From a virus, in the IMG/VR virus record IMGVR_UViG_3300042549_003051, positions 1-24,428 of that record: DNA of 24,428 nt; one strand, given 5' to 3'. The position numbers and the translations under genes were made by a program. The notes beneath the pieces are model-generated. The model did not search any database and was not told where the DNA came from. It worked only from the letters and a program-made list of their open reading frames with translations. Position 1 is the first letter of the stretch, and every line of letters starts with the position of its first letter. Below are positions 1-24,428 of this stretch, piece after piece.

Positions 1-1
1 A

Positions 2-481
2 CGTATGCGCATAACAAGTGGGGGTTCAGTATTAATCGGAACAACAACAGAGGGCTTTTTAGGAAAACTACAAGTAGCAGGAAGTGTTGCAATCACGGGT
101 CAATATAATACAGTATTGCCTTCAAGTAGCTTTTCTTACTTTGATGGTTCAGGTCAAGTAGTTTCATCTTCATCAAATGCAAGTGCATTATACCTTGATA
201 CAACTTGGAACACTACGGGAAACCCAGATGGTATTTACTTAAACGTAACTAATACGGCAAGTGGCGCATCTTCTAAATTATTAAACTTAAAAGTAGGTAG
301 CGTTTCTCAGTTCAGCGTAAGTAAAGGTGGGGCAATACAAACAAGCGACCCAACAAACGGAACTGCAAGACCTTGGAAATTAGGAGATGCACGTTCAGGC
401 ACTATATCAACAGATAGTTACATAATAGTAGAAGTAAATGGAGTTACTTATTCAATACCGGCATTAAACGGTTTACCTTAA
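2..481 (+). CDS. Tail fibre / receptor-binding protein, C-terminal end (partial)
   Basis: The frame is open from the left edge (codon 2-4 is CGT), so the first Met at 5 is probably internal and the gene starts outside the window. The visible 159 residues are rich in Gly, Ser, Thr and Asn, with the phrase GGSVLIGTTT near the left end. That resembles the GNVGIGTT-type segments common in tail fibres of Bacteroidetes phages. The product would sit at the virion tip and contact the host surface. There is no chaperone-type C-terminal peptidase domain; the protein ends in a short beta-rich stretch (VNGVTYSIP). It lies just upstream of the lysis genes, the usual place for the last tail gene. Fibre identity is inferred from composition and position. 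Confidence 0.65.
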   Translation, partial: RMRITSGGSVLIGTTTEGFLGKLQVAGSVAITGQYNTVLPSSSFSYFDGSGQVVSSSSNASALYLDTTWNTTGNPDGIYLNVTNTASGASSKLLNLKVGSVSQFSVSKGGAIQTSDPTNGTARPWKLGDARSGTISTDSYIIVEVNGVTYSIPALNGLP

Positions 482-503
482 AAACAAATAAAAAATAGAT
501 AAA

Positions 504-896
504 ATGAGTACAAAAAATTGGGTCATCAGCGCCCTTGATTGCCTTCCAGAAGGCGGAGATTTAAACAAATTCGTAGTTGTTTGTCACTGGCGCAGACAAG
601 CAACAGAATTAGTAGACGGAAAAGAGTACAATGCAGATGTATATGGTGCTCAGTCATTCAGCTCTGAAAACGTAACAGAATTTACTCCTTACGAGGACCT
701 GACTTTTGAAATCGTATGTGGCTGGTTGGAAAACTCAATGGACATGGAGTCGTTGGATGCTAATTTAGATTCTCAAATTGCTAATCTAATTAATCCTCCA
801 ATTATCTCTCCAAAGTTACCTTGGGTATCCACACCAACAGAAGTACCTGTATTTGAAGAACCAACTACAACTTTAGAAAATGAAGAAACTGTTTAA
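504..896 (+). CDS. Conserved phage protein with NWVI...LDC...VCHWR motif
   Basis: 130 aa, soluble and acidic, with no signal peptide or TM segment. The N-terminal pattern NWVISALDCLPE followed by VVVCHWR and a YGAQSF segment matches a small phage family found next to tail-fibre genes (DUF7936-like, recalled rather than searched). Function is unknown; a role in tail-fibre assembly or as a small virion protein would fit its place. The C-terminus is Pro/Glu/Thr-rich and probably flexible. The ATG at 504 follows an A-rich stretch, the usual start context here. Its last 17 bases overlap the next gene, suggesting translational coupling. Confidence 0.6.
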   Translation: MSTKNWVISALDCLPEGGDLNKFVVVCHWRRQATELVDGKEYNADVYGAQSFSSENVTEFTPYEDLTFEIVCGWLENSMDMESLDANLDSQIANLINPPIISPKLPWVSTPTEVPVFEEPTTTLENEETV

Positions 897-1140
897 TTGG
901 ATGGGGGGATTTTTCTCCTCAGAGAGCAATAACTCTAGCAAGCGATTAGTAGGCGTAATAGGGGCCGGTTTTCTTTATTGGACCCTTTATACCAATTCTA
1001 TGTCAGAAGCTCATGTAGCCCCTGCAGAATCGCTTGTATGGGCAACTACTGTGTTAGTAATGGTTTCTCTTGGACTTACAACTGTTGAATCGGTTACGGG
1101 TCTTATAAAAGGTTTTAAACAAGGTAAAACAGAAGAGTAA
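880..1140 (+). CDS. Small two-TM membrane protein, putative holin
   Basis: 86 aa. Two hydrophobic segments are visible, about residues 23-38 (VGVIGAGFLYWTLY) and 51-68 (ESLVWATTVLVMVSLGL), separated by a short acidic loop, with a charged C-terminal tail (GFKQGKTEE). Size, topology and position four genes before the endolysin fit a class II-like holin or an antiholin. The start overlaps the upstream gene by 17 nt and the stop (TAA 1138-1140) abuts the next start. No holin subfamily is recognised, so the call rests on topology and neighbours. Confidence 0.55.
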   Translation: MKKLFNWMGGFFSSESNNSSKRLVGVIGAGFLYWTLYTNSMSEAHVAPAESLVWATTVLVMVSLGLTTVESVTGLIKGFKQGKTEE

Positions 1141-1479
1141 TTGGATAATTTTATAGCTCATTTTTTAGATGGAGGGTGGGTAGTACTATTGATTGGGGCG
1201 GCAGGCATGGTGGCTAGACTCGTAACTACTAATGAAGAACAATCTAGTTCTGATGTGGTTAAGAAGATGATTAGCTCTATGATTGCCTCCCTAATTGCAT
1301 GGTTTGTTATGGAACAGTTTGAAGTTGATTCTATGTATAAGGCTATTGCTTATGGGCTAGTAGGACTAAACAGTCCTGAAATAATACAAGGAGTACTTAA
1401 AATAAGTGGGCAATTTGCCTCAGACCCAATGTCATTTATGAAACAACAAAATAAACCAAAACCAAAAAGAAAACGATGA
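1141..1479 (+). CDS. Putative holin (LydA-like), TTG start
   Basis: 112 aa with hydrophobic segments near residues 12-28 (GWVVLLIGAAGMVARLV), 44-58 (ISSMIASLIAWFVME) and 66-77. The C-terminus is strongly basic (KPKPKRKR), a common holin feature. The arrangement resembles LydA/phage_holin_3-type proteins. The start is taken as TTG at 1141, directly after the previous stop, because this preserves the whole first TM segment; the first ATG (1207) would remove most of it. The gene overlaps the next one by 4 nt. It may work with the preceding two-TM protein as a holin/antiholin pair, which is an inference. Confidence 0.6.
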   Translation: MDNFIAHFLDGGWVVLLIGAAGMVARLVTTNEEQSSSDVVKKMISSMIASLIAWFVMEQFEVDSMYKAIAYGLVGLNSPEIIQGVLKISGQFASDPMSFMKQQNKPKPKRKR

Positions 1480-2132
1480 AAAACATTTTATTAATCATAC
1501 TAACAGCGATTATCCTGTCTGTTGCTGGGTTCGGTAAGTATGTAGAATATACTATTAAAAAAACAGCTACAAGTGTATATGAAGATAGACTAGTGCCTCA
1601 ACCTTATTTGAGTCGAAAGTTTGATTATTACGGCTCAACCATACAAGACCAAATTAAAGTTATTAAAGGAGGGAAAATAGACCTAGTTGCTATCCAAAAG
1701 GAGAAAGATATAACAGATACAATGTGGGCAGCTTACCTAAAGACTTACCAGACTAGAGAAGAGAAGGAAGTAAGTAGTAAAGCTCAGATGTATATTGATA
1801 CGGCAGACGCTTATTTTGAAAAGATTTCAGCAGATGGTATCGTTACAGATGAGGAAGCTAAGGAGATGGATAAAAAGATTTATCCTGTTTTAGAGTATGT
1901 AAATGACCTAATAGACATTCAAACCACAATTGGAGCTAAAGACACTAAAGGAATGATAAGCCTACTTAACAAGTTTTCTAATTTTATGATAGGTGCTATA
2001 GCTTTGGCTATCGCTCTTTTAGGTTCTATCATCTATGATATGTTTAAAAATAGAAAACAAGTTGTAAAAAAGGTTGTTAAAAAAGCGGCAAAAAAGCCAA
2101 TTAAAAAAGCAGCTACTAAAAAGAAAAAGTAA
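1476..2132 (+). CDS. Bitopic membrane protein with chemoreceptor-like four-helix bundle
   Basis: 218 aa. TM1 spans about residues 3-20 and TM2 about 168-190. Between them lie about 145 helical residues with features of the four-helix-bundle ligand domain of methyl-accepting chemotaxis proteins: YEDRLVPQPYL at 35-45 resembles the family's YEDRLVPL signature, followed by a W-x(2)-Y-x(2)-T segment (84-90), EEKE and a final LIDIQ helix. In a chemoreceptor a HAMP domain would follow TM2. Here only about 27 mostly Lys/Ala residues follow (KKVVKKAAKKPIKKAATKKK), similar to histone-H1-type tails. It lies between holin and endolysin genes with 4-nt and 1-nt overlaps, so it is probably co-translated with the lysis proteins. 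An antiholin or lysis-timing sensor is possible, but function is not established. Confidence 0.6.
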   Translation: MKNILLIILTAIILSVAGFGKYVEYTIKKTATSVYEDRLVPQPYLSRKFDYYGSTIQDQIKVIKGGKIDLVAIQKEKDITDTMWAAYLKTYQTREEKEVSSKAQMYIDTADAYFEKISADGIVTDEEAKEMDKKIYPVLEYVNDLIDIQTTIGAKDTKGMISLLNKFSNFMIGAIALAIALLGSIIYDMFKNRKQVVKKVVKKAAKKPIKKAATKKKK

Positions 2133-2566
2133 TGAAATTTATAGCAGTTATATGTTTGTTATTTGCATTAAAAGGAAACGCTCAGTATTATATTGCGGCA
2201 GCTCCAAATGTGGCATTTAATACCCCGTTAAGCGATACTAAAAATTTATTAGGTGCAACAGTTGAGATAGGAAAGTATTTTGGTAAAACAGCAGTAGGGA
2301 TTAATAGTGGTTGGTGGACTTTGGATAAGAAGGACTTCTATCAGGAAGTTATGGCTACGTTTCCAATTTATGAAAACTTTAGTGTAAGTGCAGCGATAGG
2401 ATATTTCTACCACCATAAAGACATAACTATGGAATATGATTTTAACTATACTATTCCGTTAAAAAAAGAATATTCATTTGTATTAAGTTATGGTGCTCAA
2501 AGTGCCTTTGGCGGAACTTTTGGAGCATATTCATTAGGTATTAATAAAGACTTTAAAATAAAATAA
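2132..2566 (+). CDS. Secreted outer-membrane beta-barrel-like protein
   Basis: 144 aa. A clear signal peptide covers residues 1-17 (MKFIAVICLLFALKGNA, cleavage before QYY); there is no lipobox Cys. The mature part alternates polar and aromatic/hydrophobic residues in strand-like blocks (KTAVGINSGWW, FSVSAAIGYFYH, EYSFVLSYGAQS, FGAYSLGINKDF) and ends in F-K-I-K. That pattern fits a small outer-membrane beta-barrel of about 6-8 strands. The start ATG shares its A with the previous stop (TAATG). Placement in the lysis module suggests an outer-membrane role at lysis or in superinfection exclusion; both are inferences. A periplasmic or virion protein is the alternative. Confidence 0.55.
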   Translation: MKFIAVICLLFALKGNAQYYIAAAPNVAFNTPLSDTKNLLGATVEIGKYFGKTAVGINSGWWTLDKKDFYQEVMATFPIYENFSVSAAIGYFYHHKDITMEYDFNYTIPLKKEYSFVLSYGAQSAFGGTFGAYSLGINKDFKIK

Positions 2567-2567
2567 C

Positions 2568-3167
2568 ATGAAACTAGACGCATTAGCTACGAAGATTCCA
2601 GCTCAGGTATTATCAGAAATACCATCAGTAATAGAGAAGTTCTCTATAGATAGCCCACTTAGGTTGGCTCATTTCTTGTCTCAATGTGCTCACGAGAGCG
2701 GTAACTTTAAGGCTGTTACTGAAAACCTTAATTATGGTGCAGCAGGACTGCGTTCTATATTTGGAAAATACTTTAAAGATGATGTGTCAGCTAAGGCTTA
2801 CGAAAGAAAGCCTGAAAAAATAGCTAATAAAGTATATGCTTCTAGAATGGGGAACGGGGATGAAGCTAGTGGAGATGGGTGGAAGTTTAGAGGAAGAGGA
2901 TACATTCAATTAACCGGTAAGGATAATTACAGCCAATTCGACAAGGTTGTAGAAGATGATATCCTGGCTAACCCTGATTTGATAGCTACAAAGTATCCGT
3001 TAATGTCTGCAGCTTTCTTCTTTGAGAAGAATAGTCTATGGAAAATATGCGATGGGGGAGCTGATAAAGAAGATGTAATAGCTCTTACAAAGCGTATAAA
3101 TGGCGGCACACATGGGCTTGATGATAGATTAGCTAAGTTCAGCTTATTCAACTCACTGCTCAGTTAA
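2568..3167 (+). CDS. Endolysin, glycoside hydrolase family 19
   Basis: 199 aa, about the usual length for a single-domain GH19 endolysin. It should cleave the glycan strand of peptidoglycan. Seen in order: HFLSQCAHESGNF (35-47) with the catalytic-acid candidate Glu43; ENLNYGAAGLRSIFGKYF (52-69); IANKVYASRMGNGDEASGDG (85-104) with a second Glu at 99; the signature FRGRGYIQLTGKDNY (107-121); and near the C-terminus TKRINGGTHGLDDR. There is no signal peptide, so export depends on the upstream holins. It starts one base after the preceding stop. The family call is firm; the exact bond cut is known only from the family. Confidence 0.92.
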   Translation: MKLDALATKIPAQVLSEIPSVIEKFSIDSPLRLAHFLSQCAHESGNFKAVTENLNYGAAGLRSIFGKYFKDDVSAKAYERKPEKIANKVYASRMGNGDEASGDGWKFRGRGYIQLTGKDNYSQFDKVVEDDILANPDLIATKYPLMSAAFFFEKNSLWKICDGGADKEDVIALTKRINGGTHGLDDRLAKFSLFNSLLS

Positions 3168-3187
3168 TATATATCCGTATACCTTCA

Positions 3188-3195
3188 TATATTTG
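3188..3195 (+). promoter_or_regulatory. Bacteroidetes-type -7 element TATATTTG
   Basis: TATATTTG matches the TAnnTTTG -7 element of the Bacteroidetes housekeeping sigma factor. No convincing TTTG -33 partner is seen 19-20 bp upstream. It lies in the 33-bp gap after the endolysin. Initiation about 6 bp downstream would place the RNA start at or next to the ATG at 3201, giving a leaderless or nearly leaderless transcript for the spanin-like genes. Confidence 0.45.
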
Positions 3196-3200
3196 CACTA

Positions 3201-3458
3201 ATGAAAGACAACGTAGTAGATAAAGTTAAAGCGTGGCTCATGCCACTTTTATTAAGCGGATTCTGCTATATATTTTATAGTGATATAAGAGAAATGAAGT
3301 CTGACATTAAGACGCTACTAGGTCAGAGCAGAGAATACTCTGTTAGGATAACAACAACAGAAAGAGATATAATAGAATTAAAAGGCAAAATAGCATTATA
3401 TGAAAGATACCCTGCAAAGCATGAGGAAATTTATGACACCAAAAAGAATCTTAGGTAG
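3201..3458 (+). CDS. Small membrane protein with coiled coil, lysis module
   Basis: 85 aa. One TM segment at about residues 11-26 (AWLMPLLLSGFCYIFY) is followed by heptad-like helix (DIREMKSDIKTLLGQSREYS, then TTTERDIIELKGKIALYE). The pattern WLMPLLLSG...Y..DI.EMK.D.K.LL.QS resembles a small family recalled from Flavobacterium phage lysis regions (DUF7365-like, not searched). Topology is N-in with a periplasmic or cytoplasmic coiled coil. A pinholin or antiholin partner of the endolysin is possible. Its end overlaps the next gene by up to 59 nt. Confidence 0.6.
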   Translation: MKDNVVDKVKAWLMPLLLSGFCYIFYSDIREMKSDIKTLLGQSREYSVRITTTERDIIELKGKIALYERYPAKHEEIYDTKKNLR

Positions 3459-3732
3459 TCTAATTGCAGTTGTATTTATCTTAATGGTCATTTTTGTGAA
3501 AAAATCACAAAAAGAACTCAAATTAGACCTTTCAAAGTACGATTCAACCATAAATATTGCTAAAATAGAGATAAAATCCCTAGAAAAAGAGTCTAAAGAG
3601 ATAGAGAAGCAAGTATTATCTAAAGAATATTCAGTTAAAGAAATATACATTCAGTATGAAAAAGATACTACTTATGTCAATAGTATGTCTATTGACTCTA
3701 TCCAAAGCTGGTTCACAGACCGTTACAAATAA
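3400..3732 (+). CDS. Spanin-like inner-membrane protein (i-spanin candidate)
   Basis: 110 aa from ATG 3400; in-frame ATGs at 3421 and 3433 give shorter forms with less overlap and are equally plausible. A TM segment (RILGSLIAVVFILMVIFV, about residues 16-33) follows a short basic N-terminus. The remainder is charged helix with coiled-coil character (IEIKSLEKESKEIEKQVLS) and ends in SIQSWFTDRYK. This N-in, periplasmic coiled-coil layout is that of Rz-type i-spanins, which join the inner to the outer membrane in the last step of Gram-negative lysis. The next gene is nested across its last 77 nt in another frame, like Rz/Rz1 pairs. The role is inferred from layout. Confidence 0.55.
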   Translation: MKDTLQSMRKFMTPKRILGSLIAVVFILMVIFVKKSQKELKLDLSKYDSTINIAKIEIKSLEKESKEIEKQVLSKEYSVKEIYIQYEKDTTYVNSMSIDSIQSWFTDRYK

Positions 3733-4054
3733 CGATACAGTAAAAATCCACGTAGACGTGGCAAAGAAGGTCATTAAAGACCTTTTATTATTAGATGCTA
3801 CCAAGAAGCACAATGACACCTTAGTGTCAATTTTGAGCCTTAAAAACGATATTATTACTAATAAGGACTTACAGATAGAAAACTACAAGAAAATAGGCTT
3901 AAATCAAGAGATGAAAGAGGCTATCTATGATAGTGAACTATCTAGGAAGAGCATGGAGTTAAAAAAGACCAATAAGAAACTAGCCATTCAGCAAAAAGTG
4001 AAGTGGGTTTATTTAATTTTTGGTATTTTAGCAACATCATTTGTATTAAAATAG
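3656..4054 (+). CDS. Exported coiled-coil protein with C-terminal TM segment (spanin-like)
   Basis: 132 aa. The N-terminus is a signal-peptide-like segment (MKKILLMSIVCLLTLSKAGS, likely cut around SKAGS-Q). A long charged helical region follows (residues 25-110), and a C-terminal TM segment (WVYLIFGILATSFVL, about 117-131) closes the protein. It begins 77 nt inside the preceding gene in a different frame. The layout resembles a unimolecular spanin, with an outer-membrane N-terminus and inner-membrane C-terminus. No lipobox is seen: the only early Cys (residue 11) is inside the hydrophobic core with SIV before it. The spanin role is therefore inference from topology, nesting and neighbours. 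Confidence 0.55.
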   Translation: MKKILLMSIVCLLTLSKAGSQTVTNNDTVKIHVDVAKKVIKDLLLLDATKKHNDTLVSILSLKNDIITNKDLQIENYKKIGLNQEMKEAIYDSELSRKSMELKKTNKKLAIQQKVKWVYLIFGILATSFVLK

Positions 4055-4062
4055 TATATTTG
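4055..4062 (+). promoter_or_regulatory. Bacteroidetes-type -7 element TATATTTG
   Basis: TATATTTG starts directly after the stop codon of the preceding gene (4052-4054). A TTTG occurs at 4040-4043, but the spacing of 11 bp is too short for the classical 19-20 bp, so only the -7 box is convincing. It would drive the gene at 4083, giving a leader of about 15 nt, and transcription would end at the terminator at 4503-4532. This makes the last rightward gene a possible single-gene unit. Confidence 0.45.
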
Positions 4063-4082
4063 TAATCTAAAATAAAAGCAAA

Positions 4083-4487
4083 ATGACCGTAAAAAAAAGC
4101 TACGAAGATTTACTTAATGTAAATTATGGAGTTTCTCTAGTTATTAAGAACTTATCTGAAGGAACCAAGGCTAGAAAAGCCATCGAAAAATTCAACAAAA
4201 GATTAGATAAGCACATTGAAGAGTACAATGAGAAGCTAGGAGATATCAACCTAGATTTCGCTGCAACAGACGATAAAGACGTTTTATTGCTAGACGAAAA
4301 AGGTGGATATAAGTACAAGAAAGAAGACCAAAAGAAAAGAACAGACGCTATCAAGGTTCTATTAAAAGAAGAGTTTGATTTTGAATCTGTTAGAGTTGCA
4401 ACAGTGGAAGACATTGCAGATATGCATTTCCTTCACGGATGGGTTGTAGGAGTTAATCCTAAGCCTGAAGAACCTGAAGAAGATTAA
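4083..4487 (+). CDS. Hypothetical charged helical phage protein (DUF1617-like?)
   Basis: 134 aa, soluble, highly charged and mostly helical (KARKAIEKFNKRLDKHIEEY), with a C-terminal Pro/Glu tail (PKPEEPEED). The layout of a short N-terminal helix, basic helix and acidic C-terminal half is like small phage proteins grouped around DUF1617, but the likeness is weak. It has its own -7 element upstream (4055) and a terminator downstream (4503), which suggests separate control from the lysis genes. No function is assigned. Confidence 0.55.
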   Translation: MTVKKSYEDLLNVNYGVSLVIKNLSEGTKARKAIEKFNKRLDKHIEEYNEKLGDINLDFAATDDKDVLLLDEKGGYKYKKEDQKKRTDAIKVLLKEEFDFESVRVATVEDIADMHFLHGWVVGVNPKPEEPEED

Positions 4488-4502
4488 TATCTTAAAGTAT
4501 AG

Positions 4503-4532
4503 AGCCTAGCTTTTGCTAGGCTTTTCTTTTTT
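4503..4532 (+). terminator. Rho-independent terminator ending the rightward genes
   Basis: An 8-bp stem (4503-4510 with 4515-4522, AGCCTAGC/GCTAGGCT) and a TTTT loop are followed by a T-rich run to 4532. No T-run follows the stem on the minus strand, so it acts mainly on rightward transcription. The leftward gene at 4506-4682 converges on it and its stop codon lies inside the stem. Confidence 0.88.
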
Positions 4533-4682
4533 AGAGAAGTCTATCTTCGTGTTATCGTACTTGTATACCAACTTTCTTCTTTCCTTTATTCTAGCTTCTA
4601 TCATTTCTGTTAGTTTGTTTATCTCTGAAGTTAGAAGTTCTACTCTTTCATTATCTTGCACTGATTCGTAAAGTGGTATCAT
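4506..4682 (-). CDS. Small charged hypothetical protein (58 aa)
   Basis: A 58-aa reading frame starting MIPLYESVQDNERVELLTSE, with a central amphipathic helix (EINKLTEMIEARIKERRKLV) and a very basic C-terminus ending KKEKPSKS. The start ATG (4680-4682) has the A/T-rich context of neighbouring starts (AATAAAATG). The stop TAG (4506-4508) and the last codons are read through the terminator hairpin of the opposing transcript. Regular codon use and helix pattern support it as a gene, probably the last of the leftward set. Function unknown. Confidence 0.55.
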   Translation of the reverse strand: MIPLYESVQDNERVELLTSEINKLTEMIEARIKERRKLVYKYDNTKIDFSKKEKPSKS

Positions 4683-4700
4683 TTTATTAAATATTTAGGG

Positions 4701-4907
4701 ATGCAATATAGAACATATAATCTAATCATGGAAGGCGAAATTGACAACTCTGAAAAGATTGTTGTTAAGTCTTTTATTATATCTAAATCTGATGACTTAG
4801 ATGATGTTTTGGATATGGCGGAACTAGCCGGCTCAGTATCTATAACAAAATATGGAACGAGCCATGAAAATGACCCGTTCCTTATCAAGACTATTCTTAT
4901 GAATTAA
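4701..4907 (+). CDS. Small hypothetical protein, isolated rightward gene (68 aa)
   Basis: 68 aa, acidic, soluble and well balanced in composition (SKSDDLDDVLDMAELAGSV, then ITKYG). The reverse-frame alternative over the same bases is Ser/Ile-rich and looks like a shadow, so the plus-strand reading is preferred. ATG 4701 is the longest start; ATG 4728 (MEGEIDNSEK) is an alternative. It is the only rightward gene to the right of the terminator and lies between two leftward genes. Its stop overlaps the stop of the phosphoesterase gene by 4 nt. No promoter of the usual type is seen. Function unknown. Confidence 0.5.
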   Translation: MQYRTYNLIMEGEIDNSEKIVVKSFIISKSDDLDDVLDMAELAGSVSITKYGTSHENDPFLIKTILMN

Positions 4908-5944
4908 AATATATGGCAAAATCTTGCGATTTGCCCGTGTATTTTATTGTGTAAAAATCCTTCGATAGCTTTAGGTGCATGGACATAACCATTCCTCGAA
5001 TGCCACGAATCCGCTCCTGATGGACTTCTTAGGGTCTCAACATTAACACCCATATAATCTTTAGAGCGTTTATGATGTAAGTGGTGTACGTAGAAATACT
5101 TATGCTTACACTCTGACCAATCTAATCCTGCCTCATGAGCCATTAGCATAGGCAAATCAGCCTCCTTTGCTCCGTCTCCGTGTGTTGTGCCTATTAGGTT
5201 ATTATGGTATCTAAAATACTTTCTGTGAGCTATTGAGCAGTTGAACATAACAGCCCTATCTTTTGAGAACCAACTGTTTATTGTATCTGCCAGGAAGAAA
5301 CCATTTGTATAGTCATGATTCGATGGGTCATACTGAACATATACGTCAGCAATCTCTCTAAGAACTTCTATGATTTCTATGTGCATTTGCTTTGCAATCA
5401 AGAAGTTATCGTACCACATACCATCTGTATCCTGCGGAGTTCCTGATGTAGTTTGTCTCTTTGGGGTATCTACGTGTAAAATATCGTTGCCTATTACATA
5501 AAGGATTCTATCTTTTTTGAAACCACTAGACTTCTCTATGATTCCATAGACACCTTCCATAACTCTTTTTACAGCTATATCTACGTTATAATCCTCTCCT
5601 GTCTCAAATGCACTAGATAATTTACCTATGTGAATATCTGCTGGGTCAACAACTAACAAATGGTAGTCGTCTTGTTTTAGAACTCTGTCTCTTGTTGGGT
5701 ATTTATACTGAGGAGAATACTTGGTCATAGAGTCGATAATCTCGTCTCTAACTTCCATGTATCCCTTACCTCTGTTTGCTACGTTAATAGAGAAGTGGTC
5801 TCCCTTGAACCAATAATGTTTTACATCTTGTATGGGGATTCCGTTTAACTCGCACTCGTTAGATAGGGCTTCATGTCTAGTTCTAATGTCTTTTAGAATC
5901 TCGAATTCCTCTTGCGTAATGCGAGGTCTGATTTCTTTGTTCAT
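4904..5944 (-). CDS. Metallophosphoesterase-like protein
   Basis: 346 aa. Calcineurin-like phosphoesterase motifs appear in order: D-x-H at 103-105 within DPADIHIGKL, GND at 152-154 with a following His157, SNHD at 208-211 (the GNHD/E motif with Ser for Gly), THGDG near 254-258, and a His cluster HHLHH at 287-291. These residues would bind two metal ions and act on a phosphodiester, possibly nucleic acid. The about 100-residue N-terminal extension is of unknown type. Genes like this are common in phage replication/recombination clusters and are often loosely annotated. Substrate not known. Confidence 0.75.
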   Translation of the reverse strand: MNKEIRPRITQEEFEILKDIRTRHEALSNECELNGIPIQDVKHYWFKGDHFSINVANRGKGYMEVRDEIIDSMTKYSPQYKYPTRDRVLKQDDYHLLVVDPADIHIGKLSSAFETGEDYNVDIAVKRVMEGVYGIIEKSSGFKKDRILYVIGNDILHVDTPKRQTTSGTPQDTDGMWYDNFLIAKQMHIEIIEVLREIADVYVQYDPSNHDYTNGFFLADTINSWFSKDRAVMFNCSIAHRKYFRYHNNLIGTTHGDGAKEADLPMLMAHEAGLDWSECKHKYFYVHHLHHKRSKDYMGVNVETLRSPSGADSWHSRNGYVHAPKAIEGFLHNKIHGQIARFCHIF

Positions 5945-5965
5945 TGTTTATTTGCTTTATTGGGT

Positions 5966-6376
5966 TTAGTTTTTTATCCTACCCCTTTTCGCACTTTTCT
6001 TTACAGCAGATAGGTCATTGGCTTTTAACTTGGCTATTAGCTCTATGCATTCTGTTTGAGATGAAGGGAAGAATATCTCCGGAGTGAACTCTTCCCTAGA
6101 AGACAAGAAGTATTTAAATAACTTCCATCTTAATTTATTCTCAGGTCTAAAAAAACCTTTGGTATCAACGATGACTGGAAAGTCTTTTGGATACACTACA
6201 AAGTCAACTGTTAAAGTCATTTTCCTTAACGTCTCACTATTGTATTTTATTTTGTCAAATAGTACATACTCTACTTGAAACTCGAATCTTAACTTACTTT
6301 TAACAAGTAACTCATACATGTAGAGCTCTAGCTTAGAGTCGAATTTAAGTCCATGCTTATGTACCTTTTTTATCAT
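5966..6376 (-). CDS. DUF1064-type endonuclease (Holliday-junction-resolvase-like fold)
   Basis: 136 aa. The order FDSKLELYMYELL (12-24), FEFQVEYVLFD (31-41), MTLTVDFVVYP (53-63), VIVDTKGF (68-75) and LRWKLFKYFL is that of the phage DUF1064 family. It contains a PD-(D/E)XK-like core with Glu17, Asp58, Asp71 and Lys73 as likely catalytic residues. Family members are thought to act on branched or recombining DNA. The C-terminus is basic (KKSAKRGRIKN). The start overlaps the upstream gene by 4 nt (ATGA-type), so it is translated within the recombination cluster. Confidence 0.8.
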   Translation of the reverse strand: MIKKVHKHGLKFDSKLELYMYELLVKSKLRFEFQVEYVLFDKIKYNSETLRKMTLTVDFVVYPKDFPVIVDTKGFFRPENKLRWKLFKYFLSSREEFTPEIFFPSSQTECIELIAKLKANDLSAVKKSAKRGRIKN

Positions 6377-6657
6377 TTCTTGCCTCTAGCTCTTTTGTCT
6401 CCAGGTTGGTCTGACTTTGAGCCACGGTTAGCTGACTGAGACTTAACCTTTAAGCCTGACTTGGTATGAGACATGTCTTTCTTGTCTCCGTTACCATAGG
6501 TGCCGGCTTTTCTATTGGCTTTATTAAGTTCTGTACGCTTTTCTACCTGCTCTTTCTTTTTATTGAAAGCCTTGTCGTAGTCAGCCTTTTTCTTTTTAGC
6601 TTCAGGGTTCTTGTCGTAGAACTCTTGTGTTTTACCTTTCATATTATAATTTTTCAA
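6373..6657 (-). CDS. Conserved basic phage protein (94 aa)
   Basis: 94 aa, extremely charged and predicted disordered: KNPEAKKKKADYDKAFNKKK, ELNKANRKAGTYGNGDKKDM, then NRGSKSDQPGDKRARGKK. The blocks ELNKANRK.GTYGNGDGKD and NRGSKSD.PGD+RARG recur in small proteins of many phages as far as recalled, where no function is assigned. The high Lys/Arg content suggests nucleic-acid binding. It overlaps the genes on both sides (4 nt and 14 nt), so it is part of the same translation-coupled run. Confidence 0.65.
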   Translation of the reverse strand: MKNYNMKGKTQEFYDKNPEAKKKKADYDKAFNKKKEQVEKRTELNKANRKAGTYGNGDKKDMSHTKSGLKVKSQSANRGSKSDQPGDKRARGKK

Positions 6658-7045
6658 TTTCGGTTTTCAAATAAGATAAGATACTCCTAAGTATCTCTAC
6701 CTGATAGTGCATCTCTTTGATTAACAGTTCCATTACTTCGTCATAGAAAAGCACATCTCCCATCTCTGCATTGAGTATATACTTCTTCTCGTTTGCATTC
6801 TTACCACTCTCTTGGTCTAACAAAGGTAGCTTTTGTAGTGCATATTTGTTACATAAATATGTCAAAGATGCTTTTGTATGGGCAGCTAGAGCCTGAACGG
6901 ACTGAATACTCTCCATTTGTCTTAGTACAGCCGCAGGATTATCCATATCCACTTTATTGGATAATACCTTACGAACAGCTTCGTAGTTATTAACAGTTGA
7001 TTCAAACTTTCTGTTAAGTACGTCGTCTTTAAAAATCTCTCTCAT
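6644..7045 (-). CDS. Hypothetical helical protein (133 aa)
   Basis: 133 aa, almost entirely helix-forming, with no Cys cluster or TM segment. It starts MREIFKDDVLNRKFESTVNN and contains AAVLRQMESIQSVQALAAHT and a C-terminal helix YQVEILRSILSYLKTEIEKL. It overlaps the NinG-like gene by 4 nt and the small basic protein by 14 nt. This tight coupling suggests an accessory protein to recombination functions. No family recognised. Confidence 0.6.
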   Translation of the reverse strand: MREIFKDDVLNRKFESTVNNYEAVRKVLSNKVDMDNPAAVLRQMESIQSVQALAAHTKASLTYLCNKYALQKLPLLDQESGKNANEKKYILNAEMGDVLFYDEVMELLIKEMHYQVEILRSILSYLKTEIEKL

Positions 7046-7566
7046 TTGTTAAATTTTGTTTTAATTAGGTTTAATTTATATCTATACTCATGAATCATTT
7101 CTTTCAAGTCTTCTACACTAGGCTTATAAATAGACCTAGCTTGCTCCTCTAGATACTCAACGATTCCAGGTTGTTCTTCTTCGAGTTTAACTCTGTACAC
7201 ATGAATGTTTCCTGAAAGAAAACAGTTATCGTATTCGGATTGAGGTCTACAATTTTGAGGCAGCCATCTTGTTGCTAAGTGTTTTCTACTTATGAAGTGT
7301 CCGCATTGAGCATCTTGCCACCTCATTAGCTTACCTGAAGTATAACACTCAACCATACCATCGCTGTTAGCGTACTTGCATCTTATGTACTGACTAAATA
7401 CAGAATCTAAATCCTCTATGAGATTAGAGGAGCTTGTTTGAGTTTCTTTTTTGCTAACCTTTGGCGTTTTGTTTATGTACGCACAACGCTTGCACATCTT
7501 TTTAGAGAAGTAATAATCTAATGACCCACACGATACGCATATCTTTTTCTTAGGAGTTATACTCAT
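7042..7566 (-). CDS. NinG/Rap-like recombination protein with altered zinc ligands
   Basis: 174 aa. An N-terminal zinc-finger pair is intact (C10-x2-C13 and C25-x2-C28). The NinG-like core follows: LDSVFSQYIRCKYANSDGMV (53-72), GKLMRW, QCGHFISRKHLATRW (87-101), NCRPQ (105-109). Lambda NinG (Rap) stimulates RecBCD-independent recombination and has Holliday-junction-related nuclease activity. In typical members the core has C-x-TCG and QC-x2-CN; here Cys is Ser at 77 and 110, and Asp is at 113, so the second metal site is mostly lost. Placement between nuclease genes with 4-nt overlaps on both sides fits a recombination role. Activity is uncertain. Confidence 0.75.
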   Translation of the reverse strand: MSITPKKKICVSCGSLDYYFSKKMCKRCAYINKTPKVSKKETQTSSSNLIEDLDSVFSQYIRCKYANSDGMVECYTSGKLMRWQDAQCGHFISRKHLATRWLPQNCRPQSEYDNCFLSGNIHVYRVKLEEEQPGIVEYLEEQARSIYKPSVEDLKEMIHEYRYKLNLIKTKFNK

Positions 7567-7925
7567 AGTTTAAAAAATTCTATTATAGGAACTAGAAAAC
7601 CTTTAGACGTATCATTATCTCCTCCATTCATTAAATATCTTCCTTCCTTATGAAACTGTCTTAGTTTGTCTTTAAGGATATTAACATCTAGTATAATGGC
7701 TGATTTGGATTCATCTATGATGTATATCCAATAATGAGCATCAGATGTAGATATTCCCGAAGGCTTACCCCTTGACTCGTATTCTATAAATACGTTGCCT
7801 GTCTTGTGTGCTATCCTGTCGGTCTTTACTTCTACCTTCTTACCATTAGTAAATATATTATTTACCCAATCTTCTCCAACAGTTCCAAAGTCTATGTCGT
7901 GTGTAAAGCTAGATGAGTATTTCAT
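7563..7925 (-). CDS. PD-(D/E)XK nuclease-like protein (120 aa)
   Basis: 120 aa. FTHDIDFGTVGEDWVNNIF (7-25) supplies a helix with Glu18, followed by KKVEVKTDR (29-37), which looks like the E-x-K core with a preceding strand, then NVFIEYESRGKPSGIS (44-59) with Glu48 and Glu50. This order is known from small phage proteins with a restriction-endonuclease-like fold; the C-terminal half is less diagnostic. It overlaps genes on both sides by 4 nt. Likely DNA end-processing or structure-specific cleavage; the exact substrate is not evident. Confidence 0.65.
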   Translation of the reverse strand: MKYSSSFTHDIDFGTVGEDWVNNIFTNGKKVEVKTDRIAHKTGNVFIEYESRGKPSGISTSDAHYWIYIIDESKSAIILDVNILKDKLRQFHKEGRYLMNGGDNDTSKGFLVPIIEFFKL

Positions 7926-8176
7926 TTCTGTTCTTTTAAATACTTCTCGTAATCAATATGCCTTATTGCGTAAGGCTTACCATTCCTATCTGTTATCTTG
8001 CCATTACCTCTTAGTTTTGAATAAGAGAATTTTCCTTGACTTGCTCCTAGGAACTTTAAGCAATCAGTTACTCTCTTAAATACTATTTTATTCTTTGCTC
8101 TCTCCTCTATTGGAAGTGTTAAATCATATAAAGCAATGGGCGTGCTCTCAAAAATATTTTCAATACTTACCTTCAT
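7922..8176 (-). CDS. Small hypothetical phage protein (84 aa)
   Basis: 84 aa, basic. It contains RVTDCLKFLGASQGKFSYSK (35-54) followed by ITDRNGKPYAIRHI (61-74). The C-terminal pattern, a short helix then a basic beta-type segment, is reminiscent of NUMOD-like DNA-binding helices found near phage nucleases, but this is weak. It starts 2 bp after the primase-helicase stop and overlaps the next gene by 4 nt, so it belongs to the replication/recombination transcript. Confidence 0.55.
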   Translation of the reverse strand: MKVSIENIFESTPIALYDLTLPIEERAKNKIVFKRVTDCLKFLGASQGKFSYSKLRGNGKITDRNGKPYAIRHIDYEKYLKEQK

Positions 8177-8178
8177 AC

Positions 8179-9981
8179 TTAGAACGGAATATTTTTTGAT
8201 GTTGGTTTAGGAATTCTTTTAATAGGCGTGTCTCCATACAAGTCAACGAACTCAACTCCACCTCTTAACTTTAAGATGATAGGATTCTTCGACTGCGTAG
8301 GATTACCGCCAGTGTCTTTGTTTCTAATCTTGTGAACATAGATTTCCGTGTTCATCCACGTGGCTGCATCATATATATTTCTATGAATAGTTATAAAGTT
8401 GTCCGTCTTATTCATTAAGACAGAACCACCCTCAGCATCTGCTGCCCTTGGTGGAAGTTGGTTACCATCTTTGTCAACAGTCCTTTGTGCATTAGTATTA
8501 GTATGAACAGATAGGAATGTGCTGATGTTATGCTTCTTAGTGAATAATAATATTTCAGAGTACGCTCTAACATTGTAATCATATTGTGTTGCTCTACCTA
8601 ACTCCATACTTAGTGAGTTGTATGGGTCTATGAGCAATCCTTTTATTGAACGATATTTAGCTGTGGTTATGACGTTATTTAAAATGTCTTTATATGTTAC
8701 CATATCTAGATTATTCATAATAAAAAATCTATCATTTACCCACTTCATTGCGACTTCAAAAATATCTTGAGGCACATCTTTAATCTTATATCCTGTATAG
8801 TATTCTATCAGTCTCATTTTTATTGATGCCGTCTTGTTCTCTCCTGAGAATATAAACCAACCCCAATCGTATTTGTGTGCAGCAAGAAATGCCAACCATA
8901 AGTTGATAGTTGTCTTGCCGGTGTTAGCGTGAGAAAGTATTCCATAGAACTCTCCTTCTTTTAAAAGTAAGTGTTCATCTAGGTCTTTATATCCATAAGG
9001 CATACCCATAGGAATCATGCCATGCTTAAACTTGTAGATGTAATCTTCATCGGCTATGTTATCAGAAAGAAACGACAACTCCTGGTCTATAATTCCTAGG
9101 TCATGCTCTACATTTAACAGTTCAGAATTAACCTCTGTTAAAGGTCTTGTCATACCAAATCTTAAACCATCTTCGATAGTTTTCTTTGCTAACGATATGT
9201 CGTCTACATTTCTTTTTGAAATCTCGTGTATCAATGTTTCCCTAGCCACATCATACTCCATTATTCCGGCAGAAACATATCCACCCATAAGATTAGAAGC
9301 TGACAATAAAACTTTATGCTTTTCTCCGTCAGGAGCCTTCCTAATCATACGAGCAGCTACATCTAGCTTTCTATAATCAGTAGATATTTGCGATAGGTTT
9401 ATTGCATCTCCAAAAGAAATAGTTTCCTCTTGTTCTAGTTCGTAAAAAGGAACAGCAATCTCATTGATATAAATATCAGGGTCATACGATAGGAATAATA
9501 TACGACTCTCGTTTTGTGCAGTAGTATCTAGAAACGGAAACTTCTTGCATAGTGCTCTATAATGCTCTCTATGTTTGTTGCCGTCAGATATTCTAACAAG
9601 CCCATGAAGACCTCTACCTGATGATGATGTCCACAATGCGTATACGTAAGGCTCATGCATCAATGATTCTTTTAGCTCTTCTACATTATCTATAGAATCA
9701 ACATCAATAGGAACTAATAAACTGTGTTTTGTAAGTGACCTATCATTTCTATACGACTCTCTTCCAGAATCAGCTATAGGCCTTCTAAACTCTCCTGAAA
9801 AGCATACGCATGGCAACTCCTTCTTGAGTTCCGTTCTTTCAGATTTGTCTTCTGAGTTTCTAATTTTATTTATAAGTTCTAGATTCTTGCCACCTGTCTT
9901 GATGGAATGCAATACGTTATCCACGGATGTGTAAATTGGATTACCTACATCCGAGTAATGTTTAAATACTGTGACGTTCAT
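8179..9981 (-). CDS. Primase-helicase: prim-pol-like N-terminus plus DnaB-type helicase
   Basis: 600 aa. The N-terminal part (about 60-180) has features of VirE-N/BT4734-type prim-pol domains: LLVPIDVD (88-95), a D-x-D like metal motif; SSSGRGLHGLV (119-129) with His126; and SRILFLSYDPDI (159-170). The C-terminal part (about 320-590) is a DnaB/RecA-like helicase: Walker A SHANTGKT (350-357), SGEN (379-382), Walker B GLLIDPYN (448-455), SVHTN (491-495). In DnaB the first Walker A residue is usually Gly or Ala; it is Ser here. It should unwind the phage fork and lay down primers, as fused primase-helicases do. It is followed by the nuclease cluster and preceded by a tRNA-like element and an SSB-like gene. 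Confidence 0.82.
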   Translation of the reverse strand: MNVTVFKHYSDVGNPIYTSVDNVLHSIKTGGKNLELINKIRNSEDKSERTELKKELPCVCFSGEFRRPIADSGRESYRNDRSLTKHSLLVPIDVDSIDNVEELKESLMHEPYVYALWTSSSGRGLHGLVRISDGNKHREHYRALCKKFPFLDTTAQNESRILFLSYDPDIYINEIAVPFYELEQEETISFGDAINLSQISTDYRKLDVAARMIRKAPDGEKHKVLLSASNLMGGYVSAGIMEYDVARETLIHEISKRNVDDISLAKKTIEDGLRFGMTRPLTEVNSELLNVEHDLGIIDQELSFLSDNIADEDYIYKFKHGMIPMGMPYGYKDLDEHLLLKEGEFYGILSHANTGKTTINLWLAFLAAHKYDWGWFIFSGENKTASIKMRLIEYYTGYKIKDVPQDIFEVAMKWVNDRFFIMNNLDMVTYKDILNNVITTAKYRSIKGLLIDPYNSLSMELGRATQYDYNVRAYSEILLFTKKHNISTFLSVHTNTNAQRTVDKDGNQLPPRAADAEGGSVLMNKTDNFITIHRNIYDAATWMNTEIYVHKIRNKDTGGNPTQSKNPIILKLRGGVEFVDLYGDTPIKRIPKPTSKNIPF

Positions 9982-9996
9982 AGCTTAAAGTTGAGA

Positions 9997-10065
9997 GAAT
10001 CCGGTATTGGAATCGAACCAATATCTTATCCGTACGAATAGTTTTACCATTAAACTAACCGGATT
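9997..10065 (-). tRNA. tRNA-like element lacking a normal anticodon loop
   Basis: Minus strand, 69 nt including the discriminator. The acceptor stem is a perfect 7 bp (AATCCGG/CCGGATT). The D arm is AGTT-loop-AACT with the GG of a normal D loop (AATGGTAA). The T arm is perfect: ATTGG, loop TTCGATT, CCAAT. Between D and T arms only 17 nt remain instead of about 23. They can form ATTCG/CGGAT with a 2-nt turn, so no 7-nt anticodon loop and no readable anticodon exist. The discriminator would be C and no CCA is encoded. Either a decayed tRNA gene or a tRNA mimic; it lies upstream of the primase-helicase gene in the same direction. Confidence 0.6.
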
Positions 10066-10070
10066 ACCAA

Positions 10071-10144
10071 CTAGATGCAGTTCCCATTAAATAACTCGCG
10101 ATTAATAATTTAATTAATTTAGATTGATTATTTACTGCAACTAG
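10071..10144. repeat. Nested inverted repeat in AT-rich intergenic DNA
   Basis: Outer arms 10071-10081 (CTAGATGCAGT) and 10134-10144 (ACTGCAACTAG) pair with one mismatch in 11 bp. A second 7-bp pair lies inside (TTATTTA/TAAATAA type), and the centre is nearly pure A/T with AATTAATT palindromes. It sits between the SSB-like gene and the tRNA-like element. It could be a structured leader for the primase-helicase RNA, an RNA-processing site, or a DNA element for replication. No T-arm motif is present, so it is not a second tRNA. Confidence 0.55.
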
Positions 10145-10157
10145 TGTGGTCTTTTTT

Positions 10158-10427
10158 CTAGAATGGTAGGTCGTCATCTGCTTCCTTAACAGGAACTCTT
10201 TCTTGAGTTGCAGACTTTGTTGGAACCCATGTATCTTGAACAGCGAACATATTAGAGCCGAACTTATCCGGACTCTTTCTATTCTTTAATTCAACTTTTA
10301 CAGAGCCCTTCTCATCTTGAAGCTTAGTTAACTCTTCGGTTAACAACTTAACATCAATAAGGAACTTAACGCCATACTGACTAGACTTGGCAAACTTGAT
10401 GCCATTTAGGTAATTGGTTTGTGACAT
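10158..10427 (-). CDS. SSB-like protein with acidic DDDLPF tail
   Basis: 89 aa. The C-terminus ADDDLPF matches the acidic tip by which single-stranded DNA-binding proteins recruit partner enzymes. The preceding part is beta-rich (QYGVKFLIDVKLL, SVKVELKNRKSPDKFGSNMF, VQDTWVPTK), suggesting a compact OB-like fold, but it is shorter than a typical bacterial SSB (about 110 residues plus tail) and has no recognisable SSB signature. It lies just upstream of the primase-helicase in the same direction. Likely covers ssDNA at the phage fork; function inferred from tail and context. Confidence 0.6.
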   Translation of the reverse strand: MSQTNYLNGIKFAKSSQYGVKFLIDVKLLTEELTKLQDEKGSVKVELKNRKSPDKFGSNMFAVQDTWVPTKSATQERVPVKEADDDLPF

Positions 10428-10438
10428 TTGCTTTTGGT

Positions 10439-10675
10439 TTACTTTTTTGTTACATTGATTTGAATATCGTATCCTAGTTGGTCGAATACATCTAGTACAG
10501 CCCCTATAGATACTGTTCTTGGTTTACCCTTCACATCTTTATATTTCCCTGAATAGTTGGCAAAGAACCAGTAGAAGTGCGACTTATGGTTTTTAGGTAT
10601 TTCTTCTAACTGCTCTGCTAAACTTGGGAATGATTTTTGTAATTTGCTTTTGTTTATATACTTGAGGCGACTCAT
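10439..10675 (-). CDS. Hypothetical basic protein (78 aa)
   Basis: 78 aa, basic. N-terminal helix (KYINKSKLQKSFPSLAEQLE), a central aromatic stretch (HFYWFFANYSGKY), and a C-terminal segment TVSIGAVLDVFDQLGYDIQI that could be a helix in a winged or HTH-like fold. It overlaps the upstream gene by 4 nt and sits before the SSB-like gene. DNA binding is possible but not demonstrated by any motif. Confidence 0.5.
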   Translation of the reverse strand: MSRLKYINKSKLQKSFPSLAEQLEEIPKNHKSHFYWFFANYSGKYKDVKGKPRTVSIGAVLDVFDQLGYDIQINVTKK

Positions 10676-11007
10676 TTAACCCTCCTTACGTGCTTTACTT
10701 TACCAAACACTATTTTTACATCATACACAAATGGTTCATTATTATGGAAAGTATACATTCTAATATCCTTATCCCCGTTGTATCTTTTAGTACCTAAAGG
10801 AATAGCCTCCATCTTCTTAGAAAAGAGGCCATCCTCGTCGGTATTATCTACTAATTGGAACTCATAATCTTCGTATGTTACATTGCTATCTCTCACGGTA
10901 AACTCTAGCCATTCTCTGTCTAGGTCGTGAGTTTGGAATATCAGGCCTCTTTGAGTTGTCTCAGGAAGCTCATCCATCCATTTTATTATGTCGAATCTTT
11001 TTGACAT
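10672..11007 (-). CDS. Hypothetical protein (111 aa)
   Basis: 111 aa, soluble, mixed alpha/beta, starting MSKRFDIIKWMDELPETTQR. The opening helix with W and ELP-E is faintly like the N-termini of the genes at 16615 and 21775, but too short to group them. The C-terminus is basic and beta-rich (YDVKIVFGKVKHVRRVK). The gene has its own -7 box upstream (11023-11030) and leads the run SSB-like/primase-helicase. Function unknown. Confidence 0.5.
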   Translation of the reverse strand: MSKRFDIIKWMDELPETTQRGLIFQTHDLDREWLEFTVRDSNVTYEDYEFQLVDNTDEDGLFSKKMEAIPLGTKRYNGDKDIRMYTFHNNEPFVYDVKIVFGKVKHVRRVK

Positions 11008-11022
11008 TTAATATATTTATTG

Positions 11023-11030
11023 CAAATATA
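11023..11030 (-). promoter_or_regulatory. Minus-strand -7 element TATATTTG
   Basis: On the minus strand TATATTTG fits TAnnTTTG. Initiation would give a leader of about 10 nt before the ATG at 11007. The -33 partner is not clear: ATTG occurs about 13 bp upstream within ATTGCTA, which is also a half-site of the palindrome seen at 14115 and 19365. It would start the transcript for 11007 down through the SSB-like and primase-helicase genes. Confidence 0.5.
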
Positions 11031-11054
11031 CAATGTTTTTTAGCAATTTATCCA

Positions 11055-11828
11055 CTAGTTATTAACTTTTGTCATCCAACCTGGAAGAGACAAGGTATTT
11101 TCATTGTTTACCTTCCAATCTATGCCCACATTGAATCCGTCTGCTATCATACAGCCTAAGAAGTCATTGGCGGCCTTTTTGATGGCGTATTTGCCTAATT
11201 CGATAAACTCTTGGTCAGGAATCATGAATCCGAAATCAAATACAGAACCTGTCTGAATAATTAAATACAAGCATCTCTTTCCTGTTACTTCACTATATAG
11301 ACCTGCTTGCCAATGATACTTAAGGTCTGAAAATCTCTTTTGTAAGTTGCTATAAGAAGCATCATCAATAGTCTTTACCTCTAAGAAGAAATCATCCGCC
11401 TCTCCGTCAATATAACCCGTAAACGGAAGTCCTGATAATTCGTACTCAAACTTTCTTTCCTTATGGGTTAGCTTAGAAATAATGTCAGTAAATTCAGTTG
11501 ATTGATTCATTACATCAATCATTGATTTTGCATTACTCCATTGAGCAGATGTTACAATCTCTTTGCCCTGAGAAATTTCTTCAGCCTCTTTCCATTTAGC
11601 CTTTCCTTCTGATGTTCTTCTATCTACATCTGGCATGGCAAAGAATCTAGATTCAACTGTATCAGGTTCTAAGATGTGAGCGTGCACTAGGCTGCCGAAT
11701 TTCATAGCATCTGATGGCTCTCTTTTAGAGTTGACATAATGGACATAGTGAGCAGGACTTTTGCTAAACTCTTTCATAGAAGAGAAGCTAAGTGGCCTAC
11801 TCTTTAAAAACTCTAAATCTACTTGCAT
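11055..11828 (-). CDS. RecE-like PD-(D/E)XK exonuclease
   Basis: 257 aa. It contains SFSSMKEFSKSPAHY (14-28), FGSLVHAHILEP (44-55) with the conserved His49, TGYIDGEADDFFLEVKT (137-153) with Asp141, Glu150 and Lys152 as the catalytic triad, and YHWQAGLYSEV (171-181), the QxxxY helix of this superfamily. This is the pattern of RecE C-terminal/exonuclease VIII-like (PF12684-type) nucleases, which resect 5' ends to expose 3' single strands. It overlaps the Rad52-type annealing gene by 10 nt, the usual exonuclease/annealase pair of phage recombination. Confidence 0.85.
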   Translation of the reverse strand: MQVDLEFLKSRPLSFSSMKEFSKSPAHYVHYVNSKREPSDAMKFGSLVHAHILEPDTVESRFFAMPDVDRRTSEGKAKWKEAEEISQGKEIVTSAQWSNAKSMIDVMNQSTEFTDIISKLTHKERKFEYELSGLPFTGYIDGEADDFFLEVKTIDDASYSNLQKRFSDLKYHWQAGLYSEVTGKRCLYLIIQTGSVFDFGFMIPDQEFIELGKYAIKKAANDFLGCMIADGFNVGIDWKVNNENTLSLPGWMTKVNN

Positions 11829-12409
11829 GATTCTAATTTTTTAGTTACGTATAATCTAAACTCTTTGTTACTCTTTACATCATCGTTCATATTTTTAGAT
11901 AGTGCTATAACCTCTTCTTTCGTTTTACATTTATCTATAGAAGACTTGATGTCATTAGTGAAAAGATTGTTAGAGTAATCTACAAGAGCTTTATCATGCT
12001 GCCCCTTGAATACGTCAATACCGATACCTATGTACGAAGCTATTTTAGTGATAGCATCAGTTGCTGCGCCTTTACTAGCGTCTCCGATATCATCATTAAC
12101 AGATGAAGCAACGCACTCGTAGTAGATTCCGTACTCTGCAACCTCAAATTTTGTTTTCATTAGTGCCGTGTATTCGGTACGTTCAGCACCTGCCTTTGTT
12201 ATCTTAATGTTCTTTACTAGGGCTAATGGATTGTCAATCAAGTCAGTTTTAATTGTCCAACCACCAATACCGAAAACATCATTAAATCTTTCTGTTACAT
12301 AGATAGCTTTAATAGTAGATAAGTTTTGCTTTGTTGGGTGTGGCATAACGGCTTCTTTGGGAAGCGGTTTTTTAATTAGAGCTATCTGCTCTTGGGATAA
12401 TGTTTTCAT
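11819..12409 (-). CDS. Rad52-family single-strand annealing protein
   Basis: 196 aa. The N-terminus LSQEQIALIKKPLPKEAV leads to STIKAIYVTERFNDVFGIGG (31-50) and the characteristic GDASKGAATDAITKIASYIG segment in the middle, which matches Rad52/22-type annealing proteins rather than RecT. It should anneal complementary single strands made by the adjacent exonuclease. The long start at 12409 overlaps the kinase gene by 38 nt; it is kept because the first 30 residues look like the family's usual N-terminus (next Met at residue 22). The C-terminal part is helical and variable, as in the family. Confidence 0.78.
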   Translation of the reverse strand: MKTLSQEQIALIKKPLPKEAVMPHPTKQNLSTIKAIYVTERFNDVFGIGGWTIKTDLIDNPLALVKNIKITKAGAERTEYTALMKTKFEVAEYGIYYECVASSVNDDIGDASKGAATDAITKIASYIGIGIDVFKGQHDKALVDYSNNLFTNDIKSSIDKCKTKEEVIALSKNMNDDVKSNKEFRLYVTKKLESCK

Positions 12410-13010
12410 TTTCTAGTATGTTTTTAACTTTTGTATATAAATCGTTTAGGTTTCCGTCATTGTTAATCACCGCATCGAAGTTCCATCTATCTAAATCAAC
12501 CTCAGACGGATGATTATTCACAGGGAATACTCCTGGCCTATTAACTCTAATTATAATTCCTCCTCTCTCCTTAATAGCTATGGCTTCATTATTGAATCTA
12601 CAGTCAGTTATAAGCCAATTAGGAACATCTTTAAACCATATCTTCATATTACCATCGTCTAGTATATCTATGCCTTGTTCGGTCTTATAATCGCACATGA
12701 GAGCATTTACCCAAGCGTTTCTATGTAAACCTATTCTAATAGCCTCAGTTCCTAGTATCTGAAGGAACTCTCTTACGCTCATTTGTGTATGGCTACCTCT
12801 TCTATTTGCCCACTCGTTACCGAGCATTGTATTCTTGAAGTCTTGGTCTTCAAAATTCTTTTCAGGTATCCCTGTTAAAATAGAAGCAACTGTTTTAAGT
12901 TTTCCTGCAAACTTTTTTACTTGCCAATCTTTATCAGGCTGAATCTTTTGTATCATGCTAGCAACCTCATCTTTACCTGAGCCAGCATATCCCGATATTC
13001 CATATATCAT
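12372..13010 (-). CDS. Deoxynucleoside monophosphate kinase
   Basis: 212 aa. P-loop GYAGSGKD at 7-14; then FAGKLKTVASILTG (34-47), a REFLQILGTEAIR segment (85-97) and WLITDCRFNNEA with a final IIRVNRP strand. This order fits the phage dNMP kinase family (T4 gp1-like), which phosphorylates dNMPs using ATP to feed replication. The protein is of usual length. It overlaps the annealing-protein gene by 38 nt at its 3' end and follows a small hypothetical gene by 18 bp. Confidence 0.85.
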   Translation of the reverse strand: MIYGISGYAGSGKDEVASMIQKIQPDKDWQVKKFAGKLKTVASILTGIPEKNFEDQDFKNTMLGNEWANRRGSHTQMSVREFLQILGTEAIRIGLHRNAWVNALMCDYKTEQGIDILDDGNMKIWFKDVPNWLITDCRFNNEAIAIKERGGIIIRVNRPGVFPVNNHPSEVDLDRWNFDAVINNDGNLNDLYTKVKNILENENIIPRADSSN

Positions 13011-13028
13011 TTTACTTTGTTTTAATTT

Positions 13029-13322
13029 TTAAATACTTTTTACAACAGTCTTCTCTACGAAATCCACCTTAACATCCATAAGTTCTGATAACATGATATA
13101 TAACTGAACAGCCTCTGCATATCCTAATAAAAGAAGTTTGCCATTGTCGTGCATCTTAATAGCATAACCATTTCCATTGTCGTCTACTGACATTATTCTT
13201 TTGTTTCTAGCGGTAGTTGTCCATAGTTTATCATCCGAAGTCCATAGTTCTCCTTCATCTGAAATATTAAACTCGTGCTCATACGAACCAGTTGATAAGT
13301 CTTTAATCATGATTTCTTTCAT
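13029..13322 (-). CDS. Hypothetical protein (97 aa)
   Basis: 97 aa, acidic. Beta-type N-terminal half (DLSTGSYEHEFNISDEGELW) and a helix near the C-terminus (EAVQLYIMLSELMDVKVDFV). No signal peptide, TM or metal cluster. It lies between the kinase and another small gene with short gaps (18 and 10 bp), consistent with one transcript. No family recognised. Confidence 0.55.
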   Translation of the reverse strand: MKEIMIKDLSTGSYEHEFNISDEGELWTSDDKLWTTTARNKRIMSVDDNGNGYAIKMHDNGKLLLLGYAEAVQLYIMLSELMDVKVDFVEKTVVKSI

Positions 13323-13332
13323 AGCTTATGTT

Positions 13333-13578
13333 TTATTTGTTTTCTAATATCTTTTTAACATCAATAAAGTGTTGAACTCTAGGTGTTATTCCTTCTTCGG
13401 TTAATTCATCTATAATGTTGTCAACCATTAGGATACTTGTGTCTTTAACAGCCCTATCTGAATGTATTTCAGGAACAAGATGCAGGTGTGTTGGAACGCA
13501 TGCCCATATACCTATTCTTACTATCTTGCTAACTTCCATCATAATGTTATTAGCTGTTTGTTCAGGTGTCGATATCAT
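13333..13578 (-). CDS. Hypothetical protein (81 aa)
   Basis: 81 aa. It begins with a helix (TPEQTANNIMMEVSKIV) and has the central segment WACVPTHLHLVPEIHS, with two His and one Cys that could bind metal but no defined motif. A C-terminal helix follows (ILMVDNIIDELTEEG). The start overlaps the DnaA-domain-like gene by 17 nt, so translation is probably coupled. Function unknown. Confidence 0.55.
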   Translation of the reverse strand: MISTPEQTANNIMMEVSKIVRIGIWACVPTHLHLVPEIHSDRAVKDTSILMVDNIIDELTEEGITPRVQHFIDVKKILENK

Positions 13579-14080
13579 TTTTTGAATATTTTTGTTTGAT
13601 TCTTTTTATTACATCTAAGTATAGTTCTTTAAAAGATTCATCTCTAACTACCAGGTTGTCAAATTGCTCGATACCATATCTAATAGTTGTATGGTCGTAT
13701 CTAGCGCATCTTAGAGTAGCCATTGTATCTCCGATACTATCTAGTGTGTGTCCTAATAGTCTAGCTAATTTGAAATATATAAACCTCATGTTAACTAACT
13801 CTATTTTTCTTGAGCGGTTTCTAAGCCTAGCTATATCATGTATAAACAGCCTATCCCCGTACATTTCTAATAGAATCTCATCTATAGTATCCCTAAGCGT
13901 TAGTAACGGAATATTTGGTATATCCGAATCGTCATCCATCATTGTTAAAACATGTGGCTCATAACCAATCTTTTCTTTGAATTCTATCTTAAATTCAGCA
14001 ATAAGTTTAGCTTCCAATCTTCTCTTGTAAATAACAGTATCTATACTTAGTTCCGTGTTCTGTAAATAATCATTCTTCAT
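13562..14080 (-). CDS. Protein with DnaA domain IV-like C-terminus
   Basis: 172 aa. The C-terminal half (about 88-158) follows the layout of the DnaA DNA-binding domain: RSRKIELVNMRFIYFKLARL (89-108), LGHTLDSIGD (109-118), a DHTT motif (129-132, compare DHTTV in DnaA), then the closing helix. The N-terminal half is charged helix without an AAA+ ATPase. It probably binds phage DNA, perhaps as an origin-recognition or regulatory protein. It has the best promoter in the window upstream (14098-14129), and the repeat tract at 14452-14533 is one gene away, which would fit an initiator/origin pair. That link is inference. Confidence 0.65.
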   Translation of the reverse strand: MKNDYLQNTELSIDTVIYKRRLEAKLIAEFKIEFKEKIGYEPHVLTMMDDDSDIPNIPLLTLRDTIDEILLEMYGDRLFIHDIARLRNRSRKIELVNMRFIYFKLARLLGHTLDSIGDTMATLRCARYDHTTIRYGIEQFDNLVVRDESFKELYLDVIKRIKQKYSKNDIDT

Positions 14081-14097
14081 CTAATCGTTCGTTTTAA

Positions 14098-14129
14098 CAA
14101 AGGTAATTCTAGTATTGCTAATTAGCAAA
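14098..14129 (-). promoter_or_regulatory. Bacteroidetes-type promoter for the DnaA-domain-like gene
   Basis: On the minus strand TTTG (14126-14129), 20 bp, TACCTTTG (14098-14105) is a near-perfect match to the TTTG-N19/20-TAnnTTTG consensus. The RNA would start about 10 nt upstream of ATG 14080. The -33 element overlaps a 14-bp palindrome (14115-14128), so a protein bound there would block initiation. Confidence 0.8.
14115..14128. promoter_or_regulatory. Palindrome TTGCTAATTAGCAA, candidate operator
   Basis: A perfect 14-bp palindrome whose outer bases form part of the -33 element of the promoter at 14098-14129. The same arms (TTGCTA...TAGCAA) recur at 19365-19378, and a variant occurs at 24379-24392. 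Repetition in intergenic positions of the leftward genes suggests a site for a dimeric regulator. The regulator itself was not identified. Confidence 0.5.
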
Positions 14130-14151
14130 TTTATTTTGATGATAGTGAATC

Positions 14152-14412
14152 TTATAAGATATCTTTAACATCCTTATTGTGCCCATTTGTGACACTTACA
14201 TTCATGTATCTATCATTGTAATACTTGTCTATAACAAGCCTTTTCCATGGACCAGTGTGTCCGTCTTCATCGAAGGCGTACATCATTGCATCGTGAATCA
14301 AGGTCTTCTCATCTGCTAGTAACCTTGCGTAGTTGTCTACTAGCCACGAGTCAAAGTCATTCTGATTCATGGAAGATTTAGCTGTTAATACAGCTTGTAT
14401 TGGTGTTATCAT
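14152..14412 (-). CDS. Hypothetical protein (86 aa)
   Basis: 86 aa, acidic, mostly helical at the N-terminus (MITPIQAVLTAKSSMNQNDF), with a middle segment DEDGHTGPWKRLVIDKYYND. No signal, TM or metal motif. It follows the repeat tract at 14452-14533 and precedes the promoter of the DnaA-domain-like gene, so it ends the upstream transcript. Family not recognised. Confidence 0.5.
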   Translation of the reverse strand: MITPIQAVLTAKSSMNQNDFDSWLVDNYARLLADEKTLIHDAMMYAFDEDGHTGPWKRLVIDKYYNDRYMNVSVTNGHNKDVKDIL

Positions 14413-14451
14413 TTGCTTATTTTGTGTTTAATTTAGGTAGAAATACTACCG

Positions 14452-14533
14452 AAAAGTGTCGCATAATACACTATTTGTAGTATAAAGTGTCATAAAAGTC
14501 GCATAATGTCGCAAAAAGTGCCGTATAATACAC
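14452..14533. repeat. Iteron-like direct repeats, possible replication origin
   Basis: Three or four related units occur in 82 bp: AAAAGTGTCGCATAATACAC (14452-14471), AAAGTGTC (14484-14491), AAAAGTCGCATAAT (14494-14507) and AAAAGTGCCGTATAATACAC (14514-14533). The first and last agree at 18 of 20 positions. A 5-bp hairpin (GGTAG/CTACC, 14436-14450) lies beside them. The 122-bp gap between genes (14413-14534) has no coding frame. Repeats of one motif in A/T-rich DNA near a DnaA domain IV-like gene are what a phage origin could look like; an operator cluster is the alternative. Confidence 0.6.
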
Positions 14534-14540
14534 ATTATAC
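14523..14540. repeat. Inverted repeat GTATAAT-ACAC-ATTATAC at a gene end
   Basis: Perfect 7-bp arms (14523-14529 and 14534-14540) around 4 bases. It overlaps the last iteron-like repeat and the stop codon of the phosphoesterase gene at 14535. A/T-rich with no T-run, so it is a poor terminator; more likely part of the repeat tract or an mRNA end stabiliser. Confidence 0.45.
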
Positions 14541-15230
14541 AATAAGTAATTCGTTTCCATAAGAGGTTAGTCCTCGGTCAAACCTTCCGTCATGAACACA
14601 TGCTCCATTTGAGAATGTAGTTATTGTTTTAGAGAACCTAGACACACCTTGATTGTACACATTTTCCATATCATGTATGTGTCCAAAGCAAACTAGCTTT
14701 AGTGTGTCTTTTAAATCGAAACACCTTCTCATTAAGGCATGGTCTCCACACATCTCTAGCTTACCATCTCTATTGAAAGATAGGTCTCTGACGCCCTTTG
14801 GAGGCCCATGAACCACTAATATATCTGTATCATCTGGTATCTGTTTCCATACATCGTGAGTTTTATCTCTAGCTTTCATGAAAGCCCATTCACCAAAAGT
14901 AGGAGTAATTGGTGAGCCCCATATCTTAAATCCTTCTATCTCAACGCCATCGTTCTCTAGATATATAATACCCCTGTCTCTAATGTCTATGTGTTTTACC
15001 TTTCTCCTTTCTATTGATGTATCATGATTTCCGGCTACATAAATCTTATGTTTTACGGGAACCCTTTCGTACCAATTCATAAAGTTAATTACCTCCTGTT
15101 CATTTCTGACTACATTGAAATAGTTTGAACAGTCTCCGCTATGTATTACTATATCTATATCATCGAATGTATCATCGGGGAATTCATTGTGAAAACCGTG
15201 GGTGTCGCTTATGTGAAGTATTCTAGTCAT
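14535..15230 (-). CDS. Calcineurin-like metallophosphoesterase
   Basis: 231 aa with all classic motifs in order: D-x-H in ISDTHG (7-12), HSGDC (30-34), GNHD (67-70), VVHGPPKG, and GHIH near the C-terminal third. These residues bind two metal ions. The overall form is that of small UPF0046/MPPED-like phosphoesterases common in phages. The substrate is unknown; nucleotide or DNA processing is plausible. It overlaps the next upstream gene by 8 nt. It is unrelated in overall sequence to the longer phosphoesterase at 4904-5944. Confidence 0.85.
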   Translation of the reverse strand: MTRILHISDTHGFHNEFPDDTFDDIDIVIHSGDCSNYFNVVRNEQEVINFMNWYERVPVKHKIYVAGNHDTSIERRKVKHIDIRDRGIIYLENDGVEIEGFKIWGSPITPTFGEWAFMKARDKTHDVWKQIPDDTDILVVHGPPKGVRDLSFNRDGKLEMCGDHALMRRCFDLKDTLKLVCFGHIHDMENVYNQGVSRFSKTITTFSNGACVHDGRFDRGLTSYGNELLIV

Positions 15231-15624
15231 TTTGTTTGATTTTAAATATTACGTCAGTGGTCTCGTTTTCTCCGTTTTTTAGTGTAATGGATTCTACTAT
15301 AAGGTTTTGGTATTCTCCTCTTGGCCAGAACTTGGCTAGGTTGTCCCCTATGATTATATAGGGTCCTCCTGATGGGTCTACCATGTCAATGCTAGTATCA
15401 TCTGCTATGCCATACCGCATCCATGAGCCTCCTTTCATAATAACCTCGTTGCCAATATGCTCAAAGATTATCTTATCTCTATACCTGTTGTGGTATACAA
15501 CCTTGTTATCTGCACAGTCCTTACAATAAACATCTTCAGTAAGTCCGGTGTTTATTATGACCCTACAATTATTGCATAAGGTTGCACCAATGCCTCCGTT
15601 ATACTTATGTATTGGTTTTTTCAT
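15223..15624 (-). CDS. Hypothetical protein with N-terminal zinc ribbon
   Basis: 133 aa. Two CxxC pairs (LCNNCRV and YCKDCAD, residues about 17-37) would bind one zinc ion. The remainder is beta-rich (IIFEHIGNEVIMKGGSWMRY, PYIIIGDNL) with an acidic Asp/Asn-rich end. Such short ribbon-plus-beta proteins are frequent in phages without known function. It overlaps the phosphoesterase gene by 8 nt and the small gene upstream by 4 nt. Confidence 0.55.
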   Translation of the reverse strand: MKKPIHKYNGGIGATLCNNCRVIINTGLTEDVYCKDCADNKVVYHNRYRDKIIFEHIGNEVIMKGGSWMRYGIADDTSIDMVDPSGGPYIIIGDNLAKFWPRGEYQNLIVESITLKNGENETTDVIFKIKQND

Positions 15625-15797
15625 TGATTATTTAGTTTTTCTATTTCATTATTAGCCCAATCAATAAGGATGGTTAGTGTTTCTAGTTTTTGTTCTTTAG
15701 ACATGTACCTGAACTCTCCGTATATCTTAACAACTTCTCCATGGTACTCAAGCTCTCCATTATCGTTTACAAAGAAGTTAATAGGCTCAAAATTCAT
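15621..15797 (-). CDS. Small hypothetical protein (58 aa)
   Basis: A 58-aa frame starting MNFEPINFFVNDNGELEYHG and ending in a helix (LETLTILIDWANNEIEKLNN). The start ATG is at 15797 and the stop TGA (15621-15623) overlaps the next gene's ATG, the ATGA coupling seen repeatedly here. Acidic, soluble, no motif. The coupling and ordinary composition support it as a real gene. Function unknown. Confidence 0.6.
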   Translation of the reverse strand: MNFEPINFFVNDNGELEYHGEVVKIYGEFRYMSKEQKLETLTILIDWANNEIEKLNNQ

Positions 15798-15800
15798 GTC

Positions 15801-16013
15801 TTATTTGTTTTGGTTTTTTATTTCACTATAACATTCCGAAGGATTATATATATCAAGTGATGAATCATAATGACCTAATATATATGCTTCTCTTATTTGT
15901 TCTTCTTCTTTTTCAAGTAATTTATGCGCCTGTAATACTACTTGGTCTGCTGAAATCATTTGACCTTTGTATTGGTTAGACCAATCTTTTAATTCTTGCA
16001 TAGCGGTTTTCAT
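15801..16013 (-). CDS. Small conserved phage protein (70 aa)
   Basis: 70 aa, helical. MKTAMQELKDWSNQYKGQMI is followed by LEKEEEQIREAYILGHYDSS. The sequence EKE.EQI.EAY..G resembles small proteins found in many phages of Flavobacteriia as far as recalled, with no assigned role. It starts 3 bp after the 39-aa gene upstream and is separated by 3 bp from the next, so it is within one transcript. Confidence 0.6.
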   Translation of the reverse strand: MKTAMQELKDWSNQYKGQMISADQVVLQAHKLLEKEEEQIREAYILGHYDSSLDIYNPSECYSEIKNQNK

Positions 16014-16016
16014 ATA

Positions 16017-16136
16017 TTATCTTCTTATGTTTATAGTAATGTTTAACCAATTTATTTCTAGTAACCACCATGGATATATGTTTATAGATGGGATTAGTGC
16101 AAAGAAGAACCTGTTTTTGAATACTGATACTTTCAT
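16017..16136 (-). CDS. Tiny hypothetical protein (39 aa)
   Basis: A 39-aa frame: MKVSVFKNRFFFALIPSINI, then YPWWLLEINWLNITINIRR. It is hydrophobic and aromatic, possibly one membrane-associated helix. The start context AAAAACAAATAATATG is like that of other starts here, and the stop is 3 bp from the next gene. It is the first gene after the terminator and structured stretch at 16137-16507. The reverse frame on the other strand (15967-16197) is less likely because it covers a clear gene. Moderate support only. Confidence 0.45.
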   Translation of the reverse strand: MKVSVFKNRFFFALIPSINIYPWWLLEINWLNITINIRR

Positions 16137-16466
16137 ATTATTTGTTTTTATAGGTACATGTCTGGTTCTATATCCAAGCAAAAGGGTACTAACCTAAACT
16201 TGAATCTTCTACCACTCTATATATGTAACTAGTGGCTTCATAGCTCAACATCATATCCCCATATCTAAGGGAGTAGTAGTTTTTAAAAACCTTTGCTTGT
16301 CGGCAGTTGTCAACCAGGAAGACATTGCTACCACTTTTACTACTACTTATATCTCCGAATTAGCCAAACGTATTTCGCAAAATCTAATTCGTTAAATGAT
16401 AAGAACTGTAAACTTTCATTTATCTGATTTGTTACTTGCAGATTAGGATTGAAACGCTGTTAAGAC
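16137..16466 (-). other. Structured stretch without a clear gene
   Basis: About 330 bp between the terminator at 16467 and the 39-aa gene. It holds several inverted repeats: 16356-16363/16384-16391 (CGAATTAG/CTAATTCG), 16393-16399/16416-16422 (TAAATGA/TCATTTA), and ACTACTACT at 16270-16278 with a matching AGTAGTAGT further upstream. On the minus strand there are only short frames, one of 21 aa (16189-16254, MMLSYEATSYIYRVVEDSSL) and one of 24 aa from ATG 16325. It may be the 5' leader of the small genes or a structured RNA. No known riboswitch class was recognised. Confidence 0.4.
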
Positions 16467-16507
16467 CTAAAAGAAAAACCCCACCTCTAGTTGGACAACG
16501 GGTGGGG
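16467..16507 (-). terminator. Strong rho-independent terminator with inner hairpin
   Basis: On the minus strand CCCCACC (16501-16507) pairs with GGTGGGG (16479-16485), followed by TTTTTCTTTT (to about 16468). The loop holds a second small hairpin (GTTG/CAAC). It lies about 75-110 nt downstream of the promoter at 16585-16615. Rightward reading gives the same stem but a weaker tail (ATTCTTTT), so action in that direction is possible but less likely. Confidence 0.85.
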
Positions 16508-16579
16508 ATTCTTTTAAGCTATGTCGATTAACAAGTCACTGAGTAAGAATCATCTACGAGTGTCCAATCTCTTTGATGA
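16468..16579 (-). ncRNA. Candidate small RNA or attenuator leader (about 110 nt)
   Basis: A promoter (16585-16615) and a terminator (16467-16507) frame about 110 nt without a meaningful reading frame (the only ATG gives 5 codons). Two further pairings are visible: GATTCTT/AAGAATC (16545-16551 with 16507-16513), and a perfect 7-bp match of TTGGACA near the 5' end (16561-16567) to TGTCCAA in the terminator loop (16491-16497). The second could form a pseudoknot or compete with the terminator. Either a free-standing sRNA or the attenuator of the small genes downstream (16136 and lower). Expression is unverified. Confidence 0.6.
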
Positions 16580-16584
16580 GGATA

Positions 16585-16615
16585 CAAAGGTATATAATTT
16601 TTTGATAATTACAAT
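16585..16615 (-). promoter_or_regulatory. Bacteroidetes-type promoter ATTG-N19-TACCTTTG
   Basis: On the minus strand ATTG (16612-16615), 19 bp, TACCTTTG (16585-16592). The -7 box is identical to that of the DnaA-domain-like gene promoter. The -33 element overlaps the stop of the gene at 16615-16839. It would start the RNA at about 16579, just upstream of the sRNA/attenuator candidate. Confidence 0.7.
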
Positions 16616-16839
16616 TATTTCCTAACATAAATATCCACATCGTACATAAGGTCATCAAATACTTTATCCCAAAAATCATAACCCTCATAACTCAAAGACC
16701 AAACAAAAGCTGACGCAACGGCTGCTGCCGGACTTCCGTATGAATCATCTAGGCCTCCTATATTAGATACGTTAGCCATTGCTTTATCGTATAGCTCCGG
16801 AGTTAATTTCTCTATCAAGTGCTGTCTTACTGTCTTCAT
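16615..16839 (-). CDS. Small protein similar to the N-terminus of the 544-aa protein
   Basis: 74 aa. The pattern MKT...L..ELY.KA..NV...A...F.W...YEG..FW...DDL matches the first about 70 residues of the protein at 21775-23409 (MKT...ELPEPYR.QAL.NV...A....HW..TPQG..YW..L). This suggests a small stand-alone copy of that domain. Helical, soluble and acidic. Its start lies 56 nt inside the upstream membrane-protein gene. No known function for the domain. Confidence 0.6.
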   Translation of the reverse strand: MKTVRQHLIEKLTPELYDKAMANVSNIGGLDDSYGSPAAAVASAFVWSLSYEGYDFWDKVFDDLMYDVDIYVRK

Positions 16840-17044
16840 TTAGTTTATCATTAAAGTTTTTTAATAAATCTAATAACTCTCTAACAGTCTCCTTATCGAA
16901 CTGTTTATGGATTAATACTTCCATGCCGTACTTGAAATACCTAGCACTAAACACTACTATGAATCTAATAACATTCAGTAATATAATAAATAATACAGCA
17001 GGGTAGGCTATGAGCCTGAATAAATAGTCTACTAGTTTTTTCAT
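16784..17044 (-). CDS. Single-pass membrane protein (86 aa)
   Basis: 86 aa from the ATG at 17044; a longer frame to 17086 would add 14 residues overlapping another small gene and is not preferred. A long hydrophobic segment (LIAYPAVLFIILLNVIRFIV, about residues 11-30) is followed by a charged helical tail (KETVRELLDLLKNFNDKLNE). Its start shares ATGA with the 30-aa gene upstream. Function unknown; one of a run of three small membrane genes. Confidence 0.6.
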   Translation of the reverse strand: MKKLVDYLFRLIAYPAVLFIILLNVIRFIVVFSARYFKYGMEVLIHKQFDKETVRELLDLLKNFNDKLNEDSKTALDREINSGAIR

Positions 17045-17133
17045 ATGTAAATAATAAATATAATGTATAAAATTAGCATAGCCCAACCAAATATGATTAG
17101 GTTTCTATCTTCTTTGTCTTCGTATTCTTTCAT
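17041..17133 (-). CDS. Tiny single-TM peptide (30 aa)
   Basis: 30 aa: a charged N-terminus (MKEYEDKEDRN) and a TM segment (LIIFGWAMLILYIIFIIYI) reaching the C-terminus. The stop TGA overlaps the next ATG (ATGA), a coupling repeated in this region. The layout of an acidic head plus one helix is typical of tiny phage membrane peptides. Too short to assign a family. Confidence 0.55.
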   Translation of the reverse strand: MKEYEDKEDRNLIIFGWAMLILYIIFIIYI

Positions 17134-17135
17134 AA

Positions 17136-17279
17136 TTAATAAATATCTTGTTCATCGAATCCAAAATCCTCATCATTCATATTTTTTATCTTCTTATCGA
17201 CTATATAAGTCATTGATAAACAAGCAATAACAGTTACTATAACTATTAATAAAACTCCAATAAAGAATCCTTGTATCAT
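17136..17279 (-). CDS. Small single-TM protein (47 aa)
   Basis: 47 aa: an N-terminal TM segment (MIQGFFIGVLLIVIVTVIAC, continuing LSMTYIV), then a charged acidic tail (NDEDFGFDEQDIY). It starts 7 bp downstream of the PP-loop gene's stop and ends 3 bp before the 30-aa gene. Together with its neighbours it forms a run of three small membrane genes. Possible role in membrane-level host takeover is speculation. Confidence 0.6.
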   Translation of the reverse strand: MIQGFFIGVLLIVIVTVIACLSMTYIVDKKIKNMNDEDFGFDEQDIY

Positions 17280-17285
17280 GTGTTT

Positions 17286-18026
17286 TTAGTTTGTGCAAGA
17301 ACAATCGTATGCCGGTGACAAGTCTGATAAATCTTGCTGTTTGAATAAATCTGATTGTGCTATATTAAATAACTCTCTATAAGTAATGTCTTGAAAGTAT
17401 GTCCTGTTCCTACCTGATTTAGCAGACATCTCTTCATCTCTTATCCACTCTTTAGCTAACTCAGGATAATCCCTCATGATACTTATCAACACATTCTTTC
17501 CTTTAAGGAAGCATAAACTACAGTTACCTAAAATAGGTGGTATAGATAAGTCGTATGGCTTATTCTTCCAATAGTCTAGTACCATATCCTTTGTCGTTCC
17601 GTTATCATAAAGAGGGAACATAGGTTTAATGTATTTAACTCCTGGATTGTATGACTTTACTCTTCTTTCTTCATCAGCTCTAAATCCTACAAGCCATTCG
17701 TAGTCTTGCTTTCCATACATCTTACGTATATATCTCTTTGCTGTACGTATCTTTAACTCAACAGTACATATCCTTTTTACCCTATTAGGTATCTGCCGGA
17801 AGCCTTTCTTTTCTAGCATCTCGGTGAACCCCCCCCCGTTACCATAACTTATTCTAGTAACGGGTATACCTTCATTCTTCTCGAATTCATCTATAAACTT
17901 ATAAGTTCCTTCGTGTTCTCGTAAGGTATCGGTAAACAGAACGATATCTCCTTCTCTGTAATTCTGTATGGTCATTAAGGCTGAAGTTCTACCACCACTA
18001 AAATTGATTATTCTTTTCATGAGCAT
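17286..18026 (-). CDS. PAPS-reductase-like PP-loop protein
   Basis: 246 aa. The PP-loop NFSGGRTSALM (8-18) binds the adenylated substrate. Further along are FTDTLREHEGTYKFIDEF (31-48), a CTVELKIR motif (87-94), VGFRADEERR (113-122) and Cys pairs NCSLCF (168-173) and CSC near the C-terminus. This is the phosphoadenosine-phosphosulfate-reductase/DndC-like group of adenine-nucleotide alpha hydrolases, frequent in phages; the Cys residues could hold an iron-sulfur cluster. Role could be sulfur transfer to DNA or tRNA, or ATP-dependent modification. A run of nine Cs (17829-17837) encodes GGG at about residues 64-66. Start at 18026 or 18020. Confidence 0.78.
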   Translation of the reverse strand: MLMKRIINFSGGRTSALMTIQNYREGDIVLFTDTLREHEGTYKFIDEFEKNEGIPVTRISYGNGGGFTEMLEKKGFRQIPNRVKRICTVELKIRTAKRYIRKMYGKQDYEWLVGFRADEERRVKSYNPGVKYIKPMFPLYDNGTTKDMVLDYWKNKPYDLSIPPILGNCSLCFLKGKNVLISIMRDYPELAKEWIRDEEMSAKSGRNRTYFQDITYRELFNIAQSDLFKQQDLSDLSPAYDCSCTN

Positions 18027-18040
18027 TTGTTGATAGTGAA

Positions 18041-18268
18041 TTATTCTGTTTCATTACTGATGTACTCCATAACCCTATAGTGTACCTTTGGTTCAATAAG
18101 TTCTAGGTATTCTAAACCATGGGCATATCTAGATATTAGGATTTGCGTATGGAATAACTCCTTAGACATGTCTGAATTCTGCTCCCTTAAATCACTTACC
18201 TGAATCCTAGCGATAATAAGGAACACAAATAAAACAGCCCATAATAAATAACCTGCAATTTTTTTCAT
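18041..18268 (-). CDS. Small single-TM protein with coiled-coil tail (75 aa)
   Basis: 75 aa. An N-terminal TM segment (IAGYLLWAVLFVFLIIARI, residues 4-22) is followed by a heptad-like helix (VSDLREQNSDMSKELFHTQI) and a charged C-terminus. Layout resembles small i-spanin-like or FtsL/DivIC-like proteins, but no motif supports either. It is located between the PP-loop gene and the small gene at 18275-18505. Function unknown. Confidence 0.55.
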   Translation of the reverse strand: MKKIAGYLLWAVLFVFLIIARIQVSDLREQNSDMSKELFHTQILISRYAHGLEYLELIEPKVHYRVMEYISNETE

Positions 18269-18274
18269 ATGTGT

Positions 18275-18505
18275 TTAGTTTAATATTTTTTCCCACTTCT
18301 TTTGTTCATTCCAAGGGTCGTTAATGTATTTGTTTAAGGCATCCATTGCTGCTTCTATTGTTTCAAAAGGAATAGATTTACAGCCAATATCAATTAAGCA
18401 GCCTCTTGAACAAAACACTATCCTAATTGAGTTTTGCTTTAATAATTCTTTTTTACTCGGTTGGTACTCTACTGGTATCCCAACTTCTTGTTTAAGTTCT
18501 TCCAT
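18275..18505 (-). CDS. Hypothetical Cys-containing protein (76 aa)
   Basis: 76 aa from the ATG at 18505. A longer in-frame reading would run into the tRNA-like element and is rejected because its extra residues are tRNA sequence. The protein contains FCSRGCLIDIGCKSIPFETI, with C-x3-C and another Cys, then an amphipathic helix (EAAMDALNKYIND). Cys spacing could bind metal but matches no known ribbon. Probably in the same transcript as the tRNA-like RNA upstream. Confidence 0.5.
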   Translation of the reverse strand: MEELKQEVGIPVEYQPSKKELLKQNSIRIVFCSRGCLIDIGCKSIPFETIEAAMDALNKYINDPWNEQKKWEKILN

Positions 18506-18524
18506 TTGTATTTGTTTTAGTTCG

Positions 18525-18639
18525 TAGTCAGGACAGGATTCGAACCTGTAATGCAACCTTATGCTACGACTACAAGAGTCTGCACATCCGACCATAGTTG
18601 CTACGGTATACTCGCGTCTACCAATTCCGCCACCTGACT
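18525..18639 (-). tRNA. tRNA-Leu-like element with an enlarged, irregular middle
   Basis: Minus strand, 115 nt including the discriminator A. The acceptor stem is a perfect 7 bp (AGTCAGG/CCTGACT). The D arm GCGGAATTGGTAGACGC is that of class II (Leu-like) tRNAs. The T arm is perfect: ACAGG, loop TTCGAAT, CCTGT. Between D and T arms lie 64 nt instead of about 32. A possible stem-loop ACCGT-AGCAACT-ATGGT would place CAA (a Leu anticodon) centrally but lacks U33 and purine 37, and starts 6 nt after the D arm. A GTAGC/GTTGC variable arm is possible. It may be an intron-bearing, decayed, or non-decoding tRNA-like RNA. Confidence 0.6.
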
Positions 18640-18643
18640 ATTT

Positions 18644-18755
18644 TGGTTGTTCTGGCACAACCATAAGCCCCTCTGCATTCTTTATGGGGATTATAACTTT
18701 CGGATAGATGGAAACCCAATGTCAAGAATGCTGTGTCTACCGCAGCCACGAGGAT
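18644..18755 (-). ncRNA. Structured RNA candidate with three-way junction and D-arm-like hairpin
   Basis: On the minus strand, 5' to 3': CCTC, then GTG-GCTGCGGTAGA-CAC (like a tRNA D arm), then GCATTCTT (18724-18731) pairing with AAGAATGC (18675-18682) around 41 nt, then GAGG closing on CCTC. The three stems meet with only single unpaired bases between them. A further perfect 7-bp hairpin follows (TGGTTGT/ACAACCA, 18644-18663), just before the tRNA-Leu-like element. No T-arm motif is present, so it is not a tRNA. Rest of the gap to 18853 holds one more hairpin (CTATACT/AGTATAG, 18800-18822) and no clear gene. Confidence 0.45.
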
Positions 18756-18853
18756 ATAGCACAAGCGTTATGTCCTCCTACTATCCCTATCTCTTATCTC
18801 TATACTTTATATGGCAGTATAGCAGTATACACAGTATGTATATTACTGGTAAA

Positions 18854-19060
18854 TCAATTATTATTGTCTTGGGTAACTTCATTTTCTATATTTTCTTCGT
18901 ATGACATAATCTTAAATGACCTTTTGTTTAACATTAAGGCGTCATTCATAAACAGTTTAAACTTCTTGTATATGTCGTCGTTATACCACAAGTAGTGATA
19001 CAGTCTAGCCATCTCCATTTGTCTTTCTAGTGGCGTTAAATCTTGAAATTTATCTTCCAT
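18854..19060 (-). CDS. Hypothetical helical protein (68 aa)
   Basis: 68 aa. MEDKFQDLTPLERQMEMARL opens an amphipathic helix, followed by YHYLWYNDDIYKKFKLF and an acidic/Asn-rich end. No TM or metal motif. It overlaps the upstream gene by 11 nt and precedes the RNA-rich gap. The opposite-strand frames here are Ser/Ile/Leu-rich shadows. Function unknown. Confidence 0.5.
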   Translation of the reverse strand: MEDKFQDLTPLERQMEMARLYHYLWYNDDIYKKFKLFMNDALMLNKRSFKIMSYEENIENEVTQDNNN

Positions 19061-19349
19061 TGTTTTTATTTTTAATAGTGTAAGATATAATAGATATAGA
19101 TAATATGTATGTCATCTTCTCATTGAATTGATAATCAGCCTCTTCTACGGTTATGTGTTTTAGTAATTCAGAATCTTTACCCGATAGTATATTCCTCAAC
19201 TCAATACAATAATCAATCTCATACTTATCAAAATAGTGCTCTCTTGCAAAATCAAATACATGATTAAAGAAATTATCTTTTACCCATTCATCATATACGT
19301 AATCAGCGTCTACCATATCTTCTTGTGGTCCATCATATAACTTACTCAT
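19050..19349 (-). CDS. Hypothetical acidic protein (99 aa)
   Basis: 99 aa, acidic and aromatic: MVDADYVYDEWVKDNFFNHV (12-31), then FAREHYFDKYEIDYCIELRN and a C-terminal beta/helix ILSISIISYTIKNK. No family is recognised. A candidate promoter (TTTG at 19376-19379, 19 bp, TAATTTTA) and palindrome lie directly upstream. The -7 box would overlap ATG 19349, so Met12 (19316) is a possible real start for that transcript. Function unknown. Confidence 0.5.
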   Translation of the reverse strand: MSKLYDGPQEDMVDADYVYDEWVKDNFFNHVFDFAREHYFDKYEIDYCIELRNILSGKDSELLKHITVEEADYQFNEKMTYILSISIISYTIKNKNNGR

Positions 19350-19364
19350 AAAATTAAATATTAA

Positions 19365-19378
19365 TTGCTAAATAGCAA
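19365..19378. promoter_or_regulatory. Palindrome TTGCTA-AA-TAGCAA, candidate operator
   Basis: Second copy of the palindrome at 14115-14128 with the same 6-bp arms and a 2-bp centre. It lies in the 40-bp gap upstream of gene 19050-19349 and, as in the first copy, a TTTG (minus strand, 19376-19379) overlaps its edge where a -33 element would be. A 7-of-8 match to the -7 box (TAATTTTA) lies 19 bp away. Consistent with the same regulator acting at two promoters. Confidence 0.5.
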
Positions 19379-19389
19379 AGTTTTAAATG

Positions 19390-20016
19390 TTAAAATTTTC
19401 CCCACTGATTTGCTATTGCTTTTGCTATGCCAGGGAATGTCTTTGACCTTAGTGTTCTTCTTTCTTCTGCCGTCTTGGCGTTTGCTAATGCATCTGCATA
19501 CCACTTAGGATGCGATTTGCCGGACTTAAATATAGTACGCTCACCTTTTCCTACAACATTTGTAGGCTCTAGTTTTGGTAGGTTTTTGAGCCAAAGACAA
19601 GTGGTCTTAGTTGCCTCATCTCCGAACATCCATGGCTGTATGATTTGGTCAGGCTTTCTAATTAGTGTAGATATGACTGACACAGGGTTCTCTATGGCTA
19701 TTCTAGGTACATTAACACCCATCAAGTCTCTAACAAAATCTAATGCTAAAGTTTGATTAGTCTGCCTATCAGTATTAATACTACCGTCTTTATTATACAG
19801 CCATCTAGCACCACTTACCGAAAGGTATGTGCATGGCGGATGAGCAATCATTAAATCCCAACCATTGTTGACATGTAGAAATACGTCTCCTTGTAGATGC
19901 CATTCAGGATGTCCGCCACTACAATCAAGTATGTCGCATGAGTATGCTTCATGACCCAATGCTCTAAATTCTTTTGTTATTGTTTGGCTCTCTTCACAAG
20001 CCACAAGTACTCTCAT
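19390..20016 (-). CDS. Cytosine-C5 DNA methyltransferase-like protein
   Basis: 208 aa. MRVLVACEESQTITKEFRA (SAM-binding motif I region), then CDILDCSGGHPEWHLQGDV, the catalytic-type motif AHPPCTYLSVSGARW (58-72, Pro-Cys at 61-62), and IENP (108-111, the ENP motif). This phage group resembles the catalytic half of C5-cytosine methyltransferases but is only about 200 residues and shows no obvious target-recognition domain. It could modify phage DNA to evade restriction or act as a related cytosine-modifying enzyme. Located 10 bp from the next gene. Activity is inferred from motifs. Confidence 0.78.
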   Translation of the reverse strand: MRVLVACEESQTITKEFRALGHEAYSCDILDCSGGHPEWHLQGDVFLHVNNGWDLMIAHPPCTYLSVSGARWLYNKDGSINTDRQTNQTLALDFVRDLMGVNVPRIAIENPVSVISTLIRKPDQIIQPWMFGDEATKTTCLWLKNLPKLEPTNVVGKGERTIFKSGKSHPKWYADALANAKTAEERRTLRSKTFPGIAKAIANQWGKF

Positions 20017-20025
20017 ATAATTAAT

Positions 20026-20262
20026 TTATAGTAAAGGCAATACACCATTAGTGCCATAAAATAAAACACCTCCATTATTACCTTCATCATCAGTTGATAA
20101 GATACAAGGAGTTCCGTCGTCTAGAAAAAAGCACAAAGGTCTTCCTGTCCAGCCCATCATCTCCATTTCTTTATCGTTCAGGTATCTAGCCTCTACTATT
20201 TTTCTTCCTACTAATACCTCTTCGGCTTTCTTGTTCCAGGTTGATACATAATCTTTGCTCAT
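20026..20262 (-). CDS. Conserved phage protein (MGW..RPL..LDDGT..DDEGN..G family)
   Basis: 78 aa from the ATG at 20262; an upstream TTG (20286) would overlap the preceding gene and is not preferred. The pattern GRKIVEARYLNDKEMEMMGW, RPLCFFLDDGT, STDDEGNNGGVLFYG is common to a widespread phage family of unknown role. Beta-rich, acidic and soluble. It is the next gene downstream of a 65-aa gene (1-bp gap). Conserved residues could suggest a small enzyme or adaptor but no active site is clear. Confidence 0.62.
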   Translation of the reverse strand: MSKDYVSTWNKKAEEVLVGRKIVEARYLNDKEMEMMGWTGRPLCFFLDDGTPCILSTDDEGNNGGVLFYGTNGVLPLL

Positions 20263-20263
20263 G

Positions 20264-20461
20264 TTAATTTGATTTAGTGTTTTCAATTATTGAATAATAT
20301 TTATCGTACAGGTCATTGAATATATCTTGTGCTTCATCGGTATACTCTAACACGTCTGCGTCATTGTCTTTATATATCTTTATAGAGTTTTCCCAATCTT
20401 CGTGAAGCCTTTCACTAGCCAGTTCACTAGCTAATTCTATTATGTTTACTGTTATGTTCAT
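20264..20461 (-). CDS. Small acidic hypothetical protein (65 aa)
   Basis: 65 aa from ATG 20461. A longer frame to 20509 adds 16 residues that overlap the upstream gene and is not favoured. MNITVNIIELASELASERLH is followed by a strongly acidic Tyr-rich helix (EAQDIFNDLYDKYYSIIENT). No motif. Two bp separate it from the upstream gene. Function unknown. Confidence 0.5.
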   Translation of the reverse strand: MNITVNIIELASELASERLHEDWENSIKIYKDNDADVLEYTDEAQDIFNDLYDKYYSIIENTKSN

Positions 20462-20463
20462 AA

Positions 20464-20700
20464 TTAATTTAATGATATTACATCTTTTAAATGGCATAAC
20501 TCTACACAAACAAGTATATCGCTTGTGTTTAATGCTGATTCTAATTCATCTTTTGTCTCAATTAGATACTCAGTAGATTCGTTAACTAAAACATGAGGAC
20601 ATACAGCATACATTTCAAGTCCTGCATCAAATAATTTGTTAGATAAAACGCCACTAACATTGAGCCATAAGAAGTCGTCATTTGTTTTGTAAATCTTCAT
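20464..20700 (-). CDS. Hypothetical protein (78 aa)
   Basis: 78 aa, acidic and beta-rich with three Cys: MKIYKTNDDFLWLNVSGVLS, then YAVCPHVLVNESTEYLIETK and ILVCVELCHLKDV. No metal-binding spacing is convincing. It lies 5 bp downstream of the peptidase gene and 2 bp before the next, so it is within the same transcript. No family recognised. Confidence 0.5.
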   Translation of the reverse strand: MKIYKTNDDFLWLNVSGVLSNKLFDAGLEMYAVCPHVLVNESTEYLIETKDELESALNTSDILVCVELCHLKDVISLN

Positions 20701-20705
20701 AAGGT

Positions 20706-21782
20706 TTAATTTTGTAATTGTTTTTGATTATTAGTAATATGCTTTTGAGCCGTATACATATCATTCTCGTATATGTCATAGCATGATTTACATACTATGG
20801 CATCGAAATCATGTAAGTATTCAGCCTCTCCTACTTTGGATATGTTGTTACAATCTTCGCACAAGAACTCATCATCTTTCAGGTAGGCTTTCTTCTTTGT
20901 ATCAAGTCCTAGCCAACTGTCATATGAATCCCAATCGTATGAGTCATACTTCTTGTCTTTAGTGGTATCGTTAAAGTTTTTATATCCACCATAACCACCA
21001 TAGTAACCTGTGCCATACCCATATGACTTCTCTGCCTTATGCTTGTAAGTGTCAGTCATAGTAGTCATAATCTCATATACCATGAGCATACAGTTACTAA
21101 CATCGTCGAATACAACAGTCTCATCATCGCTATGTGGATTGTAATAGCCACAACTCATGTTAGCAACCGATACACCAACGCCATCAAGTGCAAGTTGATA
21201 CACATCGGTCATACCGCCATCAGAAAACTCATAGCCATAACGCTTGATGATAGTGAGCACATCTGCCGAGAAGGCGGAGCTCTGCAACTCCAAGCCAAAT
21301 ATGTTATTGACAAAATCTTTGTTACCTTTCCTGTCACACTGTAACACAAACCTAACATCCTCGAAGAATTCTAACATGGCATCGCTACTACCAACACAAC
21401 CTACCTCCTCATCACGAAAGAATACAACCTTTACATTGTCCAGGTGCTTGAGCATAGTAAGGCATATGAATATACCTACCTTGTCATCACCACCGCAACC
21501 ACTAGGCATATTAAGACCTCTATCGAAACCCATTGCACAATAGTCATCATACATAATCCTGAACCTATCTTGAGGTATAATCTTGTGCACTGTATCCATG
21601 TGAGAAACTATGCATGGGTATGAATCTGCTCCACCTTTTGATGCATAGATATTACCGTTATCCATAACGTAATCTATATTCATTTCATCAAGTCTGTCCA
21701 TGATGAAGTTCTCCATGTCAACAGAGTTGTAAGTTTCTGACTGAACGGATAATATGTCTATTAATAGTTGCTTATTAAACAT
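20706..21782 (-). CDS. M20/M28-type metallopeptidase with C-terminal zinc finger
   Basis: 358 aa. Peptidase motifs in order: SHMDTVH (60-66, His61 and Asp63), GCGGDDKVGI (95-104, bridging Asp99), RDEEVGCVGS (123-132, catalytic-type Glu125 and Glu126), CDRKGN (149-154, Asp150) and NPHSDDE (215-221, His217). That fits a two-zinc co-catalytic exopeptidase such as peptidase T-like proteins. A Tyr/Gly-rich linker (about 253-290) leads to C308-x2-C311 and C331-x2-C334, one extra zinc site not part of the standard enzyme. It overlaps the 544-aa gene by 8 nt. Substrate unknown; a small peptide or signal could be degraded. Confidence 0.8.
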   Translation of the reverse strand: MFNKQLLIDILSVQSETYNSVDMENFIMDRLDEMNIDYVMDNGNIYASKGGADSYPCIVSHMDTVHKIIPQDRFRIMYDDYCAMGFDRGLNMPSGCGGDDKVGIFICLTMLKHLDNVKVVFFRDEEVGCVGSSDAMLEFFEDVRFVLQCDRKGNKDFVNNIFGLELQSSAFSADVLTIIKRYGYEFSDGGMTDVYQLALDGVGVSVANMSCGYYNPHSDDETVVFDDVSNCMLMVYEIMTTMTDTYKHKAEKSYGYGTGYYGGYGGYKNFNDTTKDKKYDSYDWDSYDSWLGLDTKKKAYLKDDEFLCEDCNNISKVGEAEYLHDFDAIVCKSCYDIYENDMYTAQKHITNNQKQLQN

Positions 21783-23409
21783 TTTCTTCTTCTTTTAATT
21801 GTTCTAAATATTCTTCAACGAAATCCTTGTGTACCCAAACATACACCTCAACCTCTGTCATGTCATCTCTGTGATATGTGTGGCCAGTATGAGCACACTC
21901 TTCTGCATCATCTTCGTGAATAGTATCTCCGTCATATGTTTCTTCCGTATCATCTACATGGTAATACTCTCCTCTAGAATCAACGTACACAATGCTATCC
22001 GAACCTTCTGCATAATAATGTCCATCTACATAGATAGAGTCCCTATCAAGTACCCTGTATCCGTCTCTTGTTGATACAGTATTGTCTATATGTGTAGTGC
22101 CTCTCCAACTAACCGAGTCAGTGCAGTAATCTAGATATACCGAATCCTCTTCGCTAATAGTCTCATCACTAAAATCATCATACACTCCGTTCTCCTCAAA
22201 GCCTCCGTCAGTACATCTAAGTGTATGCGTATAGTCATCATCTCTGTTAGATAAGTAACTGCGTGATTGATTAAGATACATCATCGTGTCCATGTACGGA
22301 TACTCGCAGAAGTCAGCATCGGATAACTTTACAACAGCTGTCCAATCACTACAACTAGCACCTGCATACATATCGAACTCATGATGATGGCATGACTGCT
22401 GCGACTTGTAATAGTAATCATTGTCGATAGCCCACTTGACAAACACTTGCCTAACTTTCTCAGGAGAGTAGATGGTATCCATTGCCTTCCTACCGTTCTC
22501 GCACTCCCATAGTAATGCCCTACCTACAATCTTACCAACAGTATCTTTGGCTACCAACATCTTGATATTATTCTCTACATAGATGTCGAAGTAATCCTGA
22601 CACGAGCCGTACCGCATACACGAACCCCACAAGTTACTACCTCTATCTGCAAGTTGGCTATAGTTATCCTCATAGTAACCCCAACGTATATCTTCGCCTG
22701 AGAATACTTGTATGGTTAGCGTTCTGCCTTCTCCGTCTTCATCTCCATTGATACCTATGTATGACCTTACCATGTTACCGAACTGCTCGAAGTCCTTGTC
22801 GGTCAATTCAACTCTGCGGAAAAGCGTATCCCTTACCTCATCTACCTCGTGTAATATCTTTCTAGCCAACTTACCTGGCTTCATCTCTTGTCTACCCTCA
22901 CGTGCCCATCTACCGCTATCGTTAACCATGTGAGGCCTACCTTTGGGTAGATAAGAAAACATCTCGCCACGCATAGTTACATAGTCACAAAATAGATTCT
23001 TGTCAGAATAGTGTAGCATTAAGCTAGCTATGATACTATGGTCTGACAATTCTCTTAACATAGAGCGTGTTGAATCACTAAATGTAACAAGCCTATCTCC
23101 ACTAATCTTGTGAAGTTCACGAATCCTCGCACGTGCCTCCTCCTCCTTCTGCTCCTCTATAGCCTCTTGTACACGCTTTGCCTCCCTATGTTGCTCCGAA
23201 TACCTATCATACAGTTCTTGCCAATACGCATGACCTTGAGGCGTAGCAGCCCAATGCATAGTCATAGTAATAGCTTCAGCCATTGATATGAATGTATCAG
23301 TCTCTTCATAACGATGAGAATGTTCACACCCACCACTTCTTACATTTTCCAGGGCTTGAGTCCTATACGGCTCAGGTAATTCATTGAACCACTCTACATA
23401 AGTTTTCAT
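21775..23409 (-). CDS. Large conserved phage protein of unknown function (544 aa)
   Basis: 544 aa. The N-terminus (WFNELPEPYRTQALENV, about 6-22) resembles the 74-aa protein at 16615-16839. Residues 75-115 are charged helix. The middle has LWGSCMRYGSCQDYFDIYVE then MLVAKDTVGKIVGRALLWEC, a pattern recalled from proteins in many phages, with several Cys, His and Asp (QQSCHHHEFDMY). The C-terminal about 170 residues repeat short Asp-rich beta units (DSVYLDY, DSIYVDG, DSIVYVDS). Function unknown. Base composition reaches about 47-52% G+C in parts, well above the surrounding genes. It overlaps the peptidase gene by 8 nt, so the two are probably made together. Confidence 0.65.
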   Translation of the reverse strand: MKTYVEWFNELPEPYRTQALENVRSGGCEHSHRYEETDTFISMAEAITMTMHWAATPQGHAYWQELYDRYSEQHREAKRVQEAIEEQKEEEARARIRELHKISGDRLVTFSDSTRSMLRELSDHSIIASLMLHYSDKNLFCDYVTMRGEMFSYLPKGRPHMVNDSGRWAREGRQEMKPGKLARKILHEVDEVRDTLFRRVELTDKDFEQFGNMVRSYIGINGDEDGEGRTLTIQVFSGEDIRWGYYEDNYSQLADRGSNLWGSCMRYGSCQDYFDIYVENNIKMLVAKDTVGKIVGRALLWECENGRKAMDTIYSPEKVRQVFVKWAIDNDYYYKSQQSCHHHEFDMYAGASCSDWTAVVKLSDADFCEYPYMDTMMYLNQSRSYLSNRDDDYTHTLRCTDGGFEENGVYDDFSDETISEEDSVYLDYCTDSVSWRGTTHIDNTVSTRDGYRVLDRDSIYVDGHYYAEGSDSIVYVDSRGEYYHVDDTEETYDGDTIHEDDAEECAHTGHTYHRDDMTEVEVYVWVHKDFVEEYLEQLKEEENV

Positions 23410-23418
23410 ATGATTTTT

Positions 23419-23523
23419 TTATAGGTTTAGAAATTTATCCGTGTATCCTGTTTCGTTTTTATTTGCGTCTCTTACTATCAGTATGGCAAACACTACCGAC
23501 ATGATTGGGATTAATACTAACAT
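23419..23523 (-). CDS. Tiny single-TM peptide (34 aa)
   Basis: 34 aa: MLVLIPIMSVVFAILIVRDA then NKNETGYTDKFLNL. The first 17 residues are a TM helix or signal anchor; the tail is polar. The ATG at 23523 lies 7 nt inside the upstream 39-aa gene, a coupling like others in this genome. It precedes the 544-aa gene by 9 bp. Too small for family assignment. Confidence 0.5.
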   Translation of the reverse strand: MLVLIPIMSVVFAILIVRDANKNETGYTDKFLNL

Positions 23524-23636
23524 GTTACTTTCTTTTTAGTGAATAAAGATTTTACCGCAGAGCCTACAATGAATAGACCGAGCCCAATAAATACTACAAA
23601 CAGAGAATCGTGTACGATGTGCAATAGATTTGACAT
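23517..23636 (-). CDS. Tiny single-TM protein (39 aa)
   Basis: 39 aa: MSNLLHIVHDSLFVVFIGLG continuing LFIVGSAVKSLFTKKKVTC. One TM segment (about residues 11-27) is followed by a basic end (KSLFTKKK), giving an N-out/C-in preference by the positive-inside rule. Its stop overlaps the next start by 7 nt. Together with the 34-aa gene it forms a small membrane pair at the front of the leftward genes. Function unknown. Confidence 0.5.
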   Translation of the reverse strand: MSNLLHIVHDSLFVVFIGLGLFIVGSAVKSLFTKKKVTC

Positions 23637-23639
23637 AGC

Positions 23640-23843
23640 TTAATTGTTATTAATGATGAAATTTAATTCTTCTTTTAACCGCTTGACACATAGCTTTTTA
23701 GTAAAAAATGCCTTGTCGCCTGGCTGACCGTCTATTGTATATGTCCACATAGTGTACGCACTATCTTTATGGCTACTTACGGACACGGAAAAGCCTGACA
23801 CTATAGCTGTATAGTGCCCTGCGTTACACCTTCTAAATATCAT
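23640..23843 (-). CDS. Small hypothetical protein (67 aa)
   Basis: 67 aa, basic. The first half is beta-rich (GHYTAIVSGFSVSVSSHKDS, then YTMWTYTIDG) and the second half a basic helix (KKLCVKRLKEELNFI). Beta-strands followed by a helix could be a small nucleic-acid-binding fold such as an Arc/AP2-like unit, but no signature is present. Eleven bp separate it from the upstream gene. Function unknown. Confidence 0.5.
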   Translation of the reverse strand: MIFRRCNAGHYTAIVSGFSVSVSSHKDSAYTMWTYTIDGQPGDKAFFTKKLCVKRLKEELNFIINNN

Positions 23844-23854
23844 ATGCTTATATT

Positions 23855-24037
23855 TTAGATTTCATACTCTGCATATGTTTCTCCTTTACTATCTTCTATC
23901 TTTACATATGTGTAGCCGTCTTCAATTAAAGATTCGGCTATCTGCATAGCCTTCTCCTTATTGCTATACCTTCTAGCATATGTAACTTTCTCCTCCCCTA
24001 ATAATTCATGAGTAACTACTTGATAATACTTTGCCAT
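23855..24037 (-). CDS. Small hypothetical protein (60 aa), first leftward gene in the window
   Basis: 60 aa from ATG 24037 (MAKYYQVVTHELLGEEKVTY). A longer frame to 24091 would add 18 residues read through the hairpin at 24069-24108 and is rejected. The protein is beta-helix-beta in appearance (ARRYSNKEKAMQIAESLIED, then YTYVKIEDSKGE), like many small phage proteins that resemble SPOR-type or DUF-type folds. No motif. It follows a leader with a hairpin and a terminator. Function unknown. Confidence 0.5.
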   Translation of the reverse strand: MAKYYQVVTHELLGEEKVTYARRYSNKEKAMQIAESLIEDGYTYVKIEDSKGETYAEYEI

Positions 24038-24068
24038 AAAATTTGATTTAATGATGAAATAATTTCGT

Positions 24069-24108
24069 GCCATACTGCAATCGAATGCCACGACTTAATC
24101 GGTATGGC
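24069..24108 (-). other. Hairpin with 7-bp acceptor-like stem in the leader
   Basis: On the minus strand GCCATAC (24102-24108) pairs perfectly with GTATGGC (24069-24075). The loop contains TTCGATT, the same string as the T loop of the tRNA-like element at 9997-10065, but its flanks do not form a T stem. It sits between the terminator at 24112 and the first ATG at 24037. Possibly a leader structure or a relic of a tRNA-like RNA. Confidence 0.4.
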
Positions 24109-24111
24109 TAT

Positions 24112-24144
24112 AAAGAAAAAGGGTAACACTAAATAGTATTACCC
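24112..24144 (-). terminator. Rho-independent terminator upstream of the first leftward gene
   Basis: On the minus strand an 11-bp stem with one G-T pair (GGGTAATACTA, 24134-24144, with TAGTGTTACCC, 24121-24131) and a 2-nt loop are followed by TTTTTCTTT (24112-24120). It would stop leftward transcripts entering from the right, or act as an attenuator if the promoter of the downstream genes lies at 24145-24428. The opposite direction lacks a strong T-run. Confidence 0.8.
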
Positions 24145-24282
24145 TTTCCTGTATATATGTTATGTTTGTTTATAGTCGACTCATATATTTTGCTATCAAT
24201 ATTGACTTTCGACTCGTATACCTTCACGCGTTTACACTCCTAATGTAACCGATGCTTGACTTATATACAATTACGAACTCCC

Positions 24283-24302
24283 CTACATATATGTATATGT
24301 AG
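24283..24302. repeat. Palindrome CTACATATA-TG-TATATGTAG
   Basis: Two perfect 9-bp arms around a 2-bp centre in the right-edge non-coding region. It could be a protein-binding site or the stem of an RNA hairpin; there is no T-run next to it, so it is not a terminator. Seen only once. Confidence 0.5.
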
Positions 24303-24375
24303 CGTAATGATTCAGGCACTAATGAAATACTTGAAAAAATATTTCGGTTAATTAGTGTTTATCCTAATTGGATTC

Positions 24376-24395
24376 ACTTTGCTAAATTGCAAAGT
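24376..24395. promoter_or_regulatory. Operator-like inverted repeat ACTTTGC-N6-GCAAAGT
   Basis: Perfect 7-bp arms (24376-24382 and 24389-24395) around TAAATT. Its inner part TTGCTAAATTGCAA (24379-24392) differs by one base from the palindrome at 19365-19378 and by a few from that at 14115-14128. It lies at the head of the leftward region and could be a third site for the same regulator. No matching promoter boxes flank it here. Confidence 0.4.
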
Positions 24396-24428
24396 AAAGG
24401 GACAAAAATTTCAAAGATTCAATAAAAT

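Follow-up and report, generated by a model that had tools for sequence, protein, structure and literature searches.

The timing of phage lysis is mostly explained by the build-up of holin together with simple antiholins, and the main antiholin proposed to sense an outside signal is RI of phage T4. The periplasmic domain of RI binds the T4 holin as a heterodimer and blocks its multimerisation (PMC11413866), and one published account proposes RI as a sensor of periplasmic DNA (PMC8385771). A second regulator has been described in phage N4, where the two-transmembrane (TM) lysis regulator gp62 is encoded beside the pinholin gp63 and the two co-occur in 60 of 65 genomes; the "Receiver domain" of this system is the name given by its authors to a cluster of mutations in gp63 (PMC12642591).

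The window analysed here is a stretch of 24,428 nucleotides of viral DNA (IMG/VR record IMGVR_UViG_3300042549_003051), and all features described below lie on its plus strand. The gene under study, referred to as 4HB (1476-2132), has an ATG start and encodes a protein of 218 amino acids with two TM segments and a predicted periplasmic four-helix bundle of the chemoreceptor type. It lies among genes that the initial annotation, made by inspection of the sequence, had termed a phage lysis module.

Organisation of the lysis cassette

The assignment to a lysis module was borne out by the genes downstream of 4HB. The GH19 endolysin gene (2568-3167) encodes a product that matched PF00182 above the cut-off (28.8 bits) and the endolysin family phrog_181 with an E-value of 1.2e-65. 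It is followed by overlapping Rz-like (3400-3732) and Rz1-like (3656-4054) genes in an embedded arrangement, together occupying 3400-4054, the first of which matched the Rz-like spanin family phrog_739 (E 1.3e-3). Just upstream of the lysis genes, positions 504-896 encode a protein of unknown function (DUF7936/phrog_7802) which is also found near hol2 and 4HB in some relatives. A count of the Bacteroidota -7 promoter motif was no higher than expected by chance.

Immediately before 4HB lies hol2 (1141-1479), a holin-like gene with a TTG start. All 13 of the diverse hol2 members scanned matched the PHROG holin family phrog_6384 (best E 5.3e-7), while the LydA-type Pfam family Phage_holin_3_3 was matched below its cut-off, with an E-value of 5e-4 in the window and likewise sub-threshold for some relatives. 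Direct comparison with LydA or LydC of phage P1 yielded a weak, collinear alignment. These profile matches, together with the genomic setting, indicate that hol2 is likely a holin. It may not be the main holin of the cassette, given that other candidates, hol1 and Phage_holin_4_1, occur in cassettes containing hol2 and 4HB. The hol1 gene (880-1140) encodes a second small membrane protein and possible holin, its position within the cassette varies, and no significant family match was obtained for it in scans of Pfam and PHROG. The TTG codon of hol2 (1141-1143) immediately follows the in-frame stop codon of hol1. This start codon is kept as TTG throughout the clade of the window and is ATG in divergent relatives; a conserved weak TTG start might keep holin output low.

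The overlaps of 4HB with a holin-like and an outer-membrane-protein gene, noted in the initial annotation, proved to be exact. The sequence ATGA at 1476-1479 contains the stop codon of hol2 and the start codon of 4HB, and TAATG at 2130-2134 joins the stop codon of 4HB to the start of the next gene (2132-2566). On the basis of these overlapping reading frames, 4HB is predicted to be produced together with the lysis proteins. The gene at 2132-2566 encodes a small, secreted, beta-rich protein of the outer-membrane type (OMP) with a signal-peptide-like N-terminus, and is the third gene of the usual trio. No match to the OMP family (including, in addition to the window protein, the product of 5099-5554 in locus L181) was found in Pfam, PHROGs or NCBIfam. 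An OMP gene followed 4HB at 63 of the 80 distinct loci with room for one and was missing from the remaining 17; OMP is therefore a frequent, not an obligate, third member.

The composition of the cassette varied among relatives. Of 65 loci that were long enough to judge, 51 had an endolysin of the GH19 or M15 type within reach, mostly 230-1090 nt downstream, and 14 did not; among six of the loci without either enzyme that were inspected, one (L206) has an amidase-like gene. The hol1, Phage_holin_4_1 and spanin-like genes are present in some cassettes and missing from others. The cassettes of L189, L191 and L192 run hol2-4HB-hol1-M15-spanin genes; they lack OMP, and an M15 peptidase stands where GH19 is otherwise found. 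In these loci the lysis enzymes have been exchanged while hol2 and 4HB were retained.

Relationship of 4HB to chemoreceptor sensory modules

Hydropathy analysis of 4HB agreed with the initial annotation in placing about 145 residues between two TM segments. TM1 (amino acids 1-20; 1476-1535) was detected by hydropathy at residues ~1-19 and forms part of an unbroken helix of residues 2-39 in the structural model. The periplasmic four-helix bundle (residues ~21-165; 1536-1970) was delimited from the AlphaFold2 (AF2) helices and Foldseek, and TM2 (residues ~166-189; 1971-2042) from the AF2 model and from hydropathy, which placed it at residues ~163-181. The YEDRLVP signature to which attention had been drawn was located at residues 35-41 (1578-1598); it is kept across the family and aligned to SDRVIP of an Agrobacterium methyl-accepting chemotaxis protein (MCP).

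The protein ends about 30 amino acids past TM2. The place of the receptor's HAMP domain is occupied by a Lys/Ala-rich tail (2043-2129) with the sequence KNRKQVVKKVVKKAAKKPIKKAATKKKK, predicted to be cytoplasmic and disordered. Profile scans yielded no match to a HAMP or a signalling (MA) domain in any 4HB member, in agreement with the suggestion that both had been replaced by the tail, and none of these proteins has the domain content of a full MCP. Across the family the tail has a median length of 33 amino acids, with 44% K+R and 3% D+E. The C-termini of hol2 and of 4HB are alike in forming long tails, rich in Lys/Arg and basic far beyond the needs of topology; those of 4HB contain KKPxxKK-like repeats and reach 54 amino acids. 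Contact of these tails with lipid or nucleic acid is possible.

The initial annotation had proposed, by eye, a likeness to the ligand domains of chemotaxis receptors, and had named the lack of a profile match or of a predicted four-helix bundle as the result that would speak against it. Both were looked for and both were found. The window protein matched Pfam 4HB_MCP_1 (PF12729) with 19.5 bits (E 7.8e-4), below the curated cut-off of 27 bits, and 23 of 24 close relatives matched the same family at E <= 1, the best at 1.6e-5, also below the cut-off. Divergent relatives of 32-45% identity, reached via the neighbouring hol2 gene, gave stronger results. When scanned singly, seven of nine exceeded the cut-off across the full domain, with scores of 28 to 43.7 bits and a best E-value of 2.8e-11; TarH (PF02203) was the second family matched. 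A tblastn search of 72,556 plasmids with the 4HB protein of locus L191 returned a single match, which was to an annotated Agrobacterium MCP (26% identity over 87% of the query, E 1e-5). Comparison of profiles aligned the phage proteins with this MCP at a probability of 98% from TM1 to just beyond TM2. The phage profile scored 65.6 bits on the N-terminus of the MCP, against 10.0 bits for the best of 1000 shuffled versions, half of which kept the TM segments in place.

The conserved residues of 4HB are mostly those common to MCPs (DR..P, W.AYL.T..T.EE and L.DLQ) and thus of the fold-keeping kind. No ligand pocket was identified in 4HB. A phmmer match to kinesin (E 0.02) was rejected as a chance coiled-coil similarity, and a database entry labelled as a 4HB MCP of an ssRNA phage (A0A8S5L4P1) was set aside as a metatranscriptome fragment of unclear origin.

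The AF2 model of 4HB was built from 51 diverse sequences, and had a mean pLDDT of 85.4 and a pTM of 0.73; it replaces a first model obtained from 24 near-identical sequences (pLDDT 75.8). The predicted helices comprise residues 2-39/42-62, 70-88, 94-117 and 125-196, mostly at pLDDT 87-98, in the order kinked TM1/alpha-1, alpha-2, alpha-3 and alpha-4, the last continuing into TM2; pLDDT was below 50 from residue 198 in the tail. The modelled protein thus consists of TM1, an up-down-up-down periplasmic four-helix bundle and TM2. The top matches in a Foldseek search of the PDB were four chains of the ligand-binding domain (LBD) of the chemoreceptor Vc1313, with a probability of 1.00, TM 0.61-0.67 by target and E-values of 0.007-0.02 (TM 0.65-0.67 and E 6.7e-3 for the best hit). 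The sensor domains of KinB, Tar, Tsr and NarQ appeared further down the list. These E-values are modest, which is common in fold searches with helical bundles. The OspC/Vsp bundles of Borrelia ranked close behind Vc1313, and these Lyme matches were read as a generic likeness among helical bundles because the sequence indicates MCPs. The fold search supports a relation between the modelled 4HB and chemoreceptors, and would not prove it alone. Taken with the Pfam matches, the comparison with the Agrobacterium MCP and the shuffle control, it upholds the likeness seen by eye: judged by sequence and predicted fold, 4HB is a real homologue of the four-helix-bundle sensory modules of chemoreceptors.

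The 4HB gene is under purifying selection. Within the clade of the window, dN/dS estimated by a simple counting method from near pairs only was ~0.06 for the bundle, 0.06 for TM1, 0.12 for TM2 and 0.34 for the tail, compared with 0.09 for hol2 and ~0.07 for OMP. The constraint on the bundle is thus as strict as that on the holin-like gene. In the tail, charge is retained and not sequence.

Pairing of hol2 and 4HB

A search with P0001 as the query identified 62 viral contigs, all with hol2 and 4HB in that order and nearly all with OMP next. The set of loci was widened with hol2 as the starting point, followed by divergent 4HB proteins. From the side of hol2, 4HB was found directly downstream in 253 of 253 hol2 loci with enough room; these represent 93 distinct DNA spans, since loci of one contig can recur. 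From the side of 4HB, hol2 was present at 319 of 320 phage loci, and the one exception (L103) is a locus in which the end of the contig falls inside the 4HB gene. The initial annotation had placed 4HB with a holin; the pairing is universal, and what is new relative to that annotation is that 4HB is inseparable from hol2, an obligate partnership in both search directions. An antiholin is expected to be encoded with its holin, and 4HB stood beside hol2 in all testable loci, hol2 being assigned as a holin from its profile matches.

The loci encode 84 distinct phage 4HB proteins with identities down to ~32%. The four-nucleotide ATGA overlap of hol2 and 4HB (-3 geometry) was present at 42 of 77 distinct loci, and in almost all of the others the two genes were separated or overlapped by a short stretch. 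Protein distances were correlated with r = 0.93 for hol2 and 4HB, 0.87 for 4HB and OMP and 0.79 for hol2 and OMP; high values of this kind arise from shared descent alone, so only the difference between the pairs is informative. The pair was also found on contigs of 167 kb (L230) and 322 kb (L236) from very large phages, and therefore crosses phage size classes.

Within the data analysed, uncultured viral contigs are the sole source of the hol2-4HB pair. A tblastn search of 50,697 GenBank phage records, for which three 4HB proteins and one hol2 served as queries, found no relatives. No match to 4HB or hol2 was obtained among GTDB genome contigs by the patterns used, and no isolate or prophage was found.

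Proposed role in lysis and comparison with known systems

As hol2 is the one protein never missing beside 4HB, the simplest reading is that of a holin-regulator pair. Since 4HB has neither HAMP nor kinase-control parts, a signal read by the bundle could evidently be passed on only by the TM helices or the short tail, with another membrane protein as the recipient. We consider the case evenly balanced that 4HB is the dedicated regulatory partner of hol2, an antiholin-type lysis-timing protein that would read the state of the periplasm or membrane through its receptor-derived domain; the binding of hol2, its inhibition and the sensing are what we infer. More tentative is the wider proposal that, in a large group of phages, the extracytoplasmic half of a chemoreceptor has been turned into a holin-bound sensor that tunes the time of lysis to conditions in the periplasm or outside the cell and so acts as a ligand-gated lysis clock. 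The new kind of lysis-timing control suggested in the initial annotation is, as an interpretation, the most plausible reading. In favour of a regulator we count the homology and predicted fold, the obligate pairing and its distance correlation, the usual ATGA overlap, the nearby endolysins, the holin-profile matches of hol2 and the precedents of P1 and T4. What counts against it is the modest strength of those profile matches, the presence of other holin candidates, the fold-keeping character of the conserved residues with no ligand pocket identified, and the loci that have no GH19 or M15 endolysin nearby.

Under such a mechanism, 4HB would be an inner-membrane protein with both termini inside, its chemoreceptor-type bundle projecting into the periplasm. 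The TM helices, perhaps aided by the bundle, would in one state keep hol2 as an inactive heteromer in the manner of an antiholin. The bundle might then read a change, which could be a ligand, contact with the outer-membrane partner, or the loss of either wall or membrane tension or the proton motive force. This change would shift TM1 and TM2 in the fashion of a receptor, so that hol2 is either released or restrained further, and the time at which the endolysin passes across the membrane would be set as a result.

The main alternative, which we judge unlikely, is that hol2 and 4HB are obligate subunits of a single hole-forming complex in which the bundle is structural, serving spacing or oligomerisation, and senses nothing. 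The exceptionless pairing and the close correlation of hol2 and 4HB distances are explained by subunits no less well than by a regulator, both proteins have cationic C-terminal tails, and the four-helix-bundle domains of receptors are dimerisation modules. Known holins, however, usually act without a partner of the size of 4HB, the domain derives from a receptor family, and the lydA-lydB layout of P1 suits an antagonist. Less probable again is an envelope module of hol2, 4HB and OMP which effects superinfection exclusion or guards the infected cell, and lies beside the lysis genes without control of a holin. The persistence of hol2-4HB at the loci that lack OMP, the endolysin found nearby at most loci, the holin-like character of hol2 and the failure of the PADLOC defence-system models to match all argue against such a module, although the trio in its common form reaches from the inner membrane across the periplasm to the outer membrane, OMP is there at most loci, and in some large phages no GH19 or M15 endolysin lies within range of the pair.

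The inner-membrane anchor, the long helical periplasmic part and the adjoining OMP gene could also be taken to suggest that 4HB and OMP form a spanin-like bridge that disrupts the outer membrane. This is very improbable, since separate Rz-like and Rz1-like genes are present in the cassette of the window and in some others and OMP is not universal; moreover, an i-spanin has a single TM segment and a coiled periplasmic part and is joined by an o-spanin lipoprotein, whereas 4HB has two TM segments and a compact bundle. Lowest of all we place the idea that 4HB is a dominant-negative partner of host receptors or sensor kinases, forming mixed dimers through its bundle and altering host signalling during infection. 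Its homology to receptor bundles, which dimerise, is in keeping with this, but the obligate tie to hol2 would be left unexplained and the HAMP and signalling parts are missing.

The pair makes the question of whether phages sense conditions in order to time lysis testable through a domain with well-studied receptor relatives. A known class of sensory domain is here linked strictly one-to-one to a holin-like gene, in no fewer than 84 distinct versions among phages, and the pair provides a marker for the lysis cassettes of uncultured phages in which the lysis genes are otherwise unannotated. Searches of the open-licence literature found no antiholin built from a chemoreceptor module, and nothing relevant that links 4HB_MCP or MCP four-helix-bundle proteins to holins, antiholins or phages.

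Among the described systems, LydA/LydB of phage P1 shares the arrangement of a small holin gene, lydA, followed by that of its antagonist, lydB, with a stop/start overlap of four nucleotides. The hol2 protein falls weakly within the LydA-type holin profile, its direct similarity to LydA is weak, and LydB is unrelated to 4HB in sequence (hhalign probability 0.1%). The likeness to RI and the holin T of phage T4 is conceptual, in that periplasmic domains would decide the activity of a holin in both systems; no sequence relation to 4HB was detected for either T4 protein (hhalign probability below 1%), and RI is small with a cleavable signal peptide, whereas 4HB has two TM segments and a receptor bundle. 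In N4, gp62 is likewise a two-TM regulator encoded next to a holin, but with 109 amino acids it is without the periplasmic sensory bundle. The chemoreceptor modules themselves (PF12729, TarH and the Vc1313 LBD) resemble 4HB in sequence along the entire domain, from TM1 into the first part of TM2, in the DR..P, W.AYL.T..T.EE and LIDLQ motifs and in predicted fold. Unlike these receptors, the phage protein stops after TM2 with a Lys/Arg-rich tail, is encoded by a phage and is tied to a holin-like gene.
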